Origin: Solidesulfovibrio carbinolicus
Lineage (GTDB): Bacteria; Desulfobacterota; Desulfovibrionia; Desulfovibrionales; Desulfovibrionaceae
Assembly: GCF_004135975.1 (NCBI RefSeq)
Contig: NZ_CP026538.1
Location: 3,286,001 to 3,350,000 of the forward strand
Length of the DNA: 64,000 nt
Direction of reading: 5' to 3'
Below the pieces are notes generated by a model. That model was not told the DNA's origin and made no database searches. It saw only the letters and a list, made by a program, of their open reading frames with translations. Of this stretch, positions 1 through 64,000 are shown piece by piece (position 1 is the stretch's first letter; every line of letters starts with the position of its first letter). Both the position numbers and the translations under genes were made by a program.

Positions 1-1
1 T

Positions 2-1114
2 GCCGTTCCCTTTCTGCTCGTGCCTATTCTGCAGACCATCACCGCCTATTTCGCCACTATGGCAGAGATTGTCCCCAAAACCGTCGCCCTTGTCACGTGG
101 ACGTCCCCGCCGCTCCTCAGCGGGTATCTGGCGACGAAATCCATGGCCGGCGTCATGCTGCAATGCGTCAATATCGGCTTGGGATTTTTTGTCTATTTAT
201 ACTTCGTGAGAATCTCCGATGCCATCAGAAAGAAGAGCAGCATTCGCATCATGCAGAGCCTCTACCAAACAGCCGCGTCCGTGCAGTCGCATCATCTGCG
301 GAAATGCCTGGACAATCCCGGAGAAGTCGGCAGACTATCCAAGGCGCTGGCCGGCGATCTGGAGAAATGCCTGACGTCCAGAAGCCAGTTGTATATGGTG
401 TACCAGCCGCAGTTGGATTGCCTAGGTGAACGTGTTGCCGGCGTGGAGGCCCTGCTGCGTTGGCGGCATCCGATTTATGGCGAAATTTCGCCCTTGGTCA
501 CGGTCGCCCTGGCCGAGGAAGCCGGGCTTATCGACAAGCTCGGCTGTTTCGTCTTGGCCGAGGCATGCGAACAGCGGGCGGCTTGGAGCCGTTTTGTCGC
601 CCCGGAACTGCGGTTGTCGGTGAACGTCTCGCCAAAGCAATTTCTCAATCCCCGATTCGGCGAAGAGGTCCTCGCCACCATACGAAGCCACGAACTCAAT
701 CCCCGGCAAATCGAATTGGAAATCACGGAAACGTCCATGCTGGAACCGGACGTGCAGATCCTCGAGTCGTTGACCCAGTTGCAGACCCAGGGCATCCGCG
801 TGGCCATCGACGACTTCGGCATGGGCCATGCTTCGTTGCGCTATCTGCGCGCGTTTCCCGTCAATACGGTCAAGCTCGACCGCTCGCTGACCGACGCCTG
901 CGAAAACCGGGTCAACGAACAGATCGCCCGGAGCATGTTGGACTTGTGCCGCAGCCTGAACATTGCTGCTGTAGTGGAAGGTGTCGAGAACGAGGAGCAG
1001 GTCGACAGGTTCCTGTCGTTCGGCTTTCACGTCTTTCAAGGCTACCATTTCAGCCGCCCCCTGCCCGGCGAGGCCTGCCTGGCCTACATCCGGGAACGAT
1101 CCACGCCGGCCTGA
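2..1114 (+). CDS. PTS EIIC-like membrane domain fused to EAL c-di-GMP phosphodiesterase (5' partial)
   Basis: The frame is open to the left edge of the window, so the gene starts upstream; the first in-window start (GTG at 20) is probably internal. The first ~80 residues resemble the C-terminal end of a cellobiose-type PTS EIIC permease (PFLLVPILQTITAYFA, then WTSPPLLSGYLATKS and a hydrophobic helix ending near FVYLYFVRI). A linker leads into a full EAL domain: EALLRW, SVNVSPKQF, LEITETSML, IDDFGMGHASLRYL, KLDRSL, VVEGVEN and FQGYHFSRP are all present, including the acidic metal-binding residues, so cyclic-di-GMP hydrolysis is expected. EIIC-EAL fusions suggest a membrane sugar sensor controlling c-di-GMP, but that role is inferred. 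The EAL call is very safe; the EIIC call rests on a short remnant. Confidence 0.85.
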   Translation, partial: AVPFLLVPILQTITAYFATMAEIVPKTVALVTWTSPPLLSGYLATKSMAGVMLQCVNIGLGFFVYLYFVRISDAIRKKSSIRIMQSLYQTAASVQSHHLRKCLDNPGEVGRLSKALAGDLEKCLTSRSQLYMVYQPQLDCLGERVAGVEALLRWRHPIYGEISPLVTVALAEEAGLIDKLGCFVLAEACEQRAAWSRFVAPELRLSVNVSPKQFLNPRFGEEVLATIRSHELNPRQIELEITETSMLEPDVQILESLTQLQTQGIRVAIDDFGMGHASLRYLRAFPVNTVKLDRSLTDACENRVNEQIARSMLDLCRSLNIAAVVEGVENEEQVDRFLSFGFHVFQGYHFSRPLPGEACLAYIRERSTPA

Positions 1115-1140
1115 CGGAAGCCCTAAACGAGGCCTTGCCG

Positions 1141-1176
1141 CCCCCCAAGTTACCCCCCAAGCTACCCCCCAAGTCG
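1141..1176. repeat. Three tandem 12-base repeats
   Basis: CCCCCCAAGTTA, CCCCCCAAGCTA and CCCCCCAAGTCG follow each other without spacers, 27 bases after the EAL stop codon. The region is not coding on either strand in a credible frame. This is probably slippage-generated intergenic DNA; no function is evident. Confidence 0.7.
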
Positions 1177-1183
1177 GCCACGG

Positions 1184-1213
1184 AAAAAGGCCCGCGAATG
1201 TTTCGCAGGCCCT
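1184..1213 (-). terminator. Rho-independent terminator of the LOG-like gene
   Basis: On the minus strand GGCCTGCGAA and TTCGCGGGCC pair around an ACA loop (one G-T wobble), followed by a run of five T. It lies about 40 bases beyond the stop codon of the minus-strand gene that ends at 1252. Confidence 0.75.
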
Positions 1214-1251
1214 AGTCGTCACGCCGTTTGATGGGGCAAGCGCCCTTCTCC

Positions 1252-3519
1252 CTATTCCCCTTCCAGCGCTTCCTCGATGTAAGGCGGGATGGGCACGCCG
1301 GCCTTTTTGAGGTTGTCGCGGGCAAAGCGCACCCGGTCGAAGGCGATGCCGTGCTCGCGCCAGTAGGCGGCCGGGTCGTCCACAAAGGCGGCCATGATGG
1401 CGTAGCCTTCCTCATAGGCCCGCACCTCGTGGCAGCAGTTGGCCACCCAGCGCGGCCCAAGCGGGCCAAGGGTCTGGCCGCCGCCGGCCAGATCGCTGGT
1501 CAGCGTCTCGAACTGGCGCAAGGTCTCGCGCCAGAAAGGCTCCCCGCCGCGCCCCAGGCCCAGTGGGTCGATGAAGATGTAGGGCGCGGGCAGGCACTGG
1601 CCGATCTTTAAAAAGGTCAGCGCCATGTTCACTTCGTAGCTCGTGCCGAAGCCGCCGAGGTTGAAGATCTTAAAGAGTGAGCGCCGGTCCAGGATATCCT
1701 GCCGGGTGTTCATGGCCAGGTTGGTGAACTGGGCCACGGCCTCGGGGGCGAAATTGGGCGTCTGGCCGATCTCCTCGGCGTCGATGCCCACGCCCATGCG
1801 GAAGATGCCCAGCGCCGCCGCCGCGTCGTCCACGATGCGCATGACCCCCGGCCCCGAGCCGTGGGCCACGGCAAACCCCTCGCCCAGGCGCGGATGGTCG
1901 CGCATGTTTTTGAGAAACGCGGCGATGGGTTCGGTCAGGACCGGCCCCAGCACGTCGCAGGCCGACCCGAACATGGCCATGGTGGTGTGGATGCGCGGCA
2001 ACCGCTCCCGGCCCTCATGGGTCACCCACAGCCCCCGGAAAAACTCCCGCACCTGGGCCTGGCCGTTCACCTCCAGGAGCAGGTAAAAACGCATGCCCTC
2101 GCCTTCCAGGCGCACCAGCTCTTCGTAGAGCGTCTGGTCCATGCGGAAATGCGGCAGCCGGCAGGCCTTGCCCGGCTCGCAGCCCATGCCCCGCGAGGCG
2201 GCCACGCCGATGCCGTTGCGCTTGAGCACCCGCAAGGTGTCGGCCGGCGGCAAGGCGTCGGACACGAACACCTTGGACAGGTTCTGCTCGCCGCCGACGT
2301 ACTTGAGGTCGTCGAGAAACGGCCGCATCCGCTTGGGAATCTCCTCGCCGGTCAGCACCCCCTCGGGCACGTTGCCCCGGGCGTATTCGTAGACCAGCCG
2401 CCACTGGAATTCCCGCAGCCACACGCCCTCCTCCTGCTCCCAGGGAATGGCGATCATCTTGCCGGGCATGAGGATGCGGCCGTAGATGCCGCCCTGGCCC
2501 GGATCAACGGTGACTTCGTCGAAAAGCGTGCGGGCTACAGAAGGCGTGAAGACGTCGGTCAAGTCCGCGAAATCGACGCCGGAAGCCAGCACCTCGCGGC
2601 TGCGGCCCGGAGTGAGCACCCGCTCGGCCAGCTTGGCCACCCGCACGTCGGGCGGATAGAGCCGCAAGCGCACGGCCAAGCCGTCGGTCTCGGCCGCTTC
2701 CTCACCGCCGTTGTAGAGCTCCACCTGGCGCGGCGTGGCGATGCCCGAGGTGCGGATACCGTCCAAAAGCCGCGAGGCCAGATGGAACACCCCGGCCCGG
2801 TTGGTAGGGCGCTCCAGAAAGGCGGTGAAAGGCCCCAGGGCGATATGCACCGCGCCGACCATGAATTCCTTGGCGGGCAGCAGGGGCGGCAGCCCGCCAG
2901 GGGAGACGCTCTGGAAAATCCCCAGGCCGTGCTTGCCCTTGACCACCATCTCGGCGAAATTGCGCCCCACCCCCAGAAGCCGTGAGGACAGCACGTAGCG
3001 CAGGTTTTCCAGCACGATCTCCACCACGCCGTCCTCGGCCACGCTGTGCTTTCGCGGCAACAGCAGCCAGCCGCGCTCCATGGCCTCGGCAATGGCCTCG
3101 CGCGAAACAGCCGGACCGCGCGGAATAAAAAGCCGGCCGAAGTCCACGCCGCCGTCGGCGCAAAGCCCGCGCAGATCGGCCAGGGATTCGGCCAGCACGG
3201 CATTAAGGGCCGTGACGGCCACGGGCAGCTCCACCGTGCGCGCCGCGTCGGACACTTGCGGCGCTTCGCCGGTCAGATGGATGTCCAGGCCAATGCGGGA
3301 ATGGCCGCTGCGGCCGCTGATGTCCATGAAGTCGGTGAGCGCCCGACCCTCGCGGGCGGCCCGGTCGCGCAGATCGCGCACCAACCCGCGCAGGGCGTCG
3401 CTGGTGTGGGAAAACCGCATGACGCCGTAAGCCTGGGGCGCGGCAAGCTCGTCGTTGTAGCGCACGTCGCCGATGTCCACGAGCTGGCCGTCGCCGGTAA
3501 TGAGCGGGGATATGGTCAT
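1252..3519 (-). CDS. LOG-like Rossmann-fold nucleotide-binding protein (755 aa)
   Basis: The C-terminal third carries the signature of the LOG / lysine-decarboxylase-like Rossmann family: HGSGPGVMRIVDDAAA and later NLGGFGTSYEVNMAL, matching the family's GG-x-GT-x2-E motif. Known family members release free cytokinin-type bases or AMP from nucleotides. This protein is much longer than the usual ~200 residues: the first ~500 residues match nothing I recognise and may be a regulatory or second catalytic domain. The start is supported by GGAGG five bases before ATG on the minus strand. It stands alone, divergent from the HDOD gene and followed by its own terminator. The substrate cannot be told from sequence. 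Confidence 0.7.
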   Translation of the reverse strand: MTISPLITGDGQLVDIGDVRYNDELAAPQAYGVMRFSHTSDALRGLVRDLRDRAAREGRALTDFMDISGRSGHSRIGLDIHLTGEAPQVSDAARTVELPVAVTALNAVLAESLADLRGLCADGGVDFGRLFIPRGPAVSREAIAEAMERGWLLLPRKHSVAEDGVVEIVLENLRYVLSSRLLGVGRNFAEMVVKGKHGLGIFQSVSPGGLPPLLPAKEFMVGAVHIALGPFTAFLERPTNRAGVFHLASRLLDGIRTSGIATPRQVELYNGGEEAAETDGLAVRLRLYPPDVRVAKLAERVLTPGRSREVLASGVDFADLTDVFTPSVARTLFDEVTVDPGQGGIYGRILMPGKMIAIPWEQEEGVWLREFQWRLVYEYARGNVPEGVLTGEEIPKRMRPFLDDLKYVGGEQNLSKVFVSDALPPADTLRVLKRNGIGVAASRGMGCEPGKACRLPHFRMDQTLYEELVRLEGEGMRFYLLLEVNGQAQVREFFRGLWVTHEGRERLPRIHTTMAMFGSACDVLGPVLTEPIAAFLKNMRDHPRLGEGFAVAHGSGPGVMRIVDDAAAALGIFRMGVGIDAEEIGQTPNFAPEAVAQFTNLAMNTRQDILDRRSLFKIFNLGGFGTSYEVNMALTFLKIGQCLPAPYIFIDPLGLGRGGEPFWRETLRQFETLTSDLAGGGQTLGPLGPRWVANCCHEVRAYEEGYAIMAAFVDDPAAYWREHGIAFDRVRFARDNLKKAGVPIPPYIEEALEGE

Positions 3520-3698
3520 ATCGCCTCCGGAGGGCCCTTATAAGCCAAGCCGGCCGGCTGGGGAACCCCGAAACGGTCGGCCCCTGCCCCTTGCCGCCAC
3601 GCCCCGGCGCTGGTAAGGCTTGGCAAAGGCTGACTTTCCCCGGGATCGGCCCGGAGCGCACTACCGCCGCCGGCCGCCGCCGGCACAAGGGACGGCCC

Positions 3699-4928
3699 AT
3701 GCCCACCATTCCCTTCGCACAAATCCGGGCCGGCATGGTGCTGGCCGCCGAGATCGAAAGCCCTGACGGCCGCTACCGCCTGCCGGCCGGCACGGTGCTG
3801 GCCGAGAGCCACCTCAAATGGCTGCGCGGCTGGCGCATCCGCGACATCGAAGCCACGGACGAGTCCGCCGCCAAGACAACGGCTGAGACGTCCGCCGAAC
3901 CGGCCGGCTCGCCCGAGGAGGCCGCCCGCCGCCGACTGGCCCACCTGCCTGCCGACGCGCCCCTGGCCGCTGCCTTGGCCGAACTGGCTCTGGCCCGGGC
4001 CGAAGCCCTGGCCGCCTCGCGCCCGACCCGGCCGCCGGCCTGCGGCCGAGAAGGGATCGACAAGATTCCCAGCCCCGAGGCCATCCTGGCCTCGGACCCG
4101 GTGCTCGTCTCCCTGCCCGAAGTCTTCATGCGCATCCGCGAGGTTTTAAGCGACCCGGGCTCCACCGTGGAAGAAGCTGCCGCCGTCATCAGCAAGGACC
4201 CAAGCCTCACGGCCAAGCTCTTAAAGCTCGTCAACAGCGCCTTTTACGCCCGTACCCTGCGCGTTTCGGGCGGTCTGCCGCCAGGGCCGGTGGACACCCT
4301 GTCCCGGGCGGTCATGCTCCTGGGCCTCAACCAGCTTTCCACCCTGGCCATGGGCGTGTCGGTCATGCCGCTTTTTAAGGACATCCCGGCCGGCTGCATC
4401 GACATGCGCCAGTTCTGGCGGCACTCCATCGGCGTAGGGCTGGTGGCCAAGCTTCTGGCCGTGCGACTAAACGACCCCAGCCCGGAACGGTTCTTCGTGG
4501 CCGGGCTGCTCCACGACATCGGCCGGCTGGTGCTGTTCAAGCAAACACCGGAGGCGGCCGGAGCGGCCATGGCCGCAGCGGCAGCCTCGGGCAAGCACCT
4601 TGTGGTCGTTGAACGCGAAATCCTCGGCTTCGACCACGCCGAACTCGGCGGCATGCTCCTGCGCAAATGGCGTTTCCCGGAGAGCCTGGAACAGGCCGTG
4701 TGGCGGCACCACGCCCCGGCCACGGCCGAAGCGCCCCTGGAAGCGGCCATCGTGTGCGTGGCCGACGCCGTGGCCGGGGCGACCCTGCCCGGCTGCAGCG
4801 GCGAACGGCTGGTCCCGCGCTACGACCACGCCGCCTGGGAGGCCGTGCGCCTGACCCCGGCCGACCTGCCGGAGCTGGTGGAAACAGCCGAGGCCCACTT
4901 CGAGGTAATTTGCGCCATGTTTGCGTAG
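3699..4928 (+). CDS. HDOD domain signalling protein (409 aa)
   Basis: The central part (about residues 125-330) is an HDOD domain, a non-catalytic relative of HD phosphohydrolases: SLPEVFMRIREVLSD, ISKDPSLTAKLLKLVNSAFY, SRAVMLLGLNQLSTLAMGVSV, and the later FFVAGLLHDIGRLVLF and GFDHAELGGMLLRKW segments. The N-terminal ~60 residues (IPFAQIRAGMVLAAEI) resemble the small domain often seen before HD/HDOD modules. Such proteins act in signalling, often with c-di-GMP networks; the EAL gene nearby fits but is not co-transcribed with it. I chose the ATG at 3699, with AAGGGA just upstream, over an upstream in-frame start at 3591 whose extension is Pro/Arg-rich and unlike protein. Confidence 0.85.
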   Translation: MPTIPFAQIRAGMVLAAEIESPDGRYRLPAGTVLAESHLKWLRGWRIRDIEATDESAAKTTAETSAEPAGSPEEAARRRLAHLPADAPLAAALAELALARAEALAASRPTRPPACGREGIDKIPSPEAILASDPVLVSLPEVFMRIREVLSDPGSTVEEAAAVISKDPSLTAKLLKLVNSAFYARTLRVSGGLPPGPVDTLSRAVMLLGLNQLSTLAMGVSVMPLFKDIPAGCIDMRQFWRHSIGVGLVAKLLAVRLNDPSPERFFVAGLLHDIGRLVLFKQTPEAAGAAMAAAAASGKHLVVVEREILGFDHAELGGMLLRKWRFPESLEQAVWRHHAPATAEAPLEAAIVCVADAVAGATLPGCSGERLVPRYDHAAWEAVRLTPADLPELVETAEAHFEVICAMFA

Positions 4929-4942
4929 TGATAAGAGAAGAT

Positions 4943-4982
4943 GCCTCCGGCGGCCGGGGGCCTGAGGCCCCCGGACCCCCCA
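4943..4982 (+). repeat. 3'-end hairpin repeat, copy 1 (forward)
   Basis: GCCTCCGGCGGCC is followed by a GGGGGCC / GGCCCCC stem with a TGA loop and then GGACCCCCC. It begins 14 bases after the HDOD stop codon. One of seven copies in this window with the same box; all but one sit just after a stop codon and read away from the gene. Confidence 0.85.
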
Positions 4983-4983
4983 T

Positions 4984-5030
4984 ATGGCAAGCCCCCGAAT
5001 CCCGCTTGGCGGGATTCGGGGGCTTGCCAT
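4984..5030. terminator. Perfect 22-bp hairpin between convergent genes
   Basis: Positions 4984-5005 and 5009-5030 are exact reverse complements around a TTG loop. It lies between the convergent HDOD and pilin genes. There is no T run, so a rho-independent terminator is not certain, but the structure would protect or terminate both transcripts. Confidence 0.6.
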
Positions 5031-5063
5031 TGATGGGATACGGCCGGAACGGACGAGGCGGCG

Positions 5064-5225
5064 TCAGGAAAACAGGCCGGCCACGATCTGAAAGAGGTTG
5101 AGGACCGCCAGTCCGAACTGGGTGACGGCGGCAGCCGCCACAGCGGCGATCAGGCTGGCCATGATGGCGTACTCGACGGACGTCGCGCCGTCCTCGCGAC
5201 GGCGGGGAAACGGAATATGCGGCAT
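5064..5225 (-). CDS. Flp/Fap-type pilin (53 aa)
   Basis: A very short protein with the hallmarks of Flp pilins: a short basic leader (PHIPFPRRREDG), the conserved ATSVEYA(I/L) start of the mature hydrophobic helix, and one long transmembrane segment, IMASLIAAVAAAAVTQFG onward. Flp pilins are cleaved at the Gly before the hydrophobic part and polymerised by Tad machinery for surface adhesion. No tad/cpa/rcp gene is present in the window, so this is either an orphan pilin or depends on a distant locus. The ATG at 5225 has a G-rich ribosome site (AGGGGG) upstream. A larger open frame extends upstream but it enters the neighbouring genes out of frame and is not credible. Confidence 0.8.
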   Translation of the reverse strand: MPHIPFPRRREDGATSVEYAIMASLIAAVAAAAVTQFGLAVLNLFQIVAGLFS

Positions 5226-5461
5226 GGCTCGCCCCCTGGTTGGGGATCGCCTGTCCGCCACACGCGACGGCCGATGCGCGACCGGCGGCCGAACGGGCCA
5301 TGGGCGGCGGGCAACCCCGGGTTTGGCCTGGACGCGACCAAATGGGCGGCGACGGGGCGGGACGTGGCCGGCGTCCGCAAAGGACGGCAGGCGGGCAACA
5401 GGCGATCCAAGCTCTCGGCATCCCCGGAAATGCCCGGCAGTTTCGAGAGGGTCGGCAGTAC

Positions 5462-5959
5462 CTAGTTGTCCCGGCGCTTGTCCCGGCGGTAGGCGGCGGC
5501 CTTTTCCTGCATGGCCTGTCGTCGGCGTTCCTCGACGGCGGCCAGCCGGCGGCAGGCCTCGGCGGCGGCGTCGACGCCGTCCGCGCCGGCCGGCAGCTCG
5601 CAGGCGGCCAGATCCTCGGCGATCTGCTTTTCCATGCGCGCCGACTCCAGAAACATGACGTAAGCCAGGGCCAAGGCGGCCTCGTTTTCCGCCGTGCCGT
5701 CGCACAACTCGGCGATCTGCACGTGGGGCACGGTCTCCAGGAGCCGGTCCACGAACAGGCCCACCCATTTCTCGGTGAGCTTGGGCAAAAGGCGCGGCGC
5801 GGTCTCGGCCACGATGGCCGCGGCGTCCGGCCCGAGGTCGGGCCTGGCCAGCCCCACGAAGGCGGTCAGGGCCTCGGCCCGGCCGGCGTCCTCGGTGCGG
5901 GCCACGCGGGCCAGCAGGATCTCCCGGGCTTTCTGGCCCAGAGCGTCGGCGTCGGTCAT
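5462..5959 (-). CDS. Hypothetical helical protein (165 aa)
   Basis: Begins MTDADALGQKAREILLA and continues as a largely helical, Ala/Glu/Arg-rich soluble protein with no signal peptide or membrane segment and a strongly basic C-terminus (YRRDKRRDN). I do not recognise the family. The start codon overlaps the expected stop of the upstream membrane-protein gene (ATGA) if a single-base frame correction is made in that gene, so the two were probably translationally coupled. The pilin gene lies 236 bases downstream on the same strand. Confidence 0.55.
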   Translation of the reverse strand: MTDADALGQKAREILLARVARTEDAGRAEALTAFVGLARPDLGPDAAAIVAETAPRLLPKLTEKWVGLFVDRLLETVPHVQIAELCDGTAENEAALALAYVMFLESARMEKQIAEDLAACELPAGADGVDAAAEACRRLAAVEERRRQAMQEKAAAYRRDKRRDN

Positions 5960-6725
5960 GGCGCGTCCTTGTCGGCGTCGGACTCCCCGGGGGGAGCACG
6001 TCAATGACGCGCCCGGGGAGAACATTGCCGTGTTCGCCGATGGTGCGGCCATCGGCGGCAATGTGCTTGCGGTTGTCCACGATGACGATTCCCGTTCGCT
6101 CGAGCACCTCGCGGCGGAAGGCGAATTCCTCATGCATGCGGCGGGTCTTGTACATGAACCACATCCGCACCAGATAGGACACGCACCATGCCGCCACCAG
6201 ACCGGCCATGACCCACGGGGCGATGACCTCGACATGATCGCCAATGCGCAAGATCGCCTGGATAACGGCGTCCAGGTAGTACAGCGCGGCTCCTACAAGA
6301 ATCATGCCCCCAAGCAGAATGATGGAGGGCAGACCTCGGGACAAGGCGATGAGTCGGCGCAGACGCTCGGGCATATAGCGCAGCTGCTCCTCGTCCATGG
6401 CCGGATCGCCCTTGAATATGCGGGTGAAACCCAGGCCGATGATGTTGACCACGAGCATGATGGCCACCGGCGCGACAATGACGGCCACGCCGTAAGGTAT
6501 CCACGGAAACTGGAATTCGATGGTGCCGTCCGGCAGCTTGGTGGATTTGATGATCCCGTAGCACACAGCGGCGATGGTGACGGCGAACTCCACCAGGATG
6601 ATCCCGATGGAGAGAAACGTCATGAGGTTCTTTTTTTCCCTGTCGGAAAACGACAGGCCCAGACTGCCCAAAGCCTCGGAGGCCTTGCCGGCGTCGGGGT
6701 TCTCGGTGCCTTCTTTATTGTCCAT
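5956..6725 (-). CDS. Four-helix membrane protein, apparent frameshift near its 3' end
   Basis: Starts MDNKEGTENPDAGKAS, then four hydrophobic segments (NLMTFLSIGIILVEFAV; YGVAVIVAPVAIMLVV; LPSIILLGGMILVGAAL; VIAPWVMAGLVAAWCVSYLV) and a C-terminal cytoplasmic tail. Family unknown. As written the frame has no stop: it runs on through the next gene in a wrong frame (Arg/Pro/Gly-rich nonsense) and rejoins the pilin frame, ending at 5064. If one C is added to the six-C run near 5990 (minus strand), the tail becomes ...VLPPGESDADKDAP and stops with TGA overlapping the next gene's ATG. I therefore give the corrected end. A real frameshift mutation, an indel in the sequence, or programmed frameshifting are all possible. 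Confidence 0.5.
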
Positions 6726-6913
6726 AGCAGATCCGCGCCGCCTTTGGTCGCGAAATCCGGCCGGCCTCGCCGCCGCCGGCCGGGCAGGGCTGGCCTGCCG
6801 CGCCGGGACGCCGGGGCGTGACGGAGACGAGGTTTCGGGGAAGGCCCGGGAGAGGACGGCCATGTGGAAAACCGGCCGCCAGCAAACGACGCGCCTTTCG
6901 CGGCGTCATGAGC

Positions 6914-6932
6914 GGCGTCGCCCGGCGACGCC
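6914..6932. repeat. Palindrome in the 6726-7153 intergenic region
   Basis: GGCGTCGCC and GGCGACGCC flank one C, a 9-bp perfect palindrome. The rest of this 428-base gap between divergent genes shows only a GC-rich sequence with start-like shadows and the promoter candidate at 7069-7097. Confidence 0.4.
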
Positions 6933-7068
6933 CGTAAGCGGCGACATATCCCATTCGTTTTCCGACATCCCGAGCACGTCATGAGGTAAGGCCAAACGGG
7001 CCATAAGGCAAGCCCCCTCACGCATTCCGGCCGACCGGCGCGACGGCGTCCAGGACTATGGCCCGACA

Positions 7069-7097
7069 TTGTCAGGTCTGGGCCTTTGCCGTATAAA
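7069..7097 (+). promoter_or_regulatory. Sigma-70 promoter candidate for the LysM gene
   Basis: TTGTCA, a 17-base spacer and TATAAA give a near-consensus housekeeping promoter, 57 bases before the ATG at 7154. In DNA this GC-rich the match stands out. Confidence 0.65.
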
Positions 7098-7153
7098 ATG
7101 CCGAAAACGGACGCTTCCTGCCCGTCGAGGCCTATCGCTCAAAAGGATCGAGG

Positions 7154-7975
7154 ATGCCAAAGACGCTCATGCGCCTGCTGCCGGCAGCCATCTGCCTGCT
7201 GCCCAATCTGCTTTTTGCCGCCGCCCAATCCGCATCGCCGCCCGCCGCGACAAACAGCCAGAGCGAGGACACCTATATCGTTCAGGCGGGCGACACGCTT
7301 GTCGGCATTGCTCGCCGGCTCGGCCTGACCTCCCAGCCACTGGCCAAGGCCAAGGCCCCGGAACAAACGGACAACGTCGTCGCCGGCAACATGCTGCGTC
7401 TGCCCGTAACGCCGCTTGAAACAAACCAGACAGCCCCGGCTCCGGCCACGGCCGCAACCGAGCGGCCCGCCCCGGCGGCGACGCCGCCTGCGGCGGCCCA
7501 ATCCGCCGCGCCGCTCCAGCCCAAGCCCCCTGCGCCCGCCCAGCCTATGTCCCAAGCGCCATTGCCGAAGCTGGTCCAACCTCCTGTCAAGGCCGATGCG
7601 GCGACTGGAACCAAGACTGGAACCAATGTCGCAAAGCCCGGCATCGTGCCGCCGCACGCCGCGGCCGAGCCGGCCCAGGCCCCGGTCAAGTCCGCCGACG
7701 CAACCGGGGACGCCGCGCGGCTGGCCGTTGGAGCTTACGTCAATCCCACCCTCGGTGTCCTGCGCGTGACGCAGACCCCCACCGGCATCGCCGTCAGCCG
7801 GGACAACCGGACCATTGCCATGCGCCATCTGCTCTACGGCGTGTTCGATGGGGCCGACGCGACCGGCGACATCCAGGGATTGCGCCTGCAATACGACGAC
7901 GACGGCCAAGTGCGCGCCCTGCTGTACAGTTCCTCTTCGGGCAGGGACATCCCTTTTACCCGGATGATGAAATAG
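7154..7975 (+). CDS. Secreted LysM-domain protein (273 aa)
   Basis: An N-terminal signal peptide (LLPAAICLLPNLLFAAAQS) is followed by one LysM module (YIVQAGDTLVGIARRLGLT ... NMLRLPV), the peptidoglycan/chitin-type glycan-binding fold. A long Pro/Ala-rich linker (about residues 95-190) leads to a small C-terminal domain (residues ~195-273) that I do not recognise. The protein should sit in the periplasm attached to murein. It has its own promoter candidate and no obvious partner gene; the formyltransferase-like gene follows 75 bases later on the same strand and may be co-transcribed. Confidence 0.75.
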   Translation: MPKTLMRLLPAAICLLPNLLFAAAQSASPPAATNSQSEDTYIVQAGDTLVGIARRLGLTSQPLAKAKAPEQTDNVVAGNMLRLPVTPLETNQTAPAPATAATERPAPAATPPAAAQSAAPLQPKPPAPAQPMSQAPLPKLVQPPVKADAATGTKTGTNVAKPGIVPPHAAAEPAQAPVKSADATGDAARLAVGAYVNPTLGVLRVTQTPTGIAVSRDNRTIAMRHLLYGVFDGADATGDIQGLRLQYDDDGQVRALLYSSSSGRDIPFTRMMK

Positions 7976-8050
7976 CCGTCGCGTTCTCCCGCTGGCGCAC
8001 CTCTGCGCCGCTCCGGCCTCAACCGACCGCAACCGCCGTGAGGAATGCCC

Positions 8051-9028
8051 ATGACCGTGACCCTGGTGCTGCTGACAGCCAACAACGACGCCCCGGCTTT
8101 GTTGCAAATACTCGCCGCCCACGGCCGTGACCTGGAACTGCGCCATGTCGTGGACCTCCCCGGCCTTCGCGCCCTGCTCCCGACCCTTGGCCCCAAGGCC
8201 CGTCTGCTTTCCTATCTCTCAAGCGTCATCGTGCCGGCCGACTGCCTGACGGCCTTTGGGCTTGGCGCATACAATATCCACCCCGGCTCGCCGGCCTATC
8301 CCGGCGTCGCCCCCGAGGCCTGGGCCGCCTACGAACACGCCGCCGCCTTTGGCGTGACCCTGCACGTCATGGAACCGGTGGTGGACTCCGGGACAATCAT
8401 CGACGCCGAAGTGCTGCCCGTACCCGGCCCCAAAGCCCGTCCGACCATGGCCCAGGCGGCCCGACAAGCCCTGCCCATGCTTCTTTTGCGTCAAGCCGGC
8501 CCCCTCTCTCGCGAGGAGCCGCTGGTCCCGGTCAAGAAACTGGCCTGGGGCGACACGCGGCGCACCGTGAGCGATTACGAACGCATGTGCCGTTTTAGCG
8601 CGGACATCAGCCGGGAGGAGATGGAGCGGCGGCTATTGAGCTTCGGCCCTCCCGGGCCGGTGCAATTCACCGTGGAATTCCACGGCCGCACCTTCACGTT
8701 GGAGACGCCGGGCGGCATCATGGGCCATCTTGATCCGCCCCAGCCTGATCGCGTCCTCGGCTGGGTCTGCGACACCGCCACCAAAGCGGGTCCTTTGGAG
8801 GTCAAGCTGACCGTGGACGGCCAGGAATTTCTGCTGCGGGCCGGCGAACACCGGCCCGACGTGGCCGCCGCCGGTTTCGGCGACGGCTATTCCGGATTTA
8901 CCTGGGAAGCGCCGACGCATTTCCGTGACGGCCGTCCCCACCGCGTCGAGGCCGTCTGCAAAGGGCAACCCCTGCCGGGCAGCCCGAGGCTGGCCACCTT
9001 TGCCCGGATGGAGACGTCCCAGGGCTGA
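8051..9028 (+). CDS. Formyltransferase-like protein (325 aa)
   Basis: The first ~130 residues resemble the formyltransferase fold of methionyl-tRNA formyltransferase and sugar N-formyltransferases. The catalytic triad appears intact: Asn75 and His77 in YNIHPGSPAYPG and Asp112 in VVDSGTII. The N-terminal part is shorter than in Fmt. The C-terminal ~110 residues (from about LSFGPPGPVQF) form a distinct domain that does not look like the usual Fmt C-terminal tRNA-binding domain. It is more likely a small-molecule or sugar formyltransferase than the housekeeping Fmt. ATG 8051 is chosen over 8045 because GAGGA sits six bases before it and directly abuts 8045. Confidence 0.7.
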   Translation: MTVTLVLLTANNDAPALLQILAAHGRDLELRHVVDLPGLRALLPTLGPKARLLSYLSSVIVPADCLTAFGLGAYNIHPGSPAYPGVAPEAWAAYEHAAAFGVTLHVMEPVVDSGTIIDAEVLPVPGPKARPTMAQAARQALPMLLLRQAGPLSREEPLVPVKKLAWGDTRRTVSDYERMCRFSADISREEMERRLLSFGPPGPVQFTVEFHGRTFTLETPGGIMGHLDPPQPDRVLGWVCDTATKAGPLEVKLTVDGQEFLLRAGEHRPDVAAAGFGDGYSGFTWEAPTHFRDGRPHRVEAVCKGQPLPGSPRLATFARMETSQG

Positions 9029-9098
9029 AGCCGCCCACGGCTTGTCCACCCCCGTCCGGCTGGTCGCCCAACGCCTCCTATAAAACTTCTTTTATTGC

Positions 9099-9136
9099 AG
9101 GGGTCCGGGGGGATCATCCCCCCGGCCGCCGGAGGC
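9099..9136 (-). repeat. 3'-end hairpin repeat, copy 2 (reverse)
   Basis: Read on the minus strand: GCCTCCGGCGGCC, then a GGGGGG / CCCCCC stem with ATGAT loop, then GGACCCCT. It starts 26 bases beyond the stop of the minus-strand DUF362 gene (ends 9163), between convergent genes. Confidence 0.85.
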
Positions 9137-9162
9137 ATTCCCCCTCTTCCTTCTCCCGCCCC

Positions 9163-10188
9163 CTACGGTGCCAGGCGCAAATCGCGCTGGGCCGGGACGT
9201 AGTCGAGGAGCGCGAAATCCCGGCGCACGGCGGCGGGCGACTCGCCGCGCTGTTCGATGCGTGCCGCCCGGATGGTTCCCAGGCGGCCGTCGGCGGTTTG
9301 CAGGTAGCCCACCTTGGCGGGATCGATGCCCATGACCCGGCAGGCCGTGGCGTCCACGGCCACGGCGCTGCGGCCCAGGACGACCACGCCCGAGGCCACC
9401 GGGTCGCCCATGATGGGACCGTCGCCGTCCATGCCGACGATGCCGTCGATGATGGCGAACTGCGGCCGCACGGTGGCGTTGATGTCCAGGATCGACGGTT
9501 CGATGCCGGCGAAATGCAGGACGTTTTTGGGCCAGCCGTAGACGACGCCGGGCATGACGCCAAAGAGGTTTTTCATGGCCAGCGTCACGCCGGCCCAGTG
9601 GTGGGTCTTCATCTTGGCCAGGGACACGACGATGTCGGCGGCCAGGAGCCGGCCCGGCAGCCACAGATCGCCAAGCTTGCTCCACCCTCCGGCGTTTGGC
9701 CGACGGGCCACCGGGCCGTTGTTGAGATCGTAAAAGGCCAGCCGGTCCTCGGCCAACACCTCGGCCAAGCCCGATTCCTCCAGCACCAGATAGGCGTCGC
9801 GGCGATGGCCGGCCCCCTCGCCCACCACCACCGCCCCCGCGCCCAGGGCCAAAAAGGCCTCGGCCACGGCCCGGACCATGCGCGGATGGACGTTGATGTG
9901 GCCGGCCCCGGCATGGGGCTCGACCAGATTGGGTTTGACGAGCACCTGCTTGCCGGCGATCTCGGCCGGCGTCACCCCGAGTTCAGCCAGTCCCCGGCGC
10001 ACCACGCCGGCCAGGTCGGCGTCGTAACCGGCCGCCTTGGCGATGAAGACTTCGGCCTCGGGCTGCTCGCGCCAAAGGCTCGTCGCGGTCAGCCCCCCGG
10101 CGGCGGCCAGACCGACGGCGGCGGCCAGCTTGACGGCCTGGCGGCGCGTCAGGCCGCGGGCGGGCTTTTCGGCGTCGGACGCATTCAT
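9163..10188 (-). CDS. Tat-exported DUF362 protein (341 aa)
   Basis: N-terminus LTRRQAVKLAAAVGLAAAG is a twin-arginine signal, so the protein should be exported folded. The body matches DUF362: KQVLVKPNLVEPH, VVVGEGAGHRRD, ADIVVSLAKMKTHHWAG, TLAMKNLFGVMPG, and DGIVGMDGDGPIMGDP. Some DUF362 proteins carry a ferredoxin-like iron-sulfur domain; none is seen here. The function of the family is not established. Its ATG overlaps the stop of the upstream gene (ATGA), so it is translationally coupled to the cyclase-like gene, implying a shared pathway or complex. The start chosen places the twin-arginine motif about 15 residues in; a 69-residue upstream extension is the shadow of the preceding gene. 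Confidence 0.85.
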   Translation of the reverse strand: MNASDAEKPARGLTRRQAVKLAAAVGLAAAGGLTATSLWREQPEAEVFIAKAAGYDADLAGVVRRGLAELGVTPAEIAGKQVLVKPNLVEPHAGAGHINVHPRMVRAVAEAFLALGAGAVVVGEGAGHRRDAYLVLEESGLAEVLAEDRLAFYDLNNGPVARRPNAGGWSKLGDLWLPGRLLAADIVVSLAKMKTHHWAGVTLAMKNLFGVMPGVVYGWPKNVLHFAGIEPSILDINATVRPQFAIIDGIVGMDGDGPIMGDPVASGVVVLGRSAVAVDATACRVMGIDPAKVGYLQTADGRLGTIRAARIEQRGESPAAVRRDFALLDYVPAQRDLRLAP

Positions 10189-11078
10189 GAGTGACCTCCG
10201 AGCAGGGCGGCGAACCGGCCCCGGCTGGCGGCGGCGGCCAGGCATTGGGCCAGTTGCGGGGTATCGTAGGGGCCGTAGCGCGACTGGCGCTCCAGGGCGG
10301 CCCGGCACAGGGCCTCTTCGTCCTGCCCGGCCAGCCCCCAGGCCCCGAGGCCAAAGGCCCGCCAGGCGGCGGCAAGGGGGGTGGCCACGGCGCACCGCGG
10401 CCCTTGGAGATAGGCCAGGCTCGGGGCGACGTCGCCGATCACGGCCCGGCCGGCCAGGGCGGCCAGGGCATGGCCGGTGGACTCGGGCACGGGCAACAGG
10501 GTATTTTTGAAGACGCGGGTGTTGCCGTAGTTCCAGCCGCCGTCGGGCAGTTGGCGGTTCATAAGCAGACGGGCCGCCTCGGCCAGGGCTTCGGCCGGCG
10601 GCGCGGCCAGGGCCCCAAGGGCCAGCATGGCCAGGGCGGTCGGCTCCACCCAGGAGTGGGTGCCGTCGATCCAGTTCCAGCCGCGAAGGCTCGTGTCATG
10701 GCCGATGACGGCCTGTTCCTCGGCGTTTTTGGGCCAATGGCTGCCGGGATGGGCCATAAGCCAGGCCGCCGCCCGGGAGACGTTTTCGGCCCGGGCCGGA
10801 TCCGGCAGCCAGGCCAGAAGGGCCAGGGCAGTGGGCCAGGCGGCCTCGGGGCGCTCCGGCAAAAGCGCCACCCGACCATCGGGAGACTGGGCGGCGGCCA
10901 GGACGGCCCGGGCGGCGGCGACCAGCTCCGGGGCCTGATTGGCGGCGAAAAGGGCCATGGCCGCCCAGGCCGTGGCGTCGGGACGGCTTCCCGCGCCCTC
11001 GGCCACGGCAAAGCTGCCGTCGGGCGCGGCCCGGCTGATCAGGGCATCGTAATGCGTTTGGAGAACGGTTCCCGTCAT
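10185..11078 (-). CDS. Prenyltransferase/squalene-cyclase-like alpha-barrel protein (297 aa)
   Basis: Repeated helical units of the terpenoid cyclase / prenyltransferase alpha-alpha barrel are visible: AAQSPDGRVALLP, the Trp-rich WNWIDGTHSWVEPTALAMLAL, and LLMNRQLPDGGWNYGN, a QW-type repeat (Q-x-DGGW). It is much shorter than squalene-hopene cyclase (~650 aa) and the DXDD protonating motif was not seen, so catalysis on squalene is doubtful; it may be a single-barrel binding or processing protein. Start ATG 11078 has AGGAGG upstream on the minus strand. Coupled by ATGA overlap to the DUF362 gene, forming a two-gene operon. Confidence 0.65.
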   Translation of the reverse strand: MTGTVLQTHYDALISRAAPDGSFAVAEGAGSRPDATAWAAMALFAANQAPELVAAARAVLAAAQSPDGRVALLPERPEAAWPTALALLAWLPDPARAENVSRAAAWLMAHPGSHWPKNAEEQAVIGHDTSLRGWNWIDGTHSWVEPTALAMLALGALAAPPAEALAEAARLLMNRQLPDGGWNYGNTRVFKNTLLPVPESTGHALAALAGRAVIGDVAPSLAYLQGPRCAVATPLAAAWRAFGLGAWGLAGQDEEALCRAALERQSRYGPYDTPQLAQCLAAAASRGRFAALLGGHS

Positions 11079-11176
11079 GGCCGGACTCCCTCCTTCTCTG
11101 CAGGTAGCCATCCCCGGAGACAAAAGCAAACACACAAGTCTAGTCCACTAAAAATAGACCAACTCCGAGAGCAAAT

Positions 11177-11205
11177 TTGTCAGGTCCGCCACGCCATGCT
11201 AGGAA
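11177..11205 (+). promoter_or_regulatory. Promoter candidate for the receiver-Hpt gene
   Basis: TTGTCA with a 17-base spacer and TAGGAA. The ten bases TTGTCAGGTC are identical to those at the promoter candidate 7069. The adjoining AT-rich stretch 11130-11180 probably also holds the promoter of the divergent cyclase-like gene. Confidence 0.4.
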
Positions 11206-11264
11206 AGCCGCGTTGTTATGGAAATGGCTGGCCCCAGGCCGGCGCATTGCGGGAAGGGTGTCGT

Positions 11265-12053
11265 ATGGATGATTCGAATCCGCTTCCGATTCTGCCGCAG
11301 CTGACCGTCCTCGTCGTTGACGACAATGACGTCAACCGGATGTACATGCTGCATCTGCTGCGAAAAAGCGGGCACAAGCCCCTGGCCGCCGCCGACGGCG
11401 GGCAGGCCCTGGCTCTGGCCGCCTCCCAGGCCGTGGATTGCATTCTCATGGACGTGCAACTGCCCGACATGGACGGCCTGGCCGTCACCCGGGCCATCCG
11501 GGACGGCCAGTGCACCCCGGCCAATCCGCCCGACGTGCCCATTCTCGCCCTGACCGCCTTTGCCCTGCAGGGCGACCGGGAACGCTGCCTGGCCGCCGGC
11601 ATGGACGACCATGTGGCCAAGCCGGTTCGCGGCCGGGATCTGCTGTTGGCCATGGCTCGGGTCATCGAGGGGCGGGCGGGACGGCCGGCCCAGCCGCCCC
11701 AGCCGGCCCAATCTCCGGCGGTTTTGGACCTGTCGGAATTCTCCCACAAGGGAAACCTGGAGTTCGCCGCCGAACTGCTCGCCCTGTTCGTGGAACTGGC
11801 CGAACCCAAGGGACGGGAACTGGCCAAGGCCGTTAAGGGCGGCGACGTCGCCGCCGCTTCGGGCCTGGCCCACGACCTGGCCGGCATGGCCGGCCCGCTG
11901 CGGGCCGAAGCCCTGGGCCAGGCCATGCGCGCCCTGCTGGCCGCCTGCCAGACCGGCGACGCCGAGGTCTGCCGCCAAAGCCACCCCCAGGCCGAGACCG
12001 CCCTGGCCGCCGTGCTGGCCGCCGCCCGCGCCCACCCCCTGCGAAACATCTGA
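11265..12053 (+). CDS. Response regulator receiver fused to Hpt domain (262 aa)
   Basis: Residues ~13-133 form a receiver domain: acidic pocket Asp19-Asp20, phospho-acceptor Asp63 in [11 protein letters not shown], conserved Thr/Ala in LALTAFA and Lys in HVAKPV. A Pro/Ala-rich linker (~140-153) joins an Hpt-like domain in which His203 ([15 protein letters not shown]) is the likely phosphotransfer residue; the usual A-H-x-L-K-G is AHDLAG here. This architecture normally forms the C-terminal half of hybrid kinases of the BarA/ArcB class, so this looks like a stand-alone phosphorelay intermediate. No DNA-binding domain. Start ATG 11265 follows GGGAAGGG; upstream in-frame codons are antisense to the cyclase-like gene. 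Confidence 0.8.
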
Positions 12054-12190
12054 TTGGCTTTTTCCGCCTTGCCGGTCTTTGGGCCATCGACGAAGCCGCC
12101 TTTCTTCCGGTAGGGTTCCATGGTGCTCCGTCAGGCGACTTTCGGCCCGGCCCGCCGCCGTCGTCCTGCACGGAGCCAGGGAGTACCGCC

Positions 12191-13360
12191 ATGCTCGACA
12201 AGAAACCCGCCACAGCCTTCCTCGTCGTCTGCATCGTCTGCATCGCCTGGAGCCTGGGCGCGGCCCTGACCGCCGCCGCCTCGCCCCCGGCCGCCAAGGA
12301 GGCGCCCATGAAGTCCCAAGCCCCCAACCTCGCCGTGGCCACCCTGGCCGGCGGCTGCTTCTGGTGCGTGGAAGCGGATTTGGAAAAACTGCCCGGCGTG
12401 GCCTCGGTGGTTTCCGGCTACACCGGCGGCACAGAGTCCAACCCCACCTATGAGCAGGTCTCCAGCGGCCGCACCGGCCACTACGAGGCCGTGGAGGTCC
12501 GGTTCGACCCGGCCCAGGTCAGCTACCGCCAAGTGCTGGACGCCTTCCTGCGCCACATCGACCCCACCGACGCCGGCGGCCAGTTCGCCGACCGGGGCCG
12601 GCAATACCGGCCGGCCATCTTTGTCCACGACGAGGCCCAGCGGACCGAGGCCAAGTCCGCCCTGGACGCCCTGGCCGCCTCGGGCCGGTTCACCCGCCCC
12701 ATCGTCGTGGACATCCTGCCGGCCGGCCCCTTCACCCCGGCCGAGGACTACCACCAGGACTACTGGCGCACCCATGCCGGCCCGTACAAGGCCTACCGCA
12801 CCGGCTCGGGCCGCGACCAGTTCCTGGCCCGGACCTGGGGCAGCCAGCCGGCCGCGTCCAAGCCGGCCGGAGAAGCGGCCAGCCCGGGCAAGGCCCCGGC
12901 CCAGCCCCCGGCCTGGCGCGCCTTCACCCGTCCCTCCGACGCCGCGCTGCGGGCCACGCTTACGCCCCTGGCCTTCGAGGTCACCCGCCAAGACGGCACC
13001 GAGCGGCCCTTCGACAACGCCTACTGGGACAATAAGGCCCGGGGCATCTACGTGGACATCATCTCCGGGGAGCCGCTTTTCAGCTCCCGGGACAAATACG
13101 ATTCCGGCACGGGCTGGCCGAGCTTCACCCGTCCCATCCGCCCGGACGCCGTAACCGAGCGGCCCGACAACAGCCTGTTTTCGCGGCGCACCGAAGTGCG
13201 AAGCCGTATCGCCGATTCCCACCTCGGCCACGTCTTCCCGGACGGCCCGGCCCCCACCGGCCAGCGCTACTGCATGAACTCCGCCGCCCTGCGCTTCGTG
13301 CCGGCCGAAGCCATGGAAGCGGCCGGCTACGGCGAATTCCTGCCCGATCTCGGCCAATAA
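12191..13360 (+). CDS. msrAB: Membrane-anchored or secreted MsrA-MsrB methionine sulfoxide reductase fusion (389 aa)
   Basis: An N-terminal hydrophobic segment ([19 protein letters not shown]) acts as signal or anchor, placing the enzyme in the periplasm. MsrA follows (~48-215): catalytic Cys56 in [25 protein letters not shown], and the HIDPTD and QYRPAIF segments. A Pro/Ala linker leads to MsrB (~245-380): [25 protein letters not shown] and catalytic Cys361 in [11 protein letters not shown]. The fusion reduces both S- and R-methionine sulfoxide and repairs oxidised envelope proteins, useful for an anaerobe exposed to oxygen. The usual zinc CXXC pairs of many MsrB are not evident. Single gene with a strong hairpin after it. 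Confidence 0.93.
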
Positions 13361-13408
13361 CAAGCGCCTCTCCCAAGGTCCCCTCGCCGGGCGCGTCCTT
13401 GCTTCTCG

Positions 13409-13452
13409 CCGCCGCCGCCCCCGGAACAACGTCCTTCCGGGGCCGGCGGCGG
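13409..13452 (+). terminator. Strong hairpin after msrAB
   Basis: 18-base arms (13409-13426 and 13435-13452, one mismatch) around an eight-base loop. No T run, so the terminator assignment is tentative. The rest of the gap to 13657 holds an AT-richer stretch near 13500-13550 that probably carries the next gene's promoter. Confidence 0.5.
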
Positions 13453-13657
13453 ACTCCAAAAGCAGGCGGTCCGGCGCAGGGGCGTTACTTCTTGCCCTGG
13501 CTACTTGTGAAACTATGAACAATATTCTGGCATCCTCTTGCCGTTTGGGCTAAAAAAAGACCCATCCCGCCGGACGAGCCGTCCCGGCGGCCGCTACCGC
13601 CACCGATAACGGCAACTGCCCCAGGGAGACGGTCGTGAGCACAACCAGGGTCCGCCC

Positions 13658-15442
13658 ATGGCCCTAAGCGTCAAGGGCAAGCTGCAAGCGCTGTGCGCCG
13701 TCATCGTGGCCGGCTTCGCCTTGGTGTTTGTCGTGGACATCCGGGAGGGCCGCCTCACCGAGCGCACCCTGGCCCTGGAGCGCTTGGCCGTGGCCGCCCG
13801 CATTGAGGCCCTGGAGATGCGCCGCCAGGAAAAGAATTTCTTCCTGCGCCACGATCCCGAGGCCCTGGCCGCCGTGCTCCGCCACCAGCAGGCCGCCGTG
13901 ACCGCCATTGAGGCCATCCGCGCCATCGACCCGGATCACGATCCCTTGTCCGACGCGGCCCTGGCCCGGCTCGACGCCTATCGCCGGGGGTTCGAGGCCA
14001 TCGCCGGCTCCCCGGGCGGGAGCGACGCCGCCGATCCCACCGCCCGGTATCTGGAAAGCTCCCAGGCCCTGGAACGCCTGCCCGAAAGCCACCCGGCCCT
14101 GGCCGAGGCCGTGGGCCGGGTGGCCCGACTGGAAAAACGCTGGCTGGCCTCGGGAACGGCGGAAAATCTCCGACGGTTGACCCGCGAAGCCGAACACCTG
14201 CGCGACAGCGGGCCTTTTCCCGAAACCGCGCGCGCGGCCCGGGACTACCTCGCCGCCCTGGACGACTATGCCAGCCGCCTGGAAGACGCCGGCGCGGCCA
14301 CGGCCTCGTTCGTGTCCGCCGCCCGGGCCCTGGAGCCCGTCACCGAGTCCTTGCGGGCCGCCTACGAAACCCGGCGAAACGCCATCGCCCGGGTCACGGA
14401 CCTGCTCGATTTCGGCATCCAGGCCGCGGTCCTGGTCCTGGTCGCCCTGGCCGCCTGGGGACTGTTCCGGGCCGTGGCCACGCCGCTGGATCGCCTTCGC
14501 CGCCATGCCCGGCGGCTGGTCCGGGGCGAGACCGCCAATCTGGATCCGAGCGAATATTCCGGCGAATTTCGGGATCTGGCCGCCGACATCGCGGCCATGG
14601 AAAGCCATCTGCTGGACACCATCCGCGAACTGGCCGGCAAGGAACGCGAGGCCGCCGACCAGGCGTGCAAGGCCGAGGCCGCCCGGCAGCAGGCCGAGGA
14701 ACTGGGCCGGGTCAAGACCGATTTTTTAAGCCTCGTCTCCCACGAATTCAAAACGCCGCTGACCTCCATGGTCGGCTTCGCCCAGGTCATGCGCAAGCGC
14801 CTGGAACGCGGCCCTCTGGCCGAACAGGCCGGCCACGCCCCGGACATTGCCGCCGAGGTCCAGCGCCTACGCCACAATCTGGCCATCATGCTGGAGGAAG
14901 GCCGCAAGCTCGCCGGGCTGATCGACAACGTCCTGGAACTGGCCGCCCTGGACGCCGGCGATCTGCCCTTGGCCCCGACGCCCCTGGCCCCGGCCGAGAT
15001 CCTCGACCGGGCGGCCGCTCCCCATCTGGCGGCGATGCAGGCCAAGGGGCTGGCTTTCGTGCGCGACATCCCCGGCGATCTGCCGCCCCTTCGCGGCGAC
15101 CGGGACCGGCTGGTCTTCGTTTTCGACCAGCTCCTGTCCAACGCCGTGAAGTTCACCCAGGACGGGCAGATCGCCTGCCGGGCCGGGGTGCGGGACGGGC
15201 TGGCCGTCATCGCCGTGGAAGACACCGGCCAGGGCATCCCCGCCGACATGGGCGAAGCGGTCTTTGAGAAATTTTTCCAGCTCGGCGACGTCACCACCGG
15301 CAAAATGCCGGGCCTGGGCATCGGCCTGGCCGCCGCCCGGGCCGTGGTCAAGCGCCACGGCGGCGCCATCACGGCCCACGGCCTACCCGGCCGGGGCGTC
15401 CGCGTCGAGGTCGCTCTGCCCCTTTTCGAGGCCGCCCCATGA
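13658..15442 (+). CDS. Membrane sensor histidine kinase with HAMP domain (594 aa)
   Basis: One transmembrane helix at residues ~8-26 and a second at ~250-270 (QAAVLVLVALAAWGLF) bracket a ~220-residue helical periplasmic sensor, probably a four-helix-bundle type. A HAMP linker follows (ATPLDRLRRHARRLVRGE), then a coiled coil, the dimerisation/phospho-acceptor domain with His362 in LVSHEFKTPLTS, and a HATPase domain with N box (LLSNAVKFT), G1 (VEDTGQGIP) and G2 (GLGIGLAAARAV). The F box is EKFFQL. The signal is unknown. The partner may be one of the receivers downstream; the next gene, another kinase, is 67 bases away. Confidence 0.9.
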   Translation: MALSVKGKLQALCAVIVAGFALVFVVDIREGRLTERTLALERLAVAARIEALEMRRQEKNFFLRHDPEALAAVLRHQQAAVTAIEAIRAIDPDHDPLSDAALARLDAYRRGFEAIAGSPGGSDAADPTARYLESSQALERLPESHPALAEAVGRVARLEKRWLASGTAENLRRLTREAEHLRDSGPFPETARAARDYLAALDDYASRLEDAGAATASFVSAARALEPVTESLRAAYETRRNAIARVTDLLDFGIQAAVLVLVALAAWGLFRAVATPLDRLRRHARRLVRGETANLDPSEYSGEFRDLAADIAAMESHLLDTIRELAGKEREAADQACKAEAARQQAEELGRVKTDFLSLVSHEFKTPLTSMVGFAQVMRKRLERGPLAEQAGHAPDIAAEVQRLRHNLAIMLEEGRKLAGLIDNVLELAALDAGDLPLAPTPLAPAEILDRAAAPHLAAMQAKGLAFVRDIPGDLPPLRGDRDRLVFVFDQLLSNAVKFTQDGQIACRAGVRDGLAVIAVEDTGQGIPADMGEAVFEKFFQLGDVTTGKMPGLGIGLAAARAVVKRHGGAITAHGLPGRGVRVEVALPLFEAAP

Positions 15443-15446
15443 CCCT

Positions 15447-15474
15447 TTGCATTGCGAACTCCCTGGGCTATCGT
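15447..15474 (+). promoter_or_regulatory. Weak sigma-70 promoter candidate before the second kinase
   Basis: TTGCAT, 16 bases, TATCGT, in the 67-base gap before the ATG at 15510. Only a moderate match. Confidence 0.3.
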
Positions 15475-15509
15475 GCCCCATGCGTCCCCATTCCCGCGAG
15501 GCCACTGCC

Positions 15510-17162
<1,653 letters not shown>

Positions 17163-17351
17163 GTCTTGCGCCCCGGGGCCGGAGGTCCGCGCCGCGACGC
17201 ACGCGGCGCGTCCCCCGGCCTGGCCGCTGCCGGACCGCGAGGTCGGGCGGCGGATGGCCCCGAAAAACCGAAACCGACCGGATCACCCATGCAACAAACA
17301 GGCAGCCCGACGCCGGGTTCGCAACACCCGAACGCCTGGAGAGAGGTACTG

Positions 17352-17744
17352 ATGGGACTTCGCGTCTTGGCCGTGGATGACGAGGCCGATTTCATCGAAA
17401 CCCTGGTCAAACGGTTCACCTACCGCCAGATTCCCGTGACCGCCGCCGGCAACGGGCCTGACGCCCTGGCGTTTTTGGAGCGCGAACCCTTTGACGTGGT
17501 CATCCTGGACATGCGCATGCCCGGCATGGATGGGCTGGCCGTGCTTCAGGAAATCAAGAAGCGCCACCCCCTGGTCGAGGTCATCATCCTCACCGGCCAC
17601 GCCTCGGTGGAATCCGGGATGCAGGGCATGTCCCTTGGAGCCTACGACTACGTGCTTAAACCCGTGGACTTTGGGGAATTGCTGGAAAAGGCCAAGAAGG
17701 CCTATGAGCGCAAAAAGCTTAATGAATCCCGGGCCGACGCCTGA
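17352..17744 (+). CDS. Single-domain response regulator (130 aa)
   Basis: A complete receiver domain with no output domain: acidic pair in AVDDEADF, phospho-acceptor Asp53 in VVILDMRMPGMDG, Thr in ILTGHAS, Lys in YVLKPVDF. The C-terminal tail is short and basic (AKKAYERKKLNES). It sits between two kinases and overlaps the second by 23 bases, so it is probably phosphorylated by one or both. The ATG at 17352 begins the receiver fold directly; an alternative ATG at 17289 would add 21 residues of linker-like sequence. Confidence 0.88.
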   Translation: MGLRVLAVDDEADFIETLVKRFTYRQIPVTAAGNGPDALAFLEREPFDVVILDMRMPGMDGLAVLQEIKKRHPLVEVIILTGHASVESGMQGMSLGAYDYVLKPVDFGELLEKAKKAYERKKLNESRADA

Positions 17745-18663
17745 CGCTCCCGGGCTGTTGCCCGGGGAACACGCGCCGCCCTTGTGGCCCCATACCCTGC
17801 TCGCCCCGGGGCTGGCCGGCGCGGCCGTGCTCTCGGCCCTGGCCGCCCCGCCCCTGGTCGGCGTGGGGCTGGCCCTTTTCGCCGGGGCCATCTGCATCGG
17901 CTCGGCCCTGACCCTGGCCCGGCGGGTGCGACGCGGCGAACGCGAACTCCACGAGCTCGACATCAGGCTCCTGCATTCCCAAAAGCTGGCCGCCATCGGC
18001 GAACTGTCCTCGGGCATCGCCCACGAGATCAATAACCCGCTGGCCATCATCACCCAGGAAATCGACCTGGCCCGGGAACTCTTTGGCCCCAATGCCTGCC
18101 CGGCCCAGGAGGATCTGGCCGACATCAAGGATTGCCTGGATCAGGTCGGCAAGCAGGTGGCCCGCTGCCGCCAGATCACCCACAAGCTCCTCAATTTCGC
18201 CCGCAAGATGGAACCCGTGCTCCAGGAGGAAGCCCTGGAGCGGGTCATTGAGGACATGGCCGTTCTGGTCGAGCGCGAGGCCGCCGGGCGCGGCGTGGCC
18301 ATCCGGCGCGACTACGACCAGTCCCTGCCGCCCATGCGCACCGACGTGCCGCTGTTGCGCCAGGTCATCCTCAATCTCCTCACCAACGCCCTGCACGCCA
18401 CCCCCGAAGGCGGAACCATCACCCTGGCCACCGGCCGCCAAAACGGACGGGCCGTCATCGAGGTGCGCGACACTGGCTGCGGCATTCCCCCGGAAAACCT
18501 GCCCAAGGTCTTCGATCCCTTTTTCACCACCAAGGAACCCGGCAAGGGCACGGGCCTTGGCCTGTCCCTGTCCCACGGCATCGTCGCCCGCCTGGGCGGC
18601 AATCTCACGGCCCAAAGCGCCGTTGGCAAAGGCTCGGTTTTCACCGTCAGCCTCCCCCTGTAA
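17722..18663 (+). CDS. Small membrane histidine kinase (313 aa)
   Basis: After a short N-terminus there are two close hydrophobic segments (residues ~25-65, LLAPGLAGAAVLSALAA and VGLALFAGAICIGSALTL) without a large periplasmic loop, then HisKA with His101 (SSGIAHEINNPLAIIT) and a HATPase domain with [25 protein letters not shown] and GTGLGLSLS. With no extracellular sensor, it may sense membrane state or a partner protein. The start is either ATG 17722 or 17704; both lie inside the end of the receiver gene in another frame, implying coupling. The receiver gene at 18693 follows 29 bases later. Confidence 0.88.
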   Translation: MNPGPTPDAPGLLPGEHAPPLWPHTLLAPGLAGAAVLSALAAPPLVGVGLALFAGAICIGSALTLARRVRRGERELHELDIRLLHSQKLAAIGELSSGIAHEINNPLAIITQEIDLARELFGPNACPAQEDLADIKDCLDQVGKQVARCRQITHKLLNFARKMEPVLQEEALERVIEDMAVLVEREAAGRGVAIRRDYDQSLPPMRTDVPLLRQVILNLLTNALHATPEGGTITLATGRQNGRAVIEVRDTGCGIPPENLPKVFDPFFTTKEPGKGTGLGLSLSHGIVARLGGNLTAQSAVGKGSVFTVSLPL

Positions 18664-18692
18664 CCAACGCCCGATTCGCCACGGAGAACCCC

Positions 18693-19082
18693 ATGGCCGA
18701 CCCCATCCGCGTCCTTATTGTCGATGACGAGGAACGGTTCCGCGAAACCCTGGCCAAGCTCCTTGGCCGCCACGGCTTTGTCGTGCGCGAGGCCGGCAGC
18801 GGCCCGGCCGCCCTGGAGCTTTTGGCGCAAGCCCCCTGCGACGTCATCGTGCTGGACGTCAAAATGCCCGGCATGACCGGGGCCGACGCGTTGCCGCTGT
18901 TGCGCGCCGCCTGCCCCGAGGCCGAGGTGCTGGTGCTCACCGGCCACGCCTCGGTGGACATCGCCTCGACCATGATCGCCGGCGGCGCGGCCGATTATCT
19001 GCTCAAGCCCTGCCCCACCGAGGAACTCGAAGGGGCCATCCGCGCCGTCTACGACCGCCGCCAAGCCACCCGGCCCCGCTGA
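18693..19082 (+). CDS. Single-domain response regulator (129 aa)
   Basis: Receiver domain only: IVDDEERFRET, phospho-acceptor Asp55 in VIVLDVKMPGMTG, LTGHASVD and LLKPCPTEEL. No DNA-binding or enzymatic output. It has a clear ribosome site (GGAGA) and closes the kinase-receiver-kinase-receiver run that began at 15510. It resembles the receiver at 17352 in size and in the LTGHASV motif, so the two kinase-receiver pairs may be an old duplication. Confidence 0.88.
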   Translation: MADPIRVLIVDDEERFRETLAKLLGRHGFVVREAGSGPAALELLAQAPCDVIVLDVKMPGMTGADALPLLRAACPEAEVLVLTGHASVDIASTMIAGGAADYLLKPCPTEELEGAIRAVYDRRQATRPR

Positions 19083-19296
19083 CGGGGCGCGCGCGGCCCC
19101 AAACCGCTCACCGTCCCCGGCGGCTCTCCGCCTGCACCACATGAACCACCGGCCGCCCGGCCCCCGGCTTGCTACGGCAAACCAGGGTCCGGGCGGCTTG
19201 TCGTTTGGGCCATACGCTGCCCCGGACGCCGACTCGCGGCCAACGCCCCCGCCCCGCGACAACATCCCTTGACCGTCAACATTTGCTGACAAAGAC

Positions 19297-19308
19297 CGTA
19301 TGAATTAA
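19297..19308 (+). promoter_or_regulatory. 12-mer CGTATGAATTAA shared with the 45.8 kb promoter region
   Basis: An exact copy of this AT-rich 12-mer occurs at 45821-45832, upstream of the CoADR-rhodanese gene. Both lie upstream of pyridine-nucleotide/FAD oxidoreductases linked to sulfur metabolism. It may be a shared operator or a -10 region. Confidence 0.35.
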
Positions 19309-19331
19309 AACTTCAATATTTTAGATAAATT

Positions 19332-19378
19332 AGCAACACAAACCCGAGTTGCGACAAGTTTTGTTGCTCCAGCCCCCG
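19332..19378. promoter_or_regulatory. Inverted repeat AGCAACA...TGTTGCT upstream of the SQR-like operon
   Basis: Seven-base arms at 19332-19338 and 19372-19378, 33 bases apart, in the AT-rich half of the 468-base gap 19083-19550. The first 180 bases of that gap, after the receiver gene, show nothing recognisable. Confidence 0.35.
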
Positions 19379-19457
19379 CTGGCCGGACCGCCCCGGCCGC
19401 CTGGCCATATCCAAATAAATCCTTCAAAATAAACACGTTAAAGACATCGCGCCAAGT

Positions 19458-19473
19458 TGGACCAGCCCTTGCT
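19458..19473 (+). promoter_or_regulatory. Sigma-54 promoter candidate for the SQR-like operon
   Basis: TGGACCAGCCCTTGCT keeps the GG and GC at the exact -24/-12 spacing and a full TTGCT, but the CACG following the GG is not conserved. It lies 78 bases before the ATG at 19551. Confidence 0.4.
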
Positions 19474-19550
19474 TTGGGGAAGGTCAGGTTACGCGGCCGC
19501 AACCGACGCGCCGCGACCCTGCCCAACCAACAACTCCTCAAAGCGAGGCA

Positions 19551-20795
19551 ATGATGAAAAAGCTGTTGATCCTTGGCTCGGGCGCCGGCGGCGTCATGGT
19601 GGCCACCCAGCTCCGCAAGAAGCTCGATCCCCGGGAATGGAAGATCACCATCATCGACCGCACCTGGCAGCACCACTATCAGCCGGGCTGGCTTTTCGTG
19701 CCGTTTGGCATCTACGACATCAAGGACTGCATCAAGCCGCAGACCGACTTCATTCCCTCGGGCGTCGATTTCGTCCAGGACGAGATCACCAACGTCGATC
19801 CGGTCAAGAAGGTCGTCACCTGCAAGGGCGGCTCCCACTCCTATGACTGGATCGTGGTCGCCACCGGCTGCCGCATCATGCCCGACGAGATCGACGGCAT
19901 GCTCGACGGCTGGGGACAGGACGTCCACAACTTCTACACCCCGGACGGCTCCATCGCCCTGGCGAAAAAGCTCAAGCACTTTAAGAAAGGCAAGCTCGTG
20001 CTCAACATCGCCGAGATGCCCATCAAGTGCCCGGTGGCTCCTCTGGAGTTCGTGTTCCTGGCCGACTGGTTCTTCATGACCCAGGACAGCCGCTGCAACA
20101 TCGAGATCGAGCTGGTGACCCCGCTGACCGGCGCCTTCACCAAGCCCGTGGCCGCCGAGATCCTGGGCCGGATGTGCGAAGAGAAAAACATCAAGATCGT
20201 GCCCAACTTCGAGATCGCCCAGGTCAACGCCGACAAGAAAACCATCGAGTCCCACAAGGGCGAGGAACTCGATTACGACCTGCTCATCTCCATCCCGCCC
20301 AACTTCGGCTCCCAGGTCATCATCGACAGCGACATCGGCGATCCCATGGGCTACATGGACACCGACCACCACACGCTGAAGTCCAAGAAATACGAGAACA
20401 TGTACATCATCGGCGACGCCACCAACGTCCCGACCTCCAAGGCCGGCTCGGTGGCCCACTTCGAGTCCGAGATCGTGGTGGGGAACATCCTGCGCGAGAT
20501 CGACGGTCTGGAGCCCCTGCCGGAATTCGACGGCCATTCCAACTGCTTCATCGTCTCGGGCTACGAAAAGGCCGTGCTCATCGACTTCAACTACAAGATC
20601 GAGCCGCTGCCGGGCAAATTCCCGTTCCCGGGCATCGGGCCGCTGTCGCTTTTGGAAGAATCCTTCCTCAACTACTGCGGCAAGATGATGTTCAAGTGGG
20701 TGTATTTCAACCTGATGCTCAAGGGCAAGGAACTGCCGCTGGAGCCCCAGATGTTCATGGCCGGCAAAAAGCGCATGGGCGCTTGCGCGCTGTAG
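19551..20795 (+). CDS. Sulfide:quinone reductase-like FAD oxidoreductase (414 aa)
   Basis: N-terminal FAD-binding motif LILGSGAGGVMVATQL, a second ATG motif region (YDWIVVATGCRIMP), and the SQR-type Cys160 in IKCPVAPLEF, which in the family takes part in sulfide or persulfide chemistry. The late IIGDATNVPTSKAGSVAHFES motif closes the flavin site, and an amphipathic C-terminal region (LPGKFPFPGIGPLSLL) resembles the membrane-contact segment of SQRs. Expected role: transfer of electrons between sulfide/persulfide and a quinone or another acceptor at the membrane face. In sulfate reducers the physiological direction is not settled. It heads an operon with a DUF1641 protein and a receiver. GCGAGGC precedes the ATG; 19554 is an alternative start. 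Confidence 0.8.
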   Translation: MMKKLLILGSGAGGVMVATQLRKKLDPREWKITIIDRTWQHHYQPGWLFVPFGIYDIKDCIKPQTDFIPSGVDFVQDEITNVDPVKKVVTCKGGSHSYDWIVVATGCRIMPDEIDGMLDGWGQDVHNFYTPDGSIALAKKLKHFKKGKLVLNIAEMPIKCPVAPLEFVFLADWFFMTQDSRCNIEIELVTPLTGAFTKPVAAEILGRMCEEKNIKIVPNFEIAQVNADKKTIESHKGEELDYDLLISIPPNFGSQVIIDSDIGDPMGYMDTDHHTLKSKKYENMYIIGDATNVPTSKAGSVAHFESEIVVGNILREIDGLEPLPEFDGHSNCFIVSGYEKAVLIDFNYKIEPLPGKFPFPGIGPLSLLEESFLNYCGKMMFKWVYFNLMLKGKELPLEPQMFMAGKKRMGACAL

Positions 20796-20808
20796 GGAGG
20801 TGCGTCCA

Positions 20809-21471
20809 ATGACCACCGAGGAACGCATTCTTGAACGCCTTGAGTCCATCGAGGCGGAGCTGAAAGAACAACGGGTCGCCCGTCTGGAACGGGGCGAGAT
20901 GTTCCACGACATGAACCCGCTCATGAAGTCGGGATTTAAAATCCTGCTCAAGGAACTGGGGTCCGTGGAAGCCGGTTTCCAGCTCGAAGACCTCTTCGTG
21001 CTGATCAAGCGCTTCCTGCGCAACATCGGCAACCTGGCCTACGCCCTGGAGCAGCTCGAAAACATCATTGAACTGTGGCACACCATGGAGCCTCTGGCCA
21101 AGTCCATGGTCCACACCGGCATCCGCAGCCTGGGCGAACTGGAACAGCGCGGCGTGTTCCGCACCTACGCCGCCATGATGGATGTGCGCGCCAAGGTCGC
21201 CGCCCATTACGGCCCCGACGACATCGCCGCCATGGGCGACAGCTTCGTGGCGCTCATTGGCCTGCTCAAGAAGATGTCCGATCCCAAGATGCTTGAACTG
21301 CTCGACAAGCTCACCGACCTGCCGGCCGGCCTGGATCTCACCAAGGCCGAACCCGTCGGCCCCCTGGGCATGGTCAAGGCGCTTGGCGATCCCGATCTCA
21401 AGCGCGGCATCGGCGTCGCCCTGGAACTGGCCAAGGGCCTGGGCAAATTAAGCGAAGCCGCCCCCCGTTAA
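20809..21471 (+). CDS. DUF1641 protein (220 aa)
   Basis: A soluble, helix-rich protein; the N-terminal coiled coil (ERILERLESIEAELKEQ) and central segment LAYALEQLENIIELWHTMEPL match DUF1641, a family found beside SQR-like flavoproteins and some formate dehydrogenases. Its function is unknown; a chaperone or regulatory partner of the flavoprotein is plausible from context. GGGAGG stands at 20794-20799, ten bases before the ATG at 20809; the GTG at 20800 directly abuts that site and is unlikely to be used. The gene is 13 bases from the SQR-like stop. Confidence 0.75.
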   Translation: MTTEERILERLESIEAELKEQRVARLERGEMFHDMNPLMKSGFKILLKELGSVEAGFQLEDLFVLIKRFLRNIGNLAYALEQLENIIELWHTMEPLAKSMVHTGIRSLGELEQRGVFRTYAAMMDVRAKVAAHYGPDDIAAMGDSFVALIGLLKKMSDPKMLELLDKLTDLPAGLDLTKAEPVGPLGMVKALGDPDLKRGIGVALELAKGLGKLSEAAPR

Positions 21472-21496
21472 AGACCACCAAAACGAGGATGCCATC

Positions 21497-21853
21497 ATGG
21501 CCAAGAAGATACTCATCATCGACGACGATCCCGAAGTCGTCAGCTACTTAAAAGACCTCTTCGACGGCGAAGGCTTCACCACCTTCACCGCCACCGACGG
21601 CGTGGCCGGCCTGGAGCAGGCCCAGGTCCACAACCCGGACCTCATCACCCTGGACATGGACATGCCCGCCCGTGGCGGCACCCTGTTCTACGTGAAGCTG
21701 CGCAAGGAACCCGGCCTGGCCGAGATTCCGGTCGTCGTGATAAGCGGCGTCGGCCCCCGTCCACCGGCCCTTGGCAGCAACGTGCCGGTCATCAGCAAGC
21801 CTGTGGACCGGGTCAAAACCTTGCGCCTTGTCAAGGAGATGCTTGGGGAATAA
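21497..21853 (+). CDS. Single-domain response regulator of the SQR-like operon (118 aa)
   Basis: Receiver with DDDPEVVSYLKDLF, phospho-acceptor Asp53 in LITLDMDMPARGG and a Lys in VISKPVDR. The pattern PDLITLD-x-(D/E)-MP is shared with the lone receiver at 56193-56549 in the hmc locus (PDLITLDIEMP), and both are 118 residues, so the two are likely paralogues. No output domain. It lies 25 bases after the DUF1641 gene and is followed by a receiver-PAS-PAS-kinase gene, the same pairing as at the hmc locus. Confidence 0.88.
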   Translation: MAKKILIIDDDPEVVSYLKDLFDGEGFTTFTATDGVAGLEQAQVHNPDLITLDMDMPARGGTLFYVKLRKEPGLAEIPVVVISGVGPRPPALGSNVPVISKPVDRVKTLRLVKEMLGE

Positions 21854-22081
21854 GCCTGAGGACGACTTCGGGAAGCCGCCGACTTCGACCCTCGGCTTCG
21901 CCCTTCCCCGGTCCCCGCTTGGGCACTTACCCCCGCCGGCTCATGCGGCGCGGCCTTCCATGGACACTTGCGTCGGCCGACCGCCCATCGGCCGCCATGG
22001 AGGCCGCGCCGCCAGCCGGCGGTTATTTTTCACCGCCGGCCGTCGCCATGACGCGACGGCCAAGACTTTCGGAGAGGGCGC

Positions 22082-24010
22082 ATGAACGAGAAGGTGCTGC
22101 TGGTTGACGACGACGAGGCCATCCGCGAAGTCCTCAGCCTCTCCATCGCCGACCTGGGCTACGACGTGGAAACCGCCCCCGGCGGCCGCGAAGCCCTGGA
22201 CCTGTGCGCCACCTTCAAGCCCTCCATCGTGCTCACCGACATCAAGATGCCCGGCATGGACGGCATCGAACTGCTTTCGCGCGTCAAGGCGCTTGATCCC
22301 GAGATCGAGGTCATCATGATTTCCGGCCACGGCGACATGGAACTGGCCATCGAAAGCCTCAAGCGCCAGGCCCTGGATTTCCTCACCAAGCCCGTGCGCG
22401 ACGAACTGCTCACCGCCGCCCTGCACCGGGCCGCCGACCGCGTGTCCATGCGCCGCCAGATCGCCGAACACACCCGCAATCTCGAACGGCTGGTGCGCGA
22501 AAAATCCGCCCGCCTGGTCGAGATGGAGCGCCGCATGGCCGTGGGCCAGGCCGTGGAGGGCGTGGCCAGCGCCATCGAGGGGCTGATTGCCTCCTTCGAC
22601 CAGGGGCCGAGCTATTTCAACCAGATGCCCTGCTGCATCGTCATCCACAACCGCTACCTCGAAATCGTGGCCGTAAACACCCTGGGCCGGCAGCGCCTGG
22701 GCGAGGTGGTGGGCAAGATGAGCTGGGAACTCTACGCCGACCGCCAGGGCAGCGGCAACGCCTGCCCGGTCTGGCGCACCGTGGAGCAAGGCCAGGGCCA
22801 GCGCGGCCGCGAGACCTTCCGCGACAAGGACGGCCGCGAGATTCCGGTGCTGGTCCATACCGCCCCGGTCTTTGGCACGGACGGTCAGGTGGAGCTGGTC
22901 ATCGAGATCGCCGCCGACGTGGCCGAGGTGGGCCGGCTCCAGGAAGAACTGCGGGCCGTGCGCGAAAAGTTCCAGCGCCTGTTCGACGCCGTGCCCTGCG
23001 CCATCGCCGTGCTGGACCAGGACTTCACCGTGGTCGAGGCAAACCGCCAATGGCGCGCCGACTTCGGCGAGGCCGAAACCGGCCCCTGCCACAAACTCTT
23101 TGCCCACCGCGACGACCCCTGCGAACACTGCCCGGCCGAAAGCTCTTTCCACGACGGCGCGTCCCACGAAGGCGAAACCGTCGTTTCCACCCGCTGCGGC
23201 GCGGCCAAAAACATGCTCTTGCGCACCGCTCCCATCCCCGACGCCGCCGGCGAAACCAGCCAGGTCATCGAAATCGCCGCCGACATCACCCCCATCCGGG
23301 CCCTGCAAGACCACCTCGCGTCGCTTGGGCTCATGCTCGGCTCCATGTCCCACGGCGTCAAAGGCCTGCTCACCTCCCTCGACGGCGGCATGTTCAAGGT
23401 CGAAACCGGACTGTCCCGCGAGGACTGGACCCGCGTGCGCGACGGCTGGGGCGTGGTGTCCGACAAGATCGGACGCATCCGCAACATGGTCCTCGACATC
23501 CTGTGGTACGCCAAATCGCGCGAACCCGAACTCGCCCCCGTCTCCATCGAAACCTTCGCCCGCGATCTGGCCGGCATCGTCGAAGCCAAGGCCAAAAGCC
23601 GCGGCGTGGCCTTCATCCTGCGCCTGGGCGAGGCCGAGGGCACCCTGCCCATGGACGAAACGGCCCTGACCTCGGCCATGGTCAACCTGCTCGAAAACGC
23701 CGTGGACGCCTGCGCCGAAGACAAGGTCAAGGCCTTCCACGAAGTGACCCTGACCGTGGAAGCAACAGCCGAAGCCGTGACCTTCGTGGTCGCCGACAAC
23801 GGTGTGGGCATGGACCAGTCCACCCGGGAACGCATGTTTACGCTGTTTTTCTCCTCCAAAGGCTCGCGCGGCACCGGACTGGGGCTTTTCATCGCCAACC
23901 AGATCGTGGCCCAACACAGCGGAGCCATCGCCGTGACCTCCGAACCCGGCGTCGGCAGCGCCATCGCCGTGCGCCTGCCGCGCGGCGATGGCGCTGGGGT
24001 GTGCGCTTAG
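22082..24010 (+). CDS. Receiver-PAS-PAS histidine kinase (642 aa), cytoplasmic
   Basis: Order: receiver (residues 1-120; phospho-acceptor Asp53 in VLTDIKMPGMDG, VIMISGHGDMELAI, FLTKPV), coiled coil, PAS-like domains at ~175-290 and ~300-405, then an unusual phospho-acceptor segment with His424 in GSMSHGVKGLLTSLDGG, and HATPase with NLLENAVDAC, VADNGVGMDQ and SRGTGLGLFIANQIV. No membrane segment. The second PAS has CHKLF and CEHCPAES, conserved cysteines that could bind metal or sense redox. It is a clear paralogue of the gene at 54060-55988: same length (642 aa), order and SHGVKG box. Probably phosphorylates the lone receiver just upstream. Confidence 0.9.
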   Translation: MNEKVLLVDDDEAIREVLSLSIADLGYDVETAPGGREALDLCATFKPSIVLTDIKMPGMDGIELLSRVKALDPEIEVIMISGHGDMELAIESLKRQALDFLTKPVRDELLTAALHRAADRVSMRRQIAEHTRNLERLVREKSARLVEMERRMAVGQAVEGVASAIEGLIASFDQGPSYFNQMPCCIVIHNRYLEIVAVNTLGRQRLGEVVGKMSWELYADRQGSGNACPVWRTVEQGQGQRGRETFRDKDGREIPVLVHTAPVFGTDGQVELVIEIAADVAEVGRLQEELRAVREKFQRLFDAVPCAIAVLDQDFTVVEANRQWRADFGEAETGPCHKLFAHRDDPCEHCPAESSFHDGASHEGETVVSTRCGAAKNMLLRTAPIPDAAGETSQVIEIAADITPIRALQDHLASLGLMLGSMSHGVKGLLTSLDGGMFKVETGLSREDWTRVRDGWGVVSDKIGRIRNMVLDILWYAKSREPELAPVSIETFARDLAGIVEAKAKSRGVAFILRLGEAEGTLPMDETALTSAMVNLLENAVDACAEDKVKAFHEVTLTVEATAEAVTFVVADNGVGMDQSTRERMFTLFFSSKGSRGTGLGLFIANQIVAQHSGAIAVTSEPGVGSAIAVRLPRGDGAGVCA

Positions 24011-24016
24011 GGAGGT

Positions 24017-24092
24017 GCCTCCGGCGGCCAGGAGAGGCGCGGCCTCTCCTGGACCTCTCCGCCGGGGGCCTGAGGCCCCCGGACCCCCCACA
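24017..24092 (+). repeat. 3'-end hairpin repeat, copy 3 (forward, double hairpin)
   Basis: Begins six bases after the kinase stop codon. GCCTCCGGCGGCC is followed by a stem AGGAGAGGC / GCCTCTCCT, then GGACC, and then a second stem GGGGGCC / GGCCCCC with TGA loop and GGACCCCCC. The first stem differs completely from other copies yet pairs perfectly. Confidence 0.85.
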
Positions 24093-24313
24093 TGGAGAAA
24101 GGGATTAAGGGGGTTATGACGTGGATTGGTTCTCCGGCAGGTTAGCAAGCCAAGGGGGCCGGGAAGATGCGCCCCTTCCCGACTGCCTTGTTGGCTCGGG
24201 GCGAAGCCCCCAAACAATCGCCCTGGTGCTCTCCCTATTTTCAGACTGATTTGATCGTATTATACGTCTTCGACGCATCCACGCCGGACGCCGCGCAACC
24301 GTCCGACCCCTTA

Positions 24314-24364
24314 ACCCCCTTCCAGGGGGTCCGGGGGGGATGATCCCCCCCGGCCGCCGGAGGC
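24314..24364 (-). repeat. 3'-end hairpin repeat, copy 4 (reverse, not at a gene end)
   Basis: Read on the minus strand: GCCTCCGGCGGCC, a G-rich/C-rich stem, GGACC, and a further ACCCCCT / AGGGGGT stem. It is the only copy that does not follow a stop codon: it lies 10 bases before the start of the haem kinase gene. The 220 bases between copies 3 and 4 hold an AT-rich spot (TATTAT at 24258) that may be a promoter and otherwise nothing recognised. Confidence 0.8.
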
Positions 24365-24374
24365 ATCTGCATTC

Positions 24375-26648
24375 ATGTCCCCTTTGCTCACTTTCATACG
24401 CAGCCATCTGAGCATCAAGATCGGCATCCCGTTGGCCGTGGTGCTGTTTGGCTGCATCTTTGTCTGGGCCGGTTTCCAGGTCGCCCGCGAGGAGCGCTTT
24501 GTCCAGAACGCCGGGGTCAAGGAAGCCGACCGGGTCCTGGCCACGGCGCGTCTTGGCCTGGATTACGCCATGCTGCTCAATTCCCGCGAGGACATCCGGG
24601 CCATTGTCGCCAACCTCGGCCGGCTGCCCGAGATTCGGGAAATCCGCATCATCAACAAGGCCGGCCAGGTCATGTTCACGAGCAAGGGCGAGGCTCCGGG
24701 CACGCGCCTGGACACCTCGGCCGCGCCCTGCCAAGTCTGCCACCAGCGCACGCCGCCGGCCGTGTCACCCAGCCTGGAGCATCGGCTGTATGCCCGGGAG
24801 ACCGTGGGCGGCGAGCAGATCTTGCGCATCGTCGGCCCCATCGCCAACGAACCGGGCTGCGCCGAGCTGGCCGGCTGCCATTTCCACAAGGACAGCGAAC
24901 AGATTCTCGGCGTCCTCGACATCGCCTTTTCCCTGCGCGAGAGCCAGTCGCTGATCGAGGAATTCAAAGAGAACACCGTCTATCTGGCCGCCCTGGTTTT
25001 CGGCGCGGCCATCCTGACCTTGTTTCTGGTCATTTTCGTGCTCATCAAGCGCCCGCTGTCGCGCATCGAGGGCGAGGCCCGGACCTGGGCCAAGGGCAAG
25101 AAACCGGTCAGCATCGACGAGGACCGCCTTGACGAGATCGGCCAGCTCTCCCGGGCCATCCATCAGATGGGCAGCGACCTCATCGCCAAGAACAGCCAGA
25201 TCGAGCTGCAAAAGGATCTGTATCAGGACCTTTTCGAGGGCGTGCCGTGTCTGGTGACCGTCCAGGACCGCAATATGCGTCTGCTGCGCTTCAACCGGTC
25301 CTTTGCCGAGAAGTTCAACGCCTCGGTGGGCGAATACTGCTTCAAGGCCTACAAGAACCTGGACGCGCCGTGCCCGTCCTGTCCGGTCAAAAAGACCTTC
25401 GAGACGGGCCGTTCCCACACCACCGAGGAGACCGGCTGCTACAAGGACGGCACGCGGGCCGACTGGATCGTTACCACCTCGCCGGTCTACGACTCCGAGG
25501 GCAACCTCGTGGCGGCCATGGAGATGTGTCTGGACATCACCTCGCGAAAGGATCTGGAGCTGGCGCTTAGGCGGTCGGAGAAGAAGTATTTCGACGTGTT
25601 CAACAACGTGCCCGGCGCGGTGTTCGTCATCGACCGCGACGACCTGTCGGTGCTGGACTGCAACCGGGGGGCGGTGGCCATGTACGGGCTGCCGCGCGGC
25701 GAGCTGACCAAGCGCTCGCTGCACGACCTGTTTTACGACGAACGCCGCGACGCGGCCATGGCCGCGGTCATCGACGGTCAGGACGTGGAGCAGGCCCGCC
25801 ATGTCACGGGCGACGGCCGGCCGTTTTTCGTGTCCATGCACACTTCGTTTTCCGAATACGCCGGCCGGCGGGTGCTGCTCGTCACCGTAGCCGACATCAC
25901 CAAACGCCTGGAGGCCGAACAGCAGCTCATCCAGGCCGGCAAGATGGCGACCTTGGGCGAAATGGCCACGGGCGTGGCCCATGAGATCAACCAGCCCCTG
26001 TGCGTCATCCAGACCAGCGTCGATCTGGTGCGCCGCCACCTTGGCCGGGGCGAGGCTCCGCCGTTGCCGCTGCTCACACGCTTAACCGACCTTATCGGCA
26101 ATCAGGTGGACCGGGCGGCCCGGATCATCGGGCATATGCGGGAATTCGGGCGCATATCCGACCATGAGGCGGAGTTGGTGGACGTGGGGGCCATTGCCCG
26201 GCGCTCGGTGGAATTTTTCGCCGAGCAGCTGGCCCTTCGCGGCATCGAGACGGAGTTCGCCCTGGCCGAGAACCTGCCGCCGGTGCGCATCGATCCCAAC
26301 CGGCTGGAGCAGGTGATGATCAATCTGCTGGTCAACGCCCGGGACGCCATCGAGGAGCGGGCCAAGCGGGAGCCGGCCTGTCCCCGGCGCATCGTCATCA
26401 AGGCCACGGCCAACCACGACGCGGTCAAGGTGCGCCTGTCGGACACGGGCGCGGGTTTCCCCAAGGAACTGGCGGCCAAGATCTTCGAGCCGTTTTTCAC
26501 CACCAAGGAGATCGGCAAGGGCACGGGCCTGGGGCTTTCCATCAGTTACGGCATCATAAAAGACGCCGGCGGCGACATCGTGGCCGCCAAAAACGCCGAG
26601 GGCGGCGCGACCTTCTACATCCGGCTGCCGGTGGCGAGGGAGGGGTAG
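24375..26648 (+). CDS. Sensor histidine kinase with a periplasmic c-type haem motif (757 aa)
   Basis: Transmembrane helices at ~18-36 (IPLAVVLFGCIFVWAGF) and ~197-220 (YLAALVFGAAILTLFLVIFVL) bracket a ~160-residue periplasmic domain holding a canonical CXXCH (CQVCH, Cys119-Cys122-His123) and, later, a C-x5-CH pair (CAELAGCH), so one or two covalent haems are possible. After a HAMP-like linker come two PAS domains (~275-395, with CPSCPVKKTFE, and ~400-510), HisKA with His536 (GVAHEINQPLCVI), and HATPase (LLVNARDAIEE, SDTGAGFP, FEPFFTTKE, GTGLGLSIS). A haem in the sensor would let it read redox potential, oxygen, NO or CO in the periplasm; the ligand is inference. No receiver gene is adjacent on this strand. 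Confidence 0.88.
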   Translation: MSPLLTFIRSHLSIKIGIPLAVVLFGCIFVWAGFQVAREERFVQNAGVKEADRVLATARLGLDYAMLLNSREDIRAIVANLGRLPEIREIRIINKAGQVMFTSKGEAPGTRLDTSAAPCQVCHQRTPPAVSPSLEHRLYARETVGGEQILRIVGPIANEPGCAELAGCHFHKDSEQILGVLDIAFSLRESQSLIEEFKENTVYLAALVFGAAILTLFLVIFVLIKRPLSRIEGEARTWAKGKKPVSIDEDRLDEIGQLSRAIHQMGSDLIAKNSQIELQKDLYQDLFEGVPCLVTVQDRNMRLLRFNRSFAEKFNASVGEYCFKAYKNLDAPCPSCPVKKTFETGRSHTTEETGCYKDGTRADWIVTTSPVYDSEGNLVAAMEMCLDITSRKDLELALRRSEKKYFDVFNNVPGAVFVIDRDDLSVLDCNRGAVAMYGLPRGELTKRSLHDLFYDERRDAAMAAVIDGQDVEQARHVTGDGRPFFVSMHTSFSEYAGRRVLLVTVADITKRLEAEQQLIQAGKMATLGEMATGVAHEINQPLCVIQTSVDLVRRHLGRGEAPPLPLLTRLTDLIGNQVDRAARIIGHMREFGRISDHEAELVDVGAIARRSVEFFAEQLALRGIETEFALAENLPPVRIDPNRLEQVMINLLVNARDAIEERAKREPACPRRIVIKATANHDAVKVRLSDTGAGFPKELAAKIFEPFFTTKEIGKGTGLGLSISYGIIKDAGGDIVAAKNAEGGATFYIRLPVAREG

Positions 26649-26655
26649 AGTCGCC

Positions 26656-29034
26656 TCAGCGCGCCAGCACGACGAAGGAATCCTGTTGTTCCCCGGCGCG
26701 GGAGAGCTTGAGCGTGGTAAAGGCCAGGGCCAGGCGACGCCCGTCGTCGGGTGCAAACGTGCCCCCCGGCGCGGCCGGTTCCTGATGGTTGTACGCCCCG
26801 TAACGCAGCGTCACCGTATTGTCCCCGGCCTGTCCGGCGAAGTCCAAACGCACGGGCGTGGTCTGCGCCAGCCAGGGTTGGGCCGCCAACGGCCCGACTT
26901 TGGCCAGAACGACGCCATTGACCAGTATCTCCATGGTCTGGCCGGGGATGGGATTGTTGCAGGCCAGCTCCAGACGCATCGGTTCCGGGCGCTCCAGATG
27001 AAACCGCATGGCGCTTTGCGGCCCGAACCCCCAGCGGTATCGGCCCTCCGGCACGGTTTCGATCTCGCCGATCTGCTCCATGTCCACGGCAACGTCCGCA
27101 TCCAGGGCCTCATCGGGCTCGGAAACGGCCACATCCATTTTCTCGAAGCGAATGCTGTCGCTTACGCCGTAAAAGGAAACATTGCTTTCTGGATCGGCCA
27201 TGGCCACCGTCACGGAGAGATGCTGGAAGGGCTTGCGCCGCTGCAAACGGATGCGCGCCGTATCCGCCGTCCAGTCCGGCGGCAGATCGAACACCAACCG
27301 GGGCTCCTCGTCGTCATAGGCGCAAAAAACCTGAAAGACATGCCCCTTCCCGGAGCGGCGCAGCACCATGTCCAAGGCCATGTCGCTGGCCTTGGCCCGG
27401 GTTTTGTTCTCGAACCGCACGGTAAAGCGTCCCGGTTGGTCGTAGGCCGCCGGGGCGATGGTGTGGGCCAAGGGGGATAAAAGGATTTGCACGTTTTCGG
27501 CTTGGTAAACCGTGCGCAGGAAATCCGGGGCATAGGCGTCAAACGAGTCTTTATAGGGCAGCGCGTCGATGACGGCACCGGGTCGGCGGGCAATGTCCCA
27601 GGCGGTGATGGTCGCGCAGGACAAAGCATCAACGGCGGTTCGCGCGCCGCAGTCGGCGAGCAGCTTGTCCGCGGCCTGGCGAACCGCCTCGGGGTGGTCC
27701 TGGTCGCTGTAGATCGGCCCATTGGCCACAAGCGTCGTCGTAACGACCGGGTCCGTCGGCAGGATACGATTGCGGGCGAGATCGGTGGAGGTGAACTGCC
27801 GCAGATACCAGTTGACGAAGTTGCGCTCGAAACTTTCATTGAACAAGACGGCCGAGGGCGATTTGAGAAACGGCTGCAGATGGATGGCCATCTTCTTGTA
27901 GCACTCTTCGTAACCGAAGATGGAAGAATTCATGGCGTAAAGGGTTTCGTGCCGGACTGTAAAGAGCAACACGGCCGCCAGGCACGGGACGAGCGCCGCC
28001 GCAAGCTGGACCGCGCCCTGGCGCGGCAGGAGCGCCCTCGCCCCTCTGGCGCAAAAAAGCAATAAGGCCGGAATAATAAAGGCAATATGCCAAGGCTCGT
28101 AGAACAGACCGTACTTGGCCAGAACCAGTACGCCAAGGGGCAGGACGATAAACGCCCCAAGATACAGCCCGGCCAGACGGCGGGTGCGAAACAGGGAAAC
28201 CACGCCGACGGCGAACAGCGCCCAGCCGACAATGTTCACCCAGGGCAAGGGGAAAAACGCCAGCATCTTGTCGAGGTTGACCACGCTTCGGGTCAGGGTC
28301 CAGGCCATGGACAGATTGAGGTCAAAGCCGGGGAATTTGCCCAGACGCAAAAGCAGCAAGGGCAGGTCCAGCAGGAGCGAAAGCCCGGTGATCCCCAAAA
28401 ACGGCAGATAACGCCGCAAGACGGCCTCTCGGGAAGCAAACGGGAGAACCGCGAGCAGGCAGGCCGCTTCCGTGCCGACAATCAGCAGCGTGTTGAAATG
28501 AAACAGCAGCAAGGCGGCATTGAGCACGGCCAGCCGGATCAGGTTGCGGCGGCTGGGGTCGCGGATAAAATCCAGGAGCCAGGCCATGGCCAGAATGGTC
28601 AGGCAGACGATGAACGGATGGGGACGCAGCAGCCGCGACATCTGCAGATGCAGCGGATAGGCGGCCAGCAGGGCGGCCGCGATGAGGGACGTGCCCGGAT
28701 CGAACAGACGCCGGCCCAGGCGATAGAGCAGATAGACGGACAGCGTGCCGGCCGCGGCCGGAAACAGGCGCAAGGCGAAGTCCGAGTGCCCCATGAACAG
28801 CAGCGCCTTGACGATATAATAAAAATACGGCGGATGCGCGTCCGTGGTCAGCGCTCGCAGCCAGATGTAGAGCGGACCGTGCTCGGCGGCGATCAGCACC
28901 AGGGCCTCGTCGCGAATCAAGCCGGGCGTGCCGAGCTCCGCGAAACGCAGCACGAACCCCACAGCCACGATCAAACCAAGCAGCAACAGATCGCGCGACG
29001 TTTCGCGCCCGGACCCGATCAACGGATTGTCCAC
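26656..29034 (-). CDS. GT39-like membrane glycosyltransferase (792 aa)
   Basis: The N-terminal ~400 residues hold many transmembrane helices typical of GT-C enzymes such as protein O-mannosyltransferases and ArnT (GLIVAVGFVLRF; LIAAALLAAYPLHL; FIVCLTILAMAWLLDF). The Asp-Glu pair in the first large loop, LIRDEALVLI, is the catalytic signature of the fold. The C-terminal ~350 residues are a soluble, beta-rich region, probably periplasmic. It would transfer a sugar from a polyprenyl-phosphate donor to a lipid, glycan or protein. The start is uncertain: GTG 29034 is preferred because AGGAG lies five bases before it; an ATG at 29073 has no ribosome site. It is convergent with the haem kinase and divergent from the glycan operon. 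Confidence 0.75.
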   Translation of the reverse strand: MDNPLIGSGRETSRDLLLLGLIVAVGFVLRFAELGTPGLIRDEALVLIAAEHGPLYIWLRALTTDAHPPYFYYIVKALLFMGHSDFALRLFPAAAGTLSVYLLYRLGRRLFDPGTSLIAAALLAAYPLHLQMSRLLRPHPFIVCLTILAMAWLLDFIRDPSRRNLIRLAVLNAALLLFHFNTLLIVGTEAACLLAVLPFASREAVLRRYLPFLGITGLSLLLDLPLLLLRLGKFPGFDLNLSMAWTLTRSVVNLDKMLAFFPLPWVNIVGWALFAVGVVSLFRTRRLAGLYLGAFIVLPLGVLVLAKYGLFYEPWHIAFIIPALLLFCARGARALLPRQGAVQLAAALVPCLAAVLLFTVRHETLYAMNSSIFGYEECYKKMAIHLQPFLKSPSAVLFNESFERNFVNWYLRQFTSTDLARNRILPTDPVVTTTLVANGPIYSDQDHPEAVRQAADKLLADCGARTAVDALSCATITAWDIARRPGAVIDALPYKDSFDAYAPDFLRTVYQAENVQILLSPLAHTIAPAAYDQPGRFTVRFENKTRAKASDMALDMVLRRSGKGHVFQVFCAYDDEEPRLVFDLPPDWTADTARIRLQRRKPFQHLSVTVAMADPESNVSFYGVSDSIRFEKMDVAVSEPDEALDADVAVDMEQIGEIETVPEGRYRWGFGPQSAMRFHLERPEPMRLELACNNPIPGQTMEILVNGVVLAKVGPLAAQPWLAQTTPVRLDFAGQAGDNTVTLRYGAYNHQEPAAPGGTFAPDDGRRLALAFTTLKLSRAGEQQDSFVVLAR

Positions 29035-29317
29035 GGGAACTCCTGCGGCGGGCGGGAAGGCTTGTCCGACCATACCCGATTGGCAAAGTCGCCGTTTCCT
29101 ACACGACGGGCGTGGCGTTCTCAAGCCATCCCGCCCATCGCGCCAACGTTTGACGGCGACGCGGCCACTCCAAAATAACACCCTGAAATAATGAAGCAAC
29201 TCGTTTCCTGAAATGGCGATTACGCTTTCGTAATCGAACGCGCAATTTTCGTAACCAGACCCCCTTTCCGTTGGCGGCCGCGCCCGCCGAACCGCCTGGG
29301 GCCTGCTTCGGAGCATA

Positions 29318-29333
29318 TGGCACGATACATGCT
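29318..29333 (+). promoter_or_regulatory. Sigma-54 promoter candidate for the glycan operon
   Basis: TGGCACGATACATGCT matches the consensus TGGCACG-N4-TTGCW with a single mismatch and exact GG/GC spacing. It lies 178 bases before the start of the GH-GT2 gene. The 477-base gap 29035-29511 is AT-richer than its surroundings and could hold upstream activator sites; no other structure was seen in it. Confidence 0.6.
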
Positions 29334-29511
29334 ATAAGAGGCCCGCAAGCAGACGGCCGCCCGGCCAAAAACTGCCAGAAATATCATAACATTCCGGGCG
29401 GTTGAAAAAATCCTGCCCAGACTGAAAAAAGTACGCCGCCGCCGTCGGTTACCGAAACGGCAGACGGCAAAAGCGGGCGAAGGTTCGCCCAACCCAAGGA
29501 GAAGGGGAATT

Positions 29512-32238
29512 ATGTTCCAGATCGAAGAAGGACTCGCCGGCGTCGAAGCCCTCCCGCGCATCCGCGCCAGGGGCCGGTATCTGTTTGCCGGGGAAGACAA
29601 GTTCTTCATCAAGGGCGTCACCTACGGCCCGTTCCCGGAAAACTCCCGGGGCGAACCCCTGCCCGAGGACGACACCGTGGCCCATGACTTCGAACTCATG
29701 CGCCGCGCCGGCATCAACGCCATCCGCGTCTATTACGTGCCGCCCCGCCGCTTCCTGGACATCGCCGCCCGCTACGGCGTGCGCGTCATGATCGGCGTGC
29801 CCTGGCCCCAGCACCTGTGCTTCCTCGACCAGTGGGAAGTCAAGGAAGACATCAAGAAGACCATCCGCGAGGCCGTGGCCTCCCTGGCCGGCCATCCGGC
29901 CATCCTGGCCTGGCTTATCGGCAACGAGATCCCCAGCCACATCGTGCGCTGGCACGGCGCGGGCAAGATCGAGAAGTTCCTCGAAAAGCTCACCAACATC
30001 GTGCGCGAGGAAGACCCCGAAGGCCTGGTGACCTACGCCAACTACCCGTCCACGGAATACCTGCGCCTGCCGTTTTTGGATTTCCTGTCCTTTAACGTCT
30101 ACCTCCACGACGAGAAAGCCTTCCGCGCCTACGTCAAGCGGCTGCAGAACGTGGCCGGCGAACTGCCGCTGGTCTTGTCCGAATTCGGCATGGACTCCAT
30201 CCGCAACGACGAGGAGCATGTGGCCGAGACCCTGTCCTGGCAGTTGCACGCCTCCTTTGAGCTGGGCGTGTCCGGCACCATGGTCTTCGCCTGGACCGAC
30301 GAATGGTTCACCGGCGGCCATCTGGTCGAGGACTGGAAGTTCGGCATCGTGTCCGAGGTGCGCAAGCAAAAGCCGGCCTACCAGGCCGTGGCCGACGTCT
30401 ACCGCCAGAAGCTGCCCCATCTGCCGGCCGACGCGCCGTTTATCTCGGTGGTCGTGTGCGCCTACAACGCCGACTCCACCATGGACGGCTGCCTGGCTTC
30501 CTTTGCCAAGGTCGACTACCCCAACTTCGAAGTCATTGTGGTCGATGACGGCTCCACCGACGCCACCGGCGAGATCGCCGACCGCCACGCCGCCGCCGCG
30601 CCCTACATCCAGGTGATCCACCAGCCCAACCTGGGCCTGTCCGCCGCCCGCAACGTCGGCATGAACGCCGCCCGGGGCACCATTGTCGCCTACACCGACT
30701 CCGACTGCTACGTGGACCCGCATTGGCTGCACTACATGGCCTGGGCCTTTACCGACGAGCGCTTCGTGGCCGTGGGCGGCCCCAACCTGCCCCCGCCCGA
30801 CGACAACCGCACCGCCGCCTGCGTGGCCGTGTCGCCCGGCGCGCCGACCCACGTGCTTTTGACCGACGAGATCGCCGAGCACATCCCGGGCTGCAACATG
30901 GCCTACCGCAAGGAATACCTGGCCGGCATCGGCGGCTTCGACGCCACCTACCGGGCGGCCGGCGACGACGTGGACGTGTGCTGGCGCCTCCAGGACCAGG
31001 GCCACATCATCGGCTTTTCCGCCGCCATGTTCGTATGGCACCATCGCCGCTGCACGGTTTCGGCGTACCTCAAGCAGCAAAAGGGCTACGGCCGGGCCGA
31101 GGCGCTTTTAATTCCCAAGCACAAGTTCCGCTTCAACCTGCTGGGCAACTCCCGCTGGGCCGGCCGCATCTACGGCGACATCTCCGGCGCGCTTTTGGCC
31201 GCCCGGCCGGTGGTCTACCACGGCGCCTTCGGCATGGGGCTGTTCCAGACCCTCTACGAACCCAAGGGCAGCCTGGCCGCCTATCTGCCGCTGTCCATGG
31301 AATGGATGGTCGTGGCGTTGGCGCTGATGCTCGCCACGCCCTTTAGCCTCATCGCCGGCGGCGTGGGGCTGGCCATGGCCGCCGCCACCGTCGCCTTCGT
31401 CGGCTACCGGGTGAGCAAGGCCCGGCTGCCCAAGCACCACGACTGTCTGGCCTCCCGCCTGACCATCGCCGGCCTGACCCTGGCCCAGCCGGTGCTGCGC
31501 GGCTGGACCCGCTACAAGACTCTGGCGGCGCTTAAGCGCGGGGCCGGCGTCAACGCCTGCCCGCTGCCCCTGGCCGACACCTCGGCCTGCGACGAAGCCA
31601 GCCTGCCGCGCATCGGCTTTCTGCGCCGTCTGGCCGGTACCGCCGGCATCCTGGCCCACCGCCTGTCGTTCCACCGCTTCTTCTGGAACAACAAGGGCCT
31701 GGAGCGCGACGAGCTGCTGGCCTCGGTCATCGGCCTGCTGCGCACTCTTGGCGTCAACTATGCCCTGGATTCCGGCTTTGCCGCCTCGTCCAACACCCCG
31801 CCCTGGGACCTGTCGGTACGCACCTGCCGCCTGACCACGGCCCGGCTGCGCATGACCGTGGAGAACCACGGCGGCGATAAGCGGTTCGTGCGCATGGCCG
31901 GCTCGGTGCTGCCCTCTGGCCTCGCCACCGCCGCCCTGGCCGGTTTGGTCATCGCCGCCGGCGTCCTGGCCATGCTCAAGCCCCTGGCCGCCATCGCCGC
32001 CGGAGCCGCCGCCCTGGCGCTGACCGCCTGGATGGGCCTGGGCCTCTACCGCGCCGCCGCCCTGGTCGCCACCATCACCCAGTACGTCATGGTGACCCGT
32101 CCGGGCTGCTCGGCCTCCGAGCCCAAGGACGAGCGCGTGGTCAAGGTCGTCAAGCCCCAGACCGTCGCCCGCGACGACGCCGACGACATCACCGCCCCGG
32201 CCGAGCCCGTGGCCCCGGCCACCATCGAAGCCGCTTAA
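29512..32238 (+). CDS. Glycoside hydrolase / GT2 glycosyltransferase fusion (908 aa)
   Basis: Residues ~20-305 form a TIM-barrel glycoside hydrolase of the GH2/GH5 clan: FFIKGVTYGPF, INAIRVYYVP, acid/base Glu139 in IGNEIPSH and nucleophile Glu224 in LVLSEFGMDS. From residue ~317 a GT2 (GT-A) domain follows: ISVVVCAYN, VVDDGSTD (Asp345-346), the DSD metal motif in AYTDSDCYVD, PGCNMAYRKE and GDDVDVCWRL. Hydrophobic stretches near 600-640 and 790-860 anchor it in the membrane. No signal peptide precedes the barrel, so its topology is unclear. A synthase joined to a hydrolase could build and trim or cyclise a glycan, comparable in logic to exopolysaccharide synthases with partner hydrolases. First gene of the run with the ABC exporter. 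Confidence 0.85.
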   Translation: MFQIEEGLAGVEALPRIRARGRYLFAGEDKFFIKGVTYGPFPENSRGEPLPEDDTVAHDFELMRRAGINAIRVYYVPPRRFLDIAARYGVRVMIGVPWPQHLCFLDQWEVKEDIKKTIREAVASLAGHPAILAWLIGNEIPSHIVRWHGAGKIEKFLEKLTNIVREEDPEGLVTYANYPSTEYLRLPFLDFLSFNVYLHDEKAFRAYVKRLQNVAGELPLVLSEFGMDSIRNDEEHVAETLSWQLHASFELGVSGTMVFAWTDEWFTGGHLVEDWKFGIVSEVRKQKPAYQAVADVYRQKLPHLPADAPFISVVVCAYNADSTMDGCLASFAKVDYPNFEVIVVDDGSTDATGEIADRHAAAAPYIQVIHQPNLGLSAARNVGMNAARGTIVAYTDSDCYVDPHWLHYMAWAFTDERFVAVGGPNLPPPDDNRTAACVAVSPGAPTHVLLTDEIAEHIPGCNMAYRKEYLAGIGGFDATYRAAGDDVDVCWRLQDQGHIIGFSAAMFVWHHRRCTVSAYLKQQKGYGRAEALLIPKHKFRFNLLGNSRWAGRIYGDISGALLAARPVVYHGAFGMGLFQTLYEPKGSLAAYLPLSMEWMVVALALMLATPFSLIAGGVGLAMAAATVAFVGYRVSKARLPKHHDCLASRLTIAGLTLAQPVLRGWTRYKTLAALKRGAGVNACPLPLADTSACDEASLPRIGFLRRLAGTAGILAHRLSFHRFFWNNKGLERDELLASVIGLLRTLGVNYALDSGFAASSNTPPWDLSVRTCRLTTARLRMTVENHGGDKRFVRMAGSVLPSGLATAALAGLVIAAGVLAMLKPLAAIAAGAAALALTAWMGLGLYRAAALVATITQYVMVTRPGCSASEPKDERVVKVVKPQTVARDDADDITAPAEPVAPATIEAA

Positions 32239-32471
32239 TCCCAAGCGACAACGCGCCGCCCCCGGATTCCGTCACGGCCAAGGCCGGACGGCCGGGGGCG
32301 GCCTGCGTGAGGCCGCCGGCCGGCCAAGCCCCTTGCCCGGCCGGCCCAAAGGCCGTACACGACGCTTCCGACCCTCGGAAGCAACCGGAAGGGTTGCCGC
32401 CTCTCCCGGACCGGCCAGGCGGACGTTTCGTCCGCTGTGGTCTGGCGGCCCGGCCGCCAAGGAATGACGCC

Positions 32472-34277
32472 ATGAGCATGTTTCGCACCCTGCTTCGCTA
32501 CCTGCGCCCCTACCGGCATCTGTTCGTGCTGGGGCTGTGCCTGGTCGGCATGGCCAGCGCCATGGAACTCCTCAAACCCTGGCCGCTCAAACTCGCCATC
32601 GACCAGATCATCGGCCACAAGCCCCTGGACGTCTTTGGCTGGAAACCGGATCTGACCGCCTGGACCGTGAGTTTTCAGCTCATCTGCGTGGTCGGCCTGC
32701 TGGTCAGCGTCCATTTTCTGGTCGGCTTTGTGCAGCTGTGCAACAACTACCTGACCATCCGCATGGGCCAGGACATGGTCCAGGACCTGCGCTGCGACCT
32801 GTTCGACCACTTGCAGCGCCAGTCCCTGCTCTTTCACCAGAAATGGCCCACCGGCGACCTCATCTACCGCATCATGGGCGACACCTACGCCGTCCAGACC
32901 TTGCTCATGAACGGCGTCTTCACCACGCTCACCAGCTCGGCCTTGCTCATCGGCATGTTGGTGGTGTGCCTGCAGATGGACGCGGAACTCACCCTCTACG
33001 CCCTGTGCGTCATACCGTTTCTCTTTCTGGCCATCTCCCGGGTCTCGCGCAAGATCGGCGACCTGACCACCGAGACGCACATGAAGGAGTCGCAAGTCTA
33101 CACCACGGTGGAGCGCATCTTTTCCTCCATCACCCTGGTCCAGGCCTTTGGCCGCGAGGACGAGGAACGGCGCAAGTTCGTGGCCGAGTCCCAGCACTCC
33201 TTTGACCGCAAGCTGTCGCTCTACGCCTTGCAGACTGTCTACGGCTGGCTGGTCTCGGGCATCACGGCCACGGGCACGGCGCTGGTGCTCTACATCGGCG
33301 TGCGCCATGTCCTGGACGGCACGCTGTCCACCGGTGAACTGCTGGTCTTTATTTCCTATCTCGCCTCGCTCTACACGCCGCTCAACAGCTTAAGCGACAC
33401 CGTGGCCGGCATCCGGGCGTCGCTGGCCCGTGCCCGGCGCGTCATGGACGTGTTGGCCGTCAACGAGGCCGTGCCGGAAAAGCCCGACGCCCCCAAGCTG
33501 GCCGTGGGCCGGGGCGAGGTCGTCTTTAGCGACGTGACCTTTGGCTATACCCCCGAAAAGATGGTCTTAAACGACGTGGCCTTCACCTGTCCCGGCGGCT
33601 CCACCGTGGCCATCGTGGGCCAGACCGGGGCCGGCAAGACCTCGCTGGTGAGCCTGCTGCTGCGTTTTTACGATCCCCAGAAAGGCGCCATCGTCATCGA
33701 CGGCCAGGACCTGCGCGACGTGACCCTGCGCAGCCTGCGCGACAACATCGCCATCGTCCTGCAGGAAACCCAGCTTTTCCCCATGAGCGTCCACGACAAC
33801 ATCGCCTACGGCAAACGCCAGGCCAGCCGCGAGGAAGTCGTCCAGGCCGCCACCCTGGCCAATGCCCACGACTTCATCATCGGCCTGCCCGACGGCTACG
33901 ACACCATCCTCGGCGAAAAAGGGGCCAACCTCTCGGGCGGCCAGCGCCAGCGCATCTCCATCGCCCGGGCGCTGTTAAAGGACGCGCCGCTTTTAATCCT
34001 CGACGAACCCACTTCGGCCCTGGACGCCGAGACCGAGGCGCTCATCATGGAAGGCCTGGAGCGGCTCATGCAAAATCGCACCACTTTTGTCATCGCCCAC
34101 CGCCTGTCCATGATGCGCCGGGCCGATATGATTTTGGTGATCAAAAACCAGCGCATCCATGAGATGGGCTCCTATGACGAGCTCATGGCCCAAAACGGCG
34201 AATTCGCCCGGCTCCACGCCATCCAGATGGGCAAGGGCAAGCCCGAGAAGCTGCCGCCCGCGCCGCTGGTGGCCTAA
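32472..34277 (+). CDS. ABC exporter, fused membrane and ATPase domains (601 aa)
   Basis: Six-helix type-I exporter domain (residues ~15-310) followed by an ATPase with Walker [11 protein letters not shown]-loop (VLQETQLF), signature [15 protein letters not shown], Walker [13 protein letters not shown] and H-loop (IAHRLS). The layout is that of MsbA and of NdvA/ChvA-type glucan exporters; it would act as a homodimer. Its position between a glycan synthase and a glycosyltransferase suggests export of a glycan or lipid-linked oligosaccharide. The start ATG 32472 has AAGGA upstream; a longer frame from 32307 is Pro/Arg-rich and lacks a ribosome site. A 233-base spacer separates it from the GH-GT2 gene. 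Confidence 0.9.
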
Positions 34278-34294
34278 CCGCCCCGGACAACAAC

Positions 34295-35479
34295 ATGAAA
34301 AAACGCACCATCATCGTTTCCGGCCTGGCCGCCACCTATCCGCTGGGCGGCGTGGCCTGGGACTACATCCAGTACCTCCACGGCTTTTACCGCCTGGGCC
34401 ACGACGTCTACTACCTCGAAGACACCGGCGGCTGGGCCTATGACCCCTTCAACGTCACCTTTGTCGATGACCTGACCTACCACACCAAGTACCTGGGCGA
34501 TTATCTGGCCGCCCTGGACCCGGGGCTGGCCAAGCGCTTTTGCGTCATCGGCCCGGATGACCGGCATTGGGGCATGTCCGCCGAGGAGCTTGAGGCCGTG
34601 GTCGCTCGTGCCGACGTCTTTTTCAACATCTCGACCACCTGCCAATTGCGCAAGAACTACGCCAAAATCCCGGTCAAGGTGCTCATCGACTCCGACCCGC
34701 TCTACACCCAGTCGAGCTTCCCGCAGTTTTTGGACGGCACGGCCACGGACGAGGAAAAGCGCAACATCGAAAACATGCGCCGCCACGACGTGTTTTTTTC
34801 CTTTGGCGAAAACGTCGGCCAGGACTTCTGCACCGTGCCCAAGGGGGTCATCGACTGGATTCCCACCCGCCAGCCCATCGTGCTGTCCTGTTGGGGCGAC
34901 GCCCCGGCCAGTCCCGCCCGGCAGACGTTTACCACCGTGCTCTCCTGGCAGCCGGCCCAGAAAGGGCCACTGGTGGGCGGCGTGCAGTACGGCGGCAAGA
35001 ACCTGGAATTTGAAAAAATGCTCGACCTGCCCCAGAAGACCACGGCCGAGCTGGAGCTGGCCCTTGGCGGCGGCAAGCCGCCCCGTGAACTGCTGGAGGA
35101 AAAAGGCTGGAAGCTGCGTGACGGCTTTTCCATGTCCCAAACGCCCTGGGTCTACCGCGACTACATCTGGGACAGCTACGCCGAGTTCTCCACGGCCAAA
35201 AACGCCTACGTGGCCACCCAAAGCGGCTGGTTTTCCTGCCGCACCGCCTGCTACCTGGCCTCGGGCCGGCCGGCCGTGGTCCAGGACACCGGCTACTCCC
35301 GCTTCATGGACGTAGGCGAGGGCGTGCTGGCCTTTGCCAACGAAGCCCAAGCCCTGGCCGGCATCGAGGCCGTGCGCGCCGACTGGGACCGCCACAGCGC
35401 CGCCGCCAAGGCGTTTGCCGCGCGCTACTTCGACTCCGACGTGGTGTTGGCCAAGCTTTTGGCCGATGCCTTGGCCTAG
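34295..35479 (+). CDS. Glycosyltransferase-like protein (394 aa)
   Basis: A GT-B-like protein: N-terminal LAATYPLGGVAWDYIQYL and the GFYRLGHDVYYLED segment resemble the first Rossmann half of family-1-type transferases; the C-terminal half has STAKNAYVATQSGWFSCR and YLASGRPAVVQDTGYS, typical of the donor-binding end. Soluble, with no membrane helix or signal peptide. Donor and acceptor are unknown. It begins 18 bases after the ABC exporter gene and is surely co-transcribed, so it likely adds a sugar to the glycan made by the GH-GT2 protein. Confidence 0.75.
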   Translation: MKKRTIIVSGLAATYPLGGVAWDYIQYLHGFYRLGHDVYYLEDTGGWAYDPFNVTFVDDLTYHTKYLGDYLAALDPGLAKRFCVIGPDDRHWGMSAEELEAVVARADVFFNISTTCQLRKNYAKIPVKVLIDSDPLYTQSSFPQFLDGTATDEEKRNIENMRRHDVFFSFGENVGQDFCTVPKGVIDWIPTRQPIVLSCWGDAPASPARQTFTTVLSWQPAQKGPLVGGVQYGGKNLEFEKMLDLPQKTTAELELALGGGKPPRELLEEKGWKLRDGFSMSQTPWVYRDYIWDSYAEFSTAKNAYVATQSGWFSCRTACYLASGRPAVVQDTGYSRFMDVGEGVLAFANEAQALAGIEAVRADWDRHSAAAKAFAARYFDSDVVLAKLLADALA

Positions 35480-35509
35480 CCGCAACCCCTGACCACCATT
35501 GTGCCGCAC

Positions 35510-37435
35510 ATGCTGAAATCCTTCCGCTTCCTGTGTTCGGGGCTTGTGGCTCTGCTTTGCCTGGCCGCCCTGGCCGGACCGGCCCCGGCCGGGTCGGCCG
35601 AACGCTTCGGCACAATCCGCGATAATGGCGTCTGGTGGCTCACCCTGCCCGGCGGGCCGCGCTTTTTCTCCATGGGCGTCAACACCGTCAACGACGGCGA
35701 CAAGACGACCCGGGAGCGGGGCTACTATTTCGAGAAGTATTACCCCGATCAGGCCGCTTGGGCCGCCGACACGCAAAAGCGCCTCTACGCCTGGGGGTTC
35801 AACACCCGGGGCGGCTGGTCCGACCCGACCACGGCCATGGCCCTGCCCCTGGTTCCCGAGATCGACCTTGGCCGCAACGCCCGGCTGCATTGGTTCGACC
35901 CTTTCGCCCCCGACGCCCTGGAGCTGACCATCGCCAAGGCCCGGGAACTGACCGCGCCCTACCGCGACAATCCGGCCGTCATCGGCTACTTCACGGACAA
36001 CGAAGTGGGCTGGTGGAACGCGCCGCTTTTCAAGTGGTACCTCGGCAACGAATGGGCCATCTACGCCAAACGCCATGTCTGGCGCATGGTGTACGACCAC
36101 TACCAGGGCAAGTGGGACAGGCTCCTGGCCGACTTCGTGCCGGCAGCGGGCTTTGATTCCTTTGAGGATCTCAAAAAGGGCGGCGCGGAACTGAAACTGC
36201 GGCCCGGCGGCCGGGGCATCGCGCTCATCAACAAGGTGACCGCCGCCTGCGCCGGACGCTACTACGAGCTCGTCCACAAGGCGCTGCGGACCGTGGACCC
36301 GGGCCGGCTGGTCATGGGCGACCGCCTGCCGCTCTACTACAACCAGGACGCGGTCCTGGCCTCGCGCGGCTTCCTCGACGTGCTGTCCACCAACTACAAC
36401 GTGGACACCCCCGACGGCTGGGTGGCCCCCTACTACTTCGACGGGCTGGCCAGGCTCACCGACACGCCGGTGCTCATCTCGGAATTCTTCTTCGCGGCCA
36501 ACGAGAACCGCTCCGGCAACGTCAACAACGGCCATCTGATGCATGTCCAAACCCAGGCCGAACGGGCCACCGGGGCCTCGGCCGCCGTGCGCCACTTCGC
36601 CGCCTTCCCCAATGTCGCCGCCGTGCACTGGTTCCAGTACTACGACGAGCCGACCGGCGGACGCGGCGACGGCGAGGACTTCAACATGGGTCTCGTCGAT
36701 ATCCACAACGTCCCGTATGAAAAGCTCTTGGCCGCCATGGCCCCGGCCAACCGCGAGGCTCCGGCCATCCATGCCGCCAGCGCCGGCCGGACGACTCCGC
36801 CCCAGCCGGCCGTGGTCCCCATCCACCCGGCCGCGACGCCGACGTCGCTGACCGACGGCGGGCTGGCCGACTGGCCGGACAAGGCCGGCACGCGCCTGCC
36901 CTGGCTGCGCACGGCCGCGCCCCACGTGCCCTTTGGCGACGTGCACATGAGCTGGAGCCAGGACGGGCTGAACCTGTTCCATCTGGCCCAGAACTACGCC
37001 GACCTGTTTCTTTTGGCCTACGAGGGCGAGTTCCCCATTTCCGAAACCTACCAGCTGCAGCTGGAGGTCGATGCCGGGGCGGGCCTGCGCCGTTTCGCCG
37101 CCTGCCTGCTGCCCCAGCCCCACCGCAAATATCCGGGGCGCTTCGAACTGGTTCCCCGGCTCTTTCGCATCGAGGACGACGGACGCCTCACACGCATCGA
37201 CGAGACCGGGCTGGTCCAGGTGCTGGACAAGCCCCTGCCCCACATCGCCCTGGAGATGCGCCTGCCGGCCAAGGAACTGGGCCTGGGCAAACTCTCGCCG
37301 GGACAGGGTCTGTCCTTGCGCGTAAGCGCCACCACGTTTTATCGTGAAATGACCATGACCCTGGGCGCGCCTGCAAAGGGACGCGGCCAAAAGGACGCGG
37401 ACAAGCCCTTTGCGGCGATCCTCGCGGACAAGTAA
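35510..37435 (+). CDS. Secreted glycoside hydrolase with C-terminal binding-like domain (641 aa)
   Basis: A signal peptide (FLCSGLVALLCLAALAGPAPAGSA) is followed by a TIM-barrel hydrolase related to beta-agarase/GH42-like enzymes: FFSMGVNTVND, WGFNTRGGWSD, acid/base Glu165 in FTDNEVGWW and nucleophile Glu325 in VLISEFFFAANE. The last ~200 residues (from about HPAATPTSLTDG) look like a beta-sandwich carbohydrate-binding module. Expected to act in the periplasm or outside the cell on the exported glycan. It starts 30 bases after the preceding gene; ATG 35510 is preferred to GTG 35501, neither with a strong ribosome site, so coupling is likely. Confidence 0.78.
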   Translation: MLKSFRFLCSGLVALLCLAALAGPAPAGSAERFGTIRDNGVWWLTLPGGPRFFSMGVNTVNDGDKTTRERGYYFEKYYPDQAAWAADTQKRLYAWGFNTRGGWSDPTTAMALPLVPEIDLGRNARLHWFDPFAPDALELTIAKARELTAPYRDNPAVIGYFTDNEVGWWNAPLFKWYLGNEWAIYAKRHVWRMVYDHYQGKWDRLLADFVPAAGFDSFEDLKKGGAELKLRPGGRGIALINKVTAACAGRYYELVHKALRTVDPGRLVMGDRLPLYYNQDAVLASRGFLDVLSTNYNVDTPDGWVAPYYFDGLARLTDTPVLISEFFFAANENRSGNVNNGHLMHVQTQAERATGASAAVRHFAAFPNVAAVHWFQYYDEPTGGRGDGEDFNMGLVDIHNVPYEKLLAAMAPANREAPAIHAASAGRTTPPQPAVVPIHPAATPTSLTDGGLADWPDKAGTRLPWLRTAAPHVPFGDVHMSWSQDGLNLFHLAQNYADLFLLAYEGEFPISETYQLQLEVDAGAGLRRFAACLLPQPHRKYPGRFELVPRLFRIEDDGRLTRIDETGLVQVLDKPLPHIALEMRLPAKELGLGKLSPGQGLSLRVSATTFYREMTMTLGAPAKGRGQKDADKPFAAILADK

Positions 37436-37454
37436 AACCAAGGAAGAACGGACC

Positions 37455-38468
37455 ATGGCCACCAACATTCTGGTCACCGGCGGCGCGGGCTACATCGGCT
37501 CCCATACCTGCAAGGCGTTGGCCGCGGCAGGATTCACGCCCATCACCTACGACAACATGGTCTACGGCCACGACTGGGCCGTGAACTGGGGGCCGCTGGT
37601 GCGCGGCGATATCCTCAACCGCGGCGAACTCGATGAAGTGTTCGCCGAATTCAAACCCGCCGCCGTGCTCCATTTCGCCGCCTTCGCCTATGTCGGCGAA
37701 TCCGTGACCGACCCGGAAAAATACTACCGCAACAACGTGGCCGGCTCCCTGTCGCTGCTCTCGGCCATGCGCAAGGCCGGCTGTCCCCACATCGTCTTCT
37801 CCAGCACCTGCGCCACCTACGGCGCGCCCGAGCGCGTGCCCCTGACCGAGGACCACCCCACCCGGCCCATGAGCCCCTACGGCACGTCCAAGCTCATGAT
37901 CGAACAGATGCTCAAGGATTTCGACGCCGCTTACGGCATGACCTACACCGCCCTGCGCTACTTCAACGCCGCCGGGGCCGATCCGGACGGCCAGATCGGC
38001 GAGGACCACGATCCCGAAACCCATCTGATTCCCCTGGTCATCGCCGCCGCCCTGGGCCGCATCCCCCGGGTGGAGGTCTTCGGCACGGACTACCCGACCC
38101 CGGACGGCACGGCCGTTCGCGACTACATCCATGTCGCCGATCTGGCCGACGCCCACATCCTGGCCGTCAAACGGCTCCTGGACGGCGGCAAAAGCGCCGT
38201 CTACAACCTGGGCACCGGCACGGGCAACTCCGTGCGCGAAGTGATCCGCACCGTGGAAGAGGTCTCGGGCAAGTCCGTGCCCATGGTCGAAGGCCCCCGC
38301 CGGGCCGGCGACTCGCCGGGCCTTTACGCCGACTCCGGAGCCATCATCCGGGAACTGGGCTGGAACCCGCGCTACGGCGCTCTGCGCGACATCGTGGCCA
38401 CGGCCTGGCGCTGGCACGAACAGGGGCTGCCGTCCAAAAGGCATTGCAATCTGCGCAAGTCCGGGTAA
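37455..38468 (+). CDS. galE: UDP-glucose 4-epimerase (337 aa)
   Basis: Extended short-chain dehydrogenase: NAD motif TGGAGYIGSHT at residues ~7-17, VLHFAAFAYVGESV, catalytic Tyr-x3-Lys in SPYGTSKLMIEQ, RYFNAAGADPDG and VRDYIHVADLADAH, all typical of GalE. Interconverts UDP-glucose and UDP-galactose, supplying the donor for the adjacent transferases. Length is normal for the family. AAGGAAG precedes the ATG at 37455, 20 bases after the hydrolase stop, so it belongs to the same operon. Confidence 0.93.
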   Translation: MATNILVTGGAGYIGSHTCKALAAAGFTPITYDNMVYGHDWAVNWGPLVRGDILNRGELDEVFAEFKPAAVLHFAAFAYVGESVTDPEKYYRNNVAGSLSLLSAMRKAGCPHIVFSSTCATYGAPERVPLTEDHPTRPMSPYGTSKLMIEQMLKDFDAAYGMTYTALRYFNAAGADPDGQIGEDHDPETHLIPLVIAAALGRIPRVEVFGTDYPTPDGTAVRDYIHVADLADAHILAVKRLLDGGKSAVYNLGTGTGNSVREVIRTVEEVSGKSVPMVEGPRRAGDSPGLYADSGAIIRELGWNPRYGALRDIVATAWRWHEQGLPSKRHCNLRKSG

Positions 38469-38502
38469 CAAGGAACAAAAGACCATTTTTGCGGAGGATG
38501 CC

Positions 38503-38778
38503 ATGGACTTTGCAGCGCTGGGACTCGATTTCCACTCCATCCGCAACGGCAACGAAGAGCGCGTGATCAACTTCATCCCCATGGTGCTCGAGGAATTCCC
38601 GGAATTCGTCGCCACGCGCACCGACATCGAGGATCTCTACGCGCTGACGCTCAACAAGCTGCCGGCCCGCTACCGGCAGGCCGTCAGTCTGGTCATCAAC
38701 GAACCGGTCAGCGACGCGCTGATCCGCGACCGGATGCGCGAAGCCGTCCGCACCATCATGGCGCGGCCGAATTATTGA
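38503..38778 (+). CDS. ComFB-like protein (91 aa)
   Basis: A small helical protein with NFIPMVLEEFPEF and DIEDLYALTLNKLPARY, the latter matching the pattern of the late-competence ComFB family (ALNxLPPRY). The cysteine pair of typical ComFB proteins is missing. Some ComFB-domain proteins in other bacteria bind cyclic dinucleotides, which would make it a possible regulator of glycan production, but that is inference. A strong GGAGG lies before ATG 38503, 34 bases after galE; it is probably the last gene of the run. Confidence 0.6.
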   Translation: MDFAALGLDFHSIRNGNEERVINFIPMVLEEFPEFVATRTDIEDLYALTLNKLPARYRQAVSLVINEPVSDALIRDRMREAVRTIMARPNY

Positions 38779-38793
38779 GGGAGAATGAAGAGT

Positions 38794-38834
38794 GCCTCCG
38801 GCGGCCAAAGGGGCTGAGCCCCTTTGGAAACCCC
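38794..38834 (+). repeat. 3'-end hairpin repeat, copy 5 (forward)
   Basis: GCCTCCGGCGGCC, stem AAAGGGGC / GCCCCTTT with TGA loop, then GGAAACCCC; starts 15 bases after the ComFB-like stop. Pairs with the inverted copy at 39601-39646 to bracket the AT-rich orphan gene. Confidence 0.85.
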
Positions 38835-38892
38835 ACCGGGTAAGACACAGCTCGTTAGAACTTCGCAGGGTTATCAACTCTGAAAAAGGCCT

Positions 38893-38944
38893 AAAGGGCT
38901 GTTTGGGGCGCGAGGCTTTGATAGCGCCCCAAACAGCCCTTTTT
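38893..38944 (+). terminator. Perfect 19-bp hairpin with T run
   Basis: Positions 38893-38911 and 38924-38942 are exact reverse complements, with a 12-base loop and TTTTT at the end: a strong rho-independent terminator for the glycan run. The complementary strand also ends in a T-rich stretch, so it may work both ways. Confidence 0.8.
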
Positions 38945-39062
38945 GATGGCGAGTTTGTGGTTGGCGTCCCTTGTCGGCGTGGCCGTTGGATGGTTAAGCA
39001 ATGGGGCTCCGTCATTCAAAAACAATGCCGTATAAAGCCCGTTCAAAAGGAGCATTGCCTCT

Positions 39063-39539
39063 GTGCTTAATTTGTTTGACATAAAACAAGATCTTGTAAA
39101 CGAGATGCAAACAGATGGAATTTCTGTATCAAGCAATGACATCTTAATTGAAAGAATTCCCCCTCCCCATGCCTCGCTTAAGTTTGTCGAAGATCATTTT
39201 GCTATCTATGTATTTTCATTACTGTCTACGGATGGCACTTTAACCAGATCGGGAAGAACGCTGAAGGTCGGAAGTGTTCAACATGGCTCAGCGCCAAGAT
39301 TTTATCACCATCACTACAGACCAAATAGCTCTAACAGCAATCTGGCAAAATCTATTATAAGCAACGAATGGCTGTGGAGATGTTTGTCTATAAAGACTTT
39401 GGATGCAAATAATGTTGGACAATGGATAAAACAAAACACCTTAAGGGATCATTTGTTCATTCCTCGGAAGTTCATTAACTTGCAGTTTATGATTGAGCGT
39501 TATGTCAGAGGCCGACTAGGGCCTGTATTTGAAGGCTGA
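39063..39539 (+). CDS. Orphan hypothetical protein, AT-rich, probably acquired (158 aa)
   Basis: GTG start with AAGGAG ten bases upstream. The protein (LFDIKQDLVNEMQTDG at the start; WIKQNTLRDHLFIPRK near the end) is soluble, with no signal peptide, membrane helix or motif I know. Base composition is strikingly AT-rich and codons use A/T third positions (AAA, AAT, TTA, ATA), unlike every neighbour. It stands alone between the terminator hairpin at 38893 and the inverted repeat copy at 39601, and the flanking repeats face each other. Horizontal acquisition is the simplest explanation; small foreign genes of this kind are sometimes defence or toxin-antitoxin parts, but nothing here shows that. 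Confidence 0.65.
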   Translation: MLNLFDIKQDLVNEMQTDGISVSSNDILIERIPPPHASLKFVEDHFAIYVFSLLSTDGTLTRSGRTLKVGSVQHGSAPRFYHHHYRPNSSNSNLAKSIISNEWLWRCLSIKTLDANNVGQWIKQNTLRDHLFIPRKFINLQFMIERYVRGRLGPVFEG

Positions 39540-39600
39540 ATAGCGAAAGTCCCAGTTTCTCTCTCCCCCCGCCGACGCTCTCCCGCCCAACCGACCGTCC

Positions 39601-39646
39601 CCCAGGTCGGGGGGCCGGGGGCCTGAGGCCCCCGGCCGCCGGAGGC
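39601..39646 (-). repeat. 3'-end hairpin repeat, copy 6 (reverse)
   Basis: On the minus strand: GCCTCCGGCGGCC, stem GGGGGCC / GGCCCCC with TCA loop, then GGCCCCCCGACC. It starts 26 bases after the stop of the minus-strand NtrC-type gene. Confidence 0.85.
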
Positions 39647-39672
39647 ATCTTCCCTCCCCGTCAACCTCTCAG

Positions 39673-41100
39673 CTACCTGCCCGCACCACCGCTCCCACTC
39701 ACCCCGCTCCCGCCGCCGGTCCCCTCCCCTGTCCGCAGCCTGCGGTTGAGGGCCTGGCGGGTGATGCCCAAAAAGGCGGCGGCCTGGGCCTGGTTGCCGT
39801 CGGCCCGGCGCAGGGCTTCGGCGATAAGCGCCTCTTCGGCTTCCTTGAGGGTGGGGATGGGGCTTTTGCCGGGCGAGCGCGGCAAACTTGGCGGCGGCGA
39901 CGGGTCGGCGGCGGGCGGGGTCTGGGGTGCGGCCCGGCGCAGCCAGTGGTCGAAAGCGGCCAGGGTCAGTTCGCCGCCTCGGGACCGGGCCAGGGCGTCG
40001 TGGATCATGGCTTCGAGTTCCCGGAGGTTGCCGGGAAAGGGGCAAGCGGCCAGACGGTTGAGCAGTCCGGGCGGCGGTTGGCACGGTGCGCGGCCGAGGT
40101 TGCCGGCGGCCCGGGCGATGAAATGGCTGACCAGTTCGGGCAGGTCCCCGGCCCGGTCGCGCAGGGGCGGCAGGTGGATGTGGTGGGTGCGCAGGCGGTA
40201 GAAGAGATCCAGGCGAAAGCGGCCGGGGTCGAGCAGCGCGTCGAGGTCGCGGTTGGTGGCCACGATGATGCGGGCCTGGCTGCGTTTCACGGTGTCGGAC
40301 CCCAGGGCGTAGTATTCCTTTTCCTGGAGCAGACGCAGGAGCTTGACCTGGGAGGCCTGGCCGAGGTCGCCGATTTCGTCGAGGAACAGGCTGCCGCCGG
40401 CCGCCTTTTCGATGAGCCCGGCCCGGGCCGCGCCGGCCCCGGTGTAGGCGGCCTTGACGTGGCCAAAAAGCGTGTCGGCGAAAAGCGCGTCGTCCAGGCC
40501 GGCGGCGTTGACCGCCACAAAGGGGCCGGTCAGGCCCGAGGCGGCGTGGACGGCCCGGGCGGCCAGCTCCTTGCCGACGCCGGTCTCGCCGGTGATGAGC
40601 ACCGGCTCGCGCGAGGGGGCCACGGCGGCGATGACGCCGAAGACTTCCTGCATCCCGGCCGAGCGGCCGATCATGCGCACGCCGTCGTCGCCGCCCCGGG
40701 GCGTGGCCGTCGGCAGCGGGCATTGCCCAAGGCCGCGCTCCACGGCGTCCAGCAGCCGGCGGCGGTCCACGGGTTTGACCAGATAATCGGTGGCCCCCAG
40801 GCGCATGAGACGCACGGCCGATTCCACGGCGCTTTCGCCGGTGACGACAATGACCGGCACATCGGGCCGCCTGGCCCGCAGGGCGGCCAGCACCTCCTCG
40901 CCGCCAAGGCCGGGCATGCACAGATCAAGCAGCACCAGACGGACGTTGTTTTTGACGAGCAGTTCGGCGGCGGCTTCCGGGTCCGGGCAGGGAATGGTGG
41001 GCGGCATCCCGCCGTAGCGCAGGGTCTTTTCGTAGCTGGCCAGGATATGGACGTCGTCGTCCACCAGCAGGATGACGCCGGGGCCGGTCGGGGCGCTCAC
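39673..41100 (-). CDS. NtrC-family sigma-54 activator (475 aa)
   Basis: Receiver (residues 1-125; Asp59 in LVLLDLCMPGLGG), AAA+ domain (~145-380: Walker A ITGETGVGKELAA, Walker B SLFLDEIGDL, arginine-finger region RFRLDLFYRLR) and a C-terminal Fis-type helix-turn-helix (ADGNQAQAAAFLGITRQALNRRL). The loop that contacts sigma-54, GAFTGA in most members, reads AAYTGA; Tyr for Phe is tolerated in known proteins, but the Gly-to-Ala change is unusual. It starts with GTG overlapping the kinase stop (GTGA), so kinase and regulator form a coupled pair. The glycan run just upstream has a sigma-54 promoter candidate and is a plausible target. Confidence 0.92.
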   Translation of the reverse strand: MSAPTGPGVILLVDDDVHILASYEKTLRYGGMPPTIPCPDPEAAAELLVKNNVRLVLLDLCMPGLGGEEVLAALRARRPDVPVIVVTGESAVESAVRLMRLGATDYLVKPVDRRRLLDAVERGLGQCPLPTATPRGGDDGVRMIGRSAGMQEVFGVIAAVAPSREPVLITGETGVGKELAARAVHAASGLTGPFVAVNAAGLDDALFADTLFGHVKAAYTGAGAARAGLIEKAAGGSLFLDEIGDLGQASQVKLLRLLQEKEYYALGSDTVKRSQARIIVATNRDLDALLDPGRFRLDLFYRLRTHHIHLPPLRDRAGDLPELVSHFIARAAGNLGRAPCQPPPGLLNRLAACPFPGNLRELEAMIHDALARSRGGELTLAAFDHWLRRAAPQTPPAADPSPPPSLPRSPGKSPIPTLKEAEEALIAEALRRADGNQAQAAAFLGITRQALNRRLRTGEGTGGGSGVSGSGGAGR

Positions 41101-42764
41101 GGCAGTCCCTCCTGGCGCAGGCCGGCCAGGGGCAGGGCCACCACGGCGGTGACGCCCGGGCCGGCGTTGGGCAAGAGTTCCAGGGAGCCGCCGTGTTCGC
41201 GGGCGATTTTGTGGGAAATGGACAGCCCCAGTCCCGTGCCGCCCTGGCCGCGCCGGGTGGTGAAAAAGGGTTCGGTCACCCGGCGCAGGTCGCCTGGGGC
41301 GATGCCCGTGCCGGCATCGCGCACCAGTACCCGCACGGCGTCGCCCTCGGGGGCGAGCGCCGTTTCGACCACGATGGGCGCGTCCTGGTTGGGCAGGGCC
41401 AGACAGGCGTTTTCCAGCAGATTGACCAGCACCTGCTCCAGGCGTTGCCGCCGGCCGAGCACCACCGGCCCTTCACGGCAAAGGCGCAGGGAAAAGCGCC
41501 GGGTGCTGCGCTTGAGCGTCGGGCGCATGAGCCGGGCAGCGGCCCGCACGGCGTCGTTTACGGCCACCGGGGCAAAGCCCGAGCCGTCGTCGTGGCTGCC
41601 GAATTCCTTGAGTTCGGAGACGATGTCGGCGATGCGGCCCGAACAGTCGGCCATGTCGGCCAGAAGCGCCGGCATGTCGGCCAGGGCGTCGGCCAGGGTC
41701 GGGCCGCGCGCGCCGGGGCTGCCGGGCATGGCCGCAGCCTGGGCCAGCCGCGCTGCGGCCTCGGCCACGGGTTCCCAGAGATCCTGGCACAGTCGGGCAT
41801 TGAGCGCGATGGCCTGATTGGGGTTGCTGACCTCATGGGCCACGCCCGAGACCAGGGCACCCAGCGACACCAGCCGGCTGGCGTGGATGAAGCGGTCCTC
41901 GGCGAGCTTGTGGTCCGAGACGTCGGCTCCCACGGCCTGGCAGTCCTTGAGATGGCCGGTGCGGTAGAAAAAGCCGCGAACGGTCAGCCGCAGCCAGCGC
42001 GGCCGGTCGTCGGCGTAGCCCAGGAGCAGATCGACCTCTCCGGCCGGTTGTCTGGGCGACAGGGCGGACACGGCGTCCACCACGGCCCGGCCGGCTTCCA
42101 GGCTGACCAGGGACAGCAGGCTTTTGCCCACGGCTCCCCGCCGCGACAAGCCAAACAGCCGGCAAAAGGGGGCGTTGGCGTAGAGCAGGCTCAAGTCCGG
42201 CAGAAAACGGCACATGGCGTCAGCCCCGCCTTCCACCAGGGAGCGGTACTGGGTCTGGCGACGCCGCCAGGCGTCGATGGCGGTCTTGTGGCTGGTTGTG
42301 TCCTCCACGGTCAGGGTGTGGCCCGTGCGGCCGTCGGGAAAGGGCACGGATTCGAAGAGCAGGCGCACATGGAGCGCCTGCCCTGATGGGCCGATCATCG
42401 GATGATTCGGCGTATGCCACCGCTGTGTGGCCGCCGCCATGGCGGCGGCCCGAACGGGCGTGACCGCCGGGCACAGCCGGGCGATGAGGCCGGCCAGGGT
42501 CGGCTCGGGCAGGGACTCCCCGGTCCCGAGCAGGCGGCGCAGGGCGCGGTTGGCGCAAACCAGCCGGCCGTCCGGATCGGACAGGGCCAGGCCATGGGGC
42601 AGACGTTCGTAGAACAGGGCCGCCTGGGCGGCGAAGAAAGACGGGTCCGAGGCGGGAACCGGGCAAGCCGAGGCCGAAGCCTGGGCCGGGCCGGCCGGCT
42701 GATGCGGACGGTCGCCGGGGCGGCGATCCGAAGCGGTCGGAAAAATGGACGAACGTGCTGTCAT
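41097..42764 (-). CDS. Cytoplasmic PAS-PAS histidine kinase, partner of the NtrC-type regulator (555 aa)
   Basis: No membrane helix. Two PAS domains (~50-165, LALSDPDGRLVCANRALRRL; ~170-285, FLPDLSLLYANAPFCRLFG), HisKA with His310 in GVAHEVSNPNQAIAL (a variant of the usual NPLA box), then HATPase: NLLENACLALPN, RDAGTGIAP, TEPFFTTRRG, GGTGLGLSISH. An internal signal such as redox state or a metabolite is expected. Its stop overlaps the start of the NtrC-type gene, so the two are a dedicated pair. The 155 bases before its start contain an AT-rich patch with a small CTATG/CATAG hairpin, the likely promoter area. Confidence 0.92.
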   Translation of the reverse strand: MTARSSIFPTASDRRPGDRPHQPAGPAQASASACPVPASDPSFFAAQAALFYERLPHGLALSDPDGRLVCANRALRRLLGTGESLPEPTLAGLIARLCPAVTPVRAAAMAAATQRWHTPNHPMIGPSGQALHVRLLFESVPFPDGRTGHTLTVEDTTSHKTAIDAWRRRQTQYRSLVEGGADAMCRFLPDLSLLYANAPFCRLFGLSRRGAVGKSLLSLVSLEAGRAVVDAVSALSPRQPAGEVDLLLGYADDRPRWLRLTVRGFFYRTGHLKDCQAVGADVSDHKLAEDRFIHASRLVSLGALVSGVAHEVSNPNQAIALNARLCQDLWEPVAEAAARLAQAAAMPGSPGARGPTLADALADMPALLADMADCSGRIADIVSELKEFGSHDDGSGFAPVAVNDAVRAAARLMRPTLKRSTRRFSLRLCREGPVVLGRRQRLEQVLVNLLENACLALPNQDAPIVVETALAPEGDAVRVLVRDAGTGIAPGDLRRVTEPFFTTRRGQGGTGLGLSISHKIAREHGGSLELLPNAGPGVTAVVALPLAGLRQEGLP

Positions 42765-42919
42765 GGCTGCCGGGTCACTGTTCGCGCGGTGCGCTCACTT
42801 TCTTGACCGGATTACTATGGTTTTTTTTCATAGCCCGCAAGTATGTTTTTATGTGACCGACATGGAACCGCCCCTGGCAGGAGCGTTCGGCGCAATAAAC
42901 AAGCCAGAGGGAAGGGATG

Positions 42920-43258
42920 TTAGCCCGGCAGACAGGCGACGACGGCGGCCAGGCGCTCCAGCACCACGGGCAAGGCCACGGCGGCGGCCGGGGCGTCGCC
43001 GTCACGGGCGGCCAGCTCCAGGGCGTAGGCGGCCTGGCGCAAAGGCTCGGCGAACATGGTGGCGGCCACGCCCTTGAGGGAATGGGCCATGCCGGCCAGA
43101 TTGGCCAGGTCACCGGCGGCCAGGGCGGCTTCCATGCCGCTGCGCCGGCCCGGGGCTTCGCTGGCGAAGACGGCGAAGATTTCGGCCAGCAGTTCGTCGT
43201 CGTTGTCGAAGCGTTCGCGCAGCTTGGCCAGATCCAGCAAGGGGTGTTCGGCGGTCAT
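42920..43258 (-). CDS. Stand-alone Hpt phosphotransfer protein (112 aa)
   Basis: A four-helix Hpt domain with the phospho-acceptor His59 in the canonical motif MAHSLKGVAATMFA. No other domain. It is coupled by ATGA overlap to the kinase gene upstream (43255-44805), so it probably relays phosphate from that kinase to a receiver such as the receiver-Hpt protein at 11265 or the NtrC-type regulator. A longer frame upstream is a shadow of the kinase gene. Confidence 0.88.
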   Translation of the reverse strand: MTAEHPLLDLAKLRERFDNDDELLAEIFAVFASEAPGRRSGMEAALAAGDLANLAGMAHSLKGVAATMFAEPLRQAAYALELAARDGDAPAAAVALPVVLERLAAVVACLPG

Positions 43259-44805
43259 GGCGTGCCTCCCGGCGCAGTCGCGGCGTCGGCTCCGCCGCCG
43301 GCCAGGGCCGGGGGCAGGTGCAGGGTGATGGCGCAGCCGCCGCCGGGCTCTCCGGCGGCTTCCACCGCGCCGCCGAAGTCGTCCACCACCTTTTTGACCA
43401 TGGCCAGCCCCAGGCCGTATTCGCAGTGGTCGGCCTTGTAAAAGGGGCTGAACATGTTTTCGAGATTGTCGTGGGTGAGCCCCCGGCCGCTGTCGGCCAC
43501 GCGCACCCGCACCCGGTCGGCGTCGCGGCCGCTGGACACCCGCACCACGCCGCCGTGGATCATGGCGTCCATGGCGTTTCGCAAGAGATTGACCACGCAC
43601 TGCTTTAACAGCGCCGGCTCGAAGGCCACGGCGGCCACGCCCGGAACCAGGGCCAGGGCAAAGCCGATGCCCTTGGCCTCGGCTTCGGGACGCACGGCTT
43701 CCACGGCGGCCAGCACGGCCCGATTGGCGTCGGCGTCGGCGTCGGCCCGGCCGGGCACGGCCTGGCCCACGGGGCGGGCGAACTCCAGGAACTGCTTGAG
43801 CAGGGCTTCCATGCGGGTCAGCTCGGCCACCACGATGCCGGCCCGTTCCCGGGCCGCCTCGGGCAAGGATTCCATGTTGGCCAGACGGCGGGCAAAGCCG
43901 CTGGCCGCGAACATGGGGTTGCGCAGCTCGTGGGCCAGATAGGAAGACAGCCGGCCCATGGTCTCGATGCGCTCGGCCTGGCGGGCGCTGATTTCGCCCA
44001 CGGTGCGGTCGGTGATGTCGCGGCGAAAGACCACCACATGGCCGATTTTGCCCGAGGCGTCGGCGATGGGGTAGGTGTAGGTGCGGTAGTAGCGAAGCCG
44101 GCCGTCGGCCGAAACGGCGGTATGCAGGCGCTCGGCCTTTTTGCCCGTGGCCAGGGCCAGCCGGAACGGACAGGCCGGGTCGTCGGGGTCGCAAAACGGC
44201 GGATCGTCCGGGCCGGAACGCAGCACCGAACAGGGCTGGCCCACGAGCAATTCCTTGGGCTGGCCCAGGCGGTGCAGGATATTGCGGTTAAGGTCCACCA
44301 CCGTGCCGGCGGCGGACAGCAGGGCGATGTCCTCCTGGACCACGTCCACGATGGCTTCCAGCAAAAGCTTTTGGTGGTCCAGGCGCATCCGGCAGTGCGC
44401 GCCCACGGACACGGCGTTGCTCAGGGCGCACAGGAAAAAGGAGGCCGTGTTGTCGATAAGCGACGCGCCCGGCGGCATGGCGTCGAGGAGCTCCCGGCGG
44501 GAAACGCCGCTTCGCAGCTCCACCACGAGATTAATCGCCGGATGGGCGGCGAAAAGCGCCCGGCAGTCGGGATAGACCGGCACGCCGGACAGCAGCGCCC
44601 CGCGCCGCCGGGGATCGTCGGCCGGCAGCCCGACCAGGCCGGCCAACTGCATGGGCGGCAAAAATTCCCGGAATTCCTCGCCGGCCACGATCTCCAAAAT
44701 GGTGTCGAAACCCGGTCCCGCGCCGACCACGCCGACCAGGTACTCCCGTTCGTCGGCGTCCAGGACGCAGTACGTTTCCGCCCGCTCTCCACTCCCCTGC
44801 GTCAT
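43255..44805 (-). CDS. Histidine kinase with Rossmann-like N-terminal and PAS domains (516 aa)
   Basis: The N-terminal ~150 residues start with YLVGVVGAGPGFDTILEIV, which looks like a nucleotide-binding Rossmann beta-alpha-beta unit, and contain PVYPDCRALFAAHPAINLVVEL, a segment like the NAD-binding half of dehydrogenases. A PAS domain follows (~165-280) with CPFRLALATGKKAERLHT, then HisKA with His292 (YLAHELRNPMFAASGF) and HATPase (LLRNAMDAMI, ADSGRGLTHD, FSPFYKADHCEYGLGLAMV). No membrane helix. It could sense NAD(H) or a related nucleotide, which is inference. Coupled to the Hpt gene; starts near the rsmI stop, which may drive it by read-through. Confidence 0.85.
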   Translation of the reverse strand: MTQGSGERAETYCVLDADEREYLVGVVGAGPGFDTILEIVAGEEFREFLPPMQLAGLVGLPADDPRRRGALLSGVPVYPDCRALFAAHPAINLVVELRSGVSRRELLDAMPPGASLIDNTASFFLCALSNAVSVGAHCRMRLDHQKLLLEAIVDVVQEDIALLSAAGTVVDLNRNILHRLGQPKELLVGQPCSVLRSGPDDPPFCDPDDPACPFRLALATGKKAERLHTAVSADGRLRYYRTYTYPIADASGKIGHVVVFRRDITDRTVGEISARQAERIETMGRLSSYLAHELRNPMFAASGFARRLANMESLPEAARERAGIVVAELTRMEALLKQFLEFARPVGQAVPGRADADADANRAVLAAVEAVRPEAEAKGIGFALALVPGVAAVAFEPALLKQCVVNLLRNAMDAMIHGGVVRVSSGRDADRVRVRVADSGRGLTHDNLENMFSPFYKADHCEYGLGLAMVKKVVDDFGGAVEAAGEPGGGCAITLHLPPALAGGGADAATAPGGTP

Positions 44806-44823
44806 GCGGCCCCGTCCTCCCGA

Positions 44824-45669
44824 TCAACCGGTTTCCTGGCCCATGAGCATGGCATAAACCTCTTTCTGGGTCCATCCCGAAAGCCGGGCCGCCGCACGCC
44901 GGGCCACCTCCTTGGGCTTGCCCCCCACGGCCGCTTCCTGGGCGGCGACCAGCTGCGCCTGCTCCTCGTCCGAGCGCCCGGCCTTGGCCGGCCCCACCAC
45001 CACCGTCACCTCGCCGAGCAGCTCCAGCTCCCGGCCGGCAAAGTCCGAGAGCTTGCCGGAAAGGAATTCTTCATAGGTTTTGGTCAGTTCCCGGCAGATG
45101 ACGCAGTCGCGGTCGCCCAGGGCCTCCAGGGCGGCGGCCAGGGTCTCGGCCAGCCGGGTCTTGCGCTCGAAAAAAACCAGCGTCGCCCCGGTGGCCCCGA
45201 ACCGGGCCAGGGTGGCCCGGGCCTGGGAGGTCGCGCGCGGCAAAAAACCCAGAAAAGAAAATGGATAGGGCGCGATGCCGGCGGCCGACAAGGCGGCCGG
45301 CACGGCCGAGGGGCCGGGCACGGGGGAGACGGCGAAACCGGCCTCCCGGGCGGCCCGCACCAGCCGGTAGCCGGGATCGGCCAAAAGCGGCGTGCCGGCG
45401 TCGGAGACCAGGGCCACGTCCTGGCCCTCGGCCAAGATGGCCAGCACCTGGGGCAGTCGGGCCTCCTCGTTGTGCTCGTGAAAGCTCATGAGCCGCTTGG
45501 CCGTAACATTCAGGGTCTTGAGCAGCATCCCGGTGCGCCGGGTGTCCTCGCACAAGACCACCCCGGCCTCGGCCAGGGTGGCCGCCGCCCGGGGCGAACA
45601 GTCGCCCGGATTGCCCAGCGGCGTCGCCACGATGAAAAGCCTTGCCTGCCTGTGGGCGTCGTTGTCCAT
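44824..45669 (-). CDS. rsmI: 16S rRNA 2'-O-ribose C1402 methyltransferase (281 aa)
   Basis: A tetrapyrrole-methylase-fold protein with the RsmI signature: LFIVATPLGNPGD, VLCEDTRRTGMLL, FHEHNEE, ALVSDAGTPLLADPGYRLV, VPGPSAVPAAL and FLGFLPR. It methylates the ribose of C1402 in the ribosomal decoding centre with S-adenosylmethionine. Length is normal. Divergent from the CoADR-rhodanese gene and followed by the kinase-Hpt pair on the same strand, 18 bases apart. Confidence 0.95.
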   Translation of the reverse strand: MDNDAHRQARLFIVATPLGNPGDCSPRAAATLAEAGVVLCEDTRRTGMLLKTLNVTAKRLMSFHEHNEEARLPQVLAILAEGQDVALVSDAGTPLLADPGYRLVRAAREAGFAVSPVPGPSAVPAALSAAGIAPYPFSFLGFLPRATSQARATLARFGATGATLVFFERKTRLAETLAAALEALGDRDCVICRELTKTYEEFLSGKLSDFAGRELELLGEVTVVVGPAKAGRSDEEQAQLVAAQEAAVGGKPKEVARRAAARLSGWTQKEVYAMLMGQETG

Positions 45670-45726
45670 GCCTGCCCTCCCCGGCCATGGGTAGCCTCCC
45701 GGGCCGCTTCCGGCAAGGCCCGGCCA

Positions 45727-45754
45727 TTGACATGGCCCGACTTTGGACTACTTT
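45727..45754 (+). promoter_or_regulatory. Sigma-70 promoter candidate for the CoADR-rhodanese gene
   Basis: TTGACA (perfect -35), 16 bases, TACTTT. It lies about 150 bases before the ATG at 45900, leaving a leader that contains the 12-mer at 45821. Confidence 0.5.
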
Positions 45755-45820
45755 ATCGGCGTCTCACGCATGCCCCGGTTCTTGACGCGCTCCTGCAAAA
45801 GCCGCGTTTCAGACCGATGG

Positions 45821-45832
45821 CGTATGAATTAA
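45821..45832 (+). promoter_or_regulatory. 12-mer CGTATGAATTAA, second copy
   Basis: Exact copy of the site at 19297-19308, 67 bases before the ATG of the CoADR-rhodanese gene. Confidence 0.35.
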
Positions 45833-45899
45833 GCGCTTCCGGCCCGGGGCAAGGGCCGCGTCGATACTGTACAGCAACACTAAAACGCAAGGACGCATC

Positions 45900-47603
45900 A
45901 TGCCGCAACAGGTCGTCATCATCGGGGGCGTCGCCCTTGGACCCAAGGCAGCCTGCCGCTTCAAGAGGCTTCAGCCCGAAAGCAACGTCATCATGCTCGA
46001 CCGCAGTCCCCGCATCTCCTACGGCGGCTGCGGCATCCCCTACTACGTTTCCGGCGAGGTCAGCGACATCACCGGCCTGCAATCCACGGCCTTCCACATG
46101 GTGCGTGACCCGGAATTCTTCCGCGACATCAAGGACGTGGACGCCCGGTCCGAGACCGAGGTGGTGGCCATCGACCGCGCCGCCAAGACCGTGACCGCCC
46201 GCCATCTGCCCACCGGCCGCGAGGATGTCATCCCCTACGACAAGCTGGTCATGGCCACGGGCAGCAGCCCGCGCAAGCTGCCCATCGCCGGCGTCGATCT
46301 GCCGGGCGTGCACACCGTGGACAGCCTGGAAGCGGCCGAAGCCATCAAGAAATCCGTGTCCGCCGGGGGTGTGGGATCCGTCGCCGTCATCGGCTCGGGC
46401 TTCATTGGCCTGGAGATGGCCGTGGCCTTTGCCGACATGTGGGGCCTGGACGTCACGGTCATCGAACTGTTCGACCAGATCCTGCCCGGGGTCACCGGAC
46501 CGACGCTGTCCACCATGGCCCGCAAGCACATGGAGGAAAAAGGCGTCGTCTTCCGTTTGGCCGAGCAGGTGAAAGCCATCGAGGGCGACGGCAAGGTGGA
46601 ACGGGTCGTCACGGACAAGGGCGAGGTCGAGGCCGATCTGGTGATCCTGTCCGTGGGCGTCGTGCCCAATTCCGGCCTGGCCAAGGCAGCCGGACTGGAC
46701 GTCTCGCCGCGCGGCGGCGTCATCGTGGACGAATTCATGCGCACTTCCGACCCGGACATCTATGCCGGCGGCGACTGCGTGGAAGTGAAAAACCTGGTCA
46801 CCGGCCAGCCCATGTACCTGCCGCTCGGGTCCATGGCCAACCGGCAAGGCCGGGTCATCGGCGACAACCTGGCCGGCGGCGCGTCTCGTTTCGAGGGCGT
46901 GGTCGGCTCCTGGTGCGTCAAGCTCTTCGACCTGGCCGCGGCCGGCACGGGCCTGACCCAGGCCCAGGCCGAGCGGGCCGGCTTTAACGCCGTCACCACC
47001 CACATCACGGCCGTTGACCGGGCGCACTTTTATCCCGAACACGCCCTCGTTTCCCTGGAGCTGGTGGCCGAACGCGGCACGAAGCGCGTGTTGGGCCTTC
47101 AGGGAGTTGGGACCATGGGCGACGCCCTGGTCGGCAAAATCAACACCGTAGCCGCCATGTTGCCCCACAAGCCGACCGTGGCCGACGTGTCCAACGTGGA
47201 AGTGGCCTACTCGCCGCCCTTTGCCTCGGCCATGGATATTTTGAACACCGTGGCCAACGCGGCCGACAACATTCTGTCCGGCCAGAACAAGGGCATTTCC
47301 GTCACGGAATTCGCCGCCCTCTGGGACAACGCCGCAAGCGGCGTCCACATCATCGACTGCCGGGAAAATCCCCAGGGCGGCCCGCTGGTGGAGAAGCATC
47401 CCGGCCGCTGGCACAACATCCCGCAAGGCCAGCTGCGCGGACGCCTGAACGAGGTGCCCAAGGACAAGCCCGTGGTGCTTATGTGCAACACCGGCGCGCG
47501 CTCCTACGAGGCCCTGGTGACCCTGGCCGACGCCGGCTTCCAGAACGTGGTCAGCGTCGAAGGCGGCATGGCCGCGGTCAAGGCCGCTGGCGTGGACGTC
47601 TAG
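45900..47603 (+). CDS. CoA-disulfide reductase / rhodanese fusion (567 aa)
   Basis: Residues 1-450 form a pyridine-nucleotide disulfide oxidoreductase of the CoADR/Nox class: FAD motif VVIIGGVALGPKAA, the redox-active Cys44 in ISYGGCGIPYY, second Rossmann motif VAVIGSGFIGLEMAVAF and DIYAGGDCVEVKN. Residues ~470-567 are a rhodanese domain with Cys529 in VVLMCNTGARSYEA. Fusions of this type (CoADR-Rhd) reduce CoA persulfide or polysulfide with NAD(P)H in other bacteria, which fits a sulfur-rich lifestyle. Single gene with its own promoter candidate and a strong terminator. Confidence 0.88.
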   Translation: MPQQVVIIGGVALGPKAACRFKRLQPESNVIMLDRSPRISYGGCGIPYYVSGEVSDITGLQSTAFHMVRDPEFFRDIKDVDARSETEVVAIDRAAKTVTARHLPTGREDVIPYDKLVMATGSSPRKLPIAGVDLPGVHTVDSLEAAEAIKKSVSAGGVGSVAVIGSGFIGLEMAVAFADMWGLDVTVIELFDQILPGVTGPTLSTMARKHMEEKGVVFRLAEQVKAIEGDGKVERVVTDKGEVEADLVILSVGVVPNSGLAKAAGLDVSPRGGVIVDEFMRTSDPDIYAGGDCVEVKNLVTGQPMYLPLGSMANRQGRVIGDNLAGGASRFEGVVGSWCVKLFDLAAAGTGLTQAQAERAGFNAVTTHITAVDRAHFYPEHALVSLELVAERGTKRVLGLQGVGTMGDALVGKINTVAAMLPHKPTVADVSNVEVAYSPPFASAMDILNTVANAADNILSGQNKGISVTEFAALWDNAASGVHIIDCRENPQGGPLVEKHPGRWHNIPQGQLRGRLNEVPKDKPVVLMCNTGARSYEALVTLADAGFQNVVSVEGGMAAVKAAGVDV

Positions 47604-47632
47604 CCCGCCTTCCCCTCTTCCCGAACCACCAA

Positions 47633-47668
47633 GCGGGGACCGGTCACAAGCCGGTCCCCGCTTTTTTT
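47633..47668 (+). terminator. Rho-independent terminator
   Basis: GCGGGGACCGG and CCGGTCCCCGC pair perfectly around a seven-base loop, followed by seven T. It ends the CoADR-rhodanese transcript. Confidence 0.92.
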
Positions 47669-47838
47669 CGGCCCTCTCCATCTTTCCCGGAGCCGGGATC
47701 ATGAATAAATACTCTATAATATCTGAACATTATTAAAAAACGACCGACTCGTCCCGGCCAAGAAGCCACGCGAGACACATCCCCGTCGAGCGCCGAGGGT
47801 TGCCCCGGCGGGAATTTCGTTGTAAACCGCGTTCGTGC

Positions 47839-47871
47839 TACTATTTAAAATTTTATACATCATTAATAGTA
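47839..47871. promoter_or_regulatory. AT-rich inverted repeat in the hydAB upstream region
   Basis: TACTATT and AATAGTA, 19 bases apart, lie in an AT-rich island (about 47700-47890) inside a GC-rich genome. The island also has TATAAT at 47715. A GC-rich leader of nearly 290 bases, with a 14-base palindrome at 47983-47996, separates it from hydA; no gene was found in the 572-base gap. Confidence 0.45.
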
Positions 47872-48175
47872 TAAAAAAAATATACAGACACGACTTTCCC
47901 TGCCGGAAATGACGGCCTAGGACCGTCCCGAGGCCGTGGCAGCGGCTACGGGATACGGCGACCCCACCGGTCGCCGCCGCCACGCGAGCGCTCGCGCGGC
48001 GTAGGCGGTCCTGGCCGTCCCGGCAGGCAACGCGCTGTTCGGGGCCACGCGGGAACAGTCCCCGGCCGGCGCAAACCGGCTTGGCCGACGCGGCCATGCG
48101 CCACGCGGCGACGACCTGCCCCGTCGCCCGGGCCATGGCCCGTCCGGCCAAGCCTCATCCAGCGGAGGGAGCCTC

Positions 48176-49441
48176 ATGAGCCGCGTTGAAATGGAGAAAA
48201 TCTTCTACGAAATGCAGTCTCCGGACCCCAAGGCCGATCCGGACAAGCTCTTCTTCATCAAGATCGACGAGTCCAAATGCATCGGCTGCGACAGTTGCAT
48301 GGGCTACTGCCCCACCGGCGCCATCTACGGCGAGACCGGCGAACCCCACAATATCCCCCATGTCGAAGCCTGCATCAACTGCGGCCAGTGCCTCACCCAC
48401 TGCCCGGTCTCGGCCATCTACGAAGAACAGTCCTGGGTTCCGGTCATCGAACAAAAGCTCAAGGATAAAAACGTCAAGGTCATCGCCATGCCGGCCCCGG
48501 CCGTGCGCTACGGCCTGGGCGACTGCTTCGGCATGCCCGTGGGCGCGGTGACCACGGACAAGATGCTCGGAGCCTTGCAAAAGCTCGGCTTCGACCACAC
48601 CTGGGACAACGAGTGGACCGCCGACGTCACCATCTGGGAAGAAGGCTCGGAGTTCGTCGGCCGGCTCACCAAAAAGATCGACAAGCCCCTGCCCCAGTTC
48701 ACCTCCTGCTGTCCCGGCTGGCACAAGTACGTCGAGACGTTTTATCCCGAGCTCTTCCCCCACATGTCCACCTGCAAGTCCCCCATCGGGATGCTCGGCT
48801 CCCTGGCCAAGACCTACGGCGCGGACACCATGAAATACAAGCGCGCCGACGTCTTCACCGTCTCCATCATGCCCTGCACGGCCAAGAAATACGAAGGCAT
48901 GCGCCCGGCCAACTGGTCCAGCGGCTACCAGGACATCGACGCCACCATCGACACCCGCGAACTGGCCTACCTGTTCAAGAAAGCCGGCATCGACCTCAAC
49001 ACCGTGGCCCCGGGCCAGCGCGACGCGCTCATGGGCGAGTCCACCGGCGGCGCCACCATCTTCGGCGTCACCGGCGGCGTCATGGAGGCGGCCCTGCGCT
49101 ACGCCTACCAGGCCGTCACCGGCAAGGCCCCAGAGAGCTGGGACTTCAAGGCCGTGCGTGGCCTTAAGGGCCTCAAGGAAGCCACGGTCAACGTGGGCGG
49201 CACGGACGTGAAGGTGGCCGTGGTCCATGGGGCCAAACGGTTCGCCGAGGTCTGCGAAGTGGTCAAGGCCGGCAAGTCGCCCTGGCATTTCATCGAGTTC
49301 ATGGCCTGCCCGGGCGGTTGCGTCATGGGCGGCGGCCAGCCCATCATGCCTACCGTGCTGCAGTCCATGGATCGCCGCACCACCAAGTTCTACGCCTCGC
49401 TCAAAAAACGTCTGGCCCTGTACAACGAACAAAAAGCCTAA
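48176..49441 (+). CDS. hydA: Periplasmic [FeFe] hydrogenase large subunit (421 aa)
   Basis: Two ferredoxin-type [4Fe-4S] motifs ([16 protein letters not shown] and [16 protein letters not shown]) precede the catalytic domain. The three H-cluster signatures are intact: TSCCPGW (Cys178), MPCTAKKYE (Cys234) and [14 protein letters not shown] (Cys378, Cys382), and the length equals that of the D. vulgaris enzyme. It takes up or evolves hydrogen in the periplasm, exchanging electrons with cytochromes c such as TpI-c3 and, via these, Hmc. It has no export signal of its own; it is carried out with the Tat-signal small subunit encoded next. GGAGGGAG precedes the ATG. HydEFG maturases are not in the window. 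Confidence 0.97.
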
Positions 49442-49451
49442 GGAGCAAGCC

Positions 49452-49826
49452 ATGACTTTCATCGCTTCGACCCGTCGCGGCTTCCTCAAAGCCGCTTGCG
49501 TGCTTACCGGCGGCGCCCTCATAGGGCTTCGCATGACCGGCAAGGCCGTGGCCGCCGCCCGGCAGCTCAAGGACTACATGACCGACCGCATCGACGGCGT
49601 GTACGGGGCCGACGCCAAGTTCCCCGAGCGGGCCTCCCAGCAAAACGGTCAGGTCCAGACCTTGTACAAGAACTTCCTGGACCATCCCATGAGCCACAAG
49701 GCCGAGCAGCTTCTGCACACCCATTGGGAAGACCGCTCCAAGAACATCAAAAAACTCCAGACCGCCGGCAACTACCCCAACCCCCGGGCCAAGGAATTCG
49801 CCGGAACCACCTACCCCTACGAATAG
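49452..49826 (+). CDS. hydB: Periplasmic [FeFe] hydrogenase small subunit, Tat signal (124 aa)
   Basis: Begins with a twin-arginine signal ([20 protein letters not shown]) that exports the folded heterodimer; the mature part ([16 protein letters not shown] ... [20 protein letters not shown]) matches the D. vulgaris small subunit that wraps around HydA and carries no metal. AGGAG lies just before the ATG, 10 bases after hydA. The 225 bases after it hold only GC-rich sequence with short shadows. Confidence 0.95.
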
Positions 49827-50051
49827 CCCCGCCCCGGCGGCGTCGGCGAACCTGCGGCAAGGGCCTGTGCCTGCCCCAAGGGTTCGTCGGCTCCGCGCAT
49901 GACGCAAATTTCATGGACAATTGCCGCCCCTTGGGTTGCAACCGGCCCCGCCAGTGACTAGAGGGGTACGGTTCGCCCCGGCGCGCCGGCTCAAATGCCT
50001 CGCCCGGGGACCGGGCCGCCCCGCGCGGCCAACCGCAACCAGGAGCCTTCC

Positions 50052-51785
50052 ATGTCCGCAACCAAACGGCGCTTTCTGGCCGATCTCTGGACGCTGACCA
50101 AGCCCTATTGGAAAAGCGAGGAGCGCCTGAAATCCGGCCTGCTCCTTGCCGTCATCGTCGGCATGAGCCTGGGCATCGTCTATCTCAACGTGCTGTTCAA
50201 CGAATGGAACAACCTCTTTTACAATTCGCTCCAGGAAAAAAATCTCGACGAGTTCTTCCGCCTCTTCGGCCGCTTCGCCATCCTGGCCACCCTGTTCATC
50301 ATCGTGGCCGTGTATCGGATCTATCTGCGCCAGATGCTGCAAATCCGCTGGCGGCGCTGGCTCACCGAACGCTACGCCGCCATGTGGCTGACCCACCGCA
50401 ACTACTACCGCCTGCGCTTCTCCCCAAACGGAGCCGACAACCCCGACCAGCGCATCAGCGAGGACATCGGCGGCTTCGTCGAACAAACGCTCTCCCTGAC
50501 CCTGGGCTTTATCGAATCCGTGGTTTCCCTGGCCTCGTTTTCCGTCATCCTGTGGAACCTCTCGGGCGAGATCCACATCCTGGACATCCAACTGCCCGGC
50601 TCCATGCTCTGGGCCGCCGTGCTCTACGCCGGATTTGGCTCGTTTCTCACCCACTACATCGGCCGGCCGCTCATTCGCCTCAACTTCCTCCAGCAGCGCT
50701 ACGAGGCCGACTACCGCTACAATCTCGTGCGTGTGCGCGAAAACGCCGAACCCATCGCCCTTTACGGCGGCGAAACCCAGGAAGCCGGCAATCTCTCCGG
50801 CCGCTTCAGCCACGTGGTCGCCAACTGGTGGGCCATCATGCGCCAGCAAAAGCGCCTGACCTGGTTTTCCGCCGGCTACTCCCAGGCCGCCGTCCTGTTC
50901 CCCTTCCTGGTGGCCGCGCCGCGCTATTTCTCCGGGGCCATCCAGCTCGGCGGCCTCATGCAGACCGCCTCGGCCTTCAACCACGTCCAATCGTCCCTGT
51001 CCTGGTTCATCGAAGCCTACACCCAGCTGGCCCAGTGGCGCGCCACCGTGGATCGACTCACCGGCTTCGCCCACGCCCTGGCCGAACTCGAAGCGGCCAA
51101 GGACGCCGGTTTTACCCGCACCCCCGCCCCGGCCGGCCAAGCCCTGGCCCTGACGGACGCCAGCCTGTCGCTGCCCGACGGCCGCAGGCTGCTCACCGAC
51201 GCCGCCCTGGCCGTGGCCCCGGGCGAACGCGTCATGATCGCCGGCCCGGCCGGCTGCGGCAAATCCACGCTCTTTCGGGCCATCGGCGGCCTGTGGCCCT
51301 ACGCCGCCGGAACCCTGGCCCTGCCGGCCGAGGGCCGCAGCCTATTTTTGCCCCAAAAACCCTACCTGCCCATCGCCTCCCTGGCCGCCACGGTGGCCTA
51401 CCCCGACGCCCCGGATATCTACGGCGAGGCGCGCATCGCCGCCGTGCTCACCGACTGCGGCCTGGGCCATCTGATTGCGCTGCTGGGCGAGGAACGCCAC
51501 TGGAGCCAGGAGCTGTCCTCGGGCGAACAGCAACGCCTGGGCTTTGCCCGGGCCATCCTGCTGGCCCCGGACCGGCTTTTCTGCGACGAAGCCTCATCGG
51601 CCTTGGACGAAGCCTCCCAGAAGGAACTCTACGGCCTGCTGGTGGAGCGTCTGCCCAAGACCACCATCGTGAGCATCGCCCACCGGCCGTCCCTTGCCGC
51701 CTTCCACCACCGCGTCGTGCGTTTCGTGCCCACCGATCCGGCCGCCGCCGAATCTGTCTACCGCCTGGAAGCCGCCACCGCATGA
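50052..51785 (+). CDS. ABC transporter of the YddA/ABCD-like type (577 aa)
   Basis: An ABC_membrane_2-type membrane domain (residues ~20-330; TKPYWKSEERLKSGLL, YLNVLFNEWNNLFYNSLQ, QRISEDIGGFVEQTLS, RENAEPIALYGGE) is fused to an ATPase with Walker A AGPAGCGKSTLF, signature LSSGEQQRLGFAR and Walker B RLFCDEASSALDEAS. Related proteins include YddA, SbmA/BacA-associated transporters and peroxisomal ABCD proteins; substrates vary (peptides, cobalamin, fatty acids). It is coupled by ATGA overlap to a metal-permease-like gene, so a metal or metal complex is possible but unproven. AGGAG precedes the ATG at 50052; the longer frame from 49995 lacks support. Confidence 0.85.
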   Translation: MSATKRRFLADLWTLTKPYWKSEERLKSGLLLAVIVGMSLGIVYLNVLFNEWNNLFYNSLQEKNLDEFFRLFGRFAILATLFIIVAVYRIYLRQMLQIRWRRWLTERYAAMWLTHRNYYRLRFSPNGADNPDQRISEDIGGFVEQTLSLTLGFIESVVSLASFSVILWNLSGEIHILDIQLPGSMLWAAVLYAGFGSFLTHYIGRPLIRLNFLQQRYEADYRYNLVRVRENAEPIALYGGETQEAGNLSGRFSHVVANWWAIMRQQKRLTWFSAGYSQAAVLFPFLVAAPRYFSGAIQLGGLMQTASAFNHVQSSLSWFIEAYTQLAQWRATVDRLTGFAHALAELEAAKDAGFTRTPAPAGQALALTDASLSLPDGRRLLTDAALAVAPGERVMIAGPAGCGKSTLFRAIGGLWPYAAGTLALPAEGRSLFLPQKPYLPIASLAATVAYPDAPDIYGEARIAAVLTDCGLGHLIALLGEERHWSQELSSGEQQRLGFARAILLAPDRLFCDEASSALDEASQKELYGLLVERLPKTTIVSIAHRPSLAAFHHRVVRFVPTDPAAAESVYRLEAATA

Positions 51786-52786
51786 ACGCCCTGCACAATC
51801 TCGATCTGTTTGCCCAGGCCACGCTCTCCATCGTGCTGGAGGCCGTGCCGTTTCTGCTGCTGGGGTCCGTGGCCTCGGGGCTGGTTGAAGCCTACGTGCC
51901 CCGCGACCGCTTGACGCGGCTTTTGCCCAAGGGCCGGCTGGCCTCCACCCTGGTGGGCCTTGGCATCGGCGCGCTGACCCCGTGCTGCGAATGCGGCGTG
52001 GTCTTTCTGGCCCGCCGGCTCATCGGCAAAGGCGTGCCGCCCGGCGCGGCGGTCGCCTTCATGCTGGCCGCGCCGGTCATCAATCCCGTGTCGCTTTTAG
52101 CCACCCTGGTGGCCTTCCGGGGCGATCCGACCATGGCCATCTGGCGCTGCGTCCTGGTCATCGTCGCCGGCCTTGTCGTCGGCTACTGGGCCGGCGGCCG
52201 CGACGCTCTGTCGCTCCTGCGCGATCCCGCCGCCGCCGCCCCGGCCTGCGGCTGCGGCCATGACCACGGCCCCGAAGGCCACGCCCACCACCACGGGCCG
52301 GCAACCCTTCCGGGCACGCCCTTCGGGTCCCTCGCCGACGCCCTGCCCCTGGCCGCCGTCATCCCCAACCGCCGCGACAAGGTCGCCTCAGCCATGCGCC
52401 ACGCCATGGCCGACTTCCTGGACATGGCCAAGGTGCTGATCCTGGGCTCCATGGTGGCGGCGGCGTTTAAGGCCTATGTCCCTGTTTCCGTGGTCATGGC
52501 CCTGGAAAACGACCTCGTCCTGGCCATCCCGGGCATGATGGCCCTGGCCGTGGTGCTCTCGCTGTGCTCCCAGGCCGACGCCTTCGTGGCCGCCTCGTTT
52601 TCCACCTTCCCGGCCGCGGCCAAGCTCGCCTTCCTGGCCCTGGGTCCCATGCTCGACCTCAAGCTCCTGCTCATGTGGCGGCAGGTGTTCACCCCGCGCC
52701 TGACCCGGGTGCTCGCCATTGTTCCAGCCGCCATCGTCTTTGTCGCCTGCGTCATCTACGGCATCATCACCGGAGGCGCGTCATGA
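51782..52786 (+). CDS. SO_0444-type (DUF318/COG0701) metal-efflux permease (334 aa)
   Basis: About eight transmembrane helices in two halves, separated by a cytoplasmic His-rich loop (CGCGHDHGPEGHAHHHG) that should bind Cu, Zn or similar ions. The first half has LGIGALTPCCECGVVF, the CCxCG-type motif of this permease family, and the repeat element CSQADAFVAASFS is in the second half. Members act in metal or metalloid export (Cu/Zn efflux, organoarsenical ArsP). Overlaps both neighbours by ATGA, so all three genes form one tightly coupled operon. Confidence 0.82.
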   Translation: MNALHNLDLFAQATLSIVLEAVPFLLLGSVASGLVEAYVPRDRLTRLLPKGRLASTLVGLGIGALTPCCECGVVFLARRLIGKGVPPGAAVAFMLAAPVINPVSLLATLVAFRGDPTMAIWRCVLVIVAGLVVGYWAGGRDALSLLRDPAAAAPACGCGHDHGPEGHAHHHGPATLPGTPFGSLADALPLAAVIPNRRDKVASAMRHAMADFLDMAKVLILGSMVAAAFKAYVPVSVVMALENDLVLAIPGMMALAVVLSLCSQADAFVAASFSTFPAAAKLAFLALGPMLDLKLLLMWRQVFTPRLTRVLAIVPAAIVFVACVIYGIITGGAS

Positions 52787-53580
52787 CAGGGCTTCTCGCC
52801 TCCCTGGCCGCCCGCTGCGACGGCCTGGCCATGCTGGCCCTGGCCGGGTTCATGGGCTGGCTGGCGACCATCGGCAATTACTGGATGTACTTAAATCCCA
52901 AGTTCAAGCCGGTCACCCTTGCCGCCGCCGTGGTCCTGGCCGTGCTGGGGGCCTACGCAACCCTGCGTCCCGTGGCCAGGGCGAGCCTTGGCCGGGGCCT
53001 ATGCTACCTCGCCCTGGCCTGCCTCGTGTGGTTCTCCGAAGGCGGCCTGCAAACACTCTCGGCCAACGACGACAGCGACGTTTTCAGCGTCGCGCCCAGC
53101 CTGCCCCCCCCCGAAATCGCCCCGGTCCCCGAACGCCTGCGCGCCAGCGGCCAGGACTACGTCCCCATCAACACCGGCGAACTTTACGACGTGGCCGCCA
53201 AAGGGCCCGGCCCCGCCTTCGAGCGCCCTTACGCCGTGCGCGGCTTCGTCCACCGTAGTCCCGAACTCGACGCTCAAGGGGAGTTCGTCCTCTACCGACT
53301 GGCCGTCTGGTGCTGCTTTGCCGACGGCACGGCCGTGGGGTTTCGCGTGAAAACGCCGCCCGGCCAGGAACCGCCGGCCGACAAAAGCTGGGTCATCGCC
53401 TACGGCCATCTGGCCGTCATCCCGGAAAACGACCGCCAGGACATCATCCTGCCCGGCATGAGCTTTTCCTCGGTATCGGCGGCGGCGCTGCTGGCGACGG
53501 ATACGGTGGAAGCCAAGGAACTGATCCCGGAAGAAACGTACATGTTCGAATGGCGGCAGGCCGAGCCGTACGCGTTTTGA
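52783..53580 (+). CDS. DUF1980/TIGR03943 membrane protein (265 aa)
   Basis: Two to three N-terminal transmembrane helices (LAMLALAGFMGWLATIG; VTLAAAVVLAVLGAYA; GLCYLALACLVWFS) and a soluble C-terminal domain with YVPINTGELYDVA, FERPYAVRGFVHRS and FVLYRLAVWCCFADG, typical of the TIGR03943 family (YcgQ-like), which regularly accompanies the permease family encoded just upstream (YcgR-type). The WCC cysteines may bind metal. Role in metal handling is inferred from the constant pairing. ATGA overlap with the permease gene. Confidence 0.78.
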   Translation: MTGLLASLAARCDGLAMLALAGFMGWLATIGNYWMYLNPKFKPVTLAAAVVLAVLGAYATLRPVARASLGRGLCYLALACLVWFSEGGLQTLSANDDSDVFSVAPSLPPPEIAPVPERLRASGQDYVPINTGELYDVAAKGPGPAFERPYAVRGFVHRSPELDAQGEFVLYRLAVWCCFADGTAVGFRVKTPPGQEPPADKSWVIAYGHLAVIPENDRQDIILPGMSFSSVSAAALLATDTVEAKELIPEETYMFEWRQAEPYAF

Positions 53581-53629
53581 GGGAAGGGAGATGGAGACGG
53601 TAGAGGGAGAGAGAGCGTAAAGCCGAAGA

Positions 53630-53673
53630 TTGGGGCGCTGCCCCAAGCCCCGCCGGGGGCCTCAGGCCCCCGG
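53630..53673 (+). terminator. Double hairpin after the metal-permease operon (repeat copy 7, partial)
   Basis: TTGGGGC / GCCCCAA with GCT loop (53630-53646) is followed by CCGGGGGCC / GGCCCCCGG with TCA loop (53653-53673) and GACCCCC. The second stem is the same as in the 3'-end repeat, but the GCCTCCGGCGGCC box is missing. Confidence 0.6.
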
Positions 53674-53842
53674 ACCCCCGACCTGGGGTTGGACGGACGG
53701 GCGGGGGTGATGTCGGTGGGCGGCGGCCCGAGTCTTGAGCAAGAACTCCTGGACTAGCTCAAAACAAAAGCCCAACCTGCCTTCAGCAGCGTCATAGCCC
53801 TATTCACCCAATTTTCCCATACCGTGTAGCCCCGGGCGAACC

Positions 53843-53919
53843 GGGTCGTTGAAATTTTTGGGCCGTCGAGCACCCGGCGACAGCCGGGCGCATCGACGGC
53901 CCAAAAATTACAACGACCC
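53843..53919. repeat. 77-base near-perfect hairpin
   Basis: Arms 53843-53869 and 53893-53919 pair at 26 of 27 positions; the 23-base loop contains a further CCCGGC / GCCGGG stem, so nearly the whole element folds. It lies in the 479-base gap between convergent operons, between repeat copies 7 and 8. The AT core (AATTTTTGGG) is unlike the surroundings. Short open frames over it on the minus strand look like shadows. Mobile-element remnant, terminator or cruciform site are all possible. Confidence 0.8.
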
Positions 53920-54005
53920 ACGCGGCGCAGCCGCCAGCGCTTGCGCGCCCAAGGAGTCTTACAAACTCCCAACCACTGACGCGCCCCCTCCCTTTACCCA
54001 ACCCA

Positions 54006-54049
54006 GGCGGGGTTTCCAAAGGGGCTCAGCCCCTTTGGCCGCCGGAGGC
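54006..54049 (-). repeat. 3'-end hairpin repeat, copy 8 (reverse)
   Basis: On the minus strand: GCCTCCGGCGGCC, stem AAAGGGGC / GCCCCTTT with TGA loop, GGAAACCCCGCC. Its stem is identical to copy 5. It starts 10 bases after the stop of the minus-strand kinase gene. Confidence 0.85.
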
Positions 54050-54059
54050 ATTCTTCCTT

Positions 54060-55988
54060 CTAACTCCCCGTCGCCTCGGCCTTTCTTCGCGGCACGACGA
54101 TATGAAACTGCGTCCCTTCCCCAGGCTCGGACGTCAGGTCGATGCGGCCGCCGTGCTTTTTCACCACGTCGTTGGCGATGAAAAGCCCCAGGCCCGTTCC
54201 TTTCAAACCCTTGGACGAGAAGAAGAGCGTGAAGGCTTTTTCCCGGGTTTCCTGGGACATGCCCATGCCGTTGTCGGTGATGTCGAAGGTGACGGCGTCG
54301 GCGTCGGCGCTGGCCTTGAAGCTGATGGCGTGGGTGTCCTTGGCGGTATCGGCGGTGCAGGCGTCGATGGCGTTTTCCAGGATATTGACCAGGGCGGCGG
54401 ACAGGTTGGCCGTGTCCAGGTCGGCCGTGCCGAGGTCGGGCGGGATGTCGCAGGTAAAGACGATCTTTTCCCGGGCGGCCTTGGGTTCGACGATCTGGGC
54501 GACGTTTTGCGCCAGGTGGCTGACGTCCACGGGGTCGCCGGCCATGTCGCGGGATTTGGCGTAATACAGGACGTTGAGCACGAGGTTTCGCACCCGGCCG
54601 ACCAGGGATTTGATGGTGTCGCCGGCGTCGGTGATGCGCGTCATGTCCTGGCGTTTGATGCCGGATTCCAGGCGGTAGACGCCGCCTTCCAGGGCGGTGA
54701 GCATGCCTTTGACGCCATGGGAGATGGAGCCGAGCATAAGCCCCAGCGAAGTCAGGTGATCTTGAAGTTCGCGGATCTGGGTGATGTCGGTGGACAGGGC
54801 CATGACCTCGACGACCTCGCCCTGGGCGTTGCGGATGGGGGCGGAGAAGGTCAGCACGTTTTTGGTGCGTCCGTCGCGGCAGGTGACCACGGCTTCGAGG
54901 CTGTGGGCCGTGCCGTCCTCGAACGTCGCGTCCACCGGGCAGTCCGGGCAGGGCGTGTCGCGGTGGCGGAAGACTTCATGGCACAGCTTGCCCACGCCTT
55001 CGCCGAAATCCTGTTTGAAAAGCGTATTGTTGGCCACGATGCGGTAGTCGCGGTCGCGCACGGCGATATAGCAGGGCGTGGCCTCGAACAGGTCCATGTA
55101 CTTCTGCTGGGTGACCCGCAGTTCTTCCTGGAGGCGTTTGATTTCGCTGACGTCCACGGCCAGTTCCAGGACAAGCTCCACCTTGCCGTCGCGCTCGCCG
55201 ATGGGCGAGGTATGGACCATGACGGGCAGTTCGCGGCCGTTTTTGCAGAGCATGGTCTCGCGCGAGCGTTGGCCCTTGCCGGTCTCGAAGGTCTTCCAGA
55301 CCGGGCCGTCGAAGCCGCGAATGGCTTGGCCCACGTAGACTTCCCAGCTGTGGTGGCCGACCATGTCGCCCAGGCGTTCCTTATAGAGCTGGTTGGTGGC
55401 GACCACGGTGAGCGAGCGGTTGTGCACGGCCACGAAGCACGGCATCTCATTGAAATAGCCGGCCTTGTCGCCAAAATCCTCGGACAGGCAGGAGATGGCC
55501 TGGCACATGGTTTCGACCATTTCGCCGGCGGCCAGCTGGCGTTCGAGTTCGATGACGCGACGGGACTTTTCCTGGACGAGCTTTTCGAGATTCTGGGTGT
55601 ACTGCTTGAGTTCGCGGCGCAGGATGATCTTTTCCTCCACGCGCTTGAGCGCCGCGTCGAGGATGTCGTGGTTGATGGGCTTGGTGACAAAGTCGGCGGC
55701 GTCGTACTGCAGGCAGCCGATGGCGAGATCCATGTCGCCGTGGCCGGAGATCATGACGACTTCGGTTTCGGGCGATTTGGCCTTGATGTGCTTGAGCAGC
55801 TCCAGCCCGTCCATGACCGGCATCTTGATGTCGGTGAGCACGATGGAGGGCGCAATGGCATCGAACATTTCCAGGGCCTGAACGCCGTTTTCAGCGGCGT
55901 GGACCTCATAGCCCAGGTCGGCGAGGAACATGCCAAGGAATCGGCGGATGTCCTCCTCGTCGTCGACGAGCAACAGGCGTTCGCTCAT
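54060..55988 (-). CDS. Receiver-PAS-PAS histidine kinase of the hmc locus (642 aa), cytoplasmic
   Basis: Receiver (Asp53 in VLTDIKMPVMDG, VVMISGHGDMDLAIGC, FVTKPINHD), coiled coil, PAS-like domains at ~175-290 and ~300-405 (with CHEVFRHRDTPCPDCPVD, a cysteine cluster), an atypical phospho-acceptor segment GSISHGVKGMLTALEGG, then HATPase with NILENAIDACTA, TDNGMGMSQE and LKGTGLGLFIANDVV. No membrane helix. Paralogue of the kinase at 22082-24010 with identical length and layout. It lies 204 bases downstream of the lone receiver, behind a terminator-like hairpin, so it is transcribed either by read-through or separately. Likely senses internal redox state and controls the hmc operon or its partner receiver; that is inference. 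Confidence 0.9.
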   Translation of the reverse strand: MSERLLLVDDEEDIRRFLGMFLADLGYEVHAAENGVQALEMFDAIAPSIVLTDIKMPVMDGLELLKHIKAKSPETEVVMISGHGDMDLAIGCLQYDAADFVTKPINHDILDAALKRVEEKIILRRELKQYTQNLEKLVQEKSRRVIELERQLAAGEMVETMCQAISCLSEDFGDKAGYFNEMPCFVAVHNRSLTVVATNQLYKERLGDMVGHHSWEVYVGQAIRGFDGPVWKTFETGKGQRSRETMLCKNGRELPVMVHTSPIGERDGKVELVLELAVDVSEIKRLQEELRVTQQKYMDLFEATPCYIAVRDRDYRIVANNTLFKQDFGEGVGKLCHEVFRHRDTPCPDCPVDATFEDGTAHSLEAVVTCRDGRTKNVLTFSAPIRNAQGEVVEVMALSTDITQIRELQDHLTSLGLMLGSISHGVKGMLTALEGGVYRLESGIKRQDMTRITDAGDTIKSLVGRVRNLVLNVLYYAKSRDMAGDPVDVSHLAQNVAQIVEPKAAREKIVFTCDIPPDLGTADLDTANLSAALVNILENAIDACTADTAKDTHAISFKASADADAVTFDITDNGMGMSQETREKAFTLFFSSKGLKGTGLGLFIANDVVKKHGGRIDLTSEPGEGTQFHIVVPRRKAEATGS

Positions 55989-56143
55989 GGCCGTGGTCCT
56001 TGTCGCCTTGGCCGCCGGGCCGGCGGCGGTCGGACGAGACCGGAGACCGGCAGGCGTCCGGCGGTTTCGGGAAGGCCCGAAACGCGTCGGCGTTGCCTGG
56101 ACCGCGCAGGCGGTCGGGGCGAGCCAAGCCGCGTGTTTGGCTC

Positions 56144-56189
56144 AAAACCGTCCCCGGGGCGCGGCGGGTTGGCCGCGCCCCGGGGGACG
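56144..56189 (-). terminator. Terminator after the lone receiver of the hmc operon
   Basis: On the minus strand an 18-base GC-rich arm pairs with a 17-base arm (one bulged C) around CAACCC, followed by TTTT. It begins four bases after the receiver stop and probably ends most hmc transcripts before the kinase gene. Confidence 0.75.
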
Positions 56190-56192
56190 GGT

Positions 56193-56549
56193 TTAGGAGC
56201 CTATGGTTTCGCGCACGAGATCGAGCAGTTCCTTTTGTTCAAAGGGCTTGCTCAAGGACCCCACGGCGTTGGGGATCACGTACTTGAGCCCCGTGTGGCC
56301 GGTAATGACGATGATGGGGATGTTGGCGTAGGTCTTGCCCCGCTGCAGCGCCCGGTTGAACCACGGCCCGGTCTTGTCCGGCATCTCGATGTCCAGCGTG
56401 ATCAGGTCGGGCGTATGGGCGGCCAGCACTTCCAGGGCCTTTTCCCCGTTTTCGGCGACGATGGTCTCGTAGCCGTTGTCGGTGAGCAGAGTCTCCAGGT
56501 ATTCCCGGATATTGGGATCGTCGTCCACGATAAGGATGGTCTTGGGCAT
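56193..56549 (-). CDS. Single-domain response regulator of the hmc operon (Rrf1 position, 118 aa)
   Basis: Receiver only: LIVDDDPNIREYL, Asp53 in LITLDIEMPDKTG, VITGHTG and LSKPFEQKEL. In D. vulgaris the hmc operon is followed by rrf1 (a receiver) and rrf2; this gene occupies a similar place, though after a universal stress protein gene, so I leave the symbol open. No Rrf2-type repressor is visible. It is a likely paralogue of the lone receiver at 21497. Confidence 0.85.
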   Translation of the reverse strand: MPKTILIVDDDPNIREYLETLLTDNGYETIVAENGEKALEVLAAHTPDLITLDIEMPDKTGPWFNRALQRGKTYANIPIIVITGHTGLKYVIPNAVGSLSKPFEQKELLDLVRETIGS

Positions 56550-56591
56550 GTTTCCCTTTCTCCTTTTGCGTCCCCGGGAGGTTGTGGGGGC

Positions 56592-57521
56592 TTACGCCTC
56601 GGCCGCCTGGGGCAGCTTGTCGGGACGGTTGACGCTCACCACGGGGCAGGTGGCCCGCACGATGACCTGTTCCAGGGTGCTGCCGAAGGGCCGTTCGTCG
56701 GGATCGACGTCGCGGGCGTGGTGGGCCATGACGATGAGGTCGGCCTGGCGTTCACGGGCGAACTTGACGATTTCGACGTAGGGCGTGCCCTCCCATACCT
56801 CGGAAGTATATCTTTTGAAATCCCCGAGTTGGGTGGCGTATTCGTGGTGCAGCCGACGGCGGGACTCGGCCAGTTTGGCCTCGATGCCGTCCTGGGTCAG
56901 GGCGATGGGCGACTGGAAGCGGCTCAAATCCACGCAGTGGAACATGTGCAGCTCGCCGTCCACGGCCTTGACCACGGTCTTGGCGAACTGGAAGGCCGAC
57001 TCGGATGCCTTGGAGAAGTCCGTGGCAAACACGATGTTGGAGAATCCGCCCCAGAAGGAAGCGGACGGACGGCTGACGGTCAGCACCGGGCAGCGGGCGG
57101 CCTTGGCCACCTTGCGCAGGTTGTCGCCGACCACGCCGCGTTTGTAGAAGCCGGACTGCTGGCCTTCGGACGGACCGCACAGGACGATCATGTCCACGTC
57201 CTTGGCCCGGGCGATGCGCAGCACCTCGCGGGAGGGAACGCCCACGGCCACTTCGATCTCCACGCCCGGCAGGGCTTCGAGCTGCTTGGCGTAGGTGGTG
57301 CGCAGCTCTTCGGCCACGCCTTCCAGGTATTCGGCGTCGGCATCGACTTCCTCGCCGGTGCGGGTGTCGATGACGAGATTGCTGTCGCCCTTGCCCGGGA
57401 TGCCGAGCACGTGGAAGAGCGTCAGCGTCGAGCCGTACTGGCGGGCCATGTCAAAGGCCACGCGGGCGGCGCTGTCGCATTCCGGCGAACCGGTTGTCGC
57501 AAACAGGATCTTATTGAACAT
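56592..57521 (-). CDS. Tandem universal stress protein (309 aa)
   Basis: Two UspA-type domains in tandem: residues ~1-150 (KILFATTGSPECDSAARVAF, DMIVLCGPSEGQ) and ~160-300 (NIVFATDFSKASESAFQFAK, DLIVMAHHARDVDP, PFGSTLEQVIVRATCPVV). The ATP-binding G-x2-G-x9-G-(S/T) motif is only partly kept in the second domain. It lies 43 bases before the receiver and 60 after hmcF, so it belongs to the hmc operon, an addition compared with the D. vulgaris arrangement. Probably links the operon to energy or stress state; exact role unknown. Confidence 0.88.
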   Translation of the reverse strand: MFNKILFATTGSPECDSAARVAFDMARQYGSTLTLFHVLGIPGKGDSNLVIDTRTGEEVDADAEYLEGVAEELRTTYAKQLEALPGVEIEVAVGVPSREVLRIARAKDVDMIVLCGPSEGQQSGFYKRGVVGDNLRKVAKAARCPVLTVSRPSASFWGGFSNIVFATDFSKASESAFQFAKTVVKAVDGELHMFHCVDLSRFQSPIALTQDGIEAKLAESRRRLHHEYATQLGDFKRYTSEVWEGTPYVEIVKFARERQADLIVMAHHARDVDPDERPFGSTLEQVIVRATCPVVSVNRPDKLPQAAEA

Positions 57522-57580
57522 TCCAAACCCCTATTTCGTGTTAGAGGTGGAGGTTGCGTGCGGTTAGGCGCACCTCTTCC

Positions 57581-58990
57581 CTATTCCTCGTCGCCGTCGT
57601 CCTCGTCCTTGGGCTTGAGGTGTTCGGGCACGATGACCATTTTGAGCAGCAGCGGCTTGAGGAAGCTCCAATCGATGTGGATATGGTACTCTTCCTCAAG
57701 GTCGCGAATGGCGTCCCAGCAGTTGTGGCAGGGCGCGATGACCAGCTTGGCCCCGGTGGCCAGGATCTGGTCGCGCTTGGTGAGAAGCGCCTTGTTGCGC
57801 ATTGGCCGGAACTTGCCGATGCCGTTGAAGCCGCCGCCGCCGCCGCAGCAGTAGTTATGCTCTTTGTTGGGCGTCATTTCAACGAGATAGCCCGGTTCGA
57901 CGAGATAGGACAGGATCTCGCGGGCGGTCTCGGCCAGACCCCAGTTGCGGATGTAGTTGCAGGAGTCCTGATAGGTGACAGTCTGCTTGATCCGCTTGGC
58001 CGGGTCGATCTTGAGCTTGCCTTCGCGAAGGGCCTCGGCCACCCACTGGACGTAGTGGATGTAGGGCGCGGGCGGCTGGCCGTCGGGACGACCGGCCCAG
58101 AAGGGGCCTTCGATGACCGTGGCCCGGTGGGCGTGGCCGCATTCGGTGCCGATGACCCGCTTGGGCTTTAAGCGCTCGATGGCCGCGTAGACGTTTTCCA
58201 CCTGCAGCTTGCAGGCTTCCCAGTCGCCGGCGAACATGGACAGGCTGGTCTGCTCCCACCCTTCGCTGGGCACGGTCCAATTTTCCCCGGCGATGTGGAA
58301 CAGGATGGCCGCCTCGGCCAAGTCCTCGGGGTAGTGCTTGGGCTCGCGGGCGTTGCAGGTGTACATGATGTCCGCGTCTTCCTTGTCGACGGGGATCTCA
58401 AGACCCGGCCAATCGTCCTGCTGCTCCTCGGCCATCCATTCGCACGTCTCCACCCAATCCTCGGTGGTGACGTCCATCTGGGCGCGGTAGACGCGGTGCA
58501 TGCCCGCGCCGATCTTGAGTTCCCAGGGCACGAACCCCTGGGAATAGAGCAGGCCGCGGGTGTAGCCCATCATGACGCCCATATCGATGCCGTGGGGGCA
58601 ATACATGGCGCAGCGGTTGCAACAGGTGCACTGGGACCAGGCCACTTCCATGGCATGGCGCATGAACGCGTTGTCCACGTCGCCCTTGCGGCGGATGATC
58701 TCGCCCAAGGTGGTCTGAATCTTGTACGACGGCACCTGCTCGGGCTTGCAGTCGTTGACCAGATACAGAAAGCAGGAGTCGGCGCACAAGCCGCACCGGG
58801 CGCAGATGTCGAGCCAGGTTTTCGTGCGCGATTTGCAGGTTTTCTGGATGGTTGCCCACAGTTTTTCGCGGTCAACCTCCAGCGACAGCATTTCCTCGTA
58901 GTATTTCGTGCCGCGCGTATCGGAGAGCAGAGCCTTGAGCTCCTCCTCCGTCGTGATCGGCCGCTTATTACAATAAATCCCTTCAGGCAT
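57581..58990 (-). CDS. hmcF: Hmc complex cytoplasmic iron-sulfur subunit HmcF (469 aa)
   Basis: Two [4Fe-4S] motifs ([12 protein letters not shown] and [14 protein letters not shown]) are followed by CCG-domain cysteines (SCNYIRNWG and [12 protein letters not shown]), the layout of HdrD/DsrK-type proteins that can bind a non-cubane cluster and handle disulfides. It is soluble and cytoplasmic and should receive electrons from the membrane subunits, passing them to sulfate-reduction partners. Length fits D. vulgaris HmcF. It begins 36 bases after hmcE. Confidence 0.93.
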
Positions 58991-59026
58991 GACGTGTCAC
59001 TCCTTGGCGATATCCCGCCGGCCGGT

Positions 59027-59704
59027 TTACCAGACGATGCCGCTGCCGCGCTGACCGCCGCGCTTGGTGCCGAAGTCGATCCCGATCTGGGCCCGGGAAC
59101 AGAAGAACAGCACGGCGTGGGACAGCTTGGTGAACGGCACGGCGATGAGCCAGATTTCGCCGGTGATGATGTGGGCGAGCAGCCACCCGTTGCCGTCGCC
59201 GCTCTGGTGGGCGGCCACGAAGCCGGTGACCAGGGGGGCGAGGCTGATGGCCATGATCCCCAGATCCTGGCGGGTGGTGATGATGCGCACTTCGCTTAAG
59301 CCGAAGCGGCGCAACAGGATGAACAGGCCGGCCAGAACGGCCAGGATGGTCAGGATGTCGGCCAGCCCGTCGGGCATGGTCGGCCAGGACACGCCGAAGC
59401 GCTCGGCCACGATCATGACGTGGGCGTAGAGGAAGATCGGCACGATGACCAGGCCGATGTGCAGCAGGAAGAAGGCCGTGGCAAAGACCGGCTTGGCCCG
59501 CCAGCTGCACGAGGCAAAGGGAATGAGCCAGTGGAAGATGGACTTCAGCGCCCCTTTGACGGCCAGATCGGGTTTGTGGCCGTAGGCCACGCGGTCAAGC
59601 TGCCAGTTGAGGCCCTTGACGTACATATAGGCGCGCCAGGCGCAGCCGAGGATGCATATGGCGAACGACAGCCACAGCATCGGACCCGTCAGGAATGCAT
59701 ACAT
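59027..59704 (-). CDS. hmcE: Hmc complex membrane subunit HmcE, NarI-like (225 aa)
   Basis: Five to six hydrophobic helices (MLWLSFAICILGCAW; ATAFFLLHIGLVIVPIFL; ILTILAVLAGLFILL; LGIMAISLAPLVTGF; WLIAVPFTKLSHAVLFF) with histidines placed as in the NarI/DsrM b-type cytochrome family, so haem b and quinone interaction are likely. It connects periplasmic HmcA/B to cytoplasmic HmcF. Position and size match the D. vulgaris hmc operon. Confidence 0.9.
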   Translation of the reverse strand: MYAFLTGPMLWLSFAICILGCAWRAYMYVKGLNWQLDRVAYGHKPDLAVKGALKSIFHWLIPFASCSWRAKPVFATAFFLLHIGLVIVPIFLYAHVMIVAERFGVSWPTMPDGLADILTILAVLAGLFILLRRFGLSEVRIITTRQDLGIMAISLAPLVTGFVAAHQSGDGNGWLLAHIITGEIWLIAVPFTKLSHAVLFFCSRAQIGIDFGTKRGGQRGSGIVW

Positions 59705-59738
59705 TGGTGTTCTCCTTGGCGATCGCGGTCCGATCAGC

Positions 59739-59873
59739 CTAGTAGCGGCGTTTACGCTCTTCCTTGTCCGTGAGGAAGTGCCAGAATCCGACGAAGCAGA
59801 TCAGCACGACGCCCATGAGGACGTAGGTGATGCTCTTGTTGTGGAGCATCAGGTCTTGCAACGTATTGAACAT
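59739..59873 (-). CDS. hmcD: Hmc complex small membrane subunit HmcD (44 aa)
   Basis: A very short protein, MFNTLQDLMLHNKSITY followed by one transmembrane helix (LMGVVLICFVGFWHFL) and a basic tail (DKEERKRRY). It sits exactly where D. vulgaris encodes HmcD, between hmcE and hmcC, 15 bases after hmcC. Its role in the complex is not known; it probably stabilises the membrane part. Confidence 0.85.
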   Translation of the reverse strand: MFNTLQDLMLHNKSITYVLMGVVLICFVGFWHFLTDKEERKRRY

Positions 59874-59888
59874 GGCTGTTCCCCTGTC

Positions 59889-61061
59889 CTAGTGGGACGA
59901 GTCTTTGTAGGCCGGATGCACGTAGAAGATGGGCATCCGGGTGACGATGAACCGGAAGGCGATGACGCCGATGGTGACCACGAACAAGGAGATGATGATC
60001 TCGCCCGCGCTCGGGAAGTAGCGGTCAACGCTGGGCAGCTGCCAGTTAAAGGCCACCAGGCTCACGTTGAACCGATTGAGCACGATGCCGAGCACCGTCC
60101 ACAGGGCGGTGAACCGGGCGAGCTTCAAGTTGCGGTCGCGGTAGGCCACGGCGTAGGCATAGCACGGCAGGGCCACGAAGCCGACGACCTCGACCAGCCA
60201 CCAGGCGCCGTAACCGGTGCCCAGGAACTGCCAGCGGTTGTCCATGGCCAGGCCCAGGAGCTTCATGGCCAGGTAGCCGGCCATGATCCAGGCGGCCGCC
60301 TTGGAGAAGGCCATCTGCAGGTCTTCGTAGCCAAGGTTGTATTCGTCGTCCATCTTGTGATGGAAGTGCTTGTGCGACAGCGTTCCCTCGAAGATGACCA
60401 TGGACATGCCGGCGAACATGCTGGACATGAAGAACATGACCGGCAGGTACGGCGTGTACCACAAGGGGTGCAGCTTGGACGGGGCGATGAGATACAGCGC
60501 GCCCAGCGAGCTCTGGTGCAGGGTCGAGAGGATGACGCCCAGGATGGTCAGGCCCATGGTCAGCTTGACCAGGATGTCGCGGTACTTGTCAAATCCCCGC
60601 TTCCACTCCAGGGCGGCCGGCAGGTATTCGAGGAACAGCACCGTTAAGTAGATGAACACGCACAGACCGACTTCAAACAGGATGGACGTGGTCCCCTGCT
60701 GGTAGAAGATCGGGTACGGCAGACGCCAGGGGCGGCCGACGTCGTAGTTGAGGGCAAACACGACCAGGGCGTAGCCCAAAAAGGCCGTCAGGATGGCCGG
60801 GCGCACCGCGCCGTGAAAGCGCTTGAACCCGAAGATGTAGCAGGCGGCCGAGGTGGTATAGCCGCCGGCGGCCAGGGCGACGCCGCACAGCAGGTCAAAC
60901 CCGATCCAGATGCCCCAGGGGTTGTTGTCGGAGAGGTTGGTCACCGCGCCCAGGCCCATGGTGAAGCGCATGATGGTGACCACCACGCCGGCGGCCAGGA
61001 TGATGCCGGCGACGATGTTCCAGGGAGTGAAAAGCGTCCCTTTCTGAGTTTCCGTCGACAT
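59889..61061 (-). CDS. hmcC: Hmc complex membrane subunit HmcC, NrfD-like (390 aa)
   Basis: About ten transmembrane helices of the NrfD/PsrC family (LFTPWNIVAGIILAAGVVV; NPWGIWIGFDLLCGVALA; GVILSTLHQSSLGALYL), the last being the typical quinone-site region. No cofactor motif. It interacts with the iron-sulfur subunit HmcB and may couple electron transfer to quinone or proton movement. Its start overlaps the hmcB stop by one base (TAATG), implying coupled translation. Confidence 0.93.
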   Translation of the reverse strand: MSTETQKGTLFTPWNIVAGIILAAGVVVTIMRFTMGLGAVTNLSDNNPWGIWIGFDLLCGVALAAGGYTTSAACYIFGFKRFHGAVRPAILTAFLGYALVVFALNYDVGRPWRLPYPIFYQQGTTSILFEVGLCVFIYLTVLFLEYLPAALEWKRGFDKYRDILVKLTMGLTILGVILSTLHQSSLGALYLIAPSKLHPLWYTPYLPVMFFMSSMFAGMSMVIFEGTLSHKHFHHKMDDEYNLGYEDLQMAFSKAAAWIMAGYLAMKLLGLAMDNRWQFLGTGYGAWWLVEVVGFVALPCYAYAVAYRDRNLKLARFTALWTVLGIVLNRFNVSLVAFNWQLPSVDRYFPSAGEIIISLFVVTIGVIAFRFIVTRMPIFYVHPAYKDSSH

Positions 61062-62113
61062 TACGCGTCCTCCCCTTCTTCGCCGGCCTTGGCGGCGGCT
61101 TCCAGGGCCTTTTTGACCTCGACCTCGATGCGCCGCTTGTTAGCCACCTCGGCCTTGGCCAGTTCCTCGGAGAGCTTGGCTTCGGCGTCGGCGCTGGCCT
61201 TGGCGATGGCGGCCGAGACGGCGGCCTGCTTCTCGGACTCGGCGATCTTCTCCTTGCGCTTGCTGATGGCGTAAAGCCCGGTCAAGAGCACCGGCCAGAT
61301 GCCGGCCACGGCCGGCACGGCGGCCAGGGCCCCGGAGGTCAGCTCCGGCGCGGAGGTGGTGCCGAGGTTTTCGTCCATGCCCAGGGCGGCAAAGGACGGC
61401 TTGGGCGCGATGGTCAGCCAGCTCGTGCCGCCCATCTCGCGCTCGCCGTAGACATGCTCGACGTAGCGTCCGGGATTGCCGCCGATGCGGTCCCAGGCCA
61501 GGTTGAGCAGTTCCCGGCGCTTGCCGAAGACAAGGGCTTCCTTGGGGCAGGCCTCGACGCAGCCGGGCAGCTTGCCTTCGAGCAGGCGCGGCTGGCACAT
61601 GGTGCATTTCATGACCCGGGGAGTGAAGGCCTTGTCGTACTCGTAGGCCGGGATGTTGAACGGGCAGGCCACCATGCAGTAGCGGCAGCCGACGCAGACG
61701 TCGGGGTCGTAGACCACCGCGCCGGTTTCGGACTTCTTAAACGCCGCCACGAAGCAGGCCGAGGCGCAGGCCGGCTCCATGCAGTGGTTGCACTGGATCT
61801 TGCGGAAGACCGGCGGCTTGCCGGCATCCGGGACGTACTTGTTGACGATGGTGTAGGTTTTGGCGTCGGTGCGGCGCGTGGCGTCGAGCACCGTCAGATC
61901 GTCAAAGGCCTTGGCGGGCTTGGGCAGGTCGTTGACCTGGTTGCAGGCCGCTTCGCATTTGCGGCAGCCGATGCAGCGCGAGGCGTCGAAGAGCACGCCG
62001 CCCGCGTTGGGCAGTCCCTTGACGTCGCCAAGCGACGCGGCCTTGGCCGTCGCGCCGGAGCCCAGGGTGACGCCGGCCGCGCCCAGAAGGCCCAGAAAGT
62101 GTCTACGTTTCAT
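61061..62113 (-). CDS. hmcB: Hmc complex periplasmic iron-sulfur subunit HmcB (350 aa)
   Basis: Twin-arginine type signal ([17 protein letters not shown]), then four [4Fe-4S] motifs of the DmsB/NrfC type: [38 protein letters not shown] and [21 protein letters not shown] transmembrane helix ([20 protein letters not shown]) near residue 275 is followed by an Ala/Glu/Lys-rich coiled coil to the end. It passes electrons from HmcA to HmcC. The helix plus coiled-coil tail anchors it on the membrane, as in the D. vulgaris protein. Confidence 0.94.
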
Positions 62114-62141
62114 TGTAGCGAGACCTCTGCTGGTTTGGGTC

Positions 62142-63899
62142 CTATTGCTTCTTTTCCTTGTGGCAACCGGCGCAGTCCGTGGCGGCAGGCACGGGCTTGG
62201 CGCCCGGAGCCTTGCTGACGACCTTGCCCTCGATGCCCATTGCCTTGTGACAGCCCATGCACTGGTTGTGGTAGGCGGCCTTGAGCGCCGGACGGGCGGA
62301 GGCGGTAGTCGTTTCGACGGCCTGGTGGCAGTTGCCGCAACGCGGCGGCGTCTTCGAGGCCGGGCTGTTGTGGTGGCAGCCCTGGCACACGGCGGCGTCG
62401 GTGGCGTGGAAGGCCCCGGCCAGCTTGCTGTCCTTCATGCCGTCGAGCATGGCCTGGACGATCTGGCGGTGGGGCAGGACCGACGGCTCGTAGTCCTTGG
62501 ACAGGGACCCGATGGTCACGGTCTGGGGGATGTCCTCGACCGGGAAGGTCGTGGTCACGTCGCGCTTGCCGGCCAGCAGCTTCTTGGCCAGGTCGGCTTC
62601 GGCGGCGGCGGTGTCGGCGCTGGCCGGCTTGGCCATCATGGAGGTCATGGCCTCCTGCAGGGCGGCGTCGCCGGGCACGTGGCAGGAACCGCACTTGTCC
62701 ACCCCGCCGATGCCCTTGGGCATGGGGTCGTGGCAGCCGGCGCACTCGGGCTTTTTCTGGGCCACGGCGTGGCAACCGGCGCAGCTCTGGGTCGCGCCGA
62801 CGTTGTGCATCGCGCCTTCCAGGGTCACGAATCCGCCTTCCTTCACGCCGGCCGGGGTGTGGCACTTGGCCGAACAGGAGGACAGGGCGGCGTGGTGGCA
62901 GGACACGCAGGTCTCGCTCTTGGCTTCGTGGTACTTGTGGTCAAAGGGCACGGCGGGCATGCCGGCATAGGGCTTGCCCGGAGTGGCCATGGAGGTCTGG
63001 ACGGCGGCCGGACGCACCATGACGTAGTCGGGCTGGCCGCGCTTGATGCGCAGGTCCGCGCCCTGGGGAACTTTCTTTAAGGACGTCTCGGCGATGGCCT
63101 TCTGATCCAGGGGGCCATGGCAGCCGGCGCAGGTGACCGGGCCGGTGGGCACGTCCTTGCCGGCGGCGGCCGCGGCCTTGTGGCAGGTCACGCATTCGCC
63201 GTGGGCGGCCAGGCGCAGGGAGCGGATCTCCTTGGGCTGGCGGTTTTCCACCACGGTGGTCGTCTCGCCGTGGCAGTACGAGCAGGAACCGGGGACCTCT
63301 TCCGGCTTGGGCGCGGGAACGGTCTTGCCGGTCTTCTCGCTGAAGATGTGGTGACAGGCGCCGCACTTGTTGTCGGCTTTTTCCTGGGTGGCGGCGTGGC
63401 GGTAATGCAGCCGCTTGTCCACGACCAGGGGCTGCCAGTTGGAGGCCACGTCAGGCGTGGCGTTGTGGCAGCCTTTGCACTGGACGTCGGTGGGGCCGGT
63501 CTTCTGGCCGGCGGCCGCCATGTCCTTGTGACAGCTGATGCAGTTGTTGTGGTAGTTGTCGCGCAGCTTCTCGCCGGATACAGGCTTGCCCTGGCTCATG
63601 TATCCGAGCTGCATCACGCCGTCCTTGTCGGACAGGTGACAGGTGCCGCACTCTTTCTTGTAAAAGTCTTTCTGCTTGCCCAAAGCCGTGGTGTGCTTGT
63701 CGTGCAAAAACGCCACGGTGGGTTGCGACAATTTGCCGTAGGCCTTCATTGCATCGATGGTGACGATGTCGGCCCGCTGCTTGTCGCTGACCGGCTGGGC
63801 GGCGGTGGCCCGGCCCATCGGCAAAGCGGACAAGCCGCCAATGCCGCAAATGGCCAGGACGGCCAGCAGCTGTCTCATGCGCCGTTTTCCGTTTTTCAT
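62142..63899 (-). CDS. hmcA: High-molecular-weight 16-haem cytochrome c HmcA (585 aa)
   Basis: A Sec signal peptide ([19 protein letters not shown]) is followed by 15 CXXCH motifs and one CXXXCH (CSAKCH), giving 16 covalent haems, the number known for D. vulgaris HmcA. Many scattered extra histidines can serve as sixth ligands. Periplasmic; receives electrons from hydrogenases through type I cytochrome c3 and donates to HmcB. ATG 63899 follows GAAGAAGG; longer in-frame starts upstream lack a signal peptide at the right distance. First gene of the hmc operon; its promoter lies in the last ~100 bases of the window or beyond. Confidence 0.96.
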
Positions 63900-64000
63900 A
63901 CCTTCTTCGACCCTCTGCTTACGTGTTGCTTTCGCCCTTCCCCAGGTTGGCAATAGACGTACTGCTCCTGCCCTCGCACCTCCCTTGGCCCGCGGTCAAA

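Follow-up and report, generated by a model that had tools for sequence, protein, structure and literature searches.

The closest described relatives of the sensor kinase reported here carry c-type heme in periplasmic sensor domains. GSU0582 and GSU0935 of G. sulfurreducens (PDB structures 3b47 and 3b42; Pfam family PF21563) each hold one heme at a CXXCH motif in a Cache (PAS-like) periplasmic domain and have a chemotaxis output. The axial heme ligands of GSU0935 are Met60 and His144 (PMC8396549). GSU0582 and GSU0935 are described as Met-bound when reduced and Met-free when oxidised, at -156 and -251 mV, and as binding CO and NO. In the sCache_heme/Tll0287-like family (PF11845; PMC12889525), a c-type heme motif occupies an insert that connects strands of a Cache fold, and the domain occurs in signalling fusions. 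DcrA-type chemoreceptors possess a single heme (CHHCH motif) and a chemotaxis output. Heme sensors with two motifs are on record in Geobacter and Anaeromyxobacter (PMC8396549; PMC3831638): two-component proteins of Geobacter have one or two CX2-4CH motifs (PMC8396549), and the signal-transduction proteins GSU0599, GSU0591, Adeh_2011 and Adeh_3383 have two of this form (PMC3831638, PMC8396549, after Londer 2006).

A 64,000-nucleotide stretch of the Solidesulfovibrio carbinolicus genome (contig NZ_CP026538.1, positions 3,286,001 to 3,350,000; hereafter the window) encodes a 757-residue histidine kinase that, judged from its sequence, represents a two-heme form of the sCache_heme/GSU0935 type of sensor, with a C-x5-CH motif (site 2) as the predicted original heme site and a CQVCH motif (site 1) as the predicted addition. 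The kinase shares its Cache domain, heme-site loop and place of the distal Met with GSU0582 and GSU0935, but its sensor domain falls below the PF21563 cut-off (19 bits versus 27). It resembles the sCache_heme/Tll0287-like proteins in its fold, in a heme motif within a strand-connecting insert and in its fusion to signalling domains, but a Pfam search found no match to PF11845, and the kinase differs from that family in having CX5CH at site 2 and a second heme site. DcrA-type chemoreceptors, of which there are two copies in the same genome, have their motif at the site-2 position and a distal Met, but lack the CQVCH site. Like GSU0599 and its counterparts the kinase has two motifs, but its x5 spacer lies beyond the stated x2-4, and x4 homologues are found in the same tree as the kinase; the comparison is by description only, and neither CX5CH nor a block of genes with sulfide:quinone oxidoreductase (SQR) is described for those proteins. 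As far as the open literature shows, three things are new: the CX5CH form, the reasoning from homology that site 2 came first, and the association of the family as a whole with SQR, Hmc, Tmc and Hdr genes (Hdr with an embedded receiver). We know of no purified member of the two-site clade.

Architecture and conservation of the kinase

The domain order of the kinase is TM1, Cache sensor, TM2, HAMP, PAS, PAS, HisKA and HATPase (Table 1), and the AHEINQP phosphoacceptor box of HisKA, together with HATPase_c, identifies it as a two-component sensor kinase. The original prediction placed CQVCH between the two transmembrane helices of a histidine kinase and noted the second C-x5-CH; the open reading frame, hydropathy and Pfam matches agree, and the flanking membrane helices place both cysteine motifs in the periplasm. 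Maturation genes of the Ccm type (CcmE and CcmF/CcmC-type proteins) are present in the genome.

Table 1. Positions in the window of the diheme kinase, its predicted parts and the upstream genes of its block
Feature	Position	Strand	Basis
SQR, type III, first gene of conserved block	19551..20795	+	NF049943, 679 bits vs cut-off 525; synteny
DUF1641 protein (ATG at 20809 preferred over listed GTG at 20800)	20809..21471	+	PF07849; synteny
Stand-alone receiver (REC), likely phosphoacceptor	21497..21853	+	PF00072; synteny
REC-PAS-PAS-HATPase kinase, constant neighbour of the family	22082..24010	+	Pfam; synteny
Predicted diheme c-type sensor histidine kinase, 757 aa	24375..26648	+	ORF; Pfam PAS_4, PAS_9, HisKA and HATPase_c above cut-off
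TM1, about residues 12-34	24408..24476	+	Hydropathy
Periplasmic sensor domain, Cache fold, residues 36-205 as modelled	24480..24989	+	AlphaFold2, Foldseek
M66, predicted distal ligand of heme 2, counterpart of GSU0935 Met60	24570..24572	+	Alignment column, 3b42
Predicted heme site 1, CQVCH (C119-H123), added site	24729..24743	+	Homologue alignments; absent in single-heme relatives
Predicted heme site 2, C162-A-E-L-A-G-C168-H169-F-H171	24858..24887	+	Homologue of GSU0935/DcrA CXXCH
TM2, about residues 201-229	24975..25061	+	Hydropathy
HAMP	25044..25175	+	PF00672, 23.9 bits vs cut-off 25 (just below)
Two PAS domains	25233..25904	+	PF08448, PF13426
HisKA and HATPase_c	25953..26636	+	PF00512, PF02518

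Homologues were collected by a scan of GTDB genomes with a domain pattern outside the motifs and by genome searches, giving 140 ORFs; the scan pattern was taken from another part of the domain, so there was no selection for cysteines in that set. Alignment of homologues for both motifs was the check set beforehand, and loss of CXXCH among close homologues, the outcome that would have spoken against a heme sensor, was looked for and found in none. Site 1 is kept as C-x2-CH in 140 of 140 ORFs, and site 2 is likewise present in all, with a spacer of 3, 4 or 5 residues (motifs were checked by eye in nine rows and by regular expression in the others). The C, C and H of both motifs are invariant in an alignment of 25 sequences; M66, C119, C122, H123, C162, C168, H169 and H171 are invariant in an alignment of 61. 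Shuffling of the 168-residue periplasmic stretch produced CxxCH at a frequency of 0.17% and a pair of C-x2-5-CH motifs at 0.015%. A chance origin of both motifs was rejected on these frequencies and, more tellingly, on the conservation in 140 ORFs.

Sensor kinases with c-type heme had been described as rare at the outset, which does not hold in this phylum. Matches to the family at E values up to 1e-8 are found in 133 of 395 genomes of the phylum (a few of the 133 being single-heme relatives), so kinases of this kind are not rare there, and the two-motif Geobacter proteins and the sCache_heme family had already been recorded.

Relationship of the two heme sites

A plain phmmer search of the PDB with the sensor domain gave chance matches only. 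A profile of 25 sequences finds GSU0935 (3b42), the CQSCH motif of which aligns with site 2, not with CQVCH. A profile of the single-heme relatives finds GSU0935 at E 2e-11 and GSU0582 (3b47) at E 2e-9, with the CQSCH of both at site 2. Compared profile to profile, the two-site and one-site sets match with 99.4% probability (E 2e-21), and CQVCH has no cysteines opposite it. The two DcrA-like heme chemoreceptors of the same genome have their single CHHCH in a context (NEPACHHCHG...ILG) that is the context of site 2. Weaker relatives form a series from one x2 motif at site 2, through two x2 motifs, to two motifs with a site 2 of x3 to x5 and CHxH. CQVCH was considered as the ancestral site and rejected, the only motif of the single-heme relatives being at site 2. 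The proposal of a periplasmic sensor with covalent heme is well supported by the conservation of CXXCH in all 140 ORFs, but the original emphasis on CQVCH is not, since site 2 is the homologue of the proven heme site.

The predicted distal ligand points the same way. M66 aligns with Met 26 of the 3b42 chain, which is 84 residues from His 110, the same distance as between Met60 and His144 of GSU0935 (144-60 = 110-26). As in GSU0935, this Met comes from a long N-terminal helix, and it is invariant in 61 of 61 family members and also in the single-heme relatives. Sixty of the 61 members match the Pfam family Mcp40H-20_sensor (PF21563) at E values up to 0.1 (best 7e-8), mostly below the cut-off. 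Assignment to the Cys-ligated Tll0287 type was rejected because PF11845 is not matched and the distal position holds Met instead of Cys.

The AlphaFold2 model of the sensor domain, built with the 61-sequence alignment, has a pLDDT of 85.5 and a pTM of 0.80, and a Foldseek search of the PDB gave the sensor domains of WalK, GSU0935 (3b42) and CitA among the top matches, as befits a Cache fold. The model is a monomer, whereas the relatives are swapped dimers; its high rmsd to 3b42 is consistent with the domain-swapped dimer of that structure. The model has site 1 on a short helix that lies between strands 2 and 3; site 2 falls in the loop connecting the final two strands, where confidence is lowest. 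In sCache_heme proteins, too, the heme motif occupies the loop that precedes the last strands, but the canonical CXXCH expected at that position is replaced by CX5CH here and by CX3-5CH in the clade.

In a tree of 147 domains, the x5 sequences form one group (support 86/74) that is sister to an x4 protein encoded in the same SQR block (L035), and x3 and x4 alternate several times. A few rows of this tree carry wrong motif labels from the regular expression (L159 and L170 hold two motifs), with no effect on the x5 group. Across the family, the site-2 spacer ranges from C-x2-CH to C-x5-CH with fixed C, C, H and Met, as would be expected of a heme site that tolerates changes of spacer; the pattern suggests, but does not prove, attachment at CX5CH. 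The open papers that were searched do not contain CX5CH as an attachment motif; the progression from CX2CH to CX5CH at one homologous site provides a natural series on the spacer tolerance of cytochrome c maturation. Alternatively, heme might be attached at CQVCH only, with C162, C168, H169 and H171 forming a disulfide or supplying ligands, which would accord with the non-canonical, variable spacer of site 2 (x3 to x5), the co-occurrence of CHxH with the lengthened spacer, and the low model confidence of this loop. Such an arrangement is distinctly unlikely, because the C, C, H and distal Met are invariant, because cytochrome c3 of Desulfovibrio ordinarily contains CX4CH sites, and because four relatives (L163, L177, L178 and L179) keep the lengthened site 2 without CQVCH, which indicates that site 2 has a function of its own.

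Gene neighbourhoods and the predicted signal

The diheme kinase is the last gene of a block in the order SQR, DUF1641, REC, REC-PAS-PAS kinase, diheme kinase, which is kept across genera in the loci of the clade that have enough flanking sequence; SQR is 75-100% identical and the kinase about 53-98% identical among these loci. No DNA-binding regulator is encoded in the block from SQR to the kinase. DUF1641 proteins are partners of a menaquinone-linked formate dehydrogenase in Bacillus (PMC8808070), so the DUF1641 protein may link SQR to the quinone pool. Throughout the family, SQR/DUF1641, Hdr, Hmc or Tmc genes lie within 6.5 kb of the kinase in 62 of 64 loci, compared to 2 of 20 control sensor kinases (Fisher p 4e-14, which is only indicative because the family loci are related and the controls are few and represent a single kinase type). 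In Desulfobacterales, the gene for the diheme kinase comes after hdrA-hdrC-hdrB and before that of a REC kinase, and in 33 of the 34 testable loci the open frame of HdrA also encodes a receiver domain (Pfam). No description of HdrA with an embedded receiver was found in the open papers searched. Other family members adjoin Hmc or Tmc genes.

The original prediction offered periplasmic redox state or O2/NO as the signal. The same ligands at site 2 as in GSU0935 and GSU0582, the second heme, and the electron-transfer neighbours make redox the most probable signal of the three; O2 is an unlikely one, as the characterised relatives form no stable oxy complex. On balance, the evidence favours a periplasmic redox sensor that controls electron-transfer complexes. 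Two covalent c-type hemes, one at C162-x5-C168-H169 with M66 as an exchangeable distal ligand and one at CQVCH, would pass electrons to and from the cytochrome/quinol system of the periplasm. A change in the redox state of heme 2 would alter Met ligation and shift the helix that leads to TM1, switching the kinase via TM2, HAMP and PAS. The kinase probably informs the electron-transfer machinery about redox conditions outside the membrane, and it probably signals by phosphotransfer to the REC proteins encoded next to it. We infer that phosphate is passed both to the stand-alone receiver and to the receiver domain of the REC-PAS-PAS kinase, and that these would then tune the use of the linked electron-transfer enzymes, with SQR/DUF1641 as the target at this locus, although gene linkage by itself is no proof that SQR is controlled.

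The main rival to redox sensing is NO sensing, in which the hemes would bind NO (or CO), NO would displace the axial Met and switch the kinase, and any redox change would be incidental. Binding of CO and NO by GSU0582 and GSU0935 is consistent with this possibility, as is a signalling sCache_heme protein that holds NO tightly and releases it slowly but forms no stable O2 complex (PMC12889525). However, the neighbouring genes encode electron-transfer complexes and not NO detoxification, and electron exchange accounts for an added second heme better than ligand binding does, making a gas sensor unlikely. The tight, clade-specific linkage to SQR/DUF1641 could also suggest that sulfide or polysulfide is sensed, with sulfide binding or reducing a ferric heme and thereby inducing or gating SQR. 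This is highly improbable: the rest of the family adjoins Hdr, Hmc or Tmc genes rather than sulfide enzymes, and a sulfate reducer produces sulfide constantly.

Under redox sensing, a further possibility, put forward tentatively, is that the receivers of the phosphorelay are associated with, or built into, the very enzymes of electron transfer (REC beside SQR/DUF1641, REC inside HdrA) and are fed by the diheme CX5CH kinase, so that periplasmic redox state might gate cytoplasmic electron flow directly and not through transcription. How sulfate reducers choose among Hmc, Tmc, Hdr and SQR is poorly understood, and one sensor family beside all four, with two predicted redox cofactors, is a direct candidate to provide the redox input still missing from this picture.

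Additional features of the loci

In the Desulfobacterales loci, the receiver of HdrA is near the N-terminus, and HdrA is encoded directly upstream of the diheme kinase (for example L056:581-4111, and many of the loci L041-L110). The SQR of the window scores well above the cut-off of the NCBIfam model for the selenoprotein subtype of type III SQR, although its ORF contains no in-frame TGA. A complete hmc operon is located at 57584-63995 of the window on the minus strand, with HmcF, E, C and B and a 16-heme HmcA above NCBIfam cut-offs; a second diheme kinase of the same genome (L150) is found just beyond the window, divergent from this operon. In a more distant genome of the phylum (L230:4859-13700), a diheme kinase gene adjoins that of a sigma-54 response regulator; the cluster also encodes a cytochrome b, cytochromes with 7 and 12 hemes, and a diheme sensor of ~300 residues, too short for a kinase. 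A two-heme kinase of Geobacter is presumably linked to the cbcBA regulator. A palindromic element, GGGGCCTGAGGCCCCCGG, occurs with at most one mismatch at positions 4957, 24065, 39618 and 53656 of the window (8 matches versus 0.9 expected, counting both strands), one copy being located in the gap that separates the REC-PAS-PAS kinase gene from that of the diheme kinase.
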